Origin: Microvenator marinus
GTDB lineage: Bacteria > Myxococcota_A > Bradymonadia > Bradymonadales > Bradymonadaceae
Direction of reading: 5' to 3'
Assembly: GCF_007993755.1 (NCBI RefSeq)
Contig: NZ_CP042467.1
Span: forward strand, 3,558,001 to 3,622,000
DNA length: 64,000 bases
The notes below the pieces were generated by a model. That model saw nothing but the letters and a program-made list of their open reading frames with translations, made no database searches and was not told the DNA's origin. The position numbers and the translations under genes were made by a program. Shown here in pieces: positions 1 through 64,000 of the stretch; position 1 is the first letter of the stretch; each line of letters starts with the position of its first letter.

Positions 1-129
1 ACCAAGCTAGGTATCCAAACTATTAAGGAGCCGAGTCTTCCGAAGCGCGCTGAGGAGCCAGAAACAGAAACCCCCGCCAATCGCAGAACGCGGGAGTGGA
101 GTAAGCGACCGAACTGGTCAGATCGCTGA
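1..129 (+). CDS. 3' end of an unidentified upstream gene (partial)
   Basis: Frame 1 is open from the first base to a TGA at 127-129; the other two plus frames stop within 24 bases. The 42 visible residues are hydrophilic and charged (KEPSLPKRAEEPETETP, ending KRPNWSDR), like the disordered basic tail of a larger protein. Too little is present to name a family. It lies 14 bases before the lipoprotein gene at 144 on the same strand. It could be chance, since 42 codons is short. Confidence 0.4.
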   Translation, partial: TKLGIQTIKEPSLPKRAEEPETETPANRRTREWSKRPNWSDR

Positions 130-143
130 GGTTTTTCATAGTC

Positions 144-758
144 ATGTTTTCCCTTTCACCCCACAAATCTCTACAGACTCCAGGATGTCTGCGGACGTGT
201 AGGCTCGGACTTCTAATCTTTTTGATGGGGTGTGGTGGCAATAGTGTTTCTTCGTCGAAGGGTCAGCCTCGCGAAGAATCACTTGAGTTGGAACAAGGTC
301 AGCATCGGAACACAATCACTGCCCAGGCCAACGCGTCGTTTAGGGATCAACTACCAAAAGTGAATGCCGTCTTTGATCCTGACTTCGAAGCATTTTTTCT
401 GAAGGACGCTTTGCTCTTGGATGGCCATACAAGACTGGTCGAAGATTCCCGCGGTCGATTCATCATAGCGCCGGGATCCACAGCAACGAACGGCAAGAGT
501 ATTGGTGTGCAGCAACGAGTTGCAGAGGTTACGGCACGTCGTAACCTCGCTGCGTATCTTGAAGTGCAAATTTCGAGTGAGATTAGAATCGAGTCTACGG
601 AAGATGAGCACGGATCGACGGAAGAAACTAAAATAGTGTTAGTAGAGAAGACAAAACAGTTCGTGAGAAAGGCACAGATCGTAGGCAGATGGTACTCCCC
701 AGACGAAAGAGAGTATTACGTTGCTGTAGCGGTGTCCGTTCCTCCGACATTTAGGTGA
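144..758 (+). CDS. putative lipoprotein, LPP20-like
   Basis: A 204-residue protein with a positively charged N-terminus, a short hydrophobic stretch and a lipobox LMGC ending at Cys30, so probably exported and lipid-anchored. After a low-complexity stretch the body has the pattern of LPP20/FlgT-N-like domains: a run of Arg/Ala-rich helix (VAEVTARRNLAAYLEVQ, about residues 127-143) followed by alternating strands with a 'REYYVAVAVSVP' end. It is the first of three same-strand exported proteins (9-base gap, then a short overlap), all with the 'AxxxARxNLA' type helix, suggesting a co-made envelope assembly. Function unknown; the family assignment is by pattern only. Confidence 0.6.
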   Translation: MFSLSPHKSLQTPGCLRTCRLGLLIFLMGCGGNSVSSSKGQPREESLELEQGQHRNTITAQANASFRDQLPKVNAVFDPDFEAFFLKDALLLDGHTRLVEDSRGRFIIAPGSTATNGKSIGVQQRVAEVTARRNLAAYLEVQISSEIRIESTEDEHGSTEETKIVLVEKTKQFVRKAQIVGRWYSPDEREYYVAVAVSVPPTFR

Positions 759-767
759 GCAATCGCA

Positions 768-1349
768 ATGAGACAAAATTATGGTGTTGTTTTTTTCTCC
801 CTCACAGTTTTGCTGAGTGCGGCGTGTGGAGGACCTGAGACTCGACAAGAGAAGTTGGAGCAAACAAGTTCTAGTAGCTGGGGAGAAGTCCCTGAGTGGG
901 CAGACAAGGTTCCTGCAGGGTGTGGCGTGGGGAGCGCCAAGTTTCGTGGCAATCGTTCCATGACTCGCGATTCTGCTGTTTCCCGCGCCAGAGCAGACCT
1001 TGGCCGTCAGCTAGAGACTCGAGTTCAAGACATGTTTAAAGACTACCGTGCCGAAGGTGAGGCAGCAGGCGAAGACTTTAGCGAAGAGAGAGTGACGAGT
1101 GTAACGCGTAACATCACAGATGTCAGTTTGGCGGGCACTTCGGTTGAGGCAAACTTCTTGACTGATACCGACCCTCAAGAATTCTACGCCCTTGTTTGCA
1201 TCAATACCGCCAAGTTCATTGAAGCTTTTGGCGAAACAGAAGGATTGTCCGACTCTGCTCGAGCTGCCCTGAAAGCACGGGCGGAGTCTGAGTTCAAGGA
1301 TTTAGATGAACAACTCAAAAAGCTGGATGGCAAATCCTCGGATGAATGA
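768..1349 (+). CDS. putative lipoprotein, LPP20-like
   Basis: A 193-residue protein with an N-terminal hydrophobic segment and lipobox LSAAC (Cys20). The mature part begins with a Ser/Glu-rich linker, then 'PEWADKVPAGCGVGSAKFRG' and a helix 'SVSRARADLGRQLETRVQ', the arrangement seen in LPP20-type lipoproteins. It ends in a charged coiled-coil-like tail (residues about 160-193). It sits 9 bases after the preceding lipoprotein gene and overlaps the start of the next gene by 8 bases, so the three are probably one operon. Role in the cell is not known. Confidence 0.62.
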   Translation: MRQNYGVVFFSLTVLLSAACGGPETRQEKLEQTSSSSWGEVPEWADKVPAGCGVGSAKFRGNRSMTRDSAVSRARADLGRQLETRVQDMFKDYRAEGEAAGEDFSEERVTSVTRNITDVSLAGTSVEANFLTDTDPQEFYALVCINTAKFIEAFGETEGLSDSARAALKARAESEFKDLDEQLKKLDGKSSDE

Positions 1350-2667
1350 ACGTCAATGGACCACTTTTTGGTTTTTCGACATCTTTAAGTTGTACAACCT
1401 CACGCTCTTGATGGTCAGCTTGTTTCTAGTTTCTCCGCTGCCAGTTCAAGCTGAAGGAGGGGACACGACTGTTATAGCGTCAGGCTATGGTGCAACTGCC
1501 GCAGAGGCAAAACGGGCAGCACAACGAAATGCAATTGAGGATGCGGTAGGCGTTCTTGTCTCTCACGAAACAATAGTTGAAAATGACCAACTCATAGCTG
1601 ACAAGATTTTGACCTACTCCGGTGGCTTCATTCGCTCATGGGAAGTTTTGCGTGAAGAGAAGTTGGATGAAGTCTTTTTCGTCGAGATAAGGGCCATCGT
1701 CTCTTCTGCACGCCTCCTCAACCGTTTAGAAGAGCTCGAAGTGGTAAACGGAGAAATTCGAGGACAGGACATAAGTGCTGAAGCTGCGAGCAAGCAACGA
1801 AGGGCTGAGGATAGCCGAAAGGTATTGAACGACGCATTGGAACCTTTTTTTAATTCGTCGTGCGTATCAAGTGAGATTGTTTCACAAAGCGAAGTTGAAT
1901 TGGGAAGTAGCTACGAAAAACGTTTGCGTTTTCGTGTTCGCGTCGGAGTAAACGTTAAGTGTTACAAGGAGGCCCACGCCATTCTGATTTCAGCGCTCGA
2001 TTCCGTCGCTGTGAGGGCCTCTGAACCGATGCTGGGTGGGAAAACGGCCAAAGGAATTCATTTCCTCGATACCATTCACAAGATCCCCAACGCGAAACGT
2101 CCAGGGACATTTCTTTTTGCTGTGCAGCGCCCCGCAAGCTACGCTTCGGGGCCTGCGATTTTCGACCTTTACTACGTCGATTCAGCTTCCGTGGATCGCG
2201 ATTTGATTCGCGATAAACTGAGAAATCTTGCTATCTATCTAAATATTGAATGGTTCAATGAGTCGACGGAGACGGTGTTATCGCGACGGTTTTGCGTTGG
2301 CGGCGGACAAGACTGCTCTGACGGGAACCGTGGCAAAGCAATAGATGGTGTATCAGGACGCATAGGGTCTGAAGTTCACGGTTCATCTGGCCTCCTAATC
2401 ACCAGCTGGTCAAGAAAGCATGGTGGCTCAAACACTTTACATGAGGAGTTGGAGTATGAAGTGGTTATTGAAAATGCAGAACAAATGGCGAGTGTTACCG
2501 GCTACAAGATAAACATCGAGAGCTATAATGGCATGTCAACTAGTTCGCCCACATTGAGCCTCCTAGGTGCGACATGTTCACGCGGTTGCACAACCCTTCG
2601 TGGTCTACCAGATCCAGCAATAATTCTTGCTCTTGCCTTTTTCTTCAGGTTGCGGAGGCGATGTTGA
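1342..2667 (+). CDS. secreted protein of LPP20/FlgT-N type with a MYXO-CTERM-like tail
   Basis: The ATG at 1342 overlaps the previous stop and is followed by a signal-like hydrophobic segment (LTLLMVSLFLVSPLPVQA); an in-frame ATG at 1306 would lie deep in the upstream gene. The mature N-terminus 'VIASGYGATAAEAKRAAQRN' is the classic start of a FlgT-N/LPP20 domain (helix AEAKRAAQRNAIEDAVG). The middle is unassigned. The last residues contain two Cys, a short hydrophobic stretch (AIILALAFFF) and a basic end (RLRRRC), resembling the MYXO-CTERM sorting signal, although the extra final Cys and short hydrophobic run are atypical. Third gene of the exported-protein cluster. Its 3' end converges on brxC with 58 bases between the stops. 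Confidence 0.6.
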   Translation: MNERQWTTFWFFDIFKLYNLTLLMVSLFLVSPLPVQAEGGDTTVIASGYGATAAEAKRAAQRNAIEDAVGVLVSHETIVENDQLIADKILTYSGGFIRSWEVLREEKLDEVFFVEIRAIVSSARLLNRLEELEVVNGEIRGQDISAEAASKQRRAEDSRKVLNDALEPFFNSSCVSSEIVSQSEVELGSSYEKRLRFRVRVGVNVKCYKEAHAILISALDSVAVRASEPMLGGKTAKGIHFLDTIHKIPNAKRPGTFLFAVQRPASYASGPAIFDLYYVDSASVDRDLIRDKLRNLAIYLNIEWFNESTETVLSRRFCVGGGQDCSDGNRGKAIDGVSGRIGSEVHGSSGLLITSWSRKHGGSNTLHEELEYEVVIENAEQMASVTGYKINIESYNGMSTSSPTLSLLGATCSRGCTTLRGLPDPAIILALAFFFRLRRRC

Positions 2668-2725
2668 CAAGTTTGTTGGTTCAAAGCTTGTGATTGCGAT
2701 AACTCTCGATTGCCCGGACTTGAGA

Positions 2726-5700
2726 TCAGGTGATTCGTGCGCGGGTGCCGTTTTGAATCGAGTCGAGCAGGCATGCTCGGACTTCGTTGATCAGTGCCTC
2801 AACTTCTTCGGGTGTTGAGACCTCGCGGTGATGGAGCTTGAGATCCACACGGACGATGGGAGTGGCCGGGTGTAGGATCTCGTCCAAAATGCCATTAGCT
2901 TCCTCCTCGGCACGTCTCAGGGTCTGATCAAACCCGTCTCTGAGGCTACGCAGGTCGGGAGCGATTGCTTCGGGTGTGGTTTCCGTGATGGACCGCCGCA
3001 AAGGTCGCAAGACCTGGTGGCTCTGGTCCGCGGTAAGGGTTGCGAACCCATCGCGCATTTTCAGGCGAGCGGTAGCTTCATCAGCTTTTACAGATTGTTC
3101 TGCCATGAGTAGAGCGCGCTCACTCTGGTACGCGGCAATAACGTCTTGAATGGCATCTTCAATCGACTGGATCTCGCGCCAGGGCCGCTCCGAGGCGAGC
3201 TGGCTTTCAATGAGTGTGGTCGCGGCTTCAACGTTTGACGGCGTCACACCAATGCTTTGAAGTTGTGCGATTTGGTATTGCAAACAATCGTGTGCGTTCT
3301 TGACCGCTTGGATTGCGTTTCTGTCCAGCTCCGAATGGTAAAGCCGCATCAGCTGTATGCCGTCACGCAACGTGTTGAGGTGTTTGTCCACCGCTTTGAC
3401 TGTGGGTGCAGTCTGGCGAATATTCCGCGTGCAGAGCTCAAGCGCCTGCTCAAACTCCGCGAACTTTTTTGGTAGTTCTGGCTTGCCTGGGAGCTGATTG
3501 AAGCGCTCCACGGTTTCGCGCAGCTGTCGGGCAAGCTCCGGAAAGTATCTCGCCACAGCATCGGCGATTGCGTCGTTTTCGCGGTCGAGCGAAATTCGAA
3601 GACTATCTTCAAAAAACTTGCAGATTCGGGCACGCAGTTGAGGCCCACCACCATCATCTTCGGCAGGCGTAATGGTGGCGCGTTTGAATACACGATCTTG
3701 GAGAGCAAAATCGTTCACACCGGCATCGCGCACCGCTGTTATGGTCGTCAAACCCTCTGGCTCCGCCTTGAGTTTGCTTCCGCGAATCAGGCCTAACACG
3801 CACGCTTTCACCACATCCGCAGTGTAGCCATAGGGTGGGCCGCTGAAGTGATTAATGAGGTCACCGCCGCTGACTGCGTCTTCTGCAACAATAAACTCAT
3901 GCACACGCGTGGGGATGGTGCCGGTACACGAAGGAACATAGCGACCATTATCCAGCGAAAGTATCCCAAGATTCTCCCCCATGAATTTCGGTGACGGGCC
4001 AGAAAGCTCCGGCTGAATCAATTGCTTGAGCTCTTCAGGCATTACGTTGAGCGGGTTGAAATGCGGGAAGATTGCGGGGAGATGCCGATTGGAGATGGTC
4101 TGCAGAGTAGTGGTGAACGCAGACCCGTGATCCCGCGCTGTGAGAATGCCACCGCGGAAATAGAGCTTCCCGTTGAGCCACGCATTTGCGACCTCTTGTT
4201 GAAGTGTACGTTTGTGCGCCTCAACGTTTGTCTCTTCCTGCATCAGGAGTTGCTTCTTGGCAGGGTTCAAAGATTCACGCCGCGCGCGGTATCGGTTCAC
4301 CATCACCTGAGAGCGATGGAGGTTTCTAGCGCGTTCAGCTACATCGGATTTGCCGGCGATCCAGATGATTCGGCCCGAATACGGCGGGTTTGCGCTCTTG
4401 ACGACCCAGCTGTTTTCCACCCGCAACTCTTCCGGCAGGAACCTGAAGTCGAACACAATGGCCGCCGGATCGCGTGGGTCCAAGATGGCGATGTCTTCGA
4501 TTCTAGAGTCTGAAAAAAGCGCGCGTATGCTGAATGAACGCCCCTCCATCCGAGGCTTTTCAGGTGTTTGAACCAACTCCTTCAAGCTCGCTTGAATCAA
4601 CTCACTGATGGCATCGCGACCCACCGGAATGTCACGACGGTCACGCTCCCATTCTTCACCGGCCGACGACTGGATCTTGTAGCCGTTCTTCTCGGAGTAC
4701 CCGAGTAGGTTCTGTTGTCGAAGGGATTCCAGGGCATTGCTTACGGAAGAGAGCTGACTGCCAGCCCCGATGGAGGGATAGAGGCATTGCGCTACTAGCT
4801 TTGCGTCAGTGGGCAGAGTTTCCTGAATGAGTTCGAGCATAGCCACGGCCTTGGCCACTCGCATCTTCATTCCGTCGGCATCAACGCCGCACTGGTGCAC
4901 GAGCCGAGTCATGGAATTCTGAATATCAGCGTCAAGAGCTGTGTGCTGAACCTCATAGATATGTTCCAGGGTCACCAGCTGGCCGACGTCCTTGTCGGCA
5001 AGGCCCTGCGTCCGGAAGAGTTCTCCAAGGAGCTGCAAAAGGCCGCGTATGGCCTGGTCGTCGCCTTGCGCGCGATTAGACCGAATGCGGAGCTGCGTGG
5101 TGATTTGCAGAATGAGGTCGATTTGACCGGGAAGCATCGGGTACATGTCTACAAAATCTTCCGCGGTAATCGTCTCGCATCCATAAGCATGGAGCTTGAG
5201 CTCGGCGCGGTGTTTCTCGAAAAGCTGATGCAATTGAGGCTTTGCGGCTTCCTTCTTTTTGAGCAACCGCAAGTACACCACGTCTCGGATGTTGTTTGGG
5301 GAAAGATGCACCCGAAGCTGCGGGGGAAATCGGTCTTTGGCCCAAACAAGGAAGGACTCGCCGGCGCCGTCGTCTAGCATTTGTTGGCCCAGGGCAATCA
5401 GCCAAACTTTTCCACGAAGTTTGGTGCCCAGTTCGGTGGCAAAAGCCCGCAGTCGGTCCACTCGGTCTTTATTGGCGAGTACGTACTGAGAGACCTCGTC
5501 AACAACCAAAAAGAGCGTAGCATCCGGCGCGCGAAATCGAAGCATGTCGGCGATGGCTTGAACTGTCTCAGCGGGAGAGTTGTCAGAGAGAGTCGACCCG
5601 CCGTGCGCGGTGAACCAAGACAGTGGCTCCGGGTAGCGCGACGGGTACAAAGCGCACATCACCACGGAGAAGTCTTCATCAGCGAACGAACCAAGGCGAC

Positions 5701-6334
5701 TTTCCTTCCAACTTTTGCCCAAAACTTCAGAGGCTTTCTCTTCGAACCGCTTCCACTCGCCGTCGCGCTCCAATTTGAGTTCGGCGAGTGCGACTTTTGC
5801 ATTTTGGGCGCAATAGCCCAAACGACTTTGGATTTGGCGAAGAGCAGCTACGTGAACATGTTCGTGGTCGCGGGCAATGCCACCGATATCGAAGACCACC
5901 GAGATTGGTTCGACCTTCTGCCGAAGTTCTTTCCATGCGTCGCGCATCTCGTGAGCACGAGGGGACGTGTTTCGCTTGAGCCATGCCTCAGCGAGCGAAG
6001 TCCCATCGGGGAGCGCAACGCCATCTAGAGCCATTCCTAGCAGTTTTGCGAAGCTGGACTTACCCGAGCCGTAAAAACCCGAGATCCACGCTGTAGGGAG
6101 CTCTGGGCCGCCTTCCTTGGCGAGCTCACGGCTTATATTCGTGAGAAGTCGGACGTATTGTTCGTGGATGCCGTCCTTGGTGCGCTCATGGTTGGGGTGT
6201 CCTTCGGGCCATCCACCAGTGATGATGTACTCATCCACCTCGTTTTTGAGTTGTGCTGGGTCCTTTTCATGGAAGTAGACCACAGGTGGAATCGGGCGAG
6301 TGATGTCGGAGTCGAAAAGCTCGCTAATCGTCAT
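2726..6334 (-). CDS. brxC: BrxC-like BREX ATPase
   Basis: About 1202 residues, the usual BrxC/PglY length. Near the N-terminus is 'YFHEKDPAQLKNEVDEYI', then a P-loop GFYGSGKSSFAK (about residues 86-97) and a Walker B-like LFLVVDEVSQ near residue 280; a long helical C-terminal half follows. BrxC is the AAA-like core protein found in BREX phage-defence systems and is thought to bind DNA and nucleotide in a large complex. It is the last gene of the eight-gene operon that begins with zorA. I prefer ATG 6334, preceded by GAGG at good distance; a GTG at 6346 overlapping the brxB stop is the alternative. No pglX or pglZ follows: the next gene converges from the other strand, so this BREX set is incomplete. 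Confidence 0.82.
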   Translation of the reverse strand: MTISELFDSDITRPIPPVVYFHEKDPAQLKNEVDEYIITGGWPEGHPNHERTKDGIHEQYVRLLTNISRELAKEGGPELPTAWISGFYGSGKSSFAKLLGMALDGVALPDGTSLAEAWLKRNTSPRAHEMRDAWKELRQKVEPISVVFDIGGIARDHEHVHVAALRQIQSRLGYCAQNAKVALAELKLERDGEWKRFEEKASEVLGKSWKESRLGSFADEDFSVVMCALYPSRYPEPLSWFTAHGGSTLSDNSPAETVQAIADMLRFRAPDATLFLVVDEVSQYVLANKDRVDRLRAFATELGTKLRGKVWLIALGQQMLDDGAGESFLVWAKDRFPPQLRVHLSPNNIRDVVYLRLLKKKEAAKPQLHQLFEKHRAELKLHAYGCETITAEDFVDMYPMLPGQIDLILQITTQLRIRSNRAQGDDQAIRGLLQLLGELFRTQGLADKDVGQLVTLEHIYEVQHTALDADIQNSMTRLVHQCGVDADGMKMRVAKAVAMLELIQETLPTDAKLVAQCLYPSIGAGSQLSSVSNALESLRQQNLLGYSEKNGYKIQSSAGEEWERDRRDIPVGRDAISELIQASLKELVQTPEKPRMEGRSFSIRALFSDSRIEDIAILDPRDPAAIVFDFRFLPEELRVENSWVVKSANPPYSGRIIWIAGKSDVAERARNLHRSQVMVNRYRARRESLNPAKKQLLMQEETNVEAHKRTLQQEVANAWLNGKLYFRGGILTARDHGSAFTTTLQTISNRHLPAIFPHFNPLNVMPEELKQLIQPELSGPSPKFMGENLGILSLDNGRYVPSCTGTIPTRVHEFIVAEDAVSGGDLINHFSGPPYGYTADVVKACVLGLIRGSKLKAEPEGLTTITAVRDAGVNDFALQDRVFKRATITPAEDDGGGPQLRARICKFFEDSLRISLDRENDAIADAVARYFPELARQLRETVERFNQLPGKPELPKKFAEFEQALELCTRNIRQTAPTVKAVDKHLNTLRDGIQLMRLYHSELDRNAIQAVKNAHDCLQYQIAQLQSIGVTPSNVEAATTLIESQLASERPWREIQSIEDAIQDVIAAYQSERALLMAEQSVKADEATARLKMRDGFATLTADQSHQVLRPLRRSITETTPEAIAPDLRSLRDGFDQTLRRAEEEANGILDEILHPATPIVRVDLKLHHREVSTPEEVEALINEVRACLLDSIQNGTRARIT

Positions 6335-6342
6335 TAGTTCCC

Positions 6343-6969
6343 TCACGAATAAATGCGTGGACGGTAATCGTTATCAGGTTCGTCGATGCCCATGAACTTG
6401 AGTCCGGTCTGACCCTCGCGCTCGCCTGGGTAGAGTAAGATCACGGGAACGCCGTTGGTATGGCCATCTAAGTGACGCAGCAGATTTCCTGGTCGAAGGA
6501 ACGGATGGAGCGCGCCAGCGCGGCCTAGCAAAACCAGCGTACGATCTTGGAAGTCCGGGATGTCTTGATGATCATTGATGAACTCAGAAATGCACTTGCT
6601 GCAGTCTTTGGCCAAACCGTTTGGGCCTTCAATTTGAGGTCGTAGTCGTTCTCGCAGTTCGTTGAGTCCGTGTTCGGGGCTCTTGGAGCTGCTCAAGAGT
6701 TTTTCTCTTCGGATGACGCGTTCAACCCAATCGTCAGGTTGCGCCCGCAGCCGCTCCAAGAGCATTGCGTGGAGGTCAAGAGCGAGAACCATCCATCCAT
6801 TCGCTTTGAGTTCCTCACTGAGCCTTTGAATCTCTTCGCGTAGTTTGAACTCTTCCGTTGGTAGATACTGCAAGATAGCGAACCTAAAGTTCCGCATCGT
6901 GCTGATCTGGGGCCCATCTTCCTGAATCAGGTCACGTCTCAGGGCGTCAACGGCTTCTTTCACACTCAT
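6343..6969 (-). CDS. brxB: BrxB-like BREX protein (DUF1788)
   Basis: A 208-residue protein whose C-terminal third has the DUF1788/BrxB hallmark: 'LVLLGRAGALHPFLRP' followed by 'VPVILLYPGEREGQTGLKF' and an Arg/Tyr-containing end (NDYRPRIYS), matching the BrxB pattern of a hydrophobic strand, LFYPGxYxGQ and YRAF-like terminus. The ATG at 6969 overlaps the brxA stop (TGATG), so translation is probably coupled; a longer reading from 7020 is unlikely because it would run inside brxA. BrxB is a small core BREX protein of unknown biochemical role that accompanies BrxA and BrxC in several BREX types. Confidence 0.8.
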   Translation of the reverse strand: MSVKEAVDALRRDLIQEDGPQISTMRNFRFAILQYLPTEEFKLREEIQRLSEELKANGWMVLALDLHAMLLERLRAQPDDWVERVIRREKLLSSSKSPEHGLNELRERLRPQIEGPNGLAKDCSKCISEFINDHQDIPDFQDRTLVLLGRAGALHPFLRPGNLLRHLDGHTNGVPVILLYPGEREGQTGLKFMGIDEPDNDYRPRIYS

Positions 6970-7730
6970 CAGCTGGCTTCCGCGGGAGATTCGTCTTGGT
7001 GGATAGTGGCGCGGCCCCACTCGGTGAGGTCGTCGTAGCGCCAGCCAAATTCGACAATAGAACCTTGTTGTTTAAAGTCTATGCCGTGCAGTTTTCTAAG
7101 GCGGTATGTCAGGTCTGATTCCACAAGGCCCACCGAAACCAAATAGGGATTGCGCAGAATTGACCCCTCGAAGGTTGTTTCCCGGAGCAGATAGAGAATG
7201 TACTCGAGGGCCAAATCTTCCACCAAGGGATAGGTGAGCGTGCGTGGGCTCCTACCGGACTCGATAAGTCCGGCCTTGAAGGCCGTGGTGAGCAGCTTTG
7301 AGGTAGCTGTTCGAGTCGTGGCTGCGGCCCATTGTGGAAACACCCCAGAGACCCACTCTGAGACTTGCTCGCGAGTCACCGCTAGGTAACCAAGTTCACG
7401 TCGCTCTACGAGGAAATCTGCGGTGAAGCTACGATAGAACGGGTCGGCTAGCTGAGTGTGCCAGTGGCAGATCATCGCACGCGTCCTCGGGGACATTGTG
7501 GTCCACTGCTCCAAAACTGCCAAAGCGTTCGGATACGCGCCGAAGCGTGCCTCCATATTGCTAAGGATGTTTTCGACCCGAGGCATGCTCTTTGCGCCAA
7601 ACCAATAGTGCTCAAAGGCTTCATTTGCTGAGAGCCCAGCGTGATGGCGCTTCCAGTACACCCGTGCGTCATCGGCTCCGAGCTCGTATCGCAGTATCCG
7701 AGTATGCAGCTTCGTAGATTCAGATCCCAT
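6969..7730 (-). CDS. brxA: BrxA-like BREX protein (DUF1819)
   Basis: A 253-residue, largely helical protein. The central region (RAMICHWHTQLADPFYRSFT, then 'FLVERRELG' and 'TATSKLLTTAFKAGLIESGR') follows the DUF1819/BrxA pattern: two winged-helix-like parts with a conserved 'dP..r.f...fl.eR' and 'T..Kl...l..aGL' signature. BrxA proteins of known structure bind DNA. Start ATG 7730 lies one base after the brxE stop (TAATATG). The order E-A-B-C matches the front of type 6 BREX loci. The assignment rests on motif pattern plus the adjacent BrxB and BrxC. Confidence 0.75.
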   Translation of the reverse strand: MGSESTKLHTRILRYELGADDARVYWKRHHAGLSANEAFEHYWFGAKSMPRVENILSNMEARFGAYPNALAVLEQWTTMSPRTRAMICHWHTQLADPFYRSFTADFLVERRELGYLAVTREQVSEWVSGVFPQWAAATTRTATSKLLTTAFKAGLIESGRSPRTLTYPLVEDLALEYILYLLRETTFEGSILRNPYLVSVGLVESDLTYRLRKLHGIDFKQQGSIVEFGWRYDDLTEWGRATIHQDESPAEAS

Positions 7731-7731
7731 A

Positions 7732-8325
7732 TTACCGACGTATGTGAGGTCTAGGGTATTCGTCGCTCAATGGAGCGAGGCACGCCACAAGGGCCTTGGC
7801 GAGTATTTCTGGGGAAGAAGCCTCTCTCTTGAGTAGGCGCCCCGCCGGAGAGGGACTGAACTCCACCTTTTCAAAACCGCTCAACCAATCCAAGAAGCGG
7901 TCCTCTTTCCAGCTACTGCCGGGCTCGCCCATTACCTCTAAATTGAGTGCCTGACCGGGTCTAATCTCTGAGCGTTTATGAACTTGGAGCCTCTCTTCTA
8001 GCAGTTCGTCGATTTCGAAGCCTAAATTGAAAAGCGAAATCGTCCGATCTGGTACCTGAGCTCGAGCAGCAATTTTTTGGTCGGTTCGACGAGCTGCTTC
8101 GCGCACCGCTTGCAGGACTGCCCATTCCCATGTGTTGGGCAACAAGCGTTGAAAGAGGTCGATTCCGCCAAACTCCGAAACCAGATCCGTTCGCCACCAA
8201 TTGAGCCGCTTCTCTTCGCCCCCTTCTCCAGCCCAAGCGATGATGAACTGCAAACCGAGAATAGCGTCGGCGGCTTCATCACTCAGGAGCCCATCTGTCT
8301 GCACGTTTACTCCAGTATGTACCAT
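7732..8325 (-). CDS. brxE: BrxE-like protein of type 6 BREX
   Basis: A 197-residue protein beginning with 'AILGLQFIIAWAGEGGEEKR' and 'LNWWRTDLVSEFGG', then 'AVREAARRTDQK' and 'SLFNLGFEIDELLEERLQVH'. This fits the BrxE pattern (LQfvVArlGE, WWnsd, an Ala/Arg-rich helix, then a 'slF.lG.e.d..l.erl' segment). BrxE is known only from type 6 BREX loci and has no established activity. Its ATG lies 19 bases inside the end of zorD, so it is joined to the Zorya genes by a coding overlap. This junction is the key evidence that the two modules are one transcription unit. Confidence 0.68.
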   Translation of the reverse strand: MVHTGVNVQTDGLLSDEAADAILGLQFIIAWAGEGGEEKRLNWWRTDLVSEFGGIDLFQRLLPNTWEWAVLQAVREAARRTDQKIAARAQVPDRTISLFNLGFEIDELLEERLQVHKRSEIRPGQALNLEVMGEPGSSWKEDRFLDWLSGFEKVEFSPSPAGRLLKREASSPEILAKALVACLAPLSDEYPRPHIRR

Positions 8326-11300
8326 TTCTTATCACCGTTCTGAACGCGGATATTCAGCCCCGCTCGCCGAGCCAAGGCTTCAACTTTATCAGAGAAACGC
8401 CGAACCTGGCGAGGACTGCCCATGAGCTTGGCTAGGTCGTCTTCCGAGAGTCTCTTGTGCTTGCGAATCTGATCAAAGACGCTTTCCACGCAGTCCTCAA
8501 AGCTCACTTGAGCGTTTAGGTGTTGCTCAAGCTCTTTGAGCCCGTTCTCATTCAAACTGTACCACAATCCCTCTCCCATCCCGGAGGTGTCTGTACCACG
8601 AGGCGCCTTGTTTTCACTGCTCAAAACGACGAAACCATCAAAGTGTAAGACGTGCTTCAAGCTGGCCATCAGAGCAGTCACCACGCTCGGGATATAGCCA
8701 AGTTCACTAGCAATCTGTCTAGTGTGTTTGGCTCCGTGCTTGATGGTGAAGAGCAACTCCCGAATCTCGTCTATCTGCAGTTCATTAGCCTCTGCTCGAA
8801 CTTCGATGGCCTTCTTCCTCAGAATGCGTTCCAGAGTCTCCGCGATTTGAGGATTTTCGACCGGAACGGCAGGCAAGGGAAGAGTCTTGGATTGCCGGAG
8901 CTCAAAAGCGGCCTTTTGTTCAACATAGTCGAGAACCACGGTGTCCAGGATAGCCTCTTCACGAGGTTGATCTTTGAGGCAGACCACGAAGTCTTCGTCG
9001 GCGATCTTGAGATCACCACTCGGGCGTATCACACTGCGTGTTAGTCGTCCCTTTTCCTCCATGAGTTGATTTAGGCGTTCATCTACGGAGAGCACTCGAG
9101 AGTGCCGAACAATCGGAACGTAGACGTGCACCTCTCTTTCTTGCCCGATGCGGTAGACGCGCGCTGTGGCTTGGTCTTCTTTTGAAGGATTCCATTCACG
9201 AGTTAGGTGGAAGACGTGGTTCGCCCCCGTGAGATTGACTCCAAGGCCCACCGTCTGTGGTGAGAGAATGATCACATTGAAGCCCGGCGAAGTATCGAAC
9301 TCGTCGAGAATTCTGGGCCTATTTCCAATTTTTTCGTCACCTGTGATGCACTTCGGGGCGAATCCGAAGACGTGCTCGATCGCTCTCACCAGAAGCGGTT
9401 GAACGATTTTGGCTGAGGTAAAGATGATGGCGCGTTCACCTTTCTCTCTAATCTCTTGCAGCTTATCGATGATGAAAGAAAACTTAGGACTGCTCTTGAT
9501 CAGCGTTTCCGGGTCTCTGAGTAAGGGTGCCACATGCTCTGCAGTTTGTGGATGGACGTCAACCGGCGTGGCTGCAGGGTGAGCTGCAGTTCGCGCCAAT
9601 GTGTGGATAATCCCAAGTCCGCGCGCTCCAATACCTCGTAGTCCACCGCGGACGAGGTCGTAGATCTCCTCTTGCTCGGGAGTCATCGACAACTCTACGA
9701 CATGCACGTGTTTCTTTGGCAGATTCTTCAAGACATCTTTGGTTCTTCGTAAGTAGTGGGGTTGAAGCGTGGTGAGTAGGTCTTTCGCCGCCTTCTGGGC
9801 CTCAGTGTTGGTCTCAATCGGGACCACATACTTCTGTTTGTAGTCCCTTAGGGAGTTGAGGAGCCCTGGCTGCGCAAAGTCAATGATTGCCCACAATTCT
9901 TCGAGCCTGTTTTCCACCGGCGTGGCCGATAGAGCGATGCGCAATCGGGCCTTCATCGCGCGAACCGCACGGGCTCTAACTGTGTTGTAGTTCTTGATGA
10001 GGTGGGCTTCGTCAACGACTAGCGTATTGAAACTCAGGTTCTTAAACAATAGCTGATCGCGACCGAGTGTCTCATAGGTCGTAATGATAACATCGGGCGC
10101 TGAAAGGTTCTCCGGCCTTTTGGTCCGCGAAGGTCCCTGATGAATGAGGATTCTGAGGCGCCTGTTTACGAAGTGATTGAGTTCGTTCTTCCAGTTCTGA
10201 AGCACGGCGCCTGGAACCACAATCAGCGTCTGTTTGAGAAGCCCGTGTTCAGCCAGGTAGGCGAGCAAGGCGGCGACTTGAACGGTTTTGCCGAGCCCCA
10301 TTTCGTCAGCAAGGAGTCCACCTTGTCCAGCCTCCTTCTCTTGGGCTGCTTCCCATAGGGTGCGCAGCCAGATATGCCCCTCCTCTTGGTGCGCGTGAAG
10401 CGTTCCCTCGAAGTGGTTTGAAATGGGAAAGCGATGAAGCTCCTGCCTCAGCCTCTCGGCAGCTTCGGCGGCAAAACGCAATTCCTCGTCATTGTCCTTG
10501 GTGAGGAGAACCGCTGGCATGCTCCAAGGGGTCTTCTGATCGCGCGCCCGTTCCGGCATGTCTTGTATGGGTTCCACACCTTCTAAGAGACTAGGTGCCG
10601 TCCCTAGTTCTACTGGGTCGTAGATGACTGGAACTGGTACTCCGTACCCTTCGATTCTATCCAGATACTCCTCGACGAATGGCTCAAGGGTTTGCCCCAT
10701 CCCCATGGCATCAAGGTCTTCTAAAGCTATCGAGCCAAGCTCAGGATGTTTTCTTAGTCTATCTTCGGCAAAGGCCATGGGATCGCTAAGGAATGTATCC
10801 TTTTCCTCTGGCCTCACGATGTTCATGACTTTGGCCACCTTTAGCCGTTCAGCCACGTCATCAAGGGCAATTCGCTCCCTTCCGAGGTTGTCTGTGCCAT
10901 GCCAGATTTGTGTGGTGTTCGCGTTCAGCACCTCCTTCGCCGCTTCGAACGTCTCGAAACCCGGCATTATCGGGCGAATCTCAATGCCTCCATCAGCAGT
11001 GTTCCGCGCCTCGAGTTTCACTTCATCGGCTTTGGGCACGATGTAGCGTTCACGTTGGAGTTGTTCATCTACGACCACACTTTGTGAGTTTCCTAGCCTC
11101 TCGAAGGCCTCTTCAACCCCTTTTTGAATCTCCGAAAGAAAGCCGTACTCCTCACTCATCTTGGTGAATACAGGAACGTGTTGAACCCGTTGGCGAAGAT
11201 CTAGGATATCACCGGGCAGAATATGTAACTCTTCACGCTCATGGTGGAAGAAACCACAAGGAATCGCCTTGTATCGGGCGTCCTCCAAGCCTCGAAAAAA

Positions 11301-11693
11301 CTCACGGTTTGGGGCGATCCACTCACAAACAAGACCTGGGTCGCCCCGCCCAATTGGTTTGGAGGGACGGATCTCCAGTTTCCATTCTTTTGAATATTCG
11401 AGCCCAAGGCTCCTCAGATCGTCTGCTTCAAATCTGGCTACTGTTTCGTAAGAAATCCGGCCATCGGAATCGAGGACATCAGCTTCTGCGAGAATTTGAA
11501 TGTAGCTACGGCGGACACGCTCCTGTTCCGTGCATGAGAGCAGAGGCTCCGTTTCAAAGATGTTCTTTTTTGCTGTGTCCGCTTTCCAAAAGAACGTAAG
11601 CCCATTCAGGTCAGCGTTGTGGTCGATTCTCCACTCGCGAACTTCACTCTTTGTTCGGCCGAACTTCTTTCCGAGGCTATCCAACCATCCCAT
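8307..11693 (-). CDS. zorD: ZorD-like SNF2 helicase of type I Zorya
   Basis: A 1128-residue SNF2-family ATPase. An N-terminal region of about 430 residues is followed by the helicase core: Walker A DEMGLGKT (about residue 464), DEAH box VVDEAHLIKN (about 560), SATPVENR, and motif VI in 'QATARVYRIGQ' (about 840). A C-terminal part of about 220 residues contains winged-helix-like repeats (TRQIASELGYIPSVVTALM and RLSEDDLAKLMGSPRQVRRF). In type I Zorya, ZorD is the effector helicase/nuclease that acts on invading DNA after the ZorAB motor is triggered. It starts 2 bases after zorC with a GGAGGA ribosome site and overlaps brxE by 19 bases at its end. Confidence 0.85.
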   Translation of the reverse strand: MGWLDSLGKKFGRTKSEVREWRIDHNADLNGLTFFWKADTAKKNIFETEPLLSCTEQERVRRSYIQILAEADVLDSDGRISYETVARFEADDLRSLGLEYSKEWKLEIRPSKPIGRGDPGLVCEWIAPNREFFRGLEDARYKAIPCGFFHHEREELHILPGDILDLRQRVQHVPVFTKMSEEYGFLSEIQKGVEEAFERLGNSQSVVVDEQLQRERYIVPKADEVKLEARNTADGGIEIRPIMPGFETFEAAKEVLNANTTQIWHGTDNLGRERIALDDVAERLKVAKVMNIVRPEEKDTFLSDPMAFAEDRLRKHPELGSIALEDLDAMGMGQTLEPFVEEYLDRIEGYGVPVPVIYDPVELGTAPSLLEGVEPIQDMPERARDQKTPWSMPAVLLTKDNDEELRFAAEAAERLRQELHRFPISNHFEGTLHAHQEEGHIWLRTLWEAAQEKEAGQGGLLADEMGLGKTVQVAALLAYLAEHGLLKQTLIVVPGAVLQNWKNELNHFVNRRLRILIHQGPSRTKRPENLSAPDVIITTYETLGRDQLLFKNLSFNTLVVDEAHLIKNYNTVRARAVRAMKARLRIALSATPVENRLEELWAIIDFAQPGLLNSLRDYKQKYVVPIETNTEAQKAAKDLLTTLQPHYLRRTKDVLKNLPKKHVHVVELSMTPEQEEIYDLVRGGLRGIGARGLGIIHTLARTAAHPAATPVDVHPQTAEHVAPLLRDPETLIKSSPKFSFIIDKLQEIREKGERAIIFTSAKIVQPLLVRAIEHVFGFAPKCITGDEKIGNRPRILDEFDTSPGFNVIILSPQTVGLGVNLTGANHVFHLTREWNPSKEDQATARVYRIGQEREVHVYVPIVRHSRVLSVDERLNQLMEEKGRLTRSVIRPSGDLKIADEDFVVCLKDQPREEAILDTVVLDYVEQKAAFELRQSKTLPLPAVPVENPQIAETLERILRKKAIEVRAEANELQIDEIRELLFTIKHGAKHTRQIASELGYIPSVVTALMASLKHVLHFDGFVVLSSENKAPRGTDTSGMGEGLWYSLNENGLKELEQHLNAQVSFEDCVESVFDQIRKHKRLSEDDLAKLMGSPRQVRRFSDKVEALARRAGLNIRVQNGDKKWYILE

Positions 11694-11695
11694 AC

Positions 11696-12769
11696 CTATT
11701 CCTCCAACATAGTTGCCAGTTTGAGCTTGGCGCCTGGGAGCCAGTGTCCCATTCTGGAAATGCGGGTCATCGCCTGCCCCTCGACCTTCGGAGGAAGTCT
11801 TCCATTTTCAGCTAGTGTTTTTCTTACAGCAGCGAAAATGCGTGTTCCATAGACATCCGCGTGTCCAAAGTTGACGGGTTCAACTACGCCAAATTTTGGA
11901 AACTGAATGAATAAGAATGAGCTTCCAGCGGACCGGTCAACCCTAACGATTTTATCAGCAAAATCTTTCCAGAACTCACGTCTAGTTCCCTTACCTTCAC
12001 TCCAGAATTCGTTTAGAAGATGCAGCTTGATCAAATTGCTTAGCCATCTCGACGCTAGAGGGTCCTCCAACACCACATCAGACGTAGCGAACTGGTCCAA
12101 GACCGTTCGAAAGGTTTGGTTCTCCAACAAGATGTTTGCCGGCTTTTGCCCGGAGTTTTGCCAGGCGTTGAGAAGGATTTTATCCAGTTCCTTTGCGGGA
12201 GTTACTCGAAGCAATTCCCGCACGTCCTCCTCCCCTAAGACACTCCAGTGTGCAAGGATGCCTTGATTGAAAAGTGCCCATGCTACACGACGCACCAGAG
12301 TTCCATTTGGGTCTTCCTCAATGAAATCACGCAGTGGTTTCCGACTCTTGGACACAGCCTTAGCCACGGCATCGATGTTTGGCAGGTCCAACCATGCCCG
12401 TTTGTTCGAGGGCAAATCGGAGCGATTCCGTAGAGTCTTGGCAATTTGAGTGGCCTGACCGGGGTGAATCTCGTTGGCGTAAGCGGTCCAAAGGTCATCC
12501 GCCCTGAGTTTGTAAGAATGTTTAAGGAAGTAGTTCTGAGCCGGAAATCGGACAGCGTCATCCTTGTCAAGAATGAGATGCTGCAGGAGAGCTAGAAGGA
12601 AGGGCTCGAGCTCCAATTCAATCCGCTCAACGCTTTGCAGGCGAAGGACTCGGCGACGTAAGATCTCCAGCAGCTCCTCAGTTGGTTGGTCGAGTTTGGC
12701 ACGAGAAAGCGGGTGATCCGTCTTGATGTTAGCGATAGCCCCCAAAAGCATGTTTGGCTTGTACAACAT
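11696..12769 (-). CDS. zorC: ZorC-like protein (EH-signature type)
   Basis: A 357-residue, mostly helical protein between zorB and zorD, the ZorC position in type I Zorya. Features include 'WSVLGEEDVRELLRVTPAKE' and the C-terminal block 'VYGTRIFAAVRKTLAEN' with 'MTRISRMGHWLPGAKLKLA', resembling the EH-signature domain of ZorC. Known ZorC binds DNA with ZorD. E. coli ZorC is about 560 residues, so this one is markedly short, missing N-terminal sequence rather than the EH-like end. I start it at ATG 12769, one base after the zorB stop; a reading from 12820 would overlap zorB by 50 bases. Identity rests on context and the C-terminal pattern. Confidence 0.72.
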   Translation of the reverse strand: MLYKPNMLLGAIANIKTDHPLSRAKLDQPTEELLEILRRRVLRLQSVERIELELEPFLLALLQHLILDKDDAVRFPAQNYFLKHSYKLRADDLWTAYANEIHPGQATQIAKTLRNRSDLPSNKRAWLDLPNIDAVAKAVSKSRKPLRDFIEEDPNGTLVRRVAWALFNQGILAHWSVLGEEDVRELLRVTPAKELDKILLNAWQNSGQKPANILLENQTFRTVLDQFATSDVVLEDPLASRWLSNLIKLHLLNEFWSEGKGTRREFWKDFADKIVRVDRSAGSSFLFIQFPKFGVVEPVNFGHADVYGTRIFAAVRKTLAENGRLPPKVEGQAMTRISRMGHWLPGAKLKLATMLEE

Positions 12770-12770
12770 T

Positions 12771-13529
12771 CTATGGGCTCTTTCGGAACATGTGATCGAG
12801 CTCTCGAATTGCCTCTTCATCTTTCAATCGAAACCGTAGCTCTAATCGTCTTGATCGCTCCTTGTCCTCAAGGCCCTCGCCGTCAAAGACGGGTCTTGAG
12901 CTCGAGTATCCATTTGCAGCCAGCACACTTTCGATTTGGTAACCTTTGGCGAGGTCCTCCCGAAACACGAATTGCATCACACTGTACGCGCGCGCCTGGG
13001 AAAGCTGAAGGTTGAATAGGTAGGCGGCCTTGGGGTCTGAGCCTGAGAAATTACTGTTTGAATGGCCCTCAAAAACAATTTGGCCGACATGAACTCGAAG
13101 CTTCGGATCACCAAGAAGTGCTTCAAAGTAAATGGGTAAGAGCTCTTTGAGTCGTTCTTGGCCTGGTTTGCGAAGCCGGTCTGAGCCTTCATCAAAGAGA
13201 ATGCTAGTTCCCAGGGAAATTGCCCCGGTTGCATCGTCAAAAACCAGGTCTCCGCCACGATCAGCGAAACGCTTACGGAGTCTTTCTATGATCTGTGCAC
13301 GAACGCCGAGGATATCCCCGACACCGACGTGTAGAGAATACAGCTCCTGCTTTGCTTCCTCTAACTCAAGTCGCGATTCTTCCAACTCCGCCTTTTGAAC
13401 TTCGATATCGTGCTTTGCAGCAATAATAGAGCCGACTAGCATGAGGATGAACACCATCAGAAGACCGGCCATGAGGTCGGAGTAAGACATCCAATAATCA
13501 ACGGAACTCCTTTGTTGCCGTCTCTTCAT
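12771..13529 (-). CDS. zorB: ZorB, MotB/OmpA-like stator subunit of Zorya
   Basis: 252 residues. Basic N-terminus, then 'VDYWMSYSDLMAGLLMVFIL', a single transmembrane helix carrying the MotB-like proton-binding Asp (Asp18). A coiled coil (about 40-80) leads to an OmpA/MotB peptidoglycan-binding domain: 'GTSILFDEGSDRLRKPGQ', then 'VFEGHSNSNFSG' and 'LSQARAYSVMQFVF'. ZorB forms the inner-membrane proton-driven motor with ZorA and anchors it to peptidoglycan. Its ATG overlaps the zorA stop by 4 bases (ATGA). All residues expected for a working stator are visible. Confidence 0.93.
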   Translation of the reverse strand: MKRRQQRSSVDYWMSYSDLMAGLLMVFILMLVGSIIAAKHDIEVQKAELEESRLELEEAKQELYSLHVGVGDILGVRAQIIERLRKRFADRGGDLVFDDATGAISLGTSILFDEGSDRLRKPGQERLKELLPIYFEALLGDPKLRVHVGQIVFEGHSNSNFSGSDPKAAYLFNLQLSQARAYSVMQFVFREDLAKGYQIESVLAANGYSSSRPVFDGEGLEDKERSRRLELRFRLKDEEAIRELDHMFRKSP

Positions 13530-15070
13530 GATGCGATCTTCCTAGTTCCCAAAACCTCTTTGAGGTCGTCAAGCACGCGCTCCAGTTCTTGAGTTCGCAC
13601 GTTCATGGTTAGGAGTGTGCCTCCAAAGTGATTGACCGCATCTTGGAGCGCAGAATCAAAAGAGGCCAACGACTTGGCGAGGTCGGCGACCGTCTTACCT
13701 TCCGCAGCTGAGAGTTCTCGGCGCATATCTTGAACGAGCATCGTCAAGGTTTTGCTCTCCCTCTCCAGCGCACCCACACCGTCGCTTATTATACGTGCTT
13801 GAGATTCCACGATCTGGTTCTGTTGGTTCGACACAAGACCAACCCTGTGGACCATGGATTGAAGCTCCGTAGCAACAGTACTTAGGCTCCGCTCTTGGCC
13901 CTGCAATTGTGTCGAAAGGCCGTCGAGCGAGTTTCTGACCTCTGCCGCCATGTTGCCAAACTGCACTAGATTCCTGCCTTGATTCTCCACCAAAGTGGAC
14001 TGAGATGAGGTAGTTTGGGTCAACAAGTTGGTTGCGGTCCCGAGTTCGTCGATCAGTGAATGATACTTCTCCTCCGCGACTCGGTGAAGGCTAACAGACT
14101 CCTCGATCGCCACCTTGAGTTCTTCGAAGTAGCCCTCTAACGAGTCAGAGAATTTGGATAGGAAGGCTTGCATGAGTGAGTCTAGCATCGCCGCATGAGC
14201 ATTGTACGCACGGGCGCCCATGTCTTCCATAATACCGTTGAGATCTTGGAAATGTGGCTGCATGGCGGACGAAATCTGCGCCGGTAGGTCAGATGCCAGC
14301 TGCCTCACATTTGTGGTTTGGTCTCGAAGATTGACAATGATCTGCTCAAAGTGATCCGGAAGCCTTAGAATCTCTTGATAGACTCTAGATTGCGAAGTCT
14401 CGCAGAATTTGGAGTATTGAAGTTGAGCCCTTGAGAAGTTCTTTTCTAGCTTAGCCAACTCATTTTTTGCCGAAAGCAGAGTGTAAAGCGACAAGATGAT
14501 GCCGAAAATCGATGAGACGAAAGCCACCGAGAGTCCGCCGATCAAATCGGCAATACTACCTTGAATCTCCTGCGACGAGGCCGTGGGGTCGATAGATACG
14601 ATTCCAAAGATTAATCCTAAGAACGTCAGGAGGATGCCAAGTGCGGTGAAAAGTGAGGGGTACTGCTCGAGAGTCGTTCGCTCTTGTGGCATCTCCGTCA
14701 GTAGGTCATCGACTCCCAGTTCAGACAAGTCCTCTCGCAAACGATCTTCCCACAAGACCAACCTGCTGAAATTGCACTTGGTCTCCATGAGTGCATCCAG
14801 TGCAGTTTTGCGGTTGGTCTTAAAAGACTTTTCGCATAGTTGCACGAGGAGCTCATTCTCCGTCCGCACTCTGGTGAGAGCGGTGGTCCAGGCCTGAAAG
14901 GCCCAACCAAAGACCACTAAACAGAGTAGAATCGTGACAAGTAGCGTCATTAACAGGCCCAAGGGAATTGGTTGCTTTGGTATCGGAAGAATTGGCCACG
15001 GGCGTGCTTTTGTCAATCTACTAGGTGTGGTGTGTTCAGATTCTCGATGCAGAAACGTCCTTTTCGGCAT
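13526..15070 (-). CDS. zorA: ZorA, MotA/ExbB-like channel subunit of Zorya
   Basis: 514 residues. One transmembrane helix near residues 37-58 (LGLLMTLLVTILLCLVVFGW), a cytosolic loop, then two further helices (SLFTALGILLTFLGLIFGI; ADLIGGLSVAFVSSIFGIIL) typical of MotA/ExbB channels, and a long coiled-coil cytosolic tail (about 220-514). In Zorya five ZorA and two ZorB make a proton-driven motor whose tail passes the signal inward. The tail is shorter than in E. coli ZorA (about 730 residues in total). The ATG at 15070 lies inside a palindrome and has no clear ribosome site; a TTG at 15013, still ahead of the first helix, is a plausible alternative. First gene of the eight-gene operon. Confidence 0.92.
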   Translation of the reverse strand: MPKRTFLHRESEHTTPSRLTKARPWPILPIPKQPIPLGLLMTLLVTILLCLVVFGWAFQAWTTALTRVRTENELLVQLCEKSFKTNRKTALDALMETKCNFSRLVLWEDRLREDLSELGVDDLLTEMPQERTTLEQYPSLFTALGILLTFLGLIFGIVSIDPTASSQEIQGSIADLIGGLSVAFVSSIFGIILSLYTLLSAKNELAKLEKNFSRAQLQYSKFCETSQSRVYQEILRLPDHFEQIIVNLRDQTTNVRQLASDLPAQISSAMQPHFQDLNGIMEDMGARAYNAHAAMLDSLMQAFLSKFSDSLEGYFEELKVAIEESVSLHRVAEEKYHSLIDELGTATNLLTQTTSSQSTLVENQGRNLVQFGNMAAEVRNSLDGLSTQLQGQERSLSTVATELQSMVHRVGLVSNQQNQIVESQARIISDGVGALERESKTLTMLVQDMRRELSAAEGKTVADLAKSLASFDSALQDAVNHFGGTLLTMNVRTQELERVLDDLKEVLGTRKIAS

Positions 15071-15081
15071 GTAACGTGCCG
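15065..15081. promoter_or_regulatory. palindrome at the zorA / helicase divergence
   Basis: CGGCATGTAACGTGCCG is an inverted repeat with one mismatched pair per arm around a 3-base centre. It overlaps the annotated zorA start codon and lies 86 bases before the divergent TTG start at 15167. The same core GGCATG-TA-N-CGTGCC occurs at 57345-57363, and relatives at 49240 and 54409. In the zorA direction it also reads GGCACG-N6-TGC, partly like a sigma-54 -24/-12 element. An operator for the two divergent defence units is the simplest guess. Confidence 0.45.
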
Positions 15082-15166
15082 ATTGAGGGGATTCGCAGGG
15101 GATCTGCCTTGCGCGAATCGATCAAGGGGTTCAAAATTCTGTCTCCCCGAAGAACCGGAAAACATT

Positions 15167-18100
15167 TTGAGTCAGCAGGTCGTAATCTCGTTGGAACTCG
15201 ATGCGCATGTGCAATTGGCCACCCTAAGTATGCGTCGTCAGATCTTGCGCTCCTTGGTGATTACCAATCATGGGTCCGAGGCTTTGGAAAACCTAAGCCT
15301 CGAACTCGAATGCGATCCCGAGTTGATCCACGCTAAAACGATACGCATTGAACGGATCGACGCGTCAGAAGTCTATCTAGTCCCAGACGCACAGCTCCGG
15401 CTTGCGATGAAGGTGGAGCGCCTTGCGAATCTGACCGAAAGTCAGGACGGTACCTTTATCGTCAGACTTAAGTCGGGTGCACAAACACTTGCGGAGTTTC
15501 AGCAAGCCCTGACGTTTGAGGCATGTAACGAGTGGTTGGGGGCACGGCTGCCGCCGGAATCGTTAGCTGCCTTCGTCACCCCTAATCATCCTTCGCTAAA
15601 CTCGTTCTTGAATGCGATGCGCGAGGAGCTTCGAGCAGCCGGCGTGCGGGACAGTTTGGAGGGCTATCAGGCAAGGTCTCCACAACGAGTTCTCGAGCTG
15701 GCCAGTGCGGCTTACAACGCGGTCAACCGGCTGGGTATTGGGTACTCGAATCCGCCCGCAAGTTTTCATCTCGCCGGCCAGAAGATACGGACGATCGACC
15801 AGATTTTGGAATCCAAGCTTGGGACGTGCCTCGATTTGAGCGTGCTATTGGCAGCGGCCCTTGAACAATGTGGGTTGCATCCATTTATTGTGCTGGTCGA
15901 GGGGCACGCATTTCCTGGCGTTTGGCTTACAGAATGGAATCTTCCGACCCCATGGAACGAAGACCCACTTCCCGTGAAGAAGCGCGTGCTTCTCGGTGAG
16001 TGTGCGGTTTTTGAATCGACGGGTGCGCCAGACCGTTTGGCGTTTACGAAGGCCACAAAACTCGCCGAAGCTCGTCTGGAAGACATTCGTCGCTACCATT
16101 TGGCTGTCGATATCAAGGCTTGCCGGAACGCTGGCATCACGCCTCTCGGTCTGCTGCGAAGTAATGCCTTCAAAACAATTCAGGATACGAGAGTGGAGTC
16201 CGCCGATGTGCCTCAAGCGCTGGCTCCTCTTCCGGTGGTTCAAGAGACTCCGCGCGCTCGAATCGATCGTTGGAAGTCGAAACTCTTGGACTTAACTCTG
16301 CGCAATCGCCTCATCAATCACCGCGATAGCAAGTCTGTCCTACCGGTCTTGGGCAGTGCCATGGCATTGATGGAAGACGAGCTCCAGTCACGAGGAAAGC
16401 TCGAGCTTGTGCCGAGACAGGATCTTCATGCCGTTGAAGACTTGAACGAGCATACACAAGCCATGGCGAAGCAGGGGCGACTGGTCGTGGATCTATCGAA
16501 GTCAGACTTCGAGAAGCGTTGTGTTGAGATCTACCGCAGCAACGCGGCGATGATTCAAGATGGAGGTGTCTCGGCTCTATTCTTGGCGATTGGATTTGTG
16601 AGGTGGTTCGAATCCGAGACCTCCGAGCTTTCCCGCCTTGCGCCTATTCTTTTGGTTCCACTTGTAATGGAACGCACAAAGGTCGGTGGGCCCTATCGTA
16701 TCGCGCGTTCGGATGACGATGTGATCTGGAACGCCTCCATTTTTCAAAAGCTGGAGGCCGAGTTCGGAATCAAGACAGAAGTGTTCGGTCCTAGCCCGCC
16801 CGAAGATCAAAGTGGGGTTGATGTAGATGCTTCGTTAAGGCTCGTACTCAACGCCATCAAGGACTTGGAACGGTTTGAGGTGGTGTGGAACGCTTCGGTG
16901 GCACTCTACCAATTTCAAAAATTCATGATGTGGTCGGACCTCGAACAAAACTCGGATGCATTGATGTCCAGTGAAGTCGTGCGCCATATTGTCGAGGGGT
17001 CGGAGGAGCCATTTCCCATAGTTGGAACACTTCCATCGGCCGACACGATAGACCAACTGCCTGCTACGGATGACCTCTCCGTAGTGGATTCTGACTCTTC
17101 TCAACTGGCAGCGATCCGCGCCGCGCTTTCAGGCAATAGTTTTGTTCTTCAAGGGCCACCTGGAACTGGTAAGTCACAAACGATCACCAACCTCATCGCC
17201 CAGGCCCTCGCCAACAATAAGACGGTGCTCTTCGTGTCCGAAAAGCGGGCCGCTTTGGAAGTTGTGGAGTCCCGACTCAAGTCAGTAGGGTTGGGACCGT
17301 TCACGCTTGAAGTTCATTCCGATAAGTCATCAAAGGCAGAGGTAGTCAAGCAGCTTGAGGAACCCCTGAAGTTTGCTTGGCCTGAGTCCTCTGACCAATG
17401 GACCGCACACGCGAACAAACTAGGTGTCGCGCGTGACAAGCTCAACTCTCACGCCCAGCGCTTTCATGCACCTGGGCCGTTTGGTGAGTCGCTCTATGCC
17501 ACTGTTGCGCGTCTCATCGCGCTTGATGCAAGGAATACCCCGCGGATTTCTTTGCAGTTTGGGGGCGTGCCAGACCAATCGACTTACGAAAAACAAAAGG
17601 ACGCCGTGGCCGAGTTTGCGGCTCGTACCAAACGACTGGGCGATCCGAGTGCGAATGCCTGGCGCTATGTGACTCATACAGACTGGGGCATTTCCTGGTC
17701 GCAAGAGGTTCGACAACAACTCGAAGACACAATTTCCAAGGGGCAAGACTGGTCCGAGAAGTTGGATGCCACAGTTGAGACGCTGGTCCCAAATGGGGAA
17801 ATGCCACCCGAGGCATTTGAGCACCTTGGTCAGATAGCCTTTCTTTTGAGTAGTTGTCCCGGCGTTCCTAAGGAACTACTGACTGGAAATCGCGACCAGA
17901 TCGAGCAACTTGTGCAACGAGTTGAGAAAGACCTGGAAGATTTAAAGACCGTAAGAGAACAGATTGGGCAGAGCTTCGATCTGGCGATCATCGACGATGC
18001 CCAACTTGCCGAGACTCGCGCAAGGTTTCAGCGTTGGTCGCAAGCGTTCTTTCTATTGGCATTCTTCATGCTCTTCTTTGCGCGTGGTCATCTGAAGTCT

Positions 18101-20932
18101 TTCGCGCACAATGCAAATCTTCCGGACAACAAGCGAATCTCCGATGATTTGGGTAAGGCCTTAAACGCACGTGAAAGAAGGGCGAGACTACGCGACGTGG
18201 ACTCCCAGATCACCCAGCTTTTTGGCGTGCACTGGGCTTCGGAGTCTACTCCATTGAACAGACTACGAGATGTCTGGGAGTGGGCCAAGAAGTACCGCGC
18301 TACATTGGTTGTGATTCGCGAGGCGGACGAACGTGTTGGTGATAGACTGGCGGAGATCGCGACGGACACTGAGCGTCTTGGTCCCGAAACCAAGCTCGGC
18401 GGCCTACTTCGTTCGCTTAAGGCGGCGGATGAGGCTTGGCAAGAGGCCAAGAGGGAATTGAGTTCGCTTCTCAAACTCAATGACCAGTGGGCAGTGCTAG
18501 ATGGCTATAGGCAGCTGAACCTAGCCCGCTCTTGGGCAGTCGAACTTGAGAGTCTTCAAACGTGGTGTGATTGGCTACGTTCGGGACAGGTCGTCCAGTC
18601 ATTGGGACTTGAGCGGCTCTTCGAGCATGCGTCGAAGGGAGAGCTCCTTCATGAGGATATTCTACCCTCGTACGAACGCTCTCTTCGTGAACACTACTGG
18701 AACGCTCGTTGTGAATCAGACCCCGACCTCAAGCAATTCCGTGGCCATGACCATGAACGCGTTATCGAACAGTTCCGGGTGCTAGATGATGAAGCCAAGA
18801 GTGTTGCGCGTTCTGAGGTTCAAGCCCGACTTGCGGCACGTCTTCCTGAGCGAAATGCCCCTGGTGAGATGGAGGTACTACGCAAAGAGTTCAGCAAACA
18901 GCGCGCGCATAAACCGATTCGAAAGTTGTTTGCTGAGGTTCCGCACGTACTTCTTCGTCTGAAGCCTTGTGTACTCATGTCGCCCCTTTCGGTCGCAAGG
19001 TTTTTGAGCGTTTCAGATCAGCTCTTCGATATTGTCGTTTTTGACGAAGCCAGCCAGATTCCGCCTTGGGACGCGATCGGAGCGATTGCGCGTGGAAAAC
19101 AAGCCATCATCGTGGGTGATTCTAAGCAGCTCCCACCGACCTCCTTCTTTAGTTCTAACGACTCGGATGAATTCGCCGAGGACGAAGACTTTTTGGAGCT
19201 CGAATCCATTCTTGAGCAGGCTGTGGTCCGAGGCGTGCCACAGCTGACGCTGAACTGGCACTATCGCAGCCGGCATGAGTCACTCATCGCGTTTTCCAAT
19301 TTCAACTATTATGACAATCGACTCCACGTCTTCCCCTCTCCGCATCACCGTTCTGCTCACTTAGGATTGAAGTGGGTTCAGGTCAAAGACGGTGTCTACG
19401 ATCGGGGCGGCTCTCGTACCAATCGGCGGGAAGGAGAAGAAGTTGTCTCAGCAATTCTGGCCAGGTTGAAGGACCCAGAGCTACAACAAAAGTCGATTGG
19501 GGTTGTCACGTTCAGTTCGGCGCAGCAGCGATTGATTCTAGACCTTTTGGACGAGGCGCGGCGGGCCCATCCAGAAATTGAAGACTTCTTCACAGACGCT
19601 GTCCCAGAACCAATTTTTGTAAAAAATCTTGAGAATGTTCAGGGTGACGAGCGCGACGTCATGTTCTTCTCGATTTGCTACGGACCAGACGCAGCAGGAA
19701 AGATGACGCTTTCATTTGGTCCACTAAACAAGGTCGGGGGTGAACGACGTCTCAACGTAGCAGTGACGAGGGCTCGTGAACTCCTCGTAGTGTTCAGTAC
19801 GTTCCATCCCGATCAAATCGATGTAGGAGTCACAAACCCTTCGGTCCGCCAGCTCAAACTCTTCTTGGACTATGCCGCTCGCGGAAAAAGCGCGCTAATT
19901 GGCGCCGCTATGCCTGACGAGTCCCGCGGTTTCGGTTCGCCGTTCGAAGAGGAGGTCTACGAAGCGTTGCGTGAGCGAGGCTGGGATGTTCACACGCAAG
20001 TCGGTGTCGGAGGGTTCTACATCGATCTCGCCGTGGTGGATCCTGCGCGACCTGGAGTCTACTTGTTGGGCATAGAATGTGATGGTGCTGCCTATCACAG
20101 CGCGAAGTCCGCCCGTGATCGTGACCGAATCAGGCAGAATATCCTGGAGAACCTCGGGTGGCGTATTCATCGCATTTGGTCGACAGATTGGTGGACTCAG
20201 AGGACATCCCAGTTGCAGCGCGTGCTTGGTGCACTTGATGAAGCGAGGCTTGAATCCGAGAAGCAAGCGATCAAGCGCGAAGCCTTCTCGCTGCCACTGC
20301 GCAACAAGGCCGATGAACAGGTGTTGCCGCCTCAAAAAGACGAAGCTCCTACAGATGAGCCAGCAGGCTGGCCGAGCGACGTATCGCCTTGGTTGGACCT
20401 GCCTGAAATCTCAGGCGGCGAGCAAGAAGCCTTCTATTCGTTGGCTTCTCGTCAGCAGATTGGTCGTCAGATCCAGGCGTTGGTCCAATCTCGAGCACCG
20501 ATTAAACTCAACCTAATTGCCCGCCATATTACGCAGGCTTGGGGTTTTTCAAGCACCTCTGCCAAGGCCCGCGACTTGGTGTTGGAACTTGCTCAAGTGA
20601 GTCAACTGCATGTGAAGGGCGATGTTCTTTGGGTTTCTAAAGAACAAGCAAACAAATGGAAGGGGTTCAGACACCATGATATCGCGTCACGAAACATCAC
20701 CGACGTGCCCGAGGCCGAGGTAGCTGGTGCAATGTTGTGGATAGTGGAGCGCGCAATAAGCATCCAAGAGAAGGACCTGTTCTCTGAAGTTGCTGCTGCG
20801 TTTGGATTCAAGAGCTTGGGCAGGCAGATACGCGAAACCTGCGCTGCAGTTCTTGCGATGCAGGTCGCCGAGGGCAAGCTGAAGTCAGATGATGGGAAGG
20901 TTAGCTTCGCGCCGGGCTACTCAGCCAAGTAG
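15167..20932 (+). CDS. giant DUF4011 helicase with Vsr-like nuclease (Hhe-like)
   Basis: About 1921 residues. Parts in order: an N-terminal beta domain; a transglutaminase-like stretch (GTCLDLSVLLAAAL, Cys near 220; 'EGHAFPGVWL', His near 247); DUF4011 (DRWKSKLLDLTLRNRLINHR, about 365-385); SF1 helicase with Walker A QGPPGTGKSQT (about 662), DEASQIPPWD (about 1291), GDSKQLPP, NWHYRS and 'LNVAVTRARELLV'; a PD-(D/E)XK/Vsr-like nuclease ('SPFEEEVYEALRERGWDVHT', 'LGIECDGAAYHSAKSARDRD', about 1588-1680); and a DUF3320-like end. The DUF4011-helicase-Vsr-DUF3320 order matches proteins described as the single-gene anti-phage system Hhe. I prefer TTG 15167, just before 'SQQVVISLELDA'; the frame is open further upstream without sense. 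Divergent from zorA; its last 16 bases overlap the convergent gene. Confidence 0.82.
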   Translation: MSQQVVISLELDAHVQLATLSMRRQILRSLVITNHGSEALENLSLELECDPELIHAKTIRIERIDASEVYLVPDAQLRLAMKVERLANLTESQDGTFIVRLKSGAQTLAEFQQALTFEACNEWLGARLPPESLAAFVTPNHPSLNSFLNAMREELRAAGVRDSLEGYQARSPQRVLELASAAYNAVNRLGIGYSNPPASFHLAGQKIRTIDQILESKLGTCLDLSVLLAAALEQCGLHPFIVLVEGHAFPGVWLTEWNLPTPWNEDPLPVKKRVLLGECAVFESTGAPDRLAFTKATKLAEARLEDIRRYHLAVDIKACRNAGITPLGLLRSNAFKTIQDTRVESADVPQALAPLPVVQETPRARIDRWKSKLLDLTLRNRLINHRDSKSVLPVLGSAMALMEDELQSRGKLELVPRQDLHAVEDLNEHTQAMAKQGRLVVDLSKSDFEKRCVEIYRSNAAMIQDGGVSALFLAIGFVRWFESETSELSRLAPILLVPLVMERTKVGGPYRIARSDDDVIWNASIFQKLEAEFGIKTEVFGPSPPEDQSGVDVDASLRLVLNAIKDLERFEVVWNASVALYQFQKFMMWSDLEQNSDALMSSEVVRHIVEGSEEPFPIVGTLPSADTIDQLPATDDLSVVDSDSSQLAAIRAALSGNSFVLQGPPGTGKSQTITNLIAQALANNKTVLFVSEKRAALEVVESRLKSVGLGPFTLEVHSDKSSKAEVVKQLEEPLKFAWPESSDQWTAHANKLGVARDKLNSHAQRFHAPGPFGESLYATVARLIALDARNTPRISLQFGGVPDQSTYEKQKDAVAEFAARTKRLGDPSANAWRYVTHTDWGISWSQEVRQQLEDTISKGQDWSEKLDATVETLVPNGEMPPEAFEHLGQIAFLLSSCPGVPKELLTGNRDQIEQLVQRVEKDLEDLKTVREQIGQSFDLAIIDDAQLAETRARFQRWSQAFFLLAFFMLFFARGHLKSFAHNANLPDNKRISDDLGKALNARERRARLRDVDSQITQLFGVHWASESTPLNRLRDVWEWAKKYRATLVVIREADERVGDRLAEIATDTERLGPETKLGGLLRSLKAADEAWQEAKRELSSLLKLNDQWAVLDGYRQLNLARSWAVELESLQTWCDWLRSGQVVQSLGLERLFEHASKGELLHEDILPSYERSLREHYWNARCESDPDLKQFRGHDHERVIEQFRVLDDEAKSVARSEVQARLAARLPERNAPGEMEVLRKEFSKQRAHKPIRKLFAEVPHVLLRLKPCVLMSPLSVARFLSVSDQLFDIVVFDEASQIPPWDAIGAIARGKQAIIVGDSKQLPPTSFFSSNDSDEFAEDEDFLELESILEQAVVRGVPQLTLNWHYRSRHESLIAFSNFNYYDNRLHVFPSPHHRSAHLGLKWVQVKDGVYDRGGSRTNRREGEEVVSAILARLKDPELQQKSIGVVTFSSAQQRLILDLLDEARRAHPEIEDFFTDAVPEPIFVKNLENVQGDERDVMFFSICYGPDAAGKMTLSFGPLNKVGGERRLNVAVTRARELLVVFSTFHPDQIDVGVTNPSVRQLKLFLDYAARGKSALIGAAMPDESRGFGSPFEEEVYEALRERGWDVHTQVGVGGFYIDLAVVDPARPGVYLLGIECDGAAYHSAKSARDRDRIRQNILENLGWRIHRIWSTDWWTQRTSQLQRVLGALDEARLESEKQAIKREAFSLPLRNKADEQVLPPQKDEAPTDEPAGWPSDVSPWLDLPEISGGEQEAFYSLASRQQIGRQIQALVQSRAPIKLNLIARHITQAWGFSSTSAKARDLVLELAQVSQLHVKGDVLWVSKEQANKWKGFRHHDIASRNITDVPEAEVAGAMLWIVERAISIQEKDLFSEVAAAFGFKSLGRQIRETCAAVLAMQVAEGKLKSDDGKVSFAPGYSAK

Positions 20933-21992
20933 TTCTGGATGGTGGCGAGTATCGACTGCTGATGACGGTAGATATCCGTGATCTTTTCGATAGGAATGCG
21001 CGTCTCGTTCTTCTCGAGGTCCAAGACGCCCAGATAGCGTTGTGTCCTGTTGAAGTGCAGGCGGCAAATGGGCTTGCGGTTGTTATCGTCGAGGAGGATC
21101 CCGCAGTAGCTCTTGGTGTCTCGCATCACCACACGCTCTGGTTCCACAAACTGGGAGGCGATTGCCTTGACGATGCGCACGCCCTCGAGCTCTTCCTCGG
21201 TGGTGACGATGTCACCGTCCATCGAAACCACGCCTTCCGGGAGCTCCTGCTCCTCGGGCTCGTGCGTGGCTTCGCTCTCGTTCTGTAACGCACTCGTAAG
21301 ACGCTGGTGTACTCGCTCTTGAATGAGTTGAGCAAAGGCGCGCTTGAGCAAGGGCTGGAATTGTTCCGTGACCTTCTGTGTGAACGGGCCCTTGTGCACC
21401 TCTTTGCCAACGAGCTTGGTCATCTCGATGCTTGGATTCGTGAACTCCTCCAACAAGTACTTTTTCATACCGTTGAGGTACTTGAGCTCGCTCGCCGCCG
21501 ACGTAATCGCCTCAGGGTCGAAGTTCTCTTTTGTGTACTTCTGGAGCTGGGTAATCGTGTCTGGCCGGATATCGCTGAGACTGAACTCGAAGTACGGCTT
21601 CGGGTCCATCTTGTTCTTGTCGTCCAGGTCGGTGAAGAATCGATAGATGATGCCGTTGGTCAGAATCCCGATTCTGGCTGGCGTCACGGAGAAATAGCGA
21701 TAGAGCTGCGAGAAATGTACTTCGTCCAGGTTCACTTTGCAGTGCTTGACCTCAAAGAGCATCACCGGCCCAGGCACATTCTGTAGCTGGATTGCATAGT
21801 CGACTTTCTCGCCCTTCTTTGTCCCTACATCCGCCGTGAACTCTGGAATGACTTCCAGTGGATTGAAGACGTCGTACCCAAGGATACGAAGCATCGGCAG
21901 GACCAATGCGGGGTTGACGTAGCTGCTTCCGTTTGAAGACTGTCGATGATTTTGGCCGCAGTCTCTGCGAGTTGATAGAGTTCCCTTTCCAC
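20917..21992 (-). pseudogene. HsdR N-terminal-type nuclease gene, frameshifted copy
   Basis: This copy matches the intact gene at 42174-43247, differing at 9 of 329 aligned residues. Near 21907-21920 it carries two extra bases relative to the intact copy, so the first ~26 codons (from GTG 21992, VERELYQLAETAAKIIDSLQ) are out of frame with the rest. The remaining frame is open from TTG 21906 (or ATG 21894) to 20917 and keeps the nuclease residues (VDYAI Asp; FEVKH Glu and Lys). A shortened protein from an internal start could still be made. Its stop overlaps the stop of the giant helicase gene by 16 bases. A sequencing error is an alternative explanation for the frameshift. Confidence 0.75.
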
Positions 21993-22121
21993 AAGCTCTC
22001 CTATGTTTTTTTGTCCCGAATTTTCGTGTAGTAACGAATACTTAGATTCTGTGACCGGAACTTTGGCTTGTCAAACTTATTTCCAGAGCACGTTCTATCT
22101 AGGATTGATTTCCGCGCTTAC

Positions 22122-22589
22122 CTAGTGTGGGAACCCGCTCTCGCCATCGCTCAAGAACTCTTCGCAAACCACCGTGAAGATGTCGCAGCCGATGAACACC
22201 CTCAAGAGAACTCGTTGCATGCGGTCTGGGTGCGCATCTGCAAGGCGCCGAGCGAGGAAGCTCTTATTGCCGCCCTCCTCGTAGATCGCGTCGTAGATGT
22301 CGTGGATCATCGCCTTAAGCCGTTCGTCCTCCTTCCGCTCAAAGAGGTCTTCGGTTTCCGACTGCGCCAGGTAACGATAAACTGCGCTCATGAAGCTGCT
22401 GAGAGCCTTGTAGAGTTCCTTGCTCTCGACTTTAGGATTTCGTTTGCGGTGAAGCTCCCGAACGTGTTTCAGGAACGGTGTCCACTCGTCCTTGGGCACA
22501 GGCAAGAGGTAGCGACTGATCCTGCTGTAGGGTGTGCTGTCTTCTGGCCAGAGGGTGATGATCGGTTCGCCGTCGGGTGTAAATTTCAT
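22122..22589 (-). CDS. 155-aa conserved protein upstream of the HsdR-N gene
   Basis: Starts at ATG 22589 behind a strong AAGGAG ribosome site and encodes 155 residues. No family is recognised. The N-terminus is acidic-aromatic ('GEPIITLWPEDSTPYSRISR'); the middle is helical; the C-terminal third ('GGNKSFLARRLADAHPDRMQ', then 'VLLRVFIGCDIFTVV') is hydrophobic-helical. A decayed piece of the same gene, covering only the C-terminal ~40 residues, lies upstream of the second HsdR-N copy at 43.4-43.5 kb. This gene and the HsdR-N gene therefore travelled together, which argues for a two-gene unit. It ends 129 bases before the HsdR-N start. Confidence 0.6.
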   Translation of the reverse strand: MKFTPDGEPIITLWPEDSTPYSRISRYLLPVPKDEWTPFLKHVRELHRKRNPKVESKELYKALSSFMSAVYRYLAQSETEDLFERKEDERLKAMIHDIYDAIYEEGGNKSFLARRLADAHPDRMQRVLLRVFIGCDIFTVVCEEFLSDGESGFPH

Positions 22590-22732
22590 TCGTGACTCCT
22601 TGGTTTGCCGCCTACAAGAAAAAGAATTGCCGCTGAACCCCACGTGAGGGACAACGGCGTCTGCTCCTTTAATTCTGGGAAGCCCCACACAGCTGTCAAA
22701 CGATTTTTTACATTTTTGGCCAACTATTTTGG

Positions 22733-22746
22733 AGCCCTTTAGGGCT
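22733..22746. terminator. short hairpin AGCCCT-TT-AGGGCT
   Basis: A perfect 6-bp stem with a 2-base loop just beyond the stop of the 433-aa gene (22752). A T/A-rich stretch lies beside it but there is no clean T-run, so it could be a weak terminator or only a stem. Confidence 0.3.
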
Positions 22747-22751
22747 GAATT

Positions 22752-24053
22752 TCAGATTAGAAGACTGTCCACGAAATTCAGGATCCTGCTGGTGGTCCAG
22801 TCGTCTCTCGAGAGCTTCCCCGCCTGTTCACGAATGCTTGCGCGAAGCTCCTGACTTGGGCGCTGATAGACCCTGGTACTTCGTTGGAGTTCGTCGTGCA
22901 CCATGTTCTTAAGGGCCGTAGACGGACTGTCTTTCAAGTACCCAAGCGCAAGGTCCACGTAGACCCAAAAGGACTTCTTCCGGATGAGACTCAAGAAGCT
23001 CAATTCACCCTGCTCAGAACTCTTCACGATGACGTCTTTGAGCTCTAAGAGCTCATCGGTGGTATTGGCGTCCATAAGTGCGGGAAGAATCAAGGTTCGC
23101 GACCTCTTGCATTGGCCTATCAGGGCGGCAACATCAAGGTCTCGTAGCCGCGTCGGGTCGCATGAAATCAATGCACTCAGACAGTTTGTGCGAGCCTGTC
23201 GTGTCCCTTCCGACACGCCTCTCAGGAAGTGCTCTACATCGTCCTGGCGGCGGTAGTCTGCGATATAGTAGAACTCTTGGCCCTCCCTTTCGTTGTAGAG
23301 CCGGTACGCATCGAAATCGTAGAACTCGGCCAGGTAGAATTGTCCGAGCTGACGCAGGCTTCGATTTCGGTCCAACGCAAACGCCACAAGGAGCTCCTTG
23401 GACGGCACGTCTCCCGATGCGATTTGACTCTGCAGAAGGCCGCGCCTGACGCCCGGGACCGGATCCTGAGTGAGGCGGTCGACCTCTCGGGCATGGAGAG
23501 CCCGGAAGTCAAAATGGTTCAGCAGCATCAGCCTGTTGAATGGCTCTGGGTCGTCTAGAACCCACGGCCTCAACTGCGCATCAGCCCCAAGAGAGAGGTT
23601 TAAGAGAAATCTTCGGAACTTGGGTTGAAGGCCCAGAAAGTCCGGGAGATTCATGTGGTTTGTGCGGCGCAGTAGGTCTGACTCGATATGCGCAAACGCC
23701 TCGTCCGAGCGAGCACGTTGTTTACCTGAAAGGTAGAGGAGGAGCCGCTGATTGGCCACAATGGCGTCAAAAGGTAGCTCGCGGAAATGGCTCAAGGTCC
23801 ACTCCTTGGCCAAGTCTCGAACCTGCGGCACCCAGTCTTCTAGCCGCAACAAGATGCGATTTTCATCGCCTGGTTGGTAATGCTCAATCAATTCACGTAG
23901 ACTCGCCTCGCGAACATATCCCGAGCTGCTTATAGAGCAGAGCCAACGATTTAGCCGCAAGTCTGACACTTCGGGACGAACCCAAGCGGACACCCGCAAT
24001 GATAGATCATTCCTTAGGGTATCGAATGTAAAGTTATCTGGAAGGTTAGTCAT
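22752..24053 (-). CDS. 433-aa helical-repeat-like protein of unknown function
   Basis: No known family recognised. The sequence is a succession of amphipathic helices with Arg/Leu/Asp patterns (RLEDWVPQVRDLAKEWTLSH; QDPVPGVRRGLLQSQIASGD; DRNRSLRQLGQFYLAEF), the look of a HEAT/ARM-type repeat scaffold. There is no signal peptide, transmembrane segment or catalytic motif. It is same-strand with the 155-aa and HsdR-N genes but separated from them by 162 bases holding a hairpin. Being inside a run of defence genes it may be a defence accessory, but that is inference from neighbours only. Confidence 0.55.
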   Translation of the reverse strand: MTNLPDNFTFDTLRNDLSLRVSAWVRPEVSDLRLNRWLCSISSSGYVREASLRELIEHYQPGDENRILLRLEDWVPQVRDLAKEWTLSHFRELPFDAIVANQRLLLYLSGKQRARSDEAFAHIESDLLRRTNHMNLPDFLGLQPKFRRFLLNLSLGADAQLRPWVLDDPEPFNRLMLLNHFDFRALHAREVDRLTQDPVPGVRRGLLQSQIASGDVPSKELLVAFALDRNRSLRQLGQFYLAEFYDFDAYRLYNEREGQEFYYIADYRRQDDVEHFLRGVSEGTRQARTNCLSALISCDPTRLRDLDVAALIGQCKRSRTLILPALMDANTTDELLELKDVIVKSSEQGELSFLSLIRKKSFWVYVDLALGYLKDSPSTALKNMVHDELQRSTRVYQRPSQELRASIREQAGKLSRDDWTTSRILNFVDSLLI

Positions 24054-24121
24054 GATTGGCTCTGGAAAGTACTAATGTCGTTGGTTAATGTCTAGTAGGG
24101 CCCGACAAGACTAAGTGAGAC

Positions 24122-24238
24122 ATGACGGCATCGCTACAAGACAACGAGTTTCTAGAGGCCAGGCCGGCTCATCTCTCCGAGTGCGTCGAGCAGGTCTGGT
24201 ACTTTCGAGGACGCCTGCCGGCAAGGCGTGAGAGGTGA
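24122..24238 (+). pseudogene. possible remnant of an AraC-family regulator (N-terminal piece)
   Basis: A 38-codon frame reads 'ARPAHLSECVEQVWYFRGRL', similar to the beginning of the DUF6597 domain of AraC-type regulators (P..L..yVe..WyfrG). It stops at once and no AraC HTH follows before the VOC gene. The interval 24054-24348 otherwise holds nothing I can identify. AraC-VOC pairs are common, so a decayed regulator is reasonable, but the match is short. Confidence 0.3.
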
Positions 24239-24348
24239 TCCGAAGCAACTATGAAGCCGGCCTGACCATGGCCGTCGAGTAGGAATTTTTACAATCCAAG
24301 GCGACTGGGTTGTGGGATTCTCGGGCTTCCAACACCAAAGGAGGAAGA

Positions 24349-24750
24349 ATGAGTTCGTACATACCCAAAGGATTTCAAGCCATAACGCCGTATTTCATGG
24401 TTCATGACGCCGACGCATTTCTGGACTTTTTATGTGCCGCATTTGGGGCCGAGGAGATCAGTGCGCACCGAGAAGAGGACCGTCTTGTCCACGCCGAGCT
24501 CAGAGTCTTTGGTTCGGTCATCGAGGTCGGTCAGCCAAAGGGCGAGTTCACGGCGACTCGCGTCAACCTGCATGTATATGTGGCGCAACCCGAAGATGTG
24601 GTTGACCAGGCCCTTCGCGCCGGCGCGACCCTACTCTACCCTGTCACGGAACACGAGTACGGCGAGAAATCCGGCGGCATCGCCGATGCGTTTGGTAACC
24701 AATGGTACATCGCGTGTGTCACCGACCATCACAAACGCTCCATCTCTTGA
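24349..24750 (+). CDS. VOC (glyoxalase/PhnB-like) family protein
   Basis: 133 residues from ATG 24349, preceded by an excellent AAAGGAGGAA ribosome site. The fold pattern of a PhnB-like VOC protein is visible: 'FQAITPYFMVHDADAFLDFL', 'FGAEEISAHREEDRLVHAEL', 'VNLHVYVAQPEDVVDQAL' and the closing 'IADAFGNQWYIA'. VOC proteins bind small molecules or metals; the substrate cannot be told from sequence. Nothing links it to defence. It is followed 69 bases later by the ATPase gene. Confidence 0.85.
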   Translation: MSSYIPKGFQAITPYFMVHDADAFLDFLCAAFGAEEISAHREEDRLVHAELRVFGSVIEVGQPKGEFTATRVNLHVYVAQPEDVVDQALRAGATLLYPVTEHEYGEKSGGIADAFGNQWYIACVTDHHKRSIS

Positions 24751-24819
24751 ATCATAGATGTGAATAAGGTAAAAGTTTTTATCTTAATGCTCTCAGTGTC
24801 TTCACGGCGAGGTATAGTA

Positions 24820-26277
24820 TTGCAATGGGGCTTTTACGGACGCACTCGCGAACTCCAAGAACTCGTCTCGATTTTTAAGAGAGGTCGTTTCTTTTTCGCT
24901 CGTGTGACTGGCAGAAGGCGCATCGGAAAGACGACGTTGGTTCAACAAGCTTTGCGCGCGTCGGGCAGAACCAAGATTTTCTACGTACAAATACCCGACT
25001 CCGCCCCGGCTGGTGTTCTTTCGGCGGTCGCCGACGCCATGGACACGTTTCAAATTCCCAGCAACATTGAACGACCCGATAGCTTGCTGAGTCTAGCCAC
25101 CCTTGTCGAGAAGATGGTGCGTTCAGGATATGTGATCGCCCTGGACGAGTTTCAGTACTTTAGTCGCAAACACCTCCACGAGTTTCTCTCCCACCTTCAA
25201 GCGGTGGTCGACCGTTTGCTCGCCACCCCCGGGTCCAATGGTGGCGGGCTCATTGTGTTGGGTTCGCTTCATGCGGAGCTCGTTGCATTGCTGGAGGATC
25301 GCGATGCTCCACTATACAATCGCACCACAGATCAGCTGGAGCTCCAGCACCTCGATATTGCTTCCATCCTTCAGATTCTTGAGGCACATAGCGACCCGAC
25401 TCCCGAGCGCTTGCTCTTTTTGTGGGGGCTATTTGAAGGTGTGCCCAAGTTCTATCGAGATTGTTTCGAACAAGGCGTTTTGGCGGCAAGTCGTGAAGAG
25501 CTCTTGGAGCAAATGTTCTACGGTTCGTCTTCTCCCTTGCGCTCAGAGGCAGATCATTGGTTCTTGAGCGAGCTTCGCGGCCGCTACGATGTCGTCTTGA
25601 AGTTTGTGGCGCGAAACCCCGGTTGCACGTCCGGAGAGCTCACCAGCCATGTGCGAGAGATCAGTCCAGAGAGCTCTGAGCAAATCGGAGGCTACCTGGA
25701 GGTCCTCATCAACAAGTATGGATTGATTGAAAAGCGCCTTCCAATCTTCTCGAAGCCGAAGGCTAGAAGTGGCCGCTACTATGTGACGGACAACTTCTTG
25801 CGCTCATGGCTCGGCGCGTTGCACAGCAGCGTTTCGGCTGTGAATTTCAGACCCATTAACATCCTGGTGAAACAAGCGGATCAGAAGTTAGAGGACGGTG
25901 AAGGGTTTGCATTTGAAGAACTAGTCGCCGAGCTTTACGCCGAGCGAAGTCGGAAAGGTGTTGGAGACTTCTCAATGACTCATCGCATTGAGGGTTTTTG
26001 GGACAAGAAGGGTACGGAGATCGATATCGTGGCTCTGAATGAAGATGACCAAATCATCCGCTTCATCACCTGCAAAAGAGATGCGGCCAAACTACTTGGT
26101 GAGAGCAAGAGACTGGACGAGCATGTGAAACGATTCTTGTCCCACCACAAACGCTTCAACTCCTGGCGGAAGGAGTATGTTGGAGCTGCTCCTATGATTG
26201 AAAAGAGTTTGCGAGCGCGACTTGTACAAAGCGGTCTTTTTGTGCAGGACCTAAATGAACTCACCTTCGAGCTTTAG
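24820..26277 (+). CDS. AAA ATPase with C-terminal DUF234-type nuclease-like domain
   Basis: About 485 residues. N-terminal STAND-like 'archaeal ATPase' domain: 'FYGRTRELQEL', P-loop TGRRRIGKTTLVQQAL (about 25-40), Walker B 'VIALDEFQYFSR'. A winged-helix region follows (NPGCTSGELTSHVREISPES), then a DUF234-like PD-(D/E)XK domain ('GFAFEELVAELYAERS', 'GTEIDIVALNEDDQI', 'RFITCKRDA'). The usual ExK is replaced by T-C-K, so the catalytic Glu seems lost or shifted. I prefer TTG 24820 behind GGCGAGG, beginning MQWGFYGRTREL; a GTG at 24760 would add 20 residues of poor sense. Family members are common in archaea and mobile DNA; the role is not established. Confidence 0.75.
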   Translation: MQWGFYGRTRELQELVSIFKRGRFFFARVTGRRRIGKTTLVQQALRASGRTKIFYVQIPDSAPAGVLSAVADAMDTFQIPSNIERPDSLLSLATLVEKMVRSGYVIALDEFQYFSRKHLHEFLSHLQAVVDRLLATPGSNGGGLIVLGSLHAELVALLEDRDAPLYNRTTDQLELQHLDIASILQILEAHSDPTPERLLFLWGLFEGVPKFYRDCFEQGVLAASREELLEQMFYGSSSPLRSEADHWFLSELRGRYDVVLKFVARNPGCTSGELTSHVREISPESSEQIGGYLEVLINKYGLIEKRLPIFSKPKARSGRYYVTDNFLRSWLGALHSSVSAVNFRPINILVKQADQKLEDGEGFAFEELVAELYAERSRKGVGDFSMTHRIEGFWDKKGTEIDIVALNEDDQIIRFITCKRDAAKLLGESKRLDEHVKRFLSHHKRFNSWRKEYVGAAPMIEKSLRARLVQSGLFVQDLNELTFEL

Positions 26278-26348
26278 GGAGGCAAAATCATTGCTTGAAA
26301 CACCACTAGAAGTTGCCTAAAGTGCCGCTCTTTGCGCGGGAGCTCTGA

Positions 26349-28460
26349 TTGAGGTCTATCAGGTGGGACATACGGCTAGTGGCGACGTCTGCGGCCTTCG
26401 TGATTATCGCTTTCTTCGCTGGCGCGGGAGCATCGTGGCCGGCCTTTCAACTCCTCGCGATGGGGCTATTGCTCTACCAACTCCCGGGGCTGGTCACAGA
26501 CCTGATTGGGGCGGTGCTTGAGCCGCCAGAAAAGCCCTGGTTCGGTTGGGTTGCGGGGTTGAGCCTTGGGAGCATTCCAGCTGCCATGGCGGTGGTGCAG
26601 CTCGGCTCATTTAGCCCTGCGCTGAGTGTTGGTCTCGGGGCAGCTGGCCTCGTCGGTGGTGGCCTCTTGGGGTTCATCATCTCCAAGTTCGGCACTCGCC
26701 TCGGTCTCGACCGCTGGGCCTTTGTCTGGGCATCACTCCAATCACTCGCCCTCTTCGTTCTGGTTCACTTGCAAGAGGAGACTATTTCGGGCCTTCAGGC
26801 TGATACTCTCAAGGTTCGCCTAGGTGCCTATGTAGGTACTTCTTGTCTGCTAGTTTTGCTCGCGATTTTGGGTGCCTTGCGGATTGGTGCAATACGTAAC
26901 CCTCAACGCTCTAGACTTGTAAGTGTAGTTGGGTTGGTGGTGGGTGGTTTGGTCGGATTCGGCCTGCTCTATGCTGACCAAAACTACTATGCGGGTCAGT
27001 ACTTCTGGTACCACGTGCTCCTCCTGATGGGCGGAGCCATGGCCATGGAGACCTCATTCACACTGCTCCTTACGTGGGTACGCTCTAGAGCACTTGTGCG
27101 TAGTGTGGCACTGACATTCATCGGATTGTTAGGACTGGTCGCCATTGCTCTTTCTGGACAATCCGCCAACACTATTAAGGCCCGAAGCCAGGTTGAGTCA
27201 CTCCCCTCAGGACCCCTTGTGCTCGCCGTGCTGCCCACACCTGGTGATGGGGCGCAAGACAAACATGTTGCAACGCAATATCAGAAGTTTTTTGACTACC
27301 AACCCGAGGTCCGCGAGTACAACATTCTACTCATCACCATAGACACTTTGCGCAATGACTATGTAGGTCCAGAGGCGCCGCATAGCGCCGCGTCGCCCGC
27401 CATGACCGAGCTCGCCCGCACCTCCACGAACTTTACTCAGGCCTTCGCGCCGAGCTCCCATACCGCTGAATCTATGGGGAGCTTCCTCAACGGGCGCTAC
27501 ACCAAGAATCTGAACTGGCGCCTCTGGATCCGCCATAAACGAAAGCTCCACGACCCCGAAACAATCAGCGATGAGCTGCGCGAAGAGATAGGTACCCGAT
27601 ATCGCACCACGCCAGTTCCAGACCCGCCACTTGGTGGCAATCTGGCCCAACGTCTGGAGGCAGAAGGCCTGCACACCATGGCCACCCCCTATCTCGCGAG
27701 TGTGCCGTTCTTCCGAAAGGGCGTAGGCTACGAAAGGGGAATTCAGGACTACAAAGACTATGGGGCGCGCTTTCGAAAAACGCCCTCATCCATGAGCATT
27801 GTCAAGGATACGCTCACGCAAATTGACTCCGCAAAGGGAAAGCAATGGTTTCAGTGGACGCATCTCTACGATCCCCATTCTAGCCAGACGAACAAGAAAC
27901 GTTATGCCAAGCTCGTGCGCCACACAGACGATGCCGTAGCGCACCTATTCAAAGGCCTCAAAGAGCGCGGGCTTTGGGACAAGACCATCATCGTCATCAC
28001 CTCGGATCACGGCGAGCAGTTTGGAGAACATGGCAAAAAGAACCATGGGGTATCACTCTACAATGAGGAGGTCCTTGTGCCTCTGATCATTCGTGTGCCC
28101 GGTGCTTCGGCGCGCACACTGGGAGAGCCCGTGTCCACAGTGGACGCCGTGCCCACCATGGTCTCTCTTGTGGGCGGAGATCTCGAGCATCTCGACGGTG
28201 TCAACCTCGCCCCGTTTATCTTTGAGGGCACCTACACCAAAGACCGTCCGGTGTTCTTGAATCTAACGCGGTACGAGAAGCGCTCCACCAAACCCGCGCA
28301 CCACCAGACTGCCGTGGTCTTTGGCCGGCACAAGTTGATACACAATCGCGAATCGGGCACCTATTTGCTTTTTGATCTGGTGGACGACCCCGCCGAGAAG
28401 ACCAACTTGATTGGGACTTTGCCCCAGACCGAGAGCTACCTACGAGCGTTGACCCACTAA
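26349..28460 (+). CDS. membrane-anchored sulfatase/phosphotransferase-family hydrolase
   Basis: 703 residues from TTG 26349. The first ~270 residues hold about seven hydrophobic helices; the rest is an alkaline-phosphatase-superfamily sulfatase domain: 'NILLITIDTLRNDYVG' (metal Asp pair), 'FAPSSHTAESMGSFLNGRYT' at the catalytic position (Ser/Thr instead of the Cys-x-Pro-x-Arg needed for formylglycine), 'WTHLYDPHS', 'IIVITSDHGEQFGEHG' and 'GRHKLI'. Lack of a formylglycine motif suggests a phosphoglycerol-transferase-like or other phospho-transfer role at the outer face of the inner membrane rather than true sulfate removal. Followed 24 bases later by the LRR lipoprotein gene. Confidence 0.85.
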   Translation: MRSIRWDIRLVATSAAFVIIAFFAGAGASWPAFQLLAMGLLLYQLPGLVTDLIGAVLEPPEKPWFGWVAGLSLGSIPAAMAVVQLGSFSPALSVGLGAAGLVGGGLLGFIISKFGTRLGLDRWAFVWASLQSLALFVLVHLQEETISGLQADTLKVRLGAYVGTSCLLVLLAILGALRIGAIRNPQRSRLVSVVGLVVGGLVGFGLLYADQNYYAGQYFWYHVLLLMGGAMAMETSFTLLLTWVRSRALVRSVALTFIGLLGLVAIALSGQSANTIKARSQVESLPSGPLVLAVLPTPGDGAQDKHVATQYQKFFDYQPEVREYNILLITIDTLRNDYVGPEAPHSAASPAMTELARTSTNFTQAFAPSSHTAESMGSFLNGRYTKNLNWRLWIRHKRKLHDPETISDELREEIGTRYRTTPVPDPPLGGNLAQRLEAEGLHTMATPYLASVPFFRKGVGYERGIQDYKDYGARFRKTPSSMSIVKDTLTQIDSAKGKQWFQWTHLYDPHSSQTNKKRYAKLVRHTDDAVAHLFKGLKERGLWDKTIIVITSDHGEQFGEHGKKNHGVSLYNEEVLVPLIIRVPGASARTLGEPVSTVDAVPTMVSLVGGDLEHLDGVNLAPFIFEGTYTKDRPVFLNLTRYEKRSTKPAHHQTAVVFGRHKLIHNRESGTYLLFDLVDDPAEKTNLIGTLPQTESYLRALTH

Positions 28461-28484
28461 GTTAGAATTTGCCGTGGATTTCCC

Positions 28485-29888
28485 ATGCCCAACCTGAAAC
28501 CCATCTTGCTCGCGCTGGCCGCCACTTTGGCGGCTTGTCAGACTACCCAATCTCCCCGTGGCTCAATGACAGAAGCCTCCGAGCCTACACAGAAGGAGCT
28601 AGCGCCGCGGCTCATTGAAGTTTGTGGTGAACAAGTTTCTACAGCGGCCGATTCCTTAGAGTGCAACGGAGTTGTCGAAAACCTGAACGGACTTGAAGAG
28701 CTCAAGAACCTCAAAAACCTCTCTCTGAGCAGGACCAGCATCACTGATGCGTCAATTGACGACCTCAAAAACCTACCGGCATTGACCACACTGGACCTAA
28801 GCTCCACAAGTGTTGGAGACGCTGCCATCGAGTCACTGGCGAGTCTTGAAGGGGTGCGAAGTGTAGACCTCAAAGCGACGGGATTCACTACGAACGGAAT
28901 CGAGCTCCTCAAAAAAAGGCGGCCCGACCTTGAGATTCAGGCTGATTCTCCGAGTCTCGTTCTATCCAATGCGAACGTCGAGTTCTGGTCTAATGGTGAG
29001 ATTGTGTTCGAGGGCAAATCGGCGAACATCGACACGGGCGAGGTGATGGTTGGCCGCTGGGATATTTCGCGCTGGGGGAACAATACCTACAAGGATACGG
29101 TCGAGGTATTTCAGTTCGACGCGAAGCATAGGGTGATTCACCTCTTCTTGGACGATGCTCGGGGAGACGAGGACCCGCCTCGGCGCCAGATCGTGTACCT
29201 GGTCAATGATGACGCACTCATCAAGATATTCGACGAGCACCTGGGGACGTATGGAGATATGCGTCTGACTTTCCATGGGGATGGCACCGCGAGCTACATC
29301 ACCGACGACTGGACTGCCCACCTCAAATACGGCAACGACGTCCACGAGATAACCATGGGCCTCGATGAAGACTCTCAGGAACTGGTGGTCAAACGCAGAG
29401 TTGCAACTGGCGAGCACATCGATCCTGAGAAACTTGCAGCCTGTCCCTTCGTGTGGGTCAAACAAGGCAACGGCGACTTCAGATTCATGGGTGAGATTCT
29501 GCGGAACTTGCGCGGAAAAGCCGCCTATGCGTCGCAGGAACTCGAGTTGGTCGGGGTTTCAGGCGGTCCTTTGGTCGTACGTTTGACAGAAGAAAAGGAC
29601 GAAATCACCTTCCTTGATGAGCTCTACCTCGAAGCGGATGGTGTTCGTATAGACGCGAGTGAGTGCGAAGGAGAAGGTGCCCCGGTTTGGTGCACCTCGG
29701 ATAGGATCTCCCTGCGGATGGTCCGGGGCGACGTCTTGGAAACCACGTTCCAGGTGCCCCCTAACGCATCAAAAGTAGTACTGCACGCAACAGGCTACTA
29801 TAACCCGCTTTCCGCGAACGCAACGTCGGACACGAGAATCCACAACGCGGCAACGACATTGAACTCGCGGATCTGGGTTTTGCGCTAA
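28485..29888 (+). CDS. lipoprotein with leucine-rich repeats
   Basis: 467 residues. Signal with lipobox TLAAC (Cys18). Residues about 60-150 are leucine-rich repeats of the bacterial 'L..L..L.sLsL..t.i.d' kind (LEELKNLKNLSLSRTSITDA, LPALTTLDLSSTSVGDAAIE). The larger C-terminal part has beta-rich segments with acidic calcium-like loops and no family I recognise. It probably sits in the outer membrane as a binding protein. Only 2 bases separate its stop from the next gene, so both are probably co-translated with the RING/TerD-like protein. Confidence 0.72.
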   Translation: MPNLKPILLALAATLAACQTTQSPRGSMTEASEPTQKELAPRLIEVCGEQVSTAADSLECNGVVENLNGLEELKNLKNLSLSRTSITDASIDDLKNLPALTTLDLSSTSVGDAAIESLASLEGVRSVDLKATGFTTNGIELLKKRRPDLEIQADSPSLVLSNANVEFWSNGEIVFEGKSANIDTGEVMVGRWDISRWGNNTYKDTVEVFQFDAKHRVIHLFLDDARGDEDPPRRQIVYLVNDDALIKIFDEHLGTYGDMRLTFHGDGTASYITDDWTAHLKYGNDVHEITMGLDEDSQELVVKRRVATGEHIDPEKLAACPFVWVKQGNGDFRFMGEILRNLRGKAAYASQELELVGVSGGPLVVRLTEEKDEITFLDELYLEADGVRIDASECEGEGAPVWCTSDRISLRMVRGDVLETTFQVPPNASKVVLHATGYYNPLSANATSDTRIHNAATTLNSRIWVLR

Positions 29889-29890
29889 GC

Positions 29891-32287
29891 ATGCCGTTGC
29901 GCGCGAAGCTGCAGAGTGTACCCGTCGAGCCCCTTGGCGAGCTCCGAAGTTGGCTCTTGGAGCAGCTCTCAGACATTCAGGGTGTGCTAGACCACACGCC
30001 TCTCTTCCGAAAATTTCCGGATGGGGTACCTGCGGATACTTACAGTCTTTGGGTGGACCGTTTCCTGGTCCATTTCTTTCAGAACCCACACCAACCTTGC
30101 TTGTTATGCGGCCAAGACGGCACCACCCACGTATTGAGTCCTTGTGCGCACGTGGTGTGTTCGTTGTGCTTCGATGGCGAAAACTACTCGGGCTGTCCCA
30201 TATGCGGGCAAAAAATCGATTCCGAAACGCCATTCTTGATACCCACGAAACCTCGAAAACGCGGCCATGAAACCGCCCCGCTCAAGGTTCTCCACGTGGG
30301 CTCAGATCTGGCCGCGGAGGCTCGAGCACTCTTTGAGCAGCTCGCTCAGCGAAAGCAGGCGCTATCACCCGATGACCGGCAAGCGCTCGTGATTTTGCTC
30401 GAAGAGTTTGGCCCTGAGGTTCTTGAGTGGATCCCCGAGAAGATTGCGCTGCGCGAGAACATCGCGCAGATCTTCGGCGCGCTCTGTGATTCCCTTGAGT
30501 TGCCTGTTTTTGAGAAAGCGGCCCAGAAACACATGACCACGGCAACAGATGTGTTGAGGTTCATCGCCGCCTACTCGGGGGCTGACCCGTCCCTGCAACC
30601 CGAGGAACGCTTCAGATTGGTGGAGATTAACAACGCTCCAGACGGCTTGATCGCGAAGTTTCTCAAAGTGCTCGGACGCCCCTTGCCTGCTTCTCAAACA
30701 AGGATTCAAGTCACACACAAAGTCTTGCGATTCAGGGTCGCAAAACTTCGACGCCCGCTAAGGCGTGTGTTGTTCAGAATGATGGAGTCACTCGGCGAAG
30801 ACCGTCTGATGGAAGACATGCCACGCTATGCCTCGGCGTGGGTTTGGGTGGGAGAGTTTCTGCATCCCCACGAGTACGCCAAACGCTATCCCGCAGTCGC
30901 CAGGGGCTTCGACGTGGTCCGCAAGAACTCGCCGGCTCCGAAGTCCTTCGCCGCAAGGGTGGAGGCGGCAGCCATCAAGGGAGATATCGCAGAGATGACC
31001 CGACTTCTGGCAAGTCGGCCAGGCGAGTTTGGGCGCCGTTTGGACCATCTCCTGAGACTCGCGGACGCGGGTGAAGAAGACATCGTCTTGAAAGAGCTGG
31101 CGCGTATCGCACCAAGATTTGCCACGCCGCTCTTGGTTCAGCTGAGCGCGCACTTTCGAACTCGGCACACGAGGCTCCCGGTTCGCGTCTATTTTCCTGC
31201 CGGTGCGTCCGTTACGGGTGTCTCTGCTGAGGACAAGCGCACAGTGTTTAGCTCGGAACTCACAGAGCGCCTGGTGGGCATATTCGAGTCCGAGCTATTG
31301 GCACGTTTTGCTGAGCTCAAGGGCCCCAAGGACTGGGTGATCGATGCGAAGATGGCCCAGCACATGGTGCCGTTCAATGAGCGCACGGCGAGCACGGCGA
31401 CGGTGTCATTGAGCCGAGGCTCTAGTCTAGACGTGCCTGAAGGAAAGACCCTGAGACTCTTTTTGCACTGGTGCGAACCCTTCTCCGAAGAGAGAACTGA
31501 CCTCGACCTTTCCGTGGGATTCTACGGTCCAAACTGGGAGTATCTAGACGTCTGTTCCTATTACCAACTACAGGTCCAGAACGTGGCTCGAAGCTCTGGC
31601 GATTTCACGAGCGCACCATTTCCGGACGGGGCAACTGAGTTCGTGGATCTCGATGTGGCTGAGGCCCTAAAGAAAGGGTTTCGGTACGCGGTGATGGTTG
31701 TGAACGCGTACGGTGGGCTTCCTTTTGGTGCCCTTGAGAGAGCGTGGGCTGGCCTGATGCTCCGCGACTCGGACCAGGGCCTTCATTTTGACCCGCGGAC
31801 AGTGGAGCTGAAGTTCGGGCTTCATGGCGGAAACGGCATCTTTGTGCCTTTGGTGGTGGATCTTCAGACCCAGACCATGCACTGGCTGGACCTCTATTCG
31901 GAAGGAAAAATCCAGTTCAACAATGTGCACACATCTAACCAGGCCATTCAGCGAATTTGCCCCGACACCATTGCCTATTTTGGGAGTGGAGCTCGGCCAT
32001 CCATGTTTGAGCTTGGAACGATTCATGCCGCAGCCCGCGCACAATGCGTGTTCATCCGAAGTGGCAAAACATTGCGCAAGTTTGAGCGTGAGCCGTCTGA
32101 ATCCGCGAGTGATTTCCTGAGGCGCCTGCGGAGATTTGAGGGCGGCGAGCCTTGTGATACCACGCCAGACACTCCGGTGGTGGCCCTCCTTGAGCGCGGT
32201 GATCTACCATTGGCCGAAGGCAGCGAGGTCTTCGCGGTCTTTCGTGAGGAGTTCACCCCAACGCTCAAGGCTGCCGACCTACTCTAA
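29891..32287 (+). CDS. MXAN_6230/SCO0854-family RING-finger protein with TerD-like domain
   Basis: 798 residues. Residues about 75-105 make a RING-type zinc finger: CLLC, then 'PCAHVVCSLCF' and 'CPICGQ' (C3HC4-like spacing). A long helical middle follows. Residues about 525-690 carry a TerD-like segment ('LRLFLHWCEPFSEERTDLDL', 'VGFYGPNWEYLDVCSYYQL', 'GFRYAVMVVNAYGG') with the acidic DLDLS/NxY signature of tellurium-resistance/stress proteins. This combination defines a family named after Myxococcus MXAN_6230 and Streptomyces SCO0854. RING fingers in eukaryotes are E3 ligases; whether this protein ligates anything is unknown. Cytosolic. Confidence 0.85.
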   Translation: MPLRAKLQSVPVEPLGELRSWLLEQLSDIQGVLDHTPLFRKFPDGVPADTYSLWVDRFLVHFFQNPHQPCLLCGQDGTTHVLSPCAHVVCSLCFDGENYSGCPICGQKIDSETPFLIPTKPRKRGHETAPLKVLHVGSDLAAEARALFEQLAQRKQALSPDDRQALVILLEEFGPEVLEWIPEKIALRENIAQIFGALCDSLELPVFEKAAQKHMTTATDVLRFIAAYSGADPSLQPEERFRLVEINNAPDGLIAKFLKVLGRPLPASQTRIQVTHKVLRFRVAKLRRPLRRVLFRMMESLGEDRLMEDMPRYASAWVWVGEFLHPHEYAKRYPAVARGFDVVRKNSPAPKSFAARVEAAAIKGDIAEMTRLLASRPGEFGRRLDHLLRLADAGEEDIVLKELARIAPRFATPLLVQLSAHFRTRHTRLPVRVYFPAGASVTGVSAEDKRTVFSSELTERLVGIFESELLARFAELKGPKDWVIDAKMAQHMVPFNERTASTATVSLSRGSSLDVPEGKTLRLFLHWCEPFSEERTDLDLSVGFYGPNWEYLDVCSYYQLQVQNVARSSGDFTSAPFPDGATEFVDLDVAEALKKGFRYAVMVVNAYGGLPFGALERAWAGLMLRDSDQGLHFDPRTVELKFGLHGGNGIFVPLVVDLQTQTMHWLDLYSEGKIQFNNVHTSNQAIQRICPDTIAYFGSGARPSMFELGTIHAAARAQCVFIRSGKTLRKFEREPSESASDFLRRLRRFEGGEPCDTTPDTPVVALLERGDLPLAEGSEVFAVFREEFTPTLKAADLL

Positions 32288-32470
32288 ATTGAGTCGACTT
32301 CTGGGGGTAAAAGTACTTCGCATAGTGGAAGTGGCCGATGCCCAGGCGATACGACGGAATGAAGAGTTGGACCGTCATAGCACTCACTTTTTTTGTTATT
32401 GTTACTTGCCCCTCCATTTTGCGTGCTTAATCTCGATTAATTGAACATGTGTTCAGCAGGCGGTAGGCTA
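32288..32470. other. intergenic region before the CBASS operon
   Basis: 183 bases marking a clear drop in GC. It contains T-rich DNA (CACTTTTTTTGTTATTGTTACTTG) that could end transcription from the RING gene or form part of a promoter. No perfect hairpin or -35/-10 pair stands out. It may be the left edge of an inserted segment. Confidence 0.3.
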
Positions 32471-33832
32471 ATGACGAAGCTCTATGACAAAATTTCGCAA
32501 GCACTCAGAGACAACGAAGGTGTCCTTCGAATCGGTAAACTAAAGGACGCGGTAGACTACCAAAAATCTGTTGATTCATTTCGCCGCGAACTGAAGGCTT
32601 GGACTGAAGCGGATAGTTGCCCAATTCGCTTCGAAGTTAGTGGATACATTGCATATGGCGACACCGATTTTTCGGAATGGTCAAAAAAGCATCGTGGACG
32701 TGGTAAACTCACTGATTACACGGTGTTAAGAGTTTGGTCTAGGGCTGGCGGGCAATGTCAGTTCCCGGGATGTACCAAAGACTTAACCGAGGATCCGCTT
32801 ACGAAGTCGGTGGGAAACTTTGCGCAGATTGCTCACATTGTTGCAGCAAGTCCGGATGGTCCAAGGGGATGCGAGGACCTCTCTCAGCGCTTAGGGGACA
32901 AATTCGAAAACCTAATGCTGCTTTGCTACCCCCATCACCGACTCATTGATACCGATGTCGACCAATATTCGGTTGAGGTTCTCAACGACATGAAACGACG
33001 GCATGAGGACCGACTGGATGCGTTCCTAGCGTCAACTGACGCATATGAGACGCATATGGTTCTGATTTCCGGGGTCATTCGTGGTCAACCGACTCGAATT
33101 GTCCAAGCAGAAGCAGCTCGAGCACTTTCCCCACGTTTTGCCAACAACCGGGTTCTGGAGGTGGATTTGACTAATGCACTTCCAGAAGAAACCGACGATT
33201 TGTATTGGCGAAGTGGGGCGGAGATCCTGAAGAAACGGCTGAGGCAAGCGCTCGAACCGCGACCAAATGAGAGGTTGGATCACCTTTCCGTTTTTGCTCT
33301 GGCGGCAATTCCATTGCTTGTGTTGGCGGGGCGGTTGATTGGAGACAAACGGCGCGCGGAACTCTACCAAAATCAACGTGATTTGAACTCTTGGTCATGG
33401 TTTGAAGAGGTTGAGAGTGCAGACACAACAATCGAACTTGTTAGACCTGAAACCATTGCAAAAGATCGAACCGCTGTTCTAGCGCTTTCGTTCAGCCAAG
33501 ACGTGGACATCGATCAGGTTCGGGCGACAGTGGGTGGCGATATTGACCTCTATGTGATGCGAGCTGCAGAACCCAGTTATAATTGGCTCAAACACAGGGT
33601 TCAATTGGACGCATTTCGCAAAAAATACCTGCAAATTCAGGATGAGCTTGAGCGTAAGTATGGGAAAACTCGCACCCTGCACGTTTTTGCTGCGGTACCT
33701 GCACCCGTCGCCATCGAAATCGGACGAAGTTTACATCCCAAAGTCGCCCCTGAGCTGGTGGTCTACGATTACATCGACGGCCTCTACGTTCGAGGTCTGG
33801 TAATTCCCAAAGATATCAGTTCTGTCCCCTAG
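32471..33832 (+). CDS. cap5: CBASS effector: HNH nuclease fused to SAVED domain (Cap5-like)
   Basis: 453 residues from ATG 32471. An N-terminal ~80-residue part leads to an HNH nuclease: Cys96 and Cys101 (GGQCQFPGC), 'AQIAHIVAASPDGPRG' with His122, then 'ENLMLLCYPHHRLID' with Asn147, Cys152 and His155/156. The C-terminal ~250 residues match a SAVED sensor ('LSVFALAAIPLLVLAGRLIG', 'LALSFSQDVDIDQVRATVGG', 'RTLHVFAAVPAPVAIEIGRS'). Cap5 proteins are activated by a cyclic nucleotide made by the adjacent CD-NTase and degrade DNA, killing or arresting the infected cell. First gene of a four-gene operon; 15 bases to the next. Confidence 0.92.
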   Translation: MTKLYDKISQALRDNEGVLRIGKLKDAVDYQKSVDSFRRELKAWTEADSCPIRFEVSGYIAYGDTDFSEWSKKHRGRGKLTDYTVLRVWSRAGGQCQFPGCTKDLTEDPLTKSVGNFAQIAHIVAASPDGPRGCEDLSQRLGDKFENLMLLCYPHHRLIDTDVDQYSVEVLNDMKRRHEDRLDAFLASTDAYETHMVLISGVIRGQPTRIVQAEAARALSPRFANNRVLEVDLTNALPEETDDLYWRSGAEILKKRLRQALEPRPNERLDHLSVFALAAIPLLVLAGRLIGDKRRAELYQNQRDLNSWSWFEEVESADTTIELVRPETIAKDRTAVLALSFSQDVDIDQVRATVGGDIDLYVMRAAEPSYNWLKHRVQLDAFRKKYLQIQDELERKYGKTRTLHVFAAVPAPVAIEIGRSLHPKVAPELVVYDYIDGLYVRGLVIPKDISSVP

Positions 33833-33847
33833 ATTGCCCGGAGAATC

Positions 33848-34969
33848 ATGTATTTCAACTCAACTACCGCACAACTTGACGATCTCTTGCAGCGGGTGTG
33901 CGAAAACCTACAATTGGCTCCGAGTCTTCACCAGCAGGCTAGCGAAAGGTATGAGTCCATCGCAAAATGGCTGGGTGACGACAAGTGTAAGTTAAACGAA
34001 CTCAATCTGGAAATCTACCCGCAAGGATCATTGGGAATCGGAACCACTGTTCGACCCCAGAAAACACAACAATTCGATCTCGATTTTGTGTGCGAAGTCG
34101 ACCAAGCGGATTGGTTTGCGAACAATCCAATCAATCTTTTGGATGCGGTTGAGAATAGGCTGAAAGAGCATGGAACCTACGCTGAAATGCTGTCGCGGAA
34201 GCCCAGATGTGTGCGATTGCAATACGCCAATGAGTTTCACATGGACATCCTTCCAGGCTTTCGTTCGTCATGCTCGTCAGAGGCGATTTTTGTTCCAGAC
34301 TCGAATCTTGCGGAGTGGGTTTCCAGCAATCCACGGGGTTACAAAAAGTGGTTTAGGTCCCGTAGCCAGATAAGGTTGCATAGGGACGCGAAGATCGAGC
34401 CGTTGGGAGTTTTCGAGTCGGCTGAAAAGAAGAACCCATTGCAGCGAACCGTACAGTTAATAAAGCGTTGGCGAGATATTCACTACAGCGAAGAACTCGA
34501 AATTGCTCCGATTTCCATTGTGCTAACGACACTTGCCGGCCATGGGTATGGCGACCAACAGTCAATCTCACAAGGAGTGATGAGAACCCTTGCGTACATC
34601 AAATCGGAAATCGAAAGAGTCGAAAATGGTGAACGACTGGTCGTCTGCAACCCAACGAATGCAAACGAAGACCTCAGCGAACGATGGGAAACCAACCGTG
34701 ATGCTTATGATGCATTTTGCAGCGGAATCCATGAGTTTCACGATCGGTGGGCACGAGTGCTACGAAAGACACAGACTGAAGCGGTTGAAGAGCTCTCTGA
34801 ACTTTTCGGGGAGAGTGTGACTCATGATTCGCTGAACGAGCAAACAAGGTTGATTGAAGACGCACGAAGCGATGGCAAGCTGAACGTGAACAAGTCCGGC
34901 CTTATCGGTCTTGCAGCTGCGGTAAATGTGCCCGTTCGTAAGAACACTTTTTTCGGCTCAGGAGACTAA
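33848..34969 (+). CDS. CBASS cyclic-oligonucleotide synthase (CD-NTase)
   Basis: 373 residues. Nucleotidyltransferase core: 'IYPQGSLGIGTTVRP' (Gly60-Ser61) followed by 'FDLDFVCEV' (Asp77, Asp79) and the third acid in 'EFHMDILPGF' (Asp133), so the catalytic triad is intact. The helical second half (PLQRTVQLIKRWRDIHY, 'IAPISIVLTTLAGHGY') is of OAS/cGAS-like type. On phage infection such enzymes make a cyclic di- or trinucleotide that activates the neighbouring SAVED effector. The clade and product cannot be decided from sequence alone. It ends 2 bases before the E2-like gene. Confidence 0.92.
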   Translation: MYFNSTTAQLDDLLQRVCENLQLAPSLHQQASERYESIAKWLGDDKCKLNELNLEIYPQGSLGIGTTVRPQKTQQFDLDFVCEVDQADWFANNPINLLDAVENRLKEHGTYAEMLSRKPRCVRLQYANEFHMDILPGFRSSCSSEAIFVPDSNLAEWVSSNPRGYKKWFRSRSQIRLHRDAKIEPLGVFESAEKKNPLQRTVQLIKRWRDIHYSEELEIAPISIVLTTLAGHGYGDQQSISQGVMRTLAYIKSEIERVENGERLVVCNPTNANEDLSERWETNRDAYDAFCSGIHEFHDRWARVLRKTQTEAVEELSELFGESVTHDSLNEQTRLIEDARSDGKLNVNKSGLIGLAAAVNVPVRKNTFFGSGD

Positions 34970-34971
34970 GC

Positions 34972-35481
34972 GTGCCCAAGATCTTTGTTCCAACCCTTAG
35001 CCAAGGCCAACAAAGAATGAGGATGAAGGCGTTATTTCCTTCGTTCAAGTTTGAGCGCGGAGAACGCGGGATTGGTATATGGAAAGGCTCGCTGCAACCA
35101 ACCGTATGGGGCGACAAATACCGAGTTCAAATTTCCTACTCCCCGAAATCCAGCCCATCTGTCGAGGTACTTTCACCGAAGCTAAGGTCTCGACCTGATG
35201 GGGAGAGACCGCCACATCTTTATTCGGGCGAGCGACTGTGCCTTTACTTGCCGAACTCAGGCGAATGGACGCGTCAGATGTTTTTAGCCGACACGATAGT
35301 CCCATGGACCAGCTTGTGGCTCTATTACTACGAAATTTGGTACGTAACTGGAAGTTGGCTGGGAGGCGGTAAACATCCAGTTGCGAAAAGCGAAAAGAAA
35401 GCCCGGCGGGATACCATACGGAAAGAGGGTCGCCGGAAGATCGACCGGGGCAATGGAGAAACACCGAACCATGGAGGATAA
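34972..35481 (+). CDS. E2-like protein of short type II CBASS
   Basis: 169 residues from GTG 34972. The signature 'YSGERLCLYLPNSGEWTRQM' then 'LADTIVPWTSLWLYYYEIWY' and 'TGSWLGGGKHP' is that of the stand-alone bacterial E2 family in short type II CBASS; Cys90 is the expected catalytic cysteine. These E2 proteins prime the CD-NTase through conjugation of its C-terminus. The CD-NTase upstream ends in Gly-Ser-Gly-Asp, roughly compatible with a Gly-type tail. No E1 or JAB peptidase gene is near. Its stop is immediately followed by the ATG of the next gene. Confidence 0.88.
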   Translation: MPKIFVPTLSQGQQRMRMKALFPSFKFERGERGIGIWKGSLQPTVWGDKYRVQISYSPKSSPSVEVLSPKLRSRPDGERPPHLYSGERLCLYLPNSGEWTRQMFLADTIVPWTSLWLYYYEIWYVTGSWLGGGKHPVAKSEKKARRDTIRKEGRRKIDRGNGETPNHGG

Positions 35482-36261
35482 ATGCTATCAGATGAAGCAA
35501 TACTGCAAGAGGCTTTAGATACGATTTTGGTGATGATCAACCCATCATCTGGAATGGGGCATCCCAATGACAAGAAGAAGGTCGTATGGACGTTTAAGAT
35601 TCTGAAGAAGCATAATATCCCCATTGACAGCAACGTGGTTCGCCAAACCATGCTCGCAGCTGGGATGATGGTCGATAAAGCGAATGAAATTAAGGAGGCT
35701 GCTGAGCGCGTCTCAAACGGTGGCCGGTTTCAGGGTATTGGTACAACGTCTCCATTGCGCCACGACATTTTCCAGCGGTGGAAAGACCGGGCCCTTGAAA
35801 GGACTAAATTTGGTGAAGTCGATAGTGAAGAAGCCGCAGCCGAACGCGAATCCAAGGAGTTCTTTTTTACGGCGGAGGGCACCTCATCGAGGTCACTCGC
35901 CGTATCAAAGGCCTTGGAGCTAGCTTCGCAGTACGGCTCCCTGGCGATGATGATACCTACGAAGTCAAACCTTAGTAACTACGGCGACATCTTTGGAGAC
36001 ACCGCGTTGAAGGCCCTAGGGAAGAACGGAAAGGCAAGAGTGATAGTCGATAGCAGGTCCTTCATTGTTCATCTTGTCCCAGCAACTCAATACACTTCCT
36101 TTAATACACCGAGTGACGTGATGCTGATTTTCGACTGTCCGTTCGATGCAGTCGAAAAGGTGCTGTACAACGACATGAGCGTGAAGAGCATCGTCTATGT
36201 GCCCTGGACCGCTGATGAGTTTGCTTCCGCTCAGAAGACACCCAAGAGCAAACAACTCTGA
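35482..36261 (+). CDS. unknown fourth gene of the CBASS operon
   Basis: 259 residues, starting on the base after the E2 stop and with a GGAGG ribosome site, so clearly part of the operon. No family recognised. The N-terminal half is helical (KKVVWTFKILKKHNIPIDSN); the C-terminal half looks alpha/beta, with predicted strands 'KARVIVDSRSFIVHLVPATQ', 'DVMLIFDCPFDAVEKVL' and 'VKSIVYVPWTADEF'. No JAB (HxH...D), E1, peptidase or nuclease motif is seen. It ends 25 bases from the convergent reverse transcriptase gene. Possible roles are a fourth CBASS accessory or an independent hitch-hiker. Confidence 0.72.
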   Translation: MLSDEAILQEALDTILVMINPSSGMGHPNDKKKVVWTFKILKKHNIPIDSNVVRQTMLAAGMMVDKANEIKEAAERVSNGGRFQGIGTTSPLRHDIFQRWKDRALERTKFGEVDSEEAAAERESKEFFFTAEGTSSRSLAVSKALELASQYGSLAMMIPTKSNLSNYGDIFGDTALKALGKNGKARVIVDSRSFIVHLVPATQYTSFNTPSDVMLIFDCPFDAVEKVLYNDMSVKSIVYVPWTADEFASAQKTPKSKQL

Positions 36262-36286
36262 GATGCCCAAACTCTTGATCCACTCG

Positions 36287-39154
36287 CTACTTCGGTATCG
36301 TCCTACGGCACTGCGCCATGTCGTAGCCTTCCGGAAGAGGTTTGTACTGGTCTTTCGGATCCGGCCAACGCTTTATTCTTGACTGGAATGCGCGCATCTC
36401 CTGTACGGGCAGCGTGGCAACGACCACAAAGTCATTCTCGCCGCCTTGGATTCGACAGATATCTCGTTCATGTGGTTTCTTAGCGGGTATGCGGATTCGG
36501 CTGTCCCCGTATTCCCTATTGTTCACCAAAATGATGGCAGAGTGGACATCAAGTGCGGCGGACTCAACCAACGTGTTGAAAGTTCCCACGTCCTTATTCC
36601 AAGATAAGACGAACAACCCGTCAACCTTGCCGCGAAACTTGGCACGATTGTGGATGTCCTGCAGTTCGGAACACACCAGTACGGCAAAACAGAACCCTTC
36701 GTGCCTGATCAGGTTTGGCCGTTCTAGTTCGGTTTTCCAGTTCAATCCGAAAAGCCTGAGTAAGTCGGCCTCTTCTTCCGGCGCCGGCAGCCTTTTGTGT
36801 TGGTAGAATTCCCGACCGAAATCATAGTCCACACAATTCTCTCGGACATAAAGACCAGCACAGCTCACCACGGTCTTTTTGTCACTGTCCACCTCATACT
36901 CAATGCCTGCAATCAAATTGATTCCGCTGTCTTGCAGGCTTTCACCGAAGTGTTGAAAGAGTCGCTTTGATAGCGAAAGTTCAGGCATCACAAGATAGTC
37001 AGGCTTTGGCTTACATGCTCGGGCGAGCTCGACGATCTGGGAGACTTGGTCATAGCGCAGCCCTGATGTCTCTTCGCCACCAGCGTTCTTGAGCCAATAG
37101 TCATAGGGAACAAGGAAGTTTGTTACTGCAATCCGCGGGTTGTCGGAGAGCTTCGCCTCTTTCGACTCATCTCCCTTCAAGTTTGTTTCCAAAAGAAAAG
37201 GCTTTGGCTTTGTCCACGTCCCACGGAAATAGTTAACCAATTCACAAACATGTTTTGGGTCGGCGTTTGCCACCAACAAGAGGTCTCTAGCCTTCAATGG
37301 CCGAGTTGGGAACCAGAAGGGCAGCTTGGAATCGTTGCAAAATTCAACGGGCCAGGTGATATCAGCAATCCCGCAGACGGCGTCTTCTTTGGGCTGTTTC
37401 GGCCGCGGGAGCTCTTGGCGAATCTCAAGGTACGACTTGAAACCGAAGTCGGACAGCAACAACGCCTCCCAGTCTGACTTGGGGTTCGAGGAGGTCACAT
37501 CCACCACCTTTTTGAGGGCACTGAATTGTAGCAATTTCTCAAGTTTGCTTTCATCCGCGACGGCAGAGAGAATTGCAATTCCCATTCTCCGCTCAAAGTG
37601 TTGGATATCAACTTCCGCAACTCCTTTGAATTCTAGCCCGTTTACCACTTTGCGGACACCAATGAGCCCTACTTTGCGAACGTCTTTCGGCCCAAAAAAG
37701 CAGTCGCAAACCTTCTGAACGAGTAACTCCGCCTCTGAGAAATCGCCACAATTGATACTGACTTTCAGCACACGCAAGAACTTGTCGAAAGTCTCTAAGA
37801 TCTTCTTCGGAGTTAAAACAAATTGTTGGGTGAATTCGTAGAACTTTTTACGGTTTTTCTCCCAGTCTTGCGACTGGAGCATGCTGTTTAGCTTTTCCAT
37901 TCGGCCACTCTCAATAGACCAAGCAAACTTTGTGATGGTAAGTTGGTCGGCTTCCCTCAAATGAATGGTGGACCCATTTGGGCCCTGCGCTCTAAGTGCC
38001 TGGCGACTTGCGGTGTCCGACGGGTCACGCGGCGGAAGTTTGTTTCTTTCGCTCGCGATCTCATTGAGTTCGTTGTCCAACCCCTCCAGCACAGCTCTAC
38101 CGGTTGCGCCTTTCAGTTCCATCACGCGCGTCTTGTTTTTAGCGAGGTGAATCGTGGTATCGCCAAGCCATGGGAAATCGGCGCTTGTGACTTCCGAATT
38201 GGTGAGCCATTTTCCCCCAATCTCTTGCCAGAACTTTGGCTCACTGCCATCCACTGGCACTTCCAGACAGTTGAGTACAATGAAGAGATCGTCCACATAC
38301 CGTCCGTAGTGCGCTACACAAGACTCTTCCATGGCCTTGTCAAGTGGGGCGAGTATGATGTTTGACAGAACCCGCGATGGCGTGAAGTTGAGCGGCAGCC
38401 CCAGCGGAAAAATGGAGCCGTTCCTTTTGTTCCAACGATGGACTATCTCCACAATAAGTTTGGTTAGGGCCAACTCTTCGTGGTTGAATGTCACCCCGAA
38501 CTCCGCTTGAAAAGTCGGATCGAGCACAAAGCCCGCATCGATTTTGGGATAAAAACTCTTCATGTCGGAGGTGATCACGTAAGCGGGCTTTTCGGCATCC
38601 AGAAGTCTTTCAATGGCCTTCTTGCCGTCATTTCGCCACCGTTCCCATTGGGTGTGGAACATCTGAAAACTGCCGCCAGTGTGGTGCAAGTGGTAGTTTT
38701 TGTTTTTTAGGCGTCTAAGCCGATTTCCGTAGCAAGACTTCGAAAGCTCCGCATCAAGTTTGTCACCCACGGTGTTGATCCAGTGAGCACCGAGGATATG
38801 GATTTCGACTGAGAACTCACCGAATGTCCGAAATTCTGCGATGGAGTCGGGAGGAGCGTCTTGATTCTCATCAGTCATTAGAATCATCTTCGGCGGTGCC
38901 GAACTCCTGTCGCCCACTGGTCTGTCATCTCTCAAACACTTTGAAATCAGCTCGACGCCACCAACCCCTTTCTTAACGAGTGCACCAGCCCTTTCTCGAT
39001 CCCATGTTCCAGTCAGTTGCCGGAGATTCTTTACGAGCTGGTGCTCATACCTTGCGAAGGCCAATGCGAGTGTTTCGGACTTTGAGTGGAACGCGTCGGA
39101 TTTGGCTTTGCGGTATGCAAAGAAGACATCTTCGGTGGTTAGTTTGAAGCTCAT
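36287..39154 (-). CDS. drt1: defence reverse transcriptase fused to nitrilase (DRT1/UG1-like)
   Basis: 955 residues from the ATG at about 39154, which has a GGAGGA ribosome site; the open frame extends upstream without sense. The reverse transcriptase part (about 130-450) has motif A 'YVITSDMKSFYPKID' (about 192-206), 'LGLPLNFTPSRVLSNIILAP' and the YVDD box in 'HYGRYVDDLFIVL' (about 286-289). The C-terminal ~240 residues are nitrilase-like with a full E-K-C triad: Glu in 'YLVMPELSLS' (about 725), Lys in 'FYQHKRLPAPEE' (about 787) and Cys in 'FAVLVCSEL' (about 828). An RT-nitrilase fusion defines type 1 DRT (unknown-group 1) phage-defence enzymes. Convergent with CBASS, divergent from the ATPase gene. 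Confidence 0.9.
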   Translation of the reverse strand: MSFKLTTEDVFFAYRKAKSDAFHSKSETLALAFARYEHQLVKNLRQLTGTWDRERAGALVKKGVGGVELISKCLRDDRPVGDRSSAPPKMILMTDENQDAPPDSIAEFRTFGEFSVEIHILGAHWINTVGDKLDAELSKSCYGNRLRRLKNKNYHLHHTGGSFQMFHTQWERWRNDGKKAIERLLDAEKPAYVITSDMKSFYPKIDAGFVLDPTFQAEFGVTFNHEELALTKLIVEIVHRWNKRNGSIFPLGLPLNFTPSRVLSNIILAPLDKAMEESCVAHYGRYVDDLFIVLNCLEVPVDGSEPKFWQEIGGKWLTNSEVTSADFPWLGDTTIHLAKNKTRVMELKGATGRAVLEGLDNELNEIASERNKLPPRDPSDTASRQALRAQGPNGSTIHLREADQLTITKFAWSIESGRMEKLNSMLQSQDWEKNRKKFYEFTQQFVLTPKKILETFDKFLRVLKVSINCGDFSEAELLVQKVCDCFFGPKDVRKVGLIGVRKVVNGLEFKGVAEVDIQHFERRMGIAILSAVADESKLEKLLQFSALKKVVDVTSSNPKSDWEALLLSDFGFKSYLEIRQELPRPKQPKEDAVCGIADITWPVEFCNDSKLPFWFPTRPLKARDLLLVANADPKHVCELVNYFRGTWTKPKPFLLETNLKGDESKEAKLSDNPRIAVTNFLVPYDYWLKNAGGEETSGLRYDQVSQIVELARACKPKPDYLVMPELSLSKRLFQHFGESLQDSGINLIAGIEYEVDSDKKTVVSCAGLYVRENCVDYDFGREFYQHKRLPAPEEEADLLRLFGLNWKTELERPNLIRHEGFCFAVLVCSELQDIHNRAKFRGKVDGLFVLSWNKDVGTFNTLVESAALDVHSAIILVNNREYGDSRIRIPAKKPHERDICRIQGGENDFVVVATLPVQEMRAFQSRIKRWPDPKDQYKPLPEGYDMAQCRRTIPK

Positions 39155-39380
39155 GCTTCCTCCTGATTTTCTGTGAGAAGCCGAGGTTAATCCAAAGTTG
39201 GGTTCTTGGAAAAAAAACGACTTTGGAGCTTGGCGACCGGCAGGGTGAAATCTAGAAGTCCTTTCGTGATGGGAGAAGCATCCAGCGAACTGTTGATCTG
39301 CAAATCGAGCTTGCCACGCAATGGAAACGTCGAGAATATGTAGACCCAAAACCAAGCTTCTTCGGACAAGGGTGGAACTC

Positions 39381-41450
39381 ATGAAAATATCAAGTCTTAC
39401 AGTGAAGAACTTCAAGGCCATAGAATATCTTCATCTTGGTGATCTCGGAGATATGGTTGTTATTGCAGGCCCCAACGGGTGCGGAAAGTCGACTGTCTTT
39501 GAGGCAATAAAACTTCTGAAGTCAACCTACGGCCATTACACATCAAACAACGAACTGCAGCAGTTTTTTGGTGAGCATCAGATTCAGTTGAAACGGAACC
39601 CGAGGTTTGAGCTGCTCTTGCGGGATCGAACTCAACCGATGGAATTGGAGTGGGTGCTCGTTCTAAATGACGAAGAGAAGAGTTATCTGAGCGCCAACGC
39701 GAGAGCATGGGTTAAGAGGCTTCTCATAAGGGATGAGGTTAGCGCAGATGGCATTGCTGTATCGCCTCCTCAGATGAGTCTTGCGGAACAAGAAAGGTTA
39801 GAAAGAAAAAACTCCCCCGAAATTGAGAGGCTAACCGAAGAGCTAAAGTCACTCTTGAAGGAGCCGAGTTTGGTGGGAGGAGTTTGGGTCACAAGCGATC
39901 AACAGGTGAAGTTCCTGCCAAACCTGGCGATTCAAATGATTTGCTCCACCTACGACCCTCCTAGCTTGGGCGTGTTCGATTTTCACGGCCCCCAGCGCAC
40001 CTACAGTCGCGAAAATCTGGATAGCCTGCGCCTTAGTTCCGCTAATCATGAGCTGTCCAGCAGTGCGCTATATAACACCTCCGCCAAGTACCAGAATATC
40101 AAGACGCAGCTTGCAAACTCGTATTTGGTGGAGTTGATTGGCGAAAAGGCTGGAAAAGGAGACTCGCTCGGACTCCCAAATCTGACCAAGACGATTCAGT
40201 CCCTGTTTAAGCAGTTTTTCCCCTCAAAAGAGTTTGTGGGAGTTGTCCCTACTCCGGAGGGAAAACTTGAGTTTCCGGTACGTATGAGTGATGGAAGTTG
40301 CCATGATATCAATGAGTTGAGTTCGGGGGAGAAGGAGATAGTGTTCGGATATCTTCGTTTGCGAAATTCTGAGATTCAGAACTCAGTGTTAATGTTCGAC
40401 GAACCTGAACTTCATTTGAATCCGAAGTTGATTGAAGGACTACCCGAGTTTTATTCAGAGAACTTTGGTCGGGCGTTTGGCAATCAGATTTGGATGGTGA
40501 CACACAGTGATGCCCTGATACGTGGATCACTTAGGCAGCCTAGTTTTTCGGTTTTCCACCTCATGGAAGCTAGTGTCGGTGAAGGAATCAACCAAGCACA
40601 CAGGGTGTTGGCTGAGGAGGATTCGGTAGACATCCTCATGATGGAGCTCATTGGGGATGCTGCTGTTTATCGTCCCCGCAACCCAGTGGTACTGATTGAG
40701 GGCAAAGAATCGGGCTCGGACGTGCAGCTAATCGGAGATCTCTTTCCAGAATATCTTGCGAAAGCGAACTTCGTGGCAGCAGGAGACAAGCAGAGCGTAA
40801 GAAGGATTCATCAAGCGCTCTTGAAGGTCGAAGATCTCGTGAGAGTGAAAGTGTTCTCGGTTGTGGACTTGGACACTGAACCGTATGAAGATGACTCGGT
40901 CAGCCAATTGTGTTGGGATGTCTATCATATCGAAAACTACTTGCTGGAGGACGAGATAATCTACGAAGTCCTATGTTCCCTAAACTTCAAACACGAGCTT
41001 TCGCTCGCTGACATGGACTCCTATCTCAAGAATTGCGCTGCCAAGACGCAACACAATTTAGTTCGACATCGAATCTGGAAGCATCTCAATTCCTTTCTCA
41101 AGCCGTTACATGTCGAGAATCCAGATTTGAATGACTGCGATTTTGCCCAAAAAATGCATCAACAATTAACCTCCGACCTGAACGATTTAATGGCAAAATT
41201 GGACGATGATTTGAGTATTGAGTCCATTGCCAATACTCGGTCACGGGTTGAGAGCGAAGTGTTAAAGGAACTGGATAGTGGCAAATGGCGACAATCCTTC
41301 AAGGGCAGAGACATTTTAAAATTGGTCGCAAAGGATATCCAGATACAATATCCGCATTTACGGTCGTTGATTATCAGCAGGATGAGGGAACGAGACTTTA
41401 AGCCGATTGGGATGAAGCGAATCTTGGATGCGTGTTTGGAAATTGATTAG
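39381..41450 (+). CDS. AAA ATPase fused to a DUF4435/TOPRIM-like domain (PARIS/OLD-like)
   Basis: 689 residues from ATG 39381, behind AAGGGTGG. SMC/OLD-type ATPase: 'VKNFKAIEYLHLGDLG', Walker A GPNGCGKST (30-38), signature LSSGEKE (313-319), Walker B SVLMFDEPELHL (335-346), and His375 in MVTHSD. It continues into a TOPRIM-like domain: 'PVVLIEGKESGSD' (Glu440), 'VFSVVDLDTE' (Asp496, Asp498) and 'YHIENYLLED', which is the DUF4435 pattern. In PARIS the ATPase AriA and the DUF4435 nuclease AriB are usually separate genes; here they form one chain. OLD nucleases have a similar layout, so the subfamily is not certain. Cytosolic defence effector by family and context. Confidence 0.8.
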   Translation: MKISSLTVKNFKAIEYLHLGDLGDMVVIAGPNGCGKSTVFEAIKLLKSTYGHYTSNNELQQFFGEHQIQLKRNPRFELLLRDRTQPMELEWVLVLNDEEKSYLSANARAWVKRLLIRDEVSADGIAVSPPQMSLAEQERLERKNSPEIERLTEELKSLLKEPSLVGGVWVTSDQQVKFLPNLAIQMICSTYDPPSLGVFDFHGPQRTYSRENLDSLRLSSANHELSSSALYNTSAKYQNIKTQLANSYLVELIGEKAGKGDSLGLPNLTKTIQSLFKQFFPSKEFVGVVPTPEGKLEFPVRMSDGSCHDINELSSGEKEIVFGYLRLRNSEIQNSVLMFDEPELHLNPKLIEGLPEFYSENFGRAFGNQIWMVTHSDALIRGSLRQPSFSVFHLMEASVGEGINQAHRVLAEEDSVDILMMELIGDAAVYRPRNPVVLIEGKESGSDVQLIGDLFPEYLAKANFVAAGDKQSVRRIHQALLKVEDLVRVKVFSVVDLDTEPYEDDSVSQLCWDVYHIENYLLEDEIIYEVLCSLNFKHELSLADMDSYLKNCAAKTQHNLVRHRIWKHLNSFLKPLHVENPDLNDCDFAQKMHQQLTSDLNDLMAKLDDDLSIESIANTRSRVESEVLKELDSGKWRQSFKGRDILKLVAKDIQIQYPHLRSLIISRMRERDFKPIGMKRILDACLEID

Positions 41451-41503
41451 ATTTGTATCGGGTCCATCCCGTCCGGTAGAGGAACATCGCTGGACTCACA
41501 TCC

Positions 41504-41527
41504 AACATGTGGCACGTGCACCATGTT
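41504..41527. promoter_or_regulatory. imperfect palindrome AACATG-N12-CATGTT
   Basis: The outer arms AACATG and CATGTT are perfect inverted repeats; the centre TGGCACGTGCAC contains CACGTG, itself self-complementary. It lies 54 bases after the ATPase stop and about 290 bases before the small Cys-rich gene. Possible binding site for a dimeric regulator. Confidence 0.35.
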
Positions 41528-41586
41528 AAACATTTGCGTGACCAATCAGCGAAGCCAAGGTGACTTCTGAGCTCTGTGCATGTCAG

Positions 41587-41610
41587 CCTCGGCAGATCAC
41601 CGAGGTTTTA
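41587..41610 (+). terminator. intrinsic terminator-like hairpin
   Basis: CCTCGG-cagatca-CCGAGG followed directly by TTTTA: a 6-bp GC-rich stem, 7-base loop and short T-run, 137 bases after the ATPase stop on the same strand. It plausibly ends transcription of the ATPase gene. Confidence 0.5.
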
Positions 41611-41794
41611 TGCAGAGACGTAAGATTCAGGTCGAGCAGGATGTTAGAGAATGTTTGAAGAAGGTGGAGGATTTGGATTGGCCTCTTCTCATGCGGGGCA
41701 AGTTTGGTTGACTTCTAAGCGATCGAATTGGATGATTGTAAAGAACCATCAAAAAAGCAAAACAGATACACAGGGCATCTAACAAGAGGTACGT

Positions 41795-42139
41795 GTGAAA
41801 GTGCAGGCTTGGAGAAAAATTTTACTTCTGTTGGCTCTCACTTTTTGTTTCGCTGGGGATGCGGGAGCTCAAGATGCGACACAATCCGAAGCAGTCAAAG
41901 AGGAGAAACCCAAGGCCAAGAAGAAACTCACCGATAAGCAAATCGCCAAGATTCTGATCAAGGAATCCATCGACTCCTACTCAGGAAACTGCCCGTGCCC
42001 TTACCACTCGGCACGAAATGGCAGTCGTTGCGGCAAGCGTAGCGCCTACAGCCGACCTGGCGGGGCATCACCACTTTGTTACGCCAGCGATGTGAGCTCT
42101 GAGATGATTCAGGAGTATCGGGACTCACTGACGGAGTAA
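41795..42139 (+). CDS. small secreted Cys-rich protein
   Basis: 114 residues from GTG 41795. A clear signal peptide (KILLLLALTFCFAGDAGAQD, cleavage probably after AGA) is followed by a Lys-rich spacer and a compact Cys motif: 'YSGNCPCPYHSARNGSRCGK' then 'RSAYSRPGGASPLCYASDV', five Cys in total after the signal. I have the impression of a widespread but uncharacterised family with this CPCPY...RCGxRSAYSRPGG core, often near mobile or defence DNA; its function is not known. No transmembrane segment apart from the signal. It is convergent with the second HsdR-N copy, 34 bases away. Confidence 0.75.
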   Translation: MKVQAWRKILLLLALTFCFAGDAGAQDATQSEAVKEEKPKAKKKLTDKQIAKILIKESIDSYSGNCPCPYHSARNGSRCGKRSAYSRPGGASPLCYASDVSSEMIQEYRDSLTE

Positions 42140-42173
42140 CTCTTCTAGTTTGGTGAAGTTTCCGATGAAGCGG

Positions 42174-43247
42174 TTATTCCGCCAGGTAGTTCTGAATGGT
42201 CGTCAATATCGACGCTTGGTGGCGATAGATATCTGTGATCTTTTCGATTGGGATGCGCGTCTCGTTCTTCTCCAAGTCCAACACACCCAGGTAGCGTTGC
42301 GTACGGTTGAAGTGAAGGCGGCAAATGGGCTTGCGGTTGTTGTCGTCTAAGAGGATGCCGCAGTAGCTCTTCGTGTCTCGCATCACCACACGCTCTGGCT
42401 CTACTAGCTGGGAGGCGATTGCCTTGACGATGCGCACGCCCTCGAGCTCCTCTTCCGTGGTGATGATATCACCGTCCATCGAGACCACTCCTTCCGGTAG
42501 TTCCTGCTCTTCAGGCTCATGCGTGGCCTCGCTTTCGTTTTGCAACGCGCTGGTAAGCCGCTGATGAACGCGCTCCTGTATGAGCTGCGCGAATGCGCGT
42601 TTAAGCAGGGGTTGGAACTGTTCCGTGACCTTCTGCGTGAACGAGCCCTTGTATACTTCCTTGCCCACAAGTTTGGTCATTTCTACGCTGGGGTTCGCGA
42701 ATTCTTCGAGCAGGTACTTTTTCATCCCGTTGAGATACTTGAGCTCGCTAGCCGCCGACGTAATGGCTTCGGGATCGAAGTTTTCCTTGGTGTACTTCTG
42801 AAGCTGCGTGATCGTGTCGGGCCTAATGTCAGTGAGGCTGAACTCGAAGTACGGCTTGGGATCCATCTTGTTCTTGTCATCAAGATCGGTGAAGAACCGG
42901 TAGATGATGCCGTTGGTCAGGATTCCGATTCTAGCCGGAGTCACTGAGAAGTAGCGGTAGAGCTGCGAGAAATGCACCTCATCCAGATTGACCTTGCAGT
43001 GTTTGACTTCGAACAACATCACCGGCCCAGGTACGTTCTGAAGTTGTATCGCGTAGTCGACTTTCTCACCTTTCTTTGTGCCCACGTCTGCCGTGAACTC
43101 TGGAATTACCTCCAAAGGATTGAACACATCATATCCGAGGATACGAAGCATCGGCAGGACCAATGCTGTAGATGTAGCGGCTTCCGTTTGAAGACTGTCG
43201 ATGATTTTTGCCGCAGTCTCGGCGAGTTGATAGAGTTCCCTTTCCAC
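42174..43247 (-). CDS. HsdR N-terminal-type nuclease, intact copy
   Basis: 357 residues from GTG 43247, with GGAGAAG just upstream. PF13588-like 'type I restriction enzyme R N-terminal' PD-(D/E)XK fold: 'EKVDYAIQLQ' (Asp64) and 'VMLFEVKHCK' (Glu80, Lys82), preceded by 'LGYDVFNPLEVIPEF'. The acidic linker near 230-245 and the C-terminal 'YCGILLDDNNRKPICRLHFN' segment form a second domain. No HsdM, HsdS or helicase partner lies near, so it is a free-standing nuclease-like protein, not part of a type I R-M system. The copy at 20917-21992 is its frameshifted near-twin. Confidence 0.82.
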   Translation of the reverse strand: MERELYQLAETAAKIIDSLQTEAATSTALVLPMLRILGYDVFNPLEVIPEFTADVGTKKGEKVDYAIQLQNVPGPVMLFEVKHCKVNLDEVHFSQLYRYFSVTPARIGILTNGIIYRFFTDLDDKNKMDPKPYFEFSLTDIRPDTITQLQKYTKENFDPEAITSAASELKYLNGMKKYLLEEFANPSVEMTKLVGKEVYKGSFTQKVTEQFQPLLKRAFAQLIQERVHQRLTSALQNESEATHEPEEQELPEGVVSMDGDIITTEEELEGVRIVKAIASQLVEPERVVMRDTKSYCGILLDDNNRKPICRLHFNRTQRYLGVLDLEKNETRIPIEKITDIYRHQASILTTIQNYLAE

Positions 43248-43396
43248 AAGCTTCTCCTATGTTTTGTGTCCCGAATTTTCGTGTAGTAACGAATGCTTAG
43301 ATTCTGTGGCCGGAATTTTCGCTTGTCAAACTTATTTCCAGAGCACGTTCTTCAAGGATGGATTTTCTTCCACAGCAAGTACCCGACGTTTTCCAC
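43248..43396. repeat. 5' flank shared with the first HsdR-N copy
   Basis: The start of this non-coding stretch is almost the same as 21993-22100 upstream of the first copy (both read ATTTTCGTGTAGTAACGAAT and TTATTTCCAGAGCACGTTCT). The match weakens after about 43350. The duplication therefore includes the upstream DNA, not only the gene. Confidence 0.7.
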
Positions 43397-43519
43397 TCAA
43401 GAACTCCTCACACACACCACCGCAAAGACGTCGCAACCGATGAACACCCTCAGGAGAACTCGTTGAATGCGGTCTGGGTGCGCATTTGCGAGGCGGCGCG
43501 CTAGGAAGCTCTTGTTGCC
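43397..43519 (-). pseudogene. remnant of the 155-aa gene (C-terminal ~40 codons)
   Basis: In the minus frame this reads 'NKSFLARRLANAHPDRIQRV' and 'LLRVFIGCDVFAVV', near-identical to the end of the 155-aa protein at 22122-22589, with the last residues altered. Upstream of about 43520 the similarity ends abruptly in unrelated sequence, so the duplication breakpoint lies there. The rest of 43520-43645 holds nothing recognisable. Confidence 0.7.
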
Positions 43520-43645
43520 GATCTGGGTTTTGTATTCCAATTCCAGGCTAGCAAATTGCCAAGTCGCGTAATTCAGTGCGGTACCGAGTGGTCTCATCCC
43601 GACTCTGAGCGGATGCTCATCGTACTCTGAGAAAGTTGGCGGAAG

Positions 43646-44536
43646 TCAATCTGCCAAATCAAGCTGTGCGCGGGCACCGCTGATATGAATCGGCTCGCCG
43701 CTCTCCAAAGCGAACACACCGTACAAGACCGGTGCTGCTGCGGCTCGCTCCGTGATGTGTGCCTGCATTCCTGGCCAGGTTCGACCCCCTAAGTCATAGT
43801 ATTCATTCAACAAGGCCCGGAGTCCTTCCGAATTAAAGACAGTCAGGTGTCCGACGAAGTCGATGGATGGGTCATTGAAACGCGCTTCAGTCCAGTCGAT
43901 GACAGCCGTGGGTCGGGCTTCTCCGTCCACCAAGACATGGCCCGCGTAAAGGTCGCCGTGCGTGAACACCCCAAATTCCGGCCAAATTTTATCATCGTCT
44001 ATCCAGGATTGAATCCGCTGGTCTAGCGCGGGTGCAATACCGATTTCGGTTCGAACACGTTCGAGCTTTTTGAGGAAGTCACTGCGGAATTCGTCCGGCG
44101 AAATGCACTCCACTCCAGCATCTTGTGCCTCGTCTAGTCGGATCGAATGCATATTCGCAATAAGTTTGGCCAAATAGGCTGGGAAGACCCTCGACTTGGG
44201 GTCTATATTCCATGTGACTTCATAAGCCGCATTGAAAGAAAGTGCAGGCTGTCCGGGGAGCAATGGGTACGCAATGAGCTCATCACTGAAGATTCGCCAA
44301 TCGGGAACCGCAATCGGAATTTGCGCTTTTAGGAATTCCAGAACCCGACGCTCGTACTGGGCTCGAACCATCGACTGCGCACGTCGTGGAATTCGGAAGA
44401 CCCACGCCTGTCCGGCATCATCGGTCGCCATTGCGACCTGAAAATCCAGACCCATTTCATTCACAGAGATCTTGCTAGAAAGTTCTATACCGTGCCGTTT
44501 AGCGAGGTCTGTGATCTGACTTGCTTCTTGACTCAT
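43646..44536 (-). CDS. macrolide 2'-phosphotransferase homologue (Mph family)
   Basis: 296 residues of normal Mph length. It follows the Mph(A)/Mph(B) pattern almost along its whole length: 'LAKRHGIELSSKISVNEMGL', 'WVFRIPRRA', 'IPIAVPDWRIFSDELIAYPL', catalytic loop 'FTHGDLYAGHVLVDG' (His193-Gly-Asp195), metal-binding 'AVIDWTEARFNDPSIDF' (Asp214). Mph enzymes inactivate macrolides by phosphorylating the 2'-OH of desosamine. Substrate range cannot be told from this; related enzymes also occur as chromosomal genes of unknown substrate. It lies alone between defence genes on the minus strand; the ATG has no strong ribosome site. Confidence 0.85.
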   Translation of the reverse strand: MSQEASQITDLAKRHGIELSSKISVNEMGLDFQVAMATDDAGQAWVFRIPRRAQSMVRAQYERRVLEFLKAQIPIAVPDWRIFSDELIAYPLLPGQPALSFNAAYEVTWNIDPKSRVFPAYLAKLIANMHSIRLDEAQDAGVECISPDEFRSDFLKKLERVRTEIGIAPALDQRIQSWIDDDKIWPEFGVFTHGDLYAGHVLVDGEARPTAVIDWTEARFNDPSIDFVGHLTVFNSEGLRALLNEYYDLGGRTWPGMQAHITERAAAAPVLYGVFALESGEPIHISGARAQLDLAD

Positions 44537-44688
44537 CTGCTATCCTAAGTCGGAAATGCGAAGGGTGTCATTTTTCTTTGGGGTTCGCAAATCGTTGTTC
44601 CCCAATTTCCACTGAGATTGTGTTCCACTTAGAGGTCTTGGTCCACGATCTCTAGAACTTGGTCGCTCAAGCACCTGAAATAGGCAGA

Positions 44689-47600
44689 TCAGGGTTTCCC
44701 GCGTCCAGCGGATTCGCTCCCCTCAATGTAGCGCGAAACATCGTCCTCTTGCGCGCCGCGCATGGTTAACATCACCTTCGCGATCCGCCTTTGAAAGTCG
44801 GTCGCGTCTTTTAGTGCGTCCAGATAAGGGACGAGCTCGTCGTCCAGATCGGGTTGAGGGTTTTGGGTGATGCCCACGGGCCTTGCAAACCACTTATCGC
44901 CGGACTTCTCGAACCTCACTTTTTGGAAGGTCTGGTTCTCTCCGGCCGTAGGCCCAAACCACGCGTAGAGGAGTTCGGGGAGCATGTTGGTCTTGCCGCC
45001 GACGGGGTGCGCCACATTGACCGCGATCTTCGCAAACCTGAACACCCACGACTCGCCGTCATCAATCTGAACCACGACTTCGCCGCTCGGCACATCATCC
45101 TTTCGCGGAATCATGATGATAGGATGCCGCTCATTGTGCGTAATCTTGCCGAAGAAGAGGTTTCGGCGCCGAGCCCTGTACTGGGCCAGCCTAAGGGTCA
45201 CAAGCTCGCGTACGAGGCTCTCAGCGGCCTCTAAGGGGTCATCCGTGTCCAGTTGCCACCGAATCTTGAACGTGTCGTCGTCTGTGCTCACAAACTTCGA
45301 GTTTGCCCAGGCTGCAATCGGGTTCTTCTTCCAATAGCCTTGCCAGTCCTCACTCACCATCTTCACGCCTTTGATATCTGCCATAAGCTCGGGAGAACGC
45401 TGAATGATCTTGAGGGAACGCGCAGCGAGCCCCTCGTGAGTCAGGCCGGTGAAGAGTGCGTCCTCCTCAAGCAGCGCCAGCACACAAACCATTTTGAAGC
45501 TCTTGGTCATGGCGGTCGTTTCGAGCTCTTGGAGCCAATCTTTGACTTTTTCGAAGGTCTTTTCTTCCAAGCCGGAATCGCCTTCCTCATGCACCAAACC
45601 AGTCCAACCGCCCCGGGAACGTAGCGTGCCAAAGGTCAAGCCTTCTCGGAATAGTTCCACCGCGCTAGGTCTAACGCCCCGGGACTCTTTGTGCCGGCGA
45701 TACGCGGCCACCACCGCGTTCTTTTCTCGGGCTCGAATCAACTCTTTCAAGAGTTCTTTCGCCTCAAAACTGAGGCTGATTCCGCATCCGGAAGGCAAGG
45801 TGAGCGTGCCCGAATCGATGAGTTTTCTGAGCTCCGGCGGAGGGTCTTGGAGCGTCAACATCCAGCGGAGGCGTTCTGCAAAAATCTTGTGGTTTCCTAC
45901 GAAGTCGATGACCTCAAGATGCGACTTGTCTGGCGCCACGCGCAGGCCTCTACCGAGCTGTTGGAGAAAGACCACCTTGGATTCAGTAGGTCGAAGAAAG
46001 ATCACGCGATCTACTGCCGGTATGTCCACACCCTCATTCAAGATATCTACCGCGCAAACCACATCGAGCTCGCCGTCTGCGAGGGCCTTCAAGCTCCAGG
46101 CGCGGTCGTCGCCCTCTTGGCCAGAGACAACGGCAGCAGCCCGAAGTCCCTCATCGCGGAACCAGTCGCGCACAAAGACCGCGTGTTCAATGGTGCAACA
46201 AAACGCGAGCGTACGGAGGCGTTCACGCGATTCCAACACATCCCAAAGTTGAGCCATTCGTGCCTGGGTTTGAGCGGCTTCAGCAAGCGTGGCTGCGTCG
46301 AATCGCCCAGCGCGCCAGGGGATGGGAGCGAAGTCGATGGTGTCGGCAATTCCCGTGTACTTAAAGGGGACGAGGCGCCCAATCTCAATGCCTTCGGCGA
46401 TGCCCACTTCGTCGACCACGTAATCGTTGAAGAGGCCTAGTATGTCGAGGCCATCGCCGCGTTCTGGTGTGGCGGTTAGGCCCAACAAGAACCCGGGATC
46501 TATCTCTTGGAGCAGACGTTGATAAGAGTCCGCGGCCGCGTGGTGGACTTCATCGATAACCACGTAGTCAAACGACTGCGCCAAGATTTGCTGCATGCCT
46601 TCTGGGCGCGCGAGCTTCTGAATGGACGCAAAGACGAGGTCACCGTCAAGGTCGGATTGATCGCCCACGAACCACGCCGTCTTGGCGTCTGGAAAGAGTT
46701 TCCTAAACGTGTTGGCAGCTTGAGTTAGAATCTCGGCACGGTGTGCCACAAAGAGCACACGCGGAGTCCTGCTTCGCCCGAATTGCTGAACATCGAAGGC
46801 GGCCAACCAGGTCTTTCCAAGTCCTGTGGCCATCACGACGAGTGCACGCCGGTGTCCCTCGGCCCGCGCCTGTTCCAACGCGCCGAGAACGCGTTCTTGG
46901 ATGGCGTGCGGCTTGATGGCTATCGGGTCCGGTTCAGGGTCCACTTCGCCCGGAGGAAACACAAACTTTTTTACGCCCGAATGTTCAAGCTCGGTGCGGG
47001 CCCTTTCTTGATAGTCACGCACAAAAGCTAAATCTAGAGCTTGAGCCTTCTCCCACAAATGTTCGAATGATTTGCGAGCCACACTGAAGCCGTAGGGATC
47101 CAGATGGTGGTCAAGCCTTAGGTTCCATTCGATGCCTTCGTTTAGTGCAGCATAAGAAAGATTACTGCTTCCCACAAAAATACTTCCGCCGTGGGGCGTC
47201 AGGAATTGCCACGATTTTGGGTGAAACGATGTTTCCCAACTTCGGGCGATACGCGCCTCGATCTTGCCCTCATACGCTGATTGAAGGTCGAAGAGACGGC
47301 GAACCGCGGCCTCCTGAGTGATATGCAGATAGTCGCTGCAGAGAATGCGAACATGTGCGTCGCGCTCCACTGCCGAGACCAATTCTTGTTCAATCAGGGT
47401 AATGCCCGAGTCTTGAACAAACGCGGCGAGTATATCGATCTGGGTAGCGCTGGCGAAGAGGGGGCGTAGATGCGCGTGGAAGGGGTCGTCACCGCCTCGA
47501 GCAAGTGGTGCAGGGCGTGCGACCTTGTAGTTTCCCTTCCAAGGAATGACATGTCGCACACCGCCTCGAGGGTCCGGCATATCGCCCACAAACCTTGGGA

Positions 47601-47889
47601 TGACGTGCACGTGCAGATGCATCACCGTCTGGCCTGCTGCCTCACCACAATTCATTCCGACGTTATAGCCGGCAGGGTTGAACTCTAGGTCGAGGCCCGC
47701 CTTAATCTCATCTACGAGTTCAAAAATTGCCGCCCGCTCTGCCTCAGTTGCACCGAACCAATCCGGTACTTCGCGTTTCGGAATGACCAAGGAATGCCCG
47801 GGCGCAACGGGGAAGCCGTCACGAATCGCAAAGGCGAGCTCGTTTTGCGCCACCCATTGACTCGGGTCTATTTCGGTGAAGATTGACAC
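44689..47889 (-). CDS. HIT-PLD nuclease-superfamily 2 helicase fusion
   Basis: 1066 residues from GTG 47889. Three parts: (1) a HIT domain (1-110) with 'NVGMNCGEAAGQTVMHLHVH' and the histidine triad His91/93/95; (2) a phospholipase-D-like nuclease (about 140-290) with one HxK motif, His223 and Lys225 in 'SFHPKSWQF', and 'FVGSSNLS'; (3) an SF2 helicase with 'VVMATGLGKTWLA' (352-364), 'DYVVIDEVHHAA' (DEVH 446-449), 'LGLTATPERGDG' and 'QQLGRGLRVAPDKSH', ending in a DUF3427-like C-terminal region. PLD-helicase proteins occur in several defence systems; a HIT domain on the front is unusual. HIT proteins hydrolyse nucleotidyl conjugates. Preceded by a 117-aa partner gene. Confidence 0.85.
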   Translation of the reverse strand: MSIFTEIDPSQWVAQNELAFAIRDGFPVAPGHSLVIPKREVPDWFGATEAERAAIFELVDEIKAGLDLEFNPAGYNVGMNCGEAAGQTVMHLHVHVIPRFVGDMPDPRGGVRHVIPWKGNYKVARPAPLARGGDDPFHAHLRPLFASATQIDILAAFVQDSGITLIEQELVSAVERDAHVRILCSDYLHITQEAAVRRLFDLQSAYEGKIEARIARSWETSFHPKSWQFLTPHGGSIFVGSSNLSYAALNEGIEWNLRLDHHLDPYGFSVARKSFEHLWEKAQALDLAFVRDYQERARTELEHSGVKKFVFPPGEVDPEPDPIAIKPHAIQERVLGALEQARAEGHRRALVVMATGLGKTWLAAFDVQQFGRSRTPRVLFVAHRAEILTQAANTFRKLFPDAKTAWFVGDQSDLDGDLVFASIQKLARPEGMQQILAQSFDYVVIDEVHHAAADSYQRLLQEIDPGFLLGLTATPERGDGLDILGLFNDYVVDEVGIAEGIEIGRLVPFKYTGIADTIDFAPIPWRAGRFDAATLAEAAQTQARMAQLWDVLESRERLRTLAFCCTIEHAVFVRDWFRDEGLRAAAVVSGQEGDDRAWSLKALADGELDVVCAVDILNEGVDIPAVDRVIFLRPTESKVVFLQQLGRGLRVAPDKSHLEVIDFVGNHKIFAERLRWMLTLQDPPPELRKLIDSGTLTLPSGCGISLSFEAKELLKELIRAREKNAVVAAYRRHKESRGVRPSAVELFREGLTFGTLRSRGGWTGLVHEEGDSGLEEKTFEKVKDWLQELETTAMTKSFKMVCVLALLEEDALFTGLTHEGLAARSLKIIQRSPELMADIKGVKMVSEDWQGYWKKNPIAAWANSKFVSTDDDTFKIRWQLDTDDPLEAAESLVRELVTLRLAQYRARRRNLFFGKITHNERHPIIMIPRKDDVPSGEVVVQIDDGESWVFRFAKIAVNVAHPVGGKTNMLPELLYAWFGPTAGENQTFQKVRFEKSGDKWFARPVGITQNPQPDLDDELVPYLDALKDATDFQRRIAKVMLTMRGAQEDDVSRYIEGSESAGRGKP

Positions 47890-47899
47890 GTCGGCGAGA

Positions 47900-48253
47900 C
47901 TACTCGCACTCGCGATCTTCGTCTAGCTCTTCGGCCTCTACCTCGATGGAGTGCCACTGTATCTCTTCGTCCATAATCTCGAGATCTCGGTTGGTCGTTT
48001 CGAAGACGTGTTGGTGGAAGTAGCTCTGCAATTCTTCTTTTGCCTCGTCCTCGCTCCGGGCGTGTGTTTCGAGGCGAATTCTGACTTCTACCGTGGCGTG
48101 CACCGTGTGTGGTCGAATTCTCTGTTTGCGTTCAAGCCGTTTCAGAGCCTCCCTGAGGCGCTCCACCGTCTGCATTGAGTCGGTGATGTCTTCATAGCTC
48201 AGCGGCCTCCTGAGCAAGGTTTCAGCGCCCTTTAAGACATTTGCCAATTCCAT
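47900..48253 (-). CDS. small acidic coiled-coil-like protein
   Basis: 117 residues, ending 10 bases before the HIT-PLD-helicase start, so probably co-transcribed with it. Helical N-terminus ('DSMQTVERLREALKRLERKQ'), a central predicted strand (VHATVEVRIRLETHARSEDE), then a helix and a strongly acidic end (EVEAEELDEDRECE). The ATG at 48253 has a GGAGG ribosome site. No family recognised. It could be a partner or regulator of the helicase. Confidence 0.6.
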   Translation of the reverse strand: MELANVLKGAETLLRRPLSYEDITDSMQTVERLREALKRLERKQRIRPHTVHATVEVRIRLETHARSEDEAKEELQSYFHQHVFETTNRDLEIMDEEIQWHSIEVEAEELDEDRECE

Positions 48254-48342
48254 AGTTCCTCCGTGTCAAAGTCGGTTGCCCCCGCGGCGACCGTGGGTCC
48301 ATGAAACGCTGGTGGAAGGTCGGCGTCAAGCTCCAGGTGGGG

Positions 48343-49188
48343 CTAGTAGTCCAAGACTTTTTCGGAGGTCGTGGTCACCACGGATTCGCGTTCAATACCC
48401 TGCATTTGCTCTTCTACCGAGACGCCTACGGTGACCACATCGGTGCGCCAAATCTCGGTGCCGCGGACTTCGAGCGTGGTCTTGGTCCACGAGTTCTCAT
48501 AGTACCCACTGACTATCGGGCTCGCCTTGATGCGCTCGAGCAGTGTGAAGTCGTCCATCGAGGTTGGAGGGCGTTCCACGCGGAAAATCAGGACGTGGTC
48601 GGTGGCGTAGTTGTTGTCTCCGCCTTGGTTGTAGCACTCCAGCCCGATGGCGATGACGGGGCCATTCAAGGCCTGAATTGCCGGGCTGAAGGAGTCACAG
48701 TTGTTGACTCCTTCGTAATCCTCGGCCGTCGGGTCCACCATGATTTGGTCGTGATACTCGATGCGGCCGTCCTTAATCACCGCGATTCGGTACCACGGTG
48801 TTCCCTCGGTATAGTTTGAGCTCGCCGCGACCAGGATCTGGAAGCCGTTGGTCCACGTGAGTAGCTGCCAATCCCCTTTGATGCCGAGCTGCTGAACCAT
48901 GCCACCGCTGCCTTCGGTCAAGGTCGCGATATAGGCTGTGGGGTCGGGCTTTGGGGGCTCCGAGATGGCCACCGGCTCGGTTTGCGGTTCTGGATCTGGT
49001 TGGGTCTCTGCGCGTGGTTCTGGGGGCGCCTCGGCGGGCGGATTTTCCTTCGCTGTGGGCAGAGTCTTGGACACCACGCGTGCAGCCGGTTGAGCCTGCG
49101 TCTTTGGTGCGTTCTTCTCGAATCTTTCCGTGCGAATTGTCATACAGCCGGCGAGGCAACATGCCAGTAAAAGAATGAATCCCTTCAT
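48343..49188 (-). CDS. putative outer-membrane lipoprotein
   Basis: 281 residues with lipobox CLAGC (Cys15) after a hydrophobic signal; a strong AAGGAGG ribosome site precedes ATG 49188. Residues about 30-90 are Pro/Glu/Thr-rich low complexity; the rest is beta-like with no family I recognise ('GDWQLLTWTNGFQILVAASS', 'DHVLIFRVERPPTSMDDFT'). Two related palindromic elements lie upstream (49240-49258 and 49299-49332). Function unknown. Confidence 0.65.
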   Translation of the reverse strand: MKGFILLLACCLAGCMTIRTERFEKNAPKTQAQPAARVVSKTLPTAKENPPAEAPPEPRAETQPDPEPQTEPVAISEPPKPDPTAYIATLTEGSGGMVQQLGIKGDWQLLTWTNGFQILVAASSNYTEGTPWYRIAVIKDGRIEYHDQIMVDPTAEDYEGVNNCDSFSPAIQALNGPVIAIGLECYNQGGDNNYATDHVLIFRVERPPTSMDDFTLLERIKASPIVSGYYENSWTKTTLEVRGTEIWRTDVVTVGVSVEEQMQGIERESVVTTTSEKVLDY

Positions 49189-49239
49189 CTTTCCTCCTTC
49201 CTACTCCCATGATCGGGTAGGTGCACCTTAACACTTGGT

Positions 49240-49258
49240 GCGGTACGTTTCGTGCCGC
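49240..49258. promoter_or_regulatory. near-palindrome GCGGTACG-TTT-CGTGCCGC
   Basis: Eight-base arms with one mismatch around a 3-base centre, 51 bases upstream of the lipoprotein ATG at 49188, a promoter-like position. On the gene strand it begins GCGGCACGAAACGT, sharing 12 of 13-14 bases with the element at 54409-54432. Probable binding site for a dimeric regulator. Confidence 0.45.
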
Positions 49259-49298
49259 TAGGTTAAGATGTCTGGTTATGCGCTTCTTTTTGGGTGTT

Positions 49299-49332
49299 TT
49301 GCGGTACGGGACGTGCAGTACCGTATTGGCGT
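49299..49332. repeat. 34-bp dispersed palindromic repeat, copy 1
   Basis: Begins TTGCGGTACGGGACGTGCAG and matches 54407-54440 at 29 of 34 positions in the same orientation. It contains inverted arms CGGTAC and GTACCG. It lies between the lipoprotein start and the end of the first kinase gene. Confidence 0.6.
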
Positions 49333-49368
49333 TGGCCGGGGCGAAGAGAGCCCGCATTTACGAGGGAC

Positions 49369-51357
49369 TCACAAGAGAATCGATACCAGAATCCAAACGA
49401 TTCCGATCAGGCCGAGTATGAGTTGGGTGCCGAAGATAATCACGATCAAGGAGGCTTGTCGCGACGCAGCGTAGAGTGTGTGGAGTTTGAGCGCGTCGAT
49501 TCGCTCTTCGAGCGAGGTCATGGTGAGGGCGTTTGTGTGGTTTTCAAGCAACTCGTGCGCGATCCAGTTCTTATGGGCTTCGAGGTCCTTTTCGAAGCTC
49601 CCGAGCGAGCCTGCGGAGTAGACGAGTCCTTGTGTGGGCGTTGAGGGGTTTCGGTGAGACCAGGTTAGTCGGCACTTCCCGTCATCCATGGACGAGTACA
49701 TGTAGTACGTGAAATCGCTATCGGACTCGCCGAATGCGCCGGGACCAACGTGAATGGCGATAGAGCCGTCTGAGCTGAGAAAGACTTCTTTGGGTTTGCC
49801 GAGGACGCCGAGCACGGACTCCTTGAGGTAGCCGACACTTCGAAAGCCGTGTTCGTCCAAGAGCGTGCGCGCGGACTGGGGGATGCGGTCAAAGTAGGCT
49901 TTTCGTCTGGGTGTGGCTTCCAATACTTGGAAGGTCTGAAAGGCGTTGGAGAGCCACCTCAGAGGCGATGGACGCGAGAGTTTTTGTAAGTATTGCGCAG
50001 GCCTTAGTGCGATGGCGTTCGGCGCACCTTGGGCTTCGAGTTGGCGTGGTTTGGGATTTGGGGCGGGGCGCCACGGCTTGAAGTAGGTCGCCACCACATC
50101 TCTGAGGATCTCGGCTTCCTTCTCGGTCAATGAGAACCCAAACGGCACTGAGAGCTCGTAATTGTCTTTGAGCTTGAGGGGTGAGCGCCTGCTCAAACTG
50201 CTGTCCATCTCTTGCATCAGGCCGCCAGTTTGGACGACCTCGACTGATTTGGAGCCTTCAAATTTGAGCTTGCCATCGTGGAGGAGCCGAGAGCCTTGGG
50301 GACTTAGCTCGAGAAGCCAGGTCTTCGATGCGTTCCACTCGCGACGAAGCATCGGGGATGCCGCAAGTCCTACCGCGAAGAACATCCACGCGATGGAAGA
50401 CCAGACCTTGGCGAGCTCCACTTCCTTGAATAGAAGAACGCCCACTAACGCCGCCGCCCCTATGACCGGAATCGCAAGGTTGGTGAGGATAACTTTCTTG
50501 TCGATCCTCGGGCCAATCTCAATTTGTAGGGAGTGTTCGTGGGAGGTGGTCTTAAGTACGGTTTGTGAATCCGCGATGGGCTCTAGTGCAAACTCCCACT
50601 CCTGCATTCCCGCGCCACTGCGTAACGCTTGCAGCGCAGACTCGGTGTTCGGAAATCGCTCGGCCGGGGTAGGTGCGAGCATTCGCTCAAGCACCTTTTG
50701 GATAGCACGATTCAGGCCAGCTTTGTCGATCTCTAGCCGGAGTTTACGCAAAGGAAAGTCGGTAGGGTGGCGATGCGTGGCCAAGTGTAGGGTGGTGGCT
50801 GCAAGTCCGTATTGGTCGGAGGCAGGAAAAGCGCTTCCAAAGAACTGCTCCGGAGCCGCATAACCCGTCGTCCCTATGACACTCACCTCGCCGTCACCGA
50901 GTACTGCCTCGCGAGAGGCGCCGAAGTCGATCAGGACCCAGCCATCTTGAGCGTGGACGAGGTTCTCGGGCTTGATATCGCGATGCACGAGCGGCGGGGA
51001 TGCCGTGTGCGCCACCACTAGAGCCTCAAGTACGTCCTCTAGAAAGAGGGTCAACTGCTCGTCGGAATATCTCACCCCGAGTTCAATCTCTTGGGCCAGA
51101 GTCTTTCCCTCAACCCACTCGAAGGCGAGCGCCGCGGCTTGGTCTTGCTCAAAGAGGCCAAGGTGCCTTTGGATGCCCCGGTGGGAAAATCTGCCCAATG
51201 ATTCGCTGAGTGCCCGCAGATGCCCCCTTTGCTCGTCTGAGATGCCCTCAAAGACCTTAAGCACAACTTCCCCGAGTTCGGCATCGCGGCAACGATACGT
51301 CTGCACTGAGTGCCGTCTGGAGAGCGTATCCAGAATCTCAAATCTCTCGAAGATCAT
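49369..51357 (-). CDS. membrane-linked Ser/Thr protein kinase
   Basis: 662 residues. Kinase domain 1-260 with Lys34 (EVVLKVFEG), catalytic loop 'LVHRDIKPENLV' (125-132) and DFG 144-146, 'GTTGYAAPEQFFGSAFPASD'; the glycine-rich loop is degenerate. A membrane segment pair lies near 285-325 (LTNLAIPVIGAAALVGVLLF; WSSIAWMFFAVGLAASPML) and another at the C-terminus (LIVIIFGTQLILGLIGIVWI). Its gene overlaps the second kinase gene by 4 bases. PknB-type kinases signal at the inner membrane; substrate unknown. The tail is not a known PASTA or CHASE domain. Confidence 0.85.
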   Translation of the reverse strand: MIFERFEILDTLSRRHSVQTYRCRDAELGEVVLKVFEGISDEQRGHLRALSESLGRFSHRGIQRHLGLFEQDQAAALAFEWVEGKTLAQEIELGVRYSDEQLTLFLEDVLEALVVAHTASPPLVHRDIKPENLVHAQDGWVLIDFGASREAVLGDGEVSVIGTTGYAAPEQFFGSAFPASDQYGLAATTLHLATHRHPTDFPLRKLRLEIDKAGLNRAIQKVLERMLAPTPAERFPNTESALQALRSGAGMQEWEFALEPIADSQTVLKTTSHEHSLQIEIGPRIDKKVILTNLAIPVIGAAALVGVLLFKEVELAKVWSSIAWMFFAVGLAASPMLRREWNASKTWLLELSPQGSRLLHDGKLKFEGSKSVEVVQTGGLMQEMDSSLSRRSPLKLKDNYELSVPFGFSLTEKEAEILRDVVATYFKPWRPAPNPKPRQLEAQGAPNAIALRPAQYLQKLSRPSPLRWLSNAFQTFQVLEATPRRKAYFDRIPQSARTLLDEHGFRSVGYLKESVLGVLGKPKEVFLSSDGSIAIHVGPGAFGESDSDFTYYMYSSMDDGKCRLTWSHRNPSTPTQGLVYSAGSLGSFEKDLEAHKNWIAHELLENHTNALTMTSLEERIDALKLHTLYAASRQASLIVIIFGTQLILGLIGIVWILVSILL

Positions 51358-52607
51358 CGGCGCTCCTCCAATTCACTGAGTAGTTTTCGAACTAGCCACT
51401 GAGCCTGGTCATTGGAGAATCCCCAACCAAGGCTGTGTCGTTGCGCATCCTTGTCCTGGAGCAAGACGTCCAGAAATGCACCACGTTTTTGGGATCGGAT
51501 GTCTACGATCTGGTCGATCTTCCAAGACTTCTTTTGGACATAGGGTCCAATGCGTTTGGTGTAACGAAGTTCGTCGTTTTCAAACACAACCTCTCGGCGC
51601 CGAATGAGATGATAGAGGCCGGCTCCTACGAAAAAAGTAAGCATGATATAGGGATAGGGAGCCACAGGGGTCAGGGCGACAAGGAAGGTCATGAAGATGG
51701 CGGCTACCGCAAAAAGGCCGGATTGCAACAGGGGGGGACCTGGGAATTTGATCCGAGTTGCGTCCTCCTCGCGGATGAGGTGGAAGCCGTTTTCCTTGAC
51801 GTTCGCGAGCACGAGTTCGCTGGACGGGCGTAAACTCGCCAGCACCTGCTCCGCGCTACGAAACCGATTTTCCGGCAGTGGCTCTACGAGACGTTTGATG
51901 ACTCTTGCGAGTTGGGGGTCGAGCCCAAGCCCGTCGAGTCGAAACGAGAAGTCTTCTCGGGCGAGGTCGTTGGGGTGAATGCCAGTGGCGAGGTGTAGGG
52001 CCGTGGCACCCAGAGAGTAGAGGTCTGAGCAGGGCTCAGCCCGGCCCATCATCTGTTCGGGGGCCATGTAGCCATTTGTGCCTACAAAGGTGGATGCGTT
52101 GGTCTTCTGGGTAGAACTCGCGGCGCCAAAGTCGATGAGAGAGTAGGAGCCACTGTACCTCCTGATGATGTTCGAGGGCTTGATGTCACGGTGTACGACT
52201 GGCGGATTGAGTGAGTGCAAGTAGCTCAGGACGGGTAGCAGGGATTCGAGTAGTTCGAGCACATCTTCGGTGGACCATTCTTCCTCCTCGGATTCCAATA
52301 GGTCTTTGAGCGAGTCTCCTGGCACATACTCTTGGATCAAGACCACTGATTGTGGCTCGGCGTCCAGATTCTCAGGATAGACGCCGAGAAGTTTGGGTAT
52401 CGCCGGGTGGTTGAGCGTCCTCAGTGTCCGGATTTCACGCATGAAGAGGTCGTAGGACTTCCAGGAGTTGAGCTCAAGGAAGTCTAAGACTTTGAGTACC
52501 ACAGGCAGCTGGTCGGACTTTCGCGTAGCTCGGTAAGAGAAGCCCTGTCCGCCGCGTCCAAGGAACGAGATTTCTTCAAATTGTTCTTCGAGTTCTGGGT
52601 TCAACAT
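51354..52607 (-). CDS. membrane-anchored Ser/Thr protein kinase
   Basis: 417 residues. Full kinase motifs: glycine loop LGRGGQGFSY (16-25), Lys39, 'VVHRDIKPSNII' (HRD 139-141), 'SLIDFGAASSTQ' (DFG 159-161), 'GTNGYMAPEQMMGRAEPCSD'. Two hydrophobic helices follow near 295-330 (LLQSGLFAVAAIFMTFLVAL; YIMLTFFVGAGLYHLI), then a small cytosolic PH-like tail. First gene of the kinase pair; divergent from the Cys-rich lipoprotein gene. The paired, similar architecture with the downstream kinase suggests a duplication and a shared pathway. Confidence 0.9.
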   Translation of the reverse strand: MLNPELEEQFEEISFLGRGGQGFSYRATRKSDQLPVVLKVLDFLELNSWKSYDLFMREIRTLRTLNHPAIPKLLGVYPENLDAEPQSVVLIQEYVPGDSLKDLLESEEEEWSTEDVLELLESLLPVLSYLHSLNPPVVHRDIKPSNIIRRYSGSYSLIDFGAASSTQKTNASTFVGTNGYMAPEQMMGRAEPCSDLYSLGATALHLATGIHPNDLAREDFSFRLDGLGLDPQLARVIKRLVEPLPENRFRSAEQVLASLRPSSELVLANVKENGFHLIREEDATRIKFPGPPLLQSGLFAVAAIFMTFLVALTPVAPYPYIMLTFFVGAGLYHLIRRREVVFENDELRYTKRIGPYVQKKSWKIDQIVDIRSQKRGAFLDVLLQDKDAQRHSLGWGFSNDQAQWLVRKLLSELEERR

Positions 52608-52707
52608 AAGCCACTATTACCGCAACCTCAACGACTTGTCGCTTTTCTTGAATCTAGTACCTAAGTGTCGGATACTCTGCATCAGTCGAATTTCTTGGAG
52701 AGGTCCT

Positions 52708-54402
52708 ATGTTGCGTTTGAATACTTTAATTTGCCTGGTTTGTCTTGCCTTGACGGCGTGTATTGAGAGTCCTCCCCCTGCTGGGCAATCGCCATTCGAT
52801 CGCGATATGGCCCCGGATTTGGAAGATGATACGGGCGACTCAAGTGACGCTGACGATTCAGGCGACGCTGGTGACGACATGGGAGACTCTGGCGACGACG
52901 GTTGTTTGGATGATAGCGAGTGCCCCGGCGTATGCGAAGACGGTGAGTGTGTGGCGTGCCGCGTTGGAGAAGAGAGCGGTTGCGAGATGGGGGTTTGTGC
53001 GGCAGGTGCCACAGCCGCCGAGAACACCTGTGTGGAGTGTGTAGAAGGCGAGGATTGCACGAGCGGCTTCTGCGTTGAGAATAGTTGCGTCGCGTGTGAA
53101 TCAAACGAAGATTGTGGGAGCCAGACCCTCTCGTGCGTGAATAACGCTTGCGTTGGCTGTGCGACCAATGCCGACCTCTGTGGGGGAGATACTGCAAAGT
53201 GCAAGGTGACCGCTGAGGAGCCTTCGGGTGTTTGTGTTGAATGCCTCGAAGACGGCGAATGCGACGACGGTGTTTGTGATCCGGAGTCTAACCAGTGCGT
53301 GACCTGCTTGGCTCGAGAGGGAGAGGGTGTTGAGACGGGCTGTGATGAGCGAGAAGTTTGCCTGAAGCATGCGAGTGATTCCAACCTCAATGCGTGCGTA
53401 GAATGCGAACTAGACGAGCATTGTGACGTAGGGGTTTGTGATACCGTTTCCAATACCTGCGTCACCTGCGTTGAAGATGGCGATTGTGCACCCGGACTCG
53501 TTTGTTCTGGCGAAGCGAACGTTGCTGAAAGGCAGTGCGTAGGATGTGTTGAGAACGGCGATTGCGCGGGTGGTGTTTGCGACGTGGACGCGAATGACCC
53601 CACAAATAATGTGTGCGTGCAGTGCCTCGCCAACAGCGATTGTGCAGCTGGCCCTGGGAAAGTCTGCGACACGACCTCCAATCTTTGTTCGGTTTGCCTC
53701 GACGACACGGATTGCCAAGGTCAAGTCTGTATTTTGGGAGCATCGGCGGACCTCAATCAGTGCAAAGAGTGCAGAGATAATGGCGAATGCACTTCACCAA
53801 CAGCCTCCGTTTGCGATAGCTCCAACACATGTAGTGCGTGCGCAAATGATGGTGATTGTTCACATCTAACTGGGCTCGGACAGTGTGTAGCGGGAACGTG
53901 CCGCGCCTGCGATGTTGCCACTGAGTCGAGTGATTGTGGTGGAAACGTGTGTGACCCATCCACCTTCACGTGTACCAACATCCAAATTGGCAACACCGTT
54001 GCTCTCGAATCGTGCACGTACAACAGCCAGTGCGAGTCCGGGAATGCCTGTGTTCCTGTGAATTTCGGGAACAGTCAGCATGGAACCTACTGCCTACCAA
54101 TCGCGCCATCTAATGCGGCTTGCGGCAGGCCTTATGGAAACGGTCAACGATTGCGCACAAATACGGACGGCACCCCTGTGACGGTATGCATGTACAACGA
54201 GACACTTACCACGCCTGAGGCGATCCTCGCTTATAACTCGAACTCCTGCACACAACCCACAGATTGCGCTCCCGAGGGTGCTAGCTGCGAATTGTTCCTG
54301 GCCACTGACCTCAACTCACGGAAATGTACCTACGACTGTTCAGGAAGCCTTGACTGCAGAACTGGCTCCACCTGCGGTGTTGCGGGCTACTGCTTCCAGT
54401 AG
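52708..54402 (+). CDS. Cys-rich acidic lipoprotein
   Basis: 564 residues from ATG 52708 (GGAGAGGT ribosome site). Lipobox LTAC (Cys18), a Pro/Asp-rich acidic linker (about 30-75, 'DSGDAGDDMGDSGDDG'), then more than a dozen Cys-rich repeats of the 'C..n.dC..gvCd...n.Cv.C' kind (CVECVEGEDCTSGFCVENSC), similar to Dickkopf/EGF-like repeats seen in surface proteins of predatory and myxobacterial relatives. A less regular Cys-containing C-terminal domain closes it. Likely exposed on the cell surface and disulfide-bonded. A long antisense open frame over the same DNA is a composition artefact. Confidence 0.85.
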   Translation: MLRLNTLICLVCLALTACIESPPPAGQSPFDRDMAPDLEDDTGDSSDADDSGDAGDDMGDSGDDGCLDDSECPGVCEDGECVACRVGEESGCEMGVCAAGATAAENTCVECVEGEDCTSGFCVENSCVACESNEDCGSQTLSCVNNACVGCATNADLCGGDTAKCKVTAEEPSGVCVECLEDGECDDGVCDPESNQCVTCLAREGEGVETGCDEREVCLKHASDSNLNACVECELDEHCDVGVCDTVSNTCVTCVEDGDCAPGLVCSGEANVAERQCVGCVENGDCAGGVCDVDANDPTNNVCVQCLANSDCAAGPGKVCDTTSNLCSVCLDDTDCQGQVCILGASADLNQCKECRDNGECTSPTASVCDSSNTCSACANDGDCSHLTGLGQCVAGTCRACDVATESSDCGGNVCDPSTFTCTNIQIGNTVALESCTYNSQCESGNACVPVNFGNSQHGTYCLPIAPSNAACGRPYGNGQRLRTNTDGTPVTVCMYNETLTTPEAILAYNSNSCTQPTDCAPEGASCELFLATDLNSRKCTYDCSGSLDCRTGSTCGVAGYCFQ

Positions 54403-54406
54403 GTCG

Positions 54407-54440
54407 TTGCGGTACGAAACGTTCAGTACCGCATTCGCGT
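54407..54440. repeat. 34-bp dispersed palindromic repeat, copy 2
   Basis: Begins TTGCGGTACGAAACGTTCAG; matches 49299-49332 at 29 of 34 bases. The inner part 54409-54432 is a near-perfect inverted repeat (GCGGTAC ... GTACCGC). It starts 5 bases after the stop of the Cys-rich gene and 90 bases before the old yellow enzyme gene, so it could act as an operator for the latter. Confidence 0.6.
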
Positions 54441-54529
54441 AATTTTGCTCCGCGGACAAGGTTTGAAACTTTGTTGTGACGGGGGTCATCCATGTTCTCA
54501 GTTCGTATTGTCGAACATGGAGATTTCAC

Positions 54530-55612
54530 ATGAGCACCAAGACCCTTTTTACCCCTTATAGTTTGAGTTCAATCGAGTTGCCTAACCGCGTGGTGATGGC
54601 GCCCCTGACGCGTTGCCGTGCGATCGGCAATGTGCCGAATGCGTTGATGGCCGAGTACTACGAGCAGCGCGCCTCAGTGGGCCTAATCATCACCGAAGGC
54701 ACCTCGCCCAGCCCCAACGGGCTTGGTTATGCGCGCATGCCGGGCATCTTTTCGGCGGAGCAGGTGGCGGGTTGGAAAGGTGTGACGGACGCCGTACACG
54801 CCAAAGGTGGGCATATCTTTTTGCAGGTGATGCACACCGGTCGTATGTCACACCCGTTGAATATGGCGGCGGACGCTCGCATCGTCGCGCCGAGTGCGAT
54901 TGCAGCAGCCGGCGAGATGTACACGGACCAGGAGGGACCTCAGCCGCAGCCGGTGCCTGAGGAAATGAGCGTCGCCGATATCGAGGCCACCATCGAGGAG
55001 TTTGTGCAGTCGGCGAAGAATGCTCTCGCAGCCGGCTTTGACGGCATCGAGCTGCACGGCGCAAACGGCTATCTCATCGAGCAATTCTTGAATCCTTCGG
55101 CCAACGAGCGCACCGATGAGTACGGTGGAAGCGCTGAGAATCGCAATCGATTTGCCATCGAGGTGGCGCGCCGCACAGCCGCGGCCATTGGAGCTGGCAA
55201 GGTGGGCATCCGTCTTTCACCGTACGGTGCCAACGGCGACCTTAAGCCTTTCGAGGGGTTGCACGAGCAATACGTAGCGCTTAGCCGCGAGCTCGGCCAG
55301 ATTGGGCTCGCGTACATCCACGTGGTGGACCACTCCGCGATGGGTGCGCCTGAGGTCCCGTGGGCCATCAAGGACGCCATCCGCGATGCCTTTGGCGGTA
55401 CCCTGATTCTTTCAGGTGGCTACGATGCCGAACGTGCTGAGGTGGACCTCAAAGAGGGGCGAGGGCACCTGGTGGCGTTTGGACGCCCGGCGCTTGCGAA
55501 TCCGGACCTTGTGGAGCGACTCAAGGCCGGCGCTGAATTGAATGAGCCGGACTACTCCACGCTCTACACGCCTGGTCCTGAAGGCTACACGGACTACCCT
55601 AGCGCGAGCTAG
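54530..55612 (+). CDS. old yellow enzyme-family flavin oxidoreductase
   Basis: 360 residues from ATG 54530 with GGAG upstream. A TIM-barrel FMN enzyme of the NemA/OYE type: 'LPNRVVMAPLTRCRAIGNVP', 'ASVGLIITEGTSPSPNGLGY', 'FLQVMHTGRMSH', then 'IELHGANGYLIEQFLNPSAN' with 'RTDEYGGSAENRNRF' and the C-terminal 'LVAFGRPALANPDLVERL'. These enzymes reduce activated C=C bonds or nitro groups using NADPH. All core residues appear intact. The gene converges on the methyltransferase gene with a 4-base overlap. Confidence 0.95.
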   Translation: MSTKTLFTPYSLSSIELPNRVVMAPLTRCRAIGNVPNALMAEYYEQRASVGLIITEGTSPSPNGLGYARMPGIFSAEQVAGWKGVTDAVHAKGGHIFLQVMHTGRMSHPLNMAADARIVAPSAIAAAGEMYTDQEGPQPQPVPEEMSVADIEATIEEFVQSAKNALAAGFDGIELHGANGYLIEQFLNPSANERTDEYGGSAENRNRFAIEVARRTAAAIGAGKVGIRLSPYGANGDLKPFEGLHEQYVALSRELGQIGLAYIHVVDHSAMGAPEVPWAIKDAIRDAFGGTLILSGGYDAERAEVDLKEGRGHLVAFGRPALANPDLVERLKAGAELNEPDYSTLYTPGPEGYTDYPSAS

Positions 55613-56361
55613 TTTCTCACTCGGTAGATGGCAAAACCGTAGGAAATGGAGGCTCCACCGTCGTGCTCATAATTCCAGAATTGATCCACGACATCAGACG
55701 CGAACTCCATGCGCAGAATCTCCTGCAATTCCCCAGGACTCTTGCAGGCCCACCCGCCTAGCACATCCACTCGCGTGGCGCCGCGGTCTTGCCACCATTC
55801 ACGGGCCGCATCAGGGTCCATCGCGGCATTGCCTTCGGTCGCGATTTTCAGGAGTTTCGCAAAGTCACCGAGCTCCCACGAGTTGTCGATGACCACCAAA
55901 GATCCGCCCGGTTTGAGTACTCGGAGAACTTCGGCGAGCCCCTTTTCAGCGCCGGCGCCGAAGAAGTAGGCAAATCGAGCATGCGCAATATCCACCGAGT
56001 TGTCGGATAGTGGGATATGTTCCGCCGAGCCCGCAATCGCGCGCGCATTGGGTAGGTCTTGAACGCGTTCTTGGGCACGAGGCAAAAGCCCGGGATCTGG
56101 CTCAACACCGATGACCTCGTGTGCCTTGGTTGCGTAGCGAGGCAACCAGTAGCCGGTCCCCGTGCCGATATCCAGAAGCACCTTTGACGTCCAATCTGCG
56201 ATACCAATAAGGGCGGCATCGAGTCGACCGTCGCGCGCAATGGCGTCGTTCTCAAGCTCGTAAAGCTCGGGGTTTTTCCCGATATTCGGAGCAGGTATCC
56301 AATCAGTGTACACGGTCCAAATCCTATCCTTCTGAAAACTGGAAGGATAGTCGATTGCCAC
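55609..56361 (-). CDS. SAM-dependent methyltransferase
   Basis: 250 residues from GTG 56361, immediately after the previous stop (TGAGTG). Class I methyltransferase: motif I 'VLLDIGTGTGYWLPRYA', acidic residue in 'VIGVEPDPGLLPRA', 'AGSAEHIPLSDNSVDIAHAR', 'EVLRVLKPGGSLVVIDN'. Substrate unknown (UbiE/Methyltransf_11-like). Last gene of a three-gene minus-strand run. A perfect 9-bp inverted repeat at 56324-56350 falls inside codons 4-13 and could affect translation. Confidence 0.88.
   Translation of the reverse strand: MAIDYPSSFQKDRIWTVYTDWIPAPNIGKNPELYELENDAIARDGRLDAALIGIADWTSKVLLDIGTGTGYWLPRYATKAHEVIGVEPDPGLLPRAQERVQDLPNARAIAGSAEHIPLSDNSVDIAHARFAYFFGAGAEKGLAEVLRVLKPGGSLVVIDNSWELGDFAKLLKIATEGNAAMDPDAAREWWQDRGATRVDVLGGWACKSPGELQEILRMEFASDVVDQFWNYEHDGGASISYGFAIYRVRN
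56324..56350. other. 9-bp inverted repeat inside the methyltransferase start region
   Basis: CTATCCTTC and GAAGGATAG flank a 9-base loop (TGAAAACTG). As it lies within the first codons and has no T-run it does not look like a terminator; it might hinder initiation at the GTG 56361. Confidence 0.4.
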
Positions 56362-56739
56362 TCAAGTTAGAAGCTTTCGTTTCTGCGTATGAAACTCGTC
56401 TTCGGTGAGGACGCCGGATTGACGAAGTGTGGCGAGTTTTTCGAGCTGGGCGACCACATCGCCACCTTGAGTGGGTACGTTTACCGTCACACTCTGCGCG
56501 ATTTGTGTCTGTTGTGGATGGGCGGGCAGGTAGGTCATGTAGTTGTACTTCGCGTCGAAACTTCGCTTGTCCATCAGGAGGTAGCCTATGCCTTCGAAGA
56601 ACGCGACGACCGCTGGAATCAACGTCCAGCACGTAATGAAGTAGAGTAGTCCCGCGACGTTCTCGCCGAGGTAGAACTTGTGGACGCCGAATCCCCCGAG
56701 GAACCAAGCTAGTACAAATGCGGTAGTCTTATCTTTCAT
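56362..56739 (-). CDS. TM2-domain protein with short C-terminal SHOCT-like helix
   Basis: 125 residues. TM2 domain: '[19 protein letters not shown]', then '[20 protein letters not shown]' and '[14 protein letters not shown]', two membrane helices with the conserved G-G-xGxHrFYLG motif. The tail ([20 protein letters not shown]) is a SHOCT-type helix hairpin. Function of such pairs is not known. Its ATG overlaps the preceding stop by 4 bases. Confidence 0.9.
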
Positions 56740-57305
56740 AGTGTCTCCTGTGTGACGCGAGCTTGTTGGGTGCGATATCGTTCGGTGGCGGAAATATGGT
56801 CGGCTTCAATGGCCAGCGTGACGGGCTTTCGGTAGACGAAATGACCGGTCTCAAGGTCTACGTCTTCTTCGATTTCATTGGCCTCGAGGAGCGAGGTGAT
56901 GACCCATAGTGCATGGACTTCGTTCCAGCCGAGGTCCCTGCAGATTTCACTCACGGTTCGGTCTTGGTCGAGGTAGGCTTCGAGCCGAGCTTTTGCGGAT
57001 TCGAGTGCCGTGGTCTTGGCTTCGTTAATGATGCGATCTACGTGGGAGTTGCGCTGAGAATAGAGCCAGACTCCGGCCCCAATTTGGGCTCCTAGGACCA
57101 GCGCGACACCGAGCCAAATAGGCCCGCCGAGTAGGACGAGCGCGCCAGAACCCAGCGCCGTCATTCCAACGAAGCCCGCCGCTACAATGGTGTGGGTTTG
57201 GGGTCCTTGCTCGAGCGTCTCAATGTCGAGAGACGCCTTTCGGACCTCGCCGATTTGGATTCCGGACTCGCTGTCCATTCTGATATCGTTGAGTTCTAGC
57301 TTCAT
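56736..57305 (-). CDS. membrane protein with two hydrophobic helices
   Basis: 189 residues from ATG 57305 with GAGG upstream. Two adjacent membrane helices (about 40-85; '[20 protein letters not shown]', '[20 protein letters not shown]') and a cytosolic tail with a winged-helix-like segment ('[20 protein letters not shown]'). No family recognised. First gene of the run with the TM2 and methyltransferase genes; a palindrome lies 40 bases upstream. Confidence 0.7.
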
Positions 57306-57344
57306 GACACGACCTCGGTTGACAGAGCAACACTATCAGGTCGT

Positions 57345-57363
57345 TTGGCATGTAGCGTGCCAA
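57345..57363. promoter_or_regulatory. palindrome TTGGCATG-TAG-CGTGCCAA
   Basis: Eight-base arms with one mismatch around a 3-base centre, in the divergent region between 57305 (minus) and 57434 (plus). The core differs by one base from the element at zorA (15065-15081). On the minus strand it reads TGGCACG-N4-ATGCC, close to a sigma-54 -24/-12 site, but the symmetry also fits an operator. Confidence 0.5.
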
Positions 57364-57433
57364 CGCGGTTCTTTTCCTAAATATCGACACAGGTCTAAGT
57401 ACGCAGTATGTTACCAGGCAGCGGAGAATTGCT

Positions 57434-59134
57434 TTGAACTTCAACACGACAAACTCCACATTTCGGCAGCTACTGGGAAATGGCTTGACCTACCGCGTAC
57501 CGGCTTTTCAGCGCGACTATTCGTGGGGAGAGGAGGAATGGGACGACCTCTGGCAAGATATCTGTGCGCTCTTCGAGGAGCATGGGGAGGCGGCGCATTA
57601 CATGGGATACCTTGTACTGCAGTCGGTGAATAACAAACGCTTCGACATCATCGACGGCCAACAAAGGCTCACCACTTTGAGCCTCTTGATACTCGCTGGA
57701 CTGAAGCATTTGGAGGATCTGATCGATGCCAATCTAGATCCAGCTGACAATGCAAAACGGCGAGATCAGCTCAGAAATAGCTACATTGGGTACGTGGACC
57801 CCGTAAGCCTGGTGGCGCTTCCGAAGCTGGAGCTCAATCGGCACTCCAACAAGTTCTACCAGACATATCTCGTACCGTTGGAGAAACTTCCGATGCGAGG
57901 GCTTAACCCCTCTGAGCATCAGCTTCGCCGAGCGTTTTTATGGTTTCGGGATGTACTTGACCAAAAGATCGGTCGAGACGAGGACAGCGGACGTGAACTC
58001 GCGAGGTTTCTAGACGCCCTTGTGGACAAGCTCTTCTTCACGGTCATTACCGTCAATGATGAACTCAACGCGTTTAAGGTGTTTGAGACCTTGAATGCGC
58101 GTGGTGTGAGGCTTTCAGCCACGGATCTCTTGAAGAACTATCTATTCTCAATCATAAGCAAGGAAGATAGCCATGAGACAGAACTCAGTGCATTGGAGGG
58201 GCGATGGGAGAGAATTGTAGGACTTCTTGGGGCAGAGAACTTCTCTGATTTTTTGCGAGTTTTCTGGAACAGCCGCCACAATCTAGTCCGCAAGGCGGAA
58301 CTCTTTAAGACGATTCGAAGTCATGTCAGTGGACGCGAACAAGTATTCGCGCTCATGCGAGAACTTGATTTTGCGGCAGGGGTGTTTGCTGCTTTGCGCG
58401 ACCCTTCCGACCCCAACTGGAACGTTGAAGAATCCAAGGCGTTTTCGAGCATTCAACTTTTTAACGTCACTCAGACGCTGGCGATGCTCCTCGCTGCGCA
58501 TGCTCGATTCTTTGAGTCAGACCGTAAGTCGTTTTCAAGAATCGTGCGTGTCACGGCCGTGATATCGATGCGCTACAATGTGATTTGCAGTCTGCCTACG
58601 CACGAACAAGAGCGAATCTACAATGATGTTGCTCTTGGAATCAGCTCAGGGCGCCTCTCTTCTGGAGCTGCGATTGTAGACGCACTCAGCGAGGTTTATC
58701 CCGACGATCAAGTCTTTAGGTCAAGCTTCGCTTCAAAAGAGTTTCGAACCACGGATAGCGGCACTAAACGACTTGTTCGCTACATACTTAGAGAGCTGGA
58801 GCGCCAGGTTTCGGGTGCAAACTTCGACCTTGAGGGGCAAACTTACAATATCGAACACATCTTGCCACAGAATCCCTCCGAGGACTGGAGCCATATCACG
58901 GAGGCAAAGCAAGACCGGCTGATTTATAGGCTCGGAAACATGACCCTCTTGGAGTCTAAGGCCAATCGAAATGCTGGGAACGAATCGTTTGAATCGAAGA
59001 GTACTGTCTATGCAAGTAGCGACTTTCAAATCACGCGATCCATTCCAGAGCAATATCCGATTTGGGACGAGCAAAGTGTGGAGTCGCGCCAAAGGCAGCT
59101 AGCAAAGCTCGCCATTGGAATCTGGAAGTTGTAG
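57434..59134 (+). CDS. DUF262/DUF1524 protein, GmrSD-like nuclease
   Basis: 566 residues from TTG 57434 (GGAG ten bases upstream). N-terminal DUF262: 'VPAFQRDYSWGEEEWDDLWQ' and 'FDIIDGQQRLTTLSLLIL' (DGQQR 74-78), the ParB/Srx-like NTP-binding signature of GmrS. C-terminal DUF1524 with an HNH-type motif 'YNIEHILPQNP' and 'RLGNMTLLESKANRNAGNES'. This DUF262+DUF1524 arrangement is that of GmrSD type IV restriction proteins, which cut modified (for example glucosylated hydroxymethyl-cytosine) phage DNA. It stands alone, divergent from the minus-strand membrane gene. Confidence 0.9.
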   Translation: MNFNTTNSTFRQLLGNGLTYRVPAFQRDYSWGEEEWDDLWQDICALFEEHGEAAHYMGYLVLQSVNNKRFDIIDGQQRLTTLSLLILAGLKHLEDLIDANLDPADNAKRRDQLRNSYIGYVDPVSLVALPKLELNRHSNKFYQTYLVPLEKLPMRGLNPSEHQLRRAFLWFRDVLDQKIGRDEDSGRELARFLDALVDKLFFTVITVNDELNAFKVFETLNARGVRLSATDLLKNYLFSIISKEDSHETELSALEGRWERIVGLLGAENFSDFLRVFWNSRHNLVRKAELFKTIRSHVSGREQVFALMRELDFAAGVFAALRDPSDPNWNVEESKAFSSIQLFNVTQTLAMLLAAHARFFESDRKSFSRIVRVTAVISMRYNVICSLPTHEQERIYNDVALGISSGRLSSGAAIVDALSEVYPDDQVFRSSFASKEFRTTDSGTKRLVRYILRELERQVSGANFDLEGQTYNIEHILPQNPSEDWSHITEAKQDRLIYRLGNMTLLESKANRNAGNESFESKSTVYASSDFQITRSIPEQYPIWDEQSVESRQRQLAKLAIGIWKL

Positions 59135-59143
59135 AAGCGAAGT

Positions 59144-60463
59144 CTAATAGTTGAACCCGAGGGAGAGATTAAAGCCCGAAGACGTATTAGGGCGGTCCGA
59201 GTTCTCCGTCCACGCGGAGGCGCTAAGTGTGCTGAACTCGTTGATGTCCCAGGCTGCGTTGACCTCGAGCCGGCCCATAATCATCGGCAACGTGTCACCG
59301 AACTCGTCGAGCAAGAAGGCCCACGGTTCATAGACGAGCTTACGTTCGGCTCGAATCGCCGTGGCGCTTGCGCTCGTGTAGAGGGCGTCTGAGATGCGCC
59401 AGCCGAGGTCCGCGCGAACCTTCTGGCCGCGGTCTACGGCGAGCCCCGAGGGTGAGATGCGGTGGAAGCTCCCGAGCTCTACGTTCCATCCAAAAGGCTG
59501 GTGTCGGGGCTTCAAGATGCCGTCTCCGTCCCAGAGTGTTCTCTGCAGCTCAAACGCATTCTGACCGAGCCCAAACGCCCAACTAAACGCGATATCGTGA
59601 AAATCTGCCACGCCCGGGTTTAGCGGCGTAAGGAAGGTCATGCCAAATGCCGCTCGAGTCACCCCGAGGCCAGGCGCACTGCGGCCCACATCGACGACCG
59701 TGAGCTCCATAGACGAGACGCGGTCGGCACCGTCTCGGTAGTCGCGCACCAGCGGAATCGGCTCGTTTCTGGCGTCCGTATGAGGCTGCGGCGAGACCCA
59801 GTAGTTGATTTCATAGGTCGCGCCTCGCAGGTGATAGGACTCGTCGCCGAGGTCGATATCCGCCGCAAAACCATAGATGTACCAGCGGTAGTCGTCGCCT
59901 AGGTGACCTGTCTCGGGGCCCACGTGTTTGAGCACCTCGGTGCGGTCGGTATCAAAGCCTAGTAGTCGGAGCTTGATACGATAGTCGGGCTCGTCGGCAT
60001 CCACGCTCATCACGCCTGGGAAATGAAAGCCGAGCCTGCGCTCTTCAAGGCCTTGAGTGGAGCGCCAAAAACGCTGCGTCATGGACACGGGCGCCTGATA
60101 CTTAAAGCCCGCCGACCCATCTACATAAATCCCGTGGAGCGTGGCGTCTGCGGTGAGTGCTCCGAGCGCGAGCTCACAACCTTCGCACGACTGAATGGTG
60201 CCCGCACCAGCGGCTTGTACGGTGGCTCCAAGCAGCGGTCTTTTCAGAAAGTAGAGGCCTTCGCCGAAGGGATTTAGGCCGATGGCGTCCAAGAAGAATC
60301 CGCCTCCGATCGTGGCTTCGGCCAGTCCATTGGCGGATTGTGATGGCGCGGCCCCCGACTCGGCGCCCACTCCGACCTGGCCGGATACCGAGAGCGCCTT
60401 ATAGGTCTCCGCGTTTGCGTCAAAGGCAATCAGAAGGAGCACTGCTGAAAGTAAAATTCTCAT
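59144..60463 (-). CDS. putative outer-membrane beta-barrel protein
   Basis: 439 residues. Signal peptide 'LSAVLLLIAFDANA' with cleavage after ANA, no lipobox. The mature chain is rich in alternating strands with Gly and aromatic residues and ends in 'GFNLSLGFNY', the aromatic-terminated last strand typical of barrel proteins. A CEGCEL pair might form a disulfide. No named family. Convergent with the GmrSD-like gene, 9 bases apart. Confidence 0.68.
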   Translation of the reverse strand: MRILLSAVLLLIAFDANAETYKALSVSGQVGVGAESGAAPSQSANGLAEATIGGGFFLDAIGLNPFGEGLYFLKRPLLGATVQAAGAGTIQSCEGCELALGALTADATLHGIYVDGSAGFKYQAPVSMTQRFWRSTQGLEERRLGFHFPGVMSVDADEPDYRIKLRLLGFDTDRTEVLKHVGPETGHLGDDYRWYIYGFAADIDLGDESYHLRGATYEINYWVSPQPHTDARNEPIPLVRDYRDGADRVSSMELTVVDVGRSAPGLGVTRAAFGMTFLTPLNPGVADFHDIAFSWAFGLGQNAFELQRTLWDGDGILKPRHQPFGWNVELGSFHRISPSGLAVDRGQKVRADLGWRISDALYTSASATAIRAERKLVYEPWAFLLDEFGDTLPMIMGRLEVNAAWDINEFSTLSASAWTENSDRPNTSSGFNLSLGFNY

Positions 60464-60573
60464 AAGTTCTCAAGCTATTCAGCCCTTTCGGACGTGAAGA
60501 TGGCTCAAGTATTCAAATGCCCCTTTGGTTTAGGTTTCGGCTATGTTTGTTAATGTTGATTGAATGAATTATG
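60464..60573. other. AT-rich intergenic DNA upstream of abiE
   Basis: 110 bases with falling GC content; nothing recognised other than the operator that follows it. Together with 60574-60663 it forms a 200-base divergent region between the barrel gene and abiEi. Confidence 0.4.
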
Positions 60574-60604
60574 CATAAAAACGCAATTTAAATGCGTTTT
60601 TATG
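60574..60604. promoter_or_regulatory. perfect inverted repeat, likely AbiEi operator
   Basis: CATAAAAACGCA and TGCGTTTTTATG are perfect 12-bp arms around ATTTAAA. It lies 8 bases before a -35 box and 60 bases before the abiEi ATG. AbiEi antitoxins are known to repress their own operon through inverted repeats upstream of the promoter, which fits well. Confidence 0.72.
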
Positions 60605-60611
60605 TCGAGTA

Positions 60612-60639
60612 TTGACACTTCAATATCTGCTCTTAGAAT
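60612..60639 (+). promoter_or_regulatory. sigma-70-type promoter of the abiE operon
   Basis: TTGACA (60612-60617), a 16-base spacer and TAGAAT (60634-60639), followed by GGAGG (60652) and the ATG at 60664. The leader is about 18 bases. Confidence 0.65.
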
Positions 60640-60663
60640 CATTTCAGGTCTGGAGGCAAGTTC

Positions 60664-61440
60664 ATGAAATCCGAAGAGTTCTTTCAATCTCATCCTGTGT
60701 TTACCAGAGAGGAGTACGCAGAAAGCCGCACGGGGAGCCCTCGCACGGTCGAAAGTCTACTGCGTAGTCACTCACAGAGCGGTCGAATCACGCGTGTACG
60801 TCGCGGTCTGTATGTCTCATCTCCGGCCAAGAGAGCTGAAGGAGTGGATCCCTATCTCATCGCCTCCAGAGTCACACCGGATGCAGCAGTTTCTCATCAC
60901 GCGGCTTTTCAGTTTCATGGACGTTCTTATTCGATCTGGAATCAGATCACATTCCTCACGCAGAGCCATGCACGAGCGTTCGAGTTTGGCCCCATACAAT
61001 ACGTTCCGTTGCGTCCCCCTGCCTCACTTGATGACCCTCTTGGAGTAGGTATCGAGACGTTGTTTTATGCCGGAGGAATGGTACGCGTATCCAGTCTTGA
61101 ACGCGCTATGGTGGATATGCTCCACAACCCCGCATACGGAGGTGGATGGGAGGAAATCTGGCGTTCCTTGGATATGGTGGAATTCTTTGATCTGAAGATG
61201 TTGGTCTCTTACGCGATTAAACTGGGGTCAGCCACCACAGTAGCAAGGCTAGGGTTCTATCTATCTCAGCACCGGGAGAGGCTTTTCGTGGAGCAAGGTC
61301 ACTTGGAGGAGCTTGCGGCTCATGCTCCCAAAAACGCTTGCTATATGGATACATCTCGTCGAAGCGGACGGCTCGTACACCCGTGGAATCTGATCGTTCC
61401 CGAATTTGTCCTGAATCAAGGTTGGAATGAGGTGGCCTGA
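60664..61440 (+). CDS. abiEi: AbiEi-like antitoxin
   Basis: 258 residues. N-terminal winged helix ('VFTREEYAESRTGSPRTVES', 'GRITRVRRGLYVS') followed by the AbiEi C-terminal fold ('DPYLIASRVTPDAAVSHHAA', 'VRVSSLERAMVDML', 'YAIKLGSATTVARLGFYLSQ'). In type IV toxin-antitoxin pairs AbiEi represses the operon and counters AbiEii without direct contact. Its stop overlaps the abiEii start (TGATG). An operator and promoter lie just upstream. Confidence 0.9.
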   Translation: MKSEEFFQSHPVFTREEYAESRTGSPRTVESLLRSHSQSGRITRVRRGLYVSSPAKRAEGVDPYLIASRVTPDAAVSHHAAFQFHGRSYSIWNQITFLTQSHARAFEFGPIQYVPLRPPASLDDPLGVGIETLFYAGGMVRVSSLERAMVDMLHNPAYGGGWEEIWRSLDMVEFFDLKMLVSYAIKLGSATTVARLGFYLSQHRERLFVEQGHLEELAAHAPKNACYMDTSRRSGRLVHPWNLIVPEFVLNQGWNEVA

Positions 61441-62417
61441 TGTTGACAAGAGAAAAACTACAAGAGTTGGCGGCCGAACACGCAATAAGCGCTGATTTTC
61501 TGGAAAAAGTGTCGATGCTAATCAGGCTACTAAACGGTATGTCAGCCCATCCATTTATTGGCCCCCGTGTAGCGCTCAAGGGCGGAACCGCTCTGAACCT
61601 CTTTGTTCTCGACCTACCTCGGCTCTCTGTGGACATCGATATCAACTATATTGGATCAGCGGAAATGGCCACAATGAATGCCGAGCGGGACAAGTTAGAC
61701 GCGGCTTTGGTCCAGACTGCTGCGCGATACGGGCTTTCGGTGAAGCGAGCACCGAGTGAACACATTGGTGGTAAATGGCGGCTTTCCTATACGTCCGTGC
61801 TCGGCCGGCCTTCAACTTTGGAAGTAGACATCAACTACTTGCTAAGGGTTCCGCTATGGGAGCCAGAACTCCTCAATTCTCGTGCCTTTCTCGGGGATCA
61901 GGCAAAAAGTATCAAGGTGCTAAACACGCATGAGCTCGCAGCTGGCAAACTCGCAGCATTGCTCTCACGGGGAGCAGTGAGGGATATTTTTGACGCGCGA
62001 CTGCTCCTCGATTCGGACTTGGACCAAGAGCTGCTTCGTTTGGCATTTGTTGTTTACGGTGGGATTAATCGCGTTGATTGGAGAACCATTTCCTCGGACG
62101 CCGTAAAGACTAGTTCAGAGGATGTTAGGAACCAGTTGCTCCCGTCGCTGAATCGCGATTTCAGGCCGGAGCTAAAGGATCTTAAGTCTTGGACCAACAC
62201 TTTGGTGGAGGAGACCCGTGAACTGTTAAAGAATGTGCTTCCGTTTACTGATGCTGAGTACGAGTTTTTGGATCGTTTGAACGGGAGAGGTGAAATCGCT
62301 CCTTCACTCATCACCTCTGACCCATTAATGCAGCAAAAGATCAGTGCGAATCCTGGCTTAAAATGGAAGGCGCTAAACGTACAAAAGCACATCCGTGGCC
62401 CTAAGGGGCCTTCGTGA
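61440..62417 (+). CDS. abiEii: AbiEii-like nucleotidyltransferase toxin
   Basis: 325 residues. 'VALKGGTALNLFVL' (KGGTALN 47-53) with 'RLSVDIDINYIG' (Asp65, Asp67) and a conserved 'NTHELAAGKLAALLSRGAVR' then 'DIFDARLLL', the AbiEii/AbiGii toxin signature. Such toxins transfer nucleotides to tRNA or other targets and cause growth arrest or abortive infection. Catalytic residues are present. The last 4 bases overlap the GTG of the next gene. Confidence 0.92.
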   Translation: MLTREKLQELAAEHAISADFLEKVSMLIRLLNGMSAHPFIGPRVALKGGTALNLFVLDLPRLSVDIDINYIGSAEMATMNAERDKLDAALVQTAARYGLSVKRAPSEHIGGKWRLSYTSVLGRPSTLEVDINYLLRVPLWEPELLNSRAFLGDQAKSIKVLNTHELAAGKLAALLSRGAVRDIFDARLLLDSDLDQELLRLAFVVYGGINRVDWRTISSDAVKTSSEDVRNQLLPSLNRDFRPELKDLKSWTNTLVEETRELLKNVLPFTDAEYEFLDRLNGRGEIAPSLITSDPLMQQKISANPGLKWKALNVQKHIRGPKGPS

Positions 62418-64000
62418 TTGAATTGCCGATTGATGAGATTGAGGTGGCGGTCCGCCGAGCTGTGGCCGCGCCAAAGCCGATGATCGTGACCGCGCCTACA
62501 GGTTCCGGTAAGTCCACGCGTCTTCCTATCTGGCTCAGTGAAGGCGGCGCAAGAGTGCTGGTGATAGAGCCTCGGCGCGTAGCGTGCCGGGCGCTTGCCA
62601 CATTTTTGGCCGAGCAGCGTGGCGAATCTGTGGGCGAGGCAATCGGTTATACCGTGCGATTTGATGATCGTTGTGGGCCAAATACGCGAGTGCATTTTGT
62701 GACGCCTGGTGTGGCGCTCAACCTCTTGGGGGCGGGCTCTTTTGAGTACGACCACGTCATCGTGGATGAGTTTCACGAGCGTGGCTGGCAGGTGGATTTG
62801 GCGGTTATGTTGTTGCGGCGTCGGTGTGAGGAACGCCTCGTGCTCATGAGCGCCACTCTGGATGCGACGGAGCTCGTGCAGCGCATCGATGCGAATGTCT
62901 TGGAAGCTGGAGGTCGGACGTACCCCGTAGATATTTCGTACGCCGGCGAGGTGGTGCAGCCCACGCCAGTGGACCTCACGGTGAGGGTCGCGCGTGCGGT
63001 CAAGGCCGCTTTGCAATCTACGGACGGCGATATACTGGTCTTCTTGCCCGGAAAGCGCGAAATCAATGACGCTGAGCAGGCGCTGCGCTCGCAAGTTGGC
63101 GGCGCGGAGCTTGTTCAGGTGCATGGCTCCCTGCCTCCGGAACACATGACGCGTGCCTTGCGCGACCGCCGTCCAGACGAGCCGAGGCAGGTATTTCTGG
63201 CCACCAACGTGGCCGAGACCTCGTTGACGTTGCCCAATGTGCGCGCCGTCATCGACTCGGGGCTTGTGCGCATGCAGATTCACCGAGGAGGCCGAAATGC
63301 GCTCGCGTTGGTGCCAGTGTCTAGGGCCTCGATGGACCAACGTGCCGGGCGTGCCGGCCGCGTGAGTGCGGGCGTGTGTCTGCGCCTCTGGGACGAGCGT
63401 TGGATCCCATCCGCCACCACTCGCCCTGAGATCGAGCGTGTGGAGCTCAATGATGCGGTGCTTGCCGCGACGCGCGCGGGCGTGCCGCTCGATGACCTCG
63501 CGGATTGTCCGTGGATTACGCCACCTCCTGAGTTTAGTTTGGAGCGCGCGTGTGCGCACTTAAAGGCTGCCGGCATCGTGGATGGCACGCAGGCGTTGAC
63601 GGATTACGGTGTGCGCCTGGGCGAGCTACCCGTCTCGGTATTTGAGGCTCGCATACTTCATGACCCGCCGGAGGGGCTTCGGGCAACCGTGGCTGATGTG
63701 GTGGCGTTGATGCAAACCCACGGGGCGTTGTTGTTGCCCGCGCCGGCAGCCGTAGGTGAGCTCAGGCGCGAGCTTTTTTGGGCGTGCACGAACGAGGTTG
63801 ACGAGGCCTTGGTAGCATTGCGCCATGGGGATGCGAGCAAGCATCGGCTCAATGCCTCAGCTCTCAAAGAGGCGCGACTAGCGGCGACCCGGTTTCGCGG
63901 GCTTCTGGGCTGCGCGCGTCTAAATGCTCAAGGCGATTCGGACGCGCCGTTGGCCACCGAAGAGCTCGCCCGTCATATCTTGGGTCGAGTGCCGGAGGCA
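62414..64000 (+). CDS. hrpB: HrpB-like DEAH-box helicase (5' part, runs off the window)
   Basis: Open frame from GTG 62414, overlapping the abiEii stop (GTGA), to the window end with no stop: about 529 residues visible of roughly 820 expected. Motifs: 'IVTAPTGSGKSTRLPIWL', 'VLVIEPRRVACRALA', 'VHFVTPGVALNLL', DEFH box in 'HVIVDEFHERGWQVDL', 'LVLMSATLDA', 'ILVFLPGKREI', 'VFLATNVAETSLTLPNVRAV' and 'MDQRAGRAGRVSAGVCLRLW'. HrpB is a housekeeping RNA-helicase-like protein of unclear role. It is much more GC-rich than abiE, which suggests abiE was inserted in front of a resident gene. Confidence 0.85.
   Translation, partial: MIELPIDEIEVAVRRAVAAPKPMIVTAPTGSGKSTRLPIWLSEGGARVLVIEPRRVACRALATFLAEQRGESVGEAIGYTVRFDDRCGPNTRVHFVTPGVALNLLGAGSFEYDHVIVDEFHERGWQVDLAVMLLRRRCEERLVLMSATLDATELVQRIDANVLEAGGRTYPVDISYAGEVVQPTPVDLTVRVARAVKAALQSTDGDILVFLPGKREINDAEQALRSQVGGAELVQVHGSLPPEHMTRALRDRRPDEPRQVFLATNVAETSLTLPNVRAVIDSGLVRMQIHRGGRNALALVPVSRASMDQRAGRAGRVSAGVCLRLWDERWIPSATTRPEIERVELNDAVLAATRAGVPLDDLADCPWITPPPEFSLERACAHLKAAGIVDGTQALTDYGVRLGELPVSVFEARILHDPPEGLRATVADVVALMQTHGALLLPAPAAVGELRRELFWACTNEVDEALVALRHGDASKHRLNASALKEARLAATRFRGLLGCARLNAQGDSDAPLATEELARHILGRVPEA

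What the first reader, a model, noticed from the sequence alone, without database searches (positions are those of the whole stretch)
35482..36261. Unknown fourth gene in a short type II CBASS operon
The usual short type II set is effector, CD-NTase and E2. A 259-aa protein follows the E2 stop without a single intervening base. It has no JAB, E1 or nuclease motif, so it would be a new CBASS component, for instance a regulator of the E2 reaction, a nucleotide-binding brake or a second effector.
Basis: partly seen in the sequence, partly recalled or inferred. Interest (0 to 1): 0.68.

Follow-up and report, generated by a model that had tools for sequence, protein, structure and literature searches.

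The report
Mobile immune-operon accessory behind CBASS E2
The fourth gene after the E2 of this bacterial anti-phage (CBASS) operon is real, but it belongs to an undescribed two-domain family that travels with many different anti-phage systems, so it is probably a general add-on of defence operons and not a CBASS-specific part.

Summary
A 259-aa ORF (35482-36261) starts on the base after the E2 stop codon, with GGAGG at 35473-35477 inside the E2 end. It is the last gene of an HNH-SAVED / CD-NTase / E2 operon.

No library names the protein; Pfam gives only a sub-threshold DUF1889 hit. It has two domains: an N-terminal DUF1889 (YoaC-like) domain and a C-terminal alpha/beta domain with a RecA-like predicted fold and no Walker A motif. 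A profile built without this protein finds both domains, in the reverse of the usual order. Fifteen independent loci (bacteria and haloarchaea) have the order alpha/beta then DUF1889; ours is the only swapped one found.

Only one of those 15 lies behind a CBASS, a type III. A lone DUF1889 gene follows a type II CBASS in Collimonas. Others lie beside Avs3, AbiE/HepT, a GapS1-like gene, type I-C CRISPR, PD-Lambda-4 and TIR; a lone alpha/beta domain follows PD-T7-4. Copies 88% identical have different neighbours. None of 60 listed plasmids with a related E2 is among the 21 carrying the family.

Best reading: a mobile accessory or regulator of immune operons; mechanism inferred.

The parts
32441..33832 (+). 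HNH-SAVED CBASS effector; the true start may be ATG 32472
   Evidence: PADLOC PDLC00739 3e-98; Pfam SAVED 1.9e-37
33848..34969 (+). CD-NTase (oligonucleotide cyclase), C-terminus ...NTFFGSGD
   Evidence: PADLOC PDLC00815 1.7e-108; SMODS 3.6e-20; C-terminus compared with relatives
34972..35481 (+). Stand-alone E2 of short type II CBASS (169 aa)
   Evidence: PADLOC PDLC00876 6.7e-51; LCLYLP motif shared with relatives
35473..35477 (+). GGAGG Shine-Dalgarno-like site inside the E2 end, 4 bases before the gene-4 ATG
   Evidence: sequence
35482..36261 (+). Gene 4, the finding: 259-aa two-domain protein, DUF1889 then alpha/beta domain (swapped order)
35494..35793 (+). DUF1889 (YoaC-like) helical domain, residues about 5-104, with the loop NPSSGMGHPND
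   Evidence: 35% identity to a haloarchaeal protein, 1e-9; independent profile about 50 bits; Pfam DUF1889 alone sub-threshold, E 0.1
35854..36240 (+). Domain B, residues about 125-253: RecA-like alpha/beta fold without Walker A
   Evidence: independent profile 27 bits, 1.2e-4 at Z=1e6; AlphaFold pLDDT 81.5; Z 10.3, rmsd 3.6 over 135 residues to a phage terminase ATPase domain; no Walker A

Best explanation
Gene 4 is a genuine, translationally coupled last gene of this short type II CBASS operon. It is a domain-swapped member of a rare, horizontally moving family that joins a Walker-less RecA-like alpha/beta domain (B) to a DUF1889 (YoaC-like) helical domain. The family is added to immune and toxin operons of many kinds. 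Shown here: the gene, its two domains, the swap, and the mixed contexts. Inferred: it is a non-catalytic protein- or nucleic-acid-binding accessory that restrains or licenses the self-toxic system it is co-expressed with (here the HNH-SAVED nuclease or the cyclase). It would work through a function shared by many systems and not through the E2 reaction. The conserved DUF1889 loop (N...HP.D) and the conserved lysine in domain B are the likely binding sites.
For: Zero-base junction with a GGAGG site in the E2 end. Profile from 15 relatives without ours: two hits in swapped order (46.3 and 25.2 bits), and 75.5 bits as a single hit after computational permutation; control over 1994 ORFs is clean. 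Same predicted domain-B topology for a canonical Vibrio member and ours; no Walker A at the expected place in any member. Family genes near: type III CBASS with HORMA, TRIP13, TIR effector and exonuclease, type II CBASS, Avs3b, AbiEii and HepT-like, type I-C cas1/cas2 and cas4/cas7/cas8c, GapS1-like, PD-Lambda-4, PD-T7-4, TIR. Precedent: CapK/CapS are shared by CBASS, Bub and other immune operons (PMC13373217).
Against: No functional data. The regulatory role rests on genomic company and fold only. Fold matches are middling (Z 8-10), where unrelated alpha/beta folds also score. No count of how often random genes lie beside defence genes was made, so enrichment is not tested statistically. About six of the 15 two-domain loci have no recognised defence neighbour. 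Known shared controllers (CapW, CapH/P, CapK/S) sit at the promoter end, whereas this gene sits at the 3' end.
Confidence: 0.42

Rival explanations
1. Independent passenger: a mobile defence-island gene (for example an antitoxin-like protein or a solo defence gene) that landed behind the E2 and shares its transcript, with no functional link to CBASS.
For: Copies 88% identical have different neighbours (L007 against L015). The family is absent from 281 other genomes sampled in the phylum. Many copies lie on plasmids next to transposases. Several neighbours are HEPN- or toxin-type genes (RNRLAH, RNMLIH, RNTTSH motifs; DUF4145; HepT-like; Fic).
Against: The zero-base, SD-coupled junction suggests selection for co-translation with the E2. 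Three separate CBASS linkages exist (short II, II, III). In this locus no HEPN or other toxin partner lies beside gene 4.
Confidence: 0.33
2. Specific CBASS component acting on the E2 reaction or the conjugated cyclase, standing in for the missing Cap3 protease.
For: Directly behind the E2 of a system without JAB/Cap3; co-translation geometry.
Against: None of the 60 listed plasmids (of 81) with a related E2 is among the 21 carrying the family. In 8 of 8 sampled loci an effector gene (SAVED, HNH or phospholipase) comes next after the E2 or one small gene later, and no family ORF is present. The family occurs with E2-less systems. No protease motif was recognised.
Confidence: 0.1
3. A second effector: in related loci the slot after the E2 is taken by the effector, and here gene 4 sits in that slot while HNH-SAVED stands upstream.
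For: Gene order CD-NTase, E2, effector in the plasmid relatives. The conserved N...HP.D loop could be an active site.
Against: No SAVED, CARF, STING or other ligand-binding sensor and no known toxic domain. A complete effector is already present. Relatives lie in systems that carry their own effectors.
Confidence: 0.12

Closest known systems
DUF1889 / YoaC-like family (Pfam PF08986; PDB 2ES9, 2JN8)
   Same: N-terminal domain of gene 4; the canonical relative superposes on 2ES9 over 73 residues at 1.9 A, Z 9.1; N...HP.D loop shared
   Different: The Pfam family includes single-domain proteins of unknown function; gene 4 is fused to domain B and alone scores only 13 bits against Pfam's 26.9
Short type II CBASS (effector, CD-NTase, E2)
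   Same: Genes 1-3 of the operon
   Different: An extra gene behind the E2, not seen in the 8 plasmid relatives read here
CapK/CapS, CapW, CapH/CapP controllers of immune operons (PMC13373217)
   Same: Accessory genes shared by CBASS and unrelated immune systems
   Different: Those are transcription regulators at the promoter end; gene 4 has no recognised DNA-binding or kinase domain and lies at the 3' end; resemblance of role only
RecA2 domains of helicases, HelD C-terminal domain, terminase ATPases
   Same: Predicted fold of domain B (Z 9-10)
   Different: No Walker A motif; 6-12% identity in the best rows; no sequence link

Membership tests
DUF1889 (PF08986) | Score above the curated Pfam cut-off | tested here: not met
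   13 bits against 26.9
DUF1889 (PF08986) | Homology to proteins that do pass the cut-off | tested here: met
   1e-9 by tblastn to haloarchaeal proteins that score 36.4 bits against PF08986; independent profile about 50 bits
Two-domain B + DUF1889 family (defined here) | Both domains in one protein | tested here: met
   Two profile hits, 46.3 and 25.2 bits
Two-domain B + DUF1889 family (defined here) | Order B then DUF1889 | tested here: not met
   Reversed in gene 4; canonical in the 15 other loci
CBASS component (Cap protein) | Recurrent, specific association with CBASS operons | tested here: not met
   1 of 15 two-domain loci plus one lone DUF1889 locus; 0 of 60 listed E2 plasmids among the family's 21
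CBASS component (Cap protein) | Required for, or modulating, phage defence | not testable with these tools
   needs deletion and phage challenge
Cap3 / JAB isopeptidase | JAB/MPN domain | tested here: not met
   No hit in Pfam, NCBIfam or PADLOC, whereas the Collimonas JAB is found at 2.2e-52
P-loop (RecA-type) ATPase | Walker A motif [AG]xxxxGK[ST] | tested here: not met
   Absent in gene 4 and all members except one chance match in the inter-domain linker of L016
P-loop (RecA-type) ATPase | RecA-like fold | tested here: inconclusive
   Z 9-10, rmsd 3-4 A
Short type II CBASS (whole operon) | Effector + CD-NTase + stand-alone E2, no E1 or JAB | tested here: met

The most novel reading that the evidence does not exclude
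An undescribed accessory module (Walker-less RecA-like domain plus DUF1889) is shared by mechanistically unrelated immune systems (CBASS short II, II and III, Avs3, AbiE, PD-T7-4, PD-Lambda-4, GapS1-like, CRISPR I-C) and acts as a common brake or licensing factor for them. In this genome it has been domain-swapped and translationally locked to a CBASS E2.
Probability: 0.3. Interest if true: 0.72.

Novelty: new variant of a known kind. Interest (0 to 1): 0.48.

Why it matters
If the family is a shared accessory of many immune systems, one protein would give access to a control layer common to CBASS, Avs, Abi and CRISPR operons, and DUF1889 (structure solved years ago, no known function) would gain a testable role. 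If it is only a passenger, it still warns against reading every gene coupled to a CBASS operon as a CBASS component.

Tried and rejected
Non-coding or chance ORF: rejected by homology of both halves. Phage origin: no match in 50,697 phage records and no confirmed relative in four scans of viral contigs. Inherited lineage gene: absent from 281 other genomes of the phylum sampled and from 234 by profile. Argonaute-associated TIR-PNTD hit (PADLOC 0.022) and rimK hit (0.11): weak; the PADLOC hit is not shared by relatives. Avs3b homology of the Vibrio gene upstream of the family gene: none (E 0.012 over 15 residues). The RING-finger gene 29891-32287 upstream as an E3 partner: it has homologues in relatives in whose genomes the E2 search gave no hit, so not pursued. 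The wide alignment of fragments mis-placed domain B, so it was folded separately. No DUF1889 functional literature was found except a boric-acid screen in E. coli.

Full report
WHAT IS THERE. The ORF 35482-36261 (+) is present exactly as described. The E2 ORF ends with TAA at 35479-35481 and gene 4 begins with ATG at 35482, with GGAGG at 35473-35477 inside the last E2 codons. The operon is HNH-SAVED effector (32441-33832), CD-NTase (33848-34969), E2 (34972-35481), gene 4; gaps are 15, 2 and 0 bases. Twenty-five bases further on, a reverse-transcriptase gene of the UG5-nitrilase type (PADLOC 1.4e-214) ends on the other strand, followed by an AriAB/PARIS-type gene (1e-169), so this is a defence island.

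DOMAINS. Library scans name nothing, but tblastn finds residues 4-104 in haloarchaeal plasmid proteins annotated DUF1889 (35% identity, 1e-9). Aligning one of these (Haloglomus, 255 aa) by eye showed that its N-terminal half resembles the C-terminal half of gene 4: the two domains occur in reversed order. Searches with the haloarchaeal and bacterial copies then found the same two-domain protein in Bradyrhizobium, Klebsiella, Deefgea, Thalassobaculum, Caballeronia, Acinetobacter and Mycolicibacterium plasmids, in Vibrio, Nitrobacter, Mannheimia and two Verrucomicrobia genomes, and in one more genome of a sample of 398 from the Collimonas phylum. All 15 have the order B then DUF1889. A profile built from these 15 without gene 4 hits gene 4 twice, DUF1889 at residues 5-77 (46.3 bits) and B at residues 136-249 (25.2 bits), and gives a single 75.5-bit hit when the halves are exchanged in the computer. 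Separate A and B profiles searched against 1994 ORFs hit only family members and gene 4. The swap is therefore solid; gene 4 is the only swapped member seen.

STRUCTURE. AlphaFold models of a canonical member (Vibrio, pLDDT 86.6) and of the gene-4 C-terminal domain (pLDDT 81.5) give the same alpha/beta order. Both resemble RecA-like domains (HelD C-terminal domain Z 9.9, rmsd 3.2 over 122 residues; terminase ATPase Z 10.3, rmsd 3.6 over 135 residues). These are middling scores that many alpha/beta folds reach, and there is no Walker A motif, so ATPase activity is not expected. The DUF1889 half of the Vibrio model matches the solved structure 2ES9 (Z 9.1, rmsd 1.9 over 73 residues, 29% identity; profile 9.4e-8). 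An N...HP.D loop is kept in nearly all members, single-domain ones included.

COMPANY. Two-domain members lie next to: a type III CBASS in Bradyrhizobium (HORMA, TRIP13, TIR effector, exonuclease; its CD-NTase is split into two ORFs); Avs3a/b in Klebsiella (the family gene there has two internal stops); AbiEii and an MNT/HepT-like pair in another Bradyrhizobium; a GapS1-like gene in Caballeronia (2.3e-19, below that model's cut-off); the gap between cas1 and cas4 of a type I-C CRISPR locus in Mannheimia; a divergent PD-Lambda-4 gene in Thalassobaculum; a TIR gene in G327; a DUF4062 gene in a Verrucomicrobium. Single domains lie behind a full type II CBASS in Collimonas (DUF1889) and behind PD-T7-4 (B). 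Others (haloarchaea, Deefgea, Nitrobacter, Acinetobacter, Mycolicibacterium, one Verrucomicrobium) have no recognised defence neighbour, and two YoaC-like lone DUF1889 genes lie among housekeeping genes. Copies 88% identical (Bradyrhizobium L007, Nitrobacter L015) and 65-66% identical (L040) have three different neighbourhoods. No statistical control for this enrichment was made.

IS IT A CBASS PART? E2 relatives are found on 81 plasmids; none of the 60 listed is among the 21 plasmids carrying the family. In eight such E2 loci read in detail an effector gene (SAVED, HNH or phospholipase) comes next after the E2, or one small gene later, and no ORF matches either domain profile. In 281 further genomes of the phylum neither gene 4 nor, with two weak exceptions, this E2 type was found. 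So the family is not a CBASS-specific component, and in particular it accompanies systems without any E2.

MECHANISM. Shown: co-translation geometry, two domains, no recognised catalytic motif, company of self-toxic systems. Inferred: a binding protein that restrains or licenses the system it is co-expressed with. The closest functional precedent is the set of Cap controllers that are shared by CBASS, Bub and other immune operons, though these sit at the promoter end and are transcription factors or kinases. In type II CBASS the cyclase is conjugated by its C-terminus and the E2-only short type has been proposed to work by cyclase-cyclase conjugation (PMC11153139); nothing found here ties gene 4 to that reaction. 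The recurrent HEPN-type neighbours (RNRLAH, RNMLIH and RNTTSH motifs; DUF4145; HepT-like) leave an antitoxin-like role open. The passenger reading is nearly as likely.

VERDICT. Observation confirmed. Interpretation as a new CBASS component not supported in that form. The gene is a domain-swapped member of an undescribed, mobile family of immune-operon accessories, of moderate interest.

Noticed in passing
window 29891-32287: A 798-aa protein with a Prok-RING_4 RING finger (1.2e-19) ends about 150 bases upstream of the E2-CBASS operon on the same strand; it is the only Prok-RING_4 match in this genome. Its other parts have homologues in relatives.
   Followed up: partly
window 36287-39421: UG5-type reverse transcriptase fused to nitrilase (DRT), convergent with gene 4.
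   Followed up: no
window 39321-41450: 709-aa protein matching the fused AriAB (PARIS) model over its full length (1e-169), so a third defence system in the island.
   Followed up: no
L017 5545-6225: Mannheimia haemolytica carries a family member between cas1 and cas4 of a type I-C CRISPR locus, on the opposite strand.
   Followed up: partly
L012 5995-6782: Collimonas: lone DUF1889 gene about 200 bases behind the JAB of a type II CBASS, followed by a gene with a HEPN-like RNMLIH motif.
   Followed up: partly
L009 6637-7143; L012 6306-6782; L040 7556-7969; L033 6360-6998: HEPN-type genes (RN....H motif, DUF4145 or HepT-like) recur beside members of the family; possible toxin-antitoxin-like pairing.
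   Followed up: partly
window 34969: The CD-NTase ends ...NTFFGSGD; most relatives share an FFG or FYG motif followed by one to three different residues, so the last residue is often not Gly or Ala as described for type II CBASS.
   Followed up: no
L006 4992-5672: In Klebsiella variicola pKPN692_2 the family gene behind avs3b has two in-frame stops and is annotated as two hypothetical proteins.
   Followed up: no
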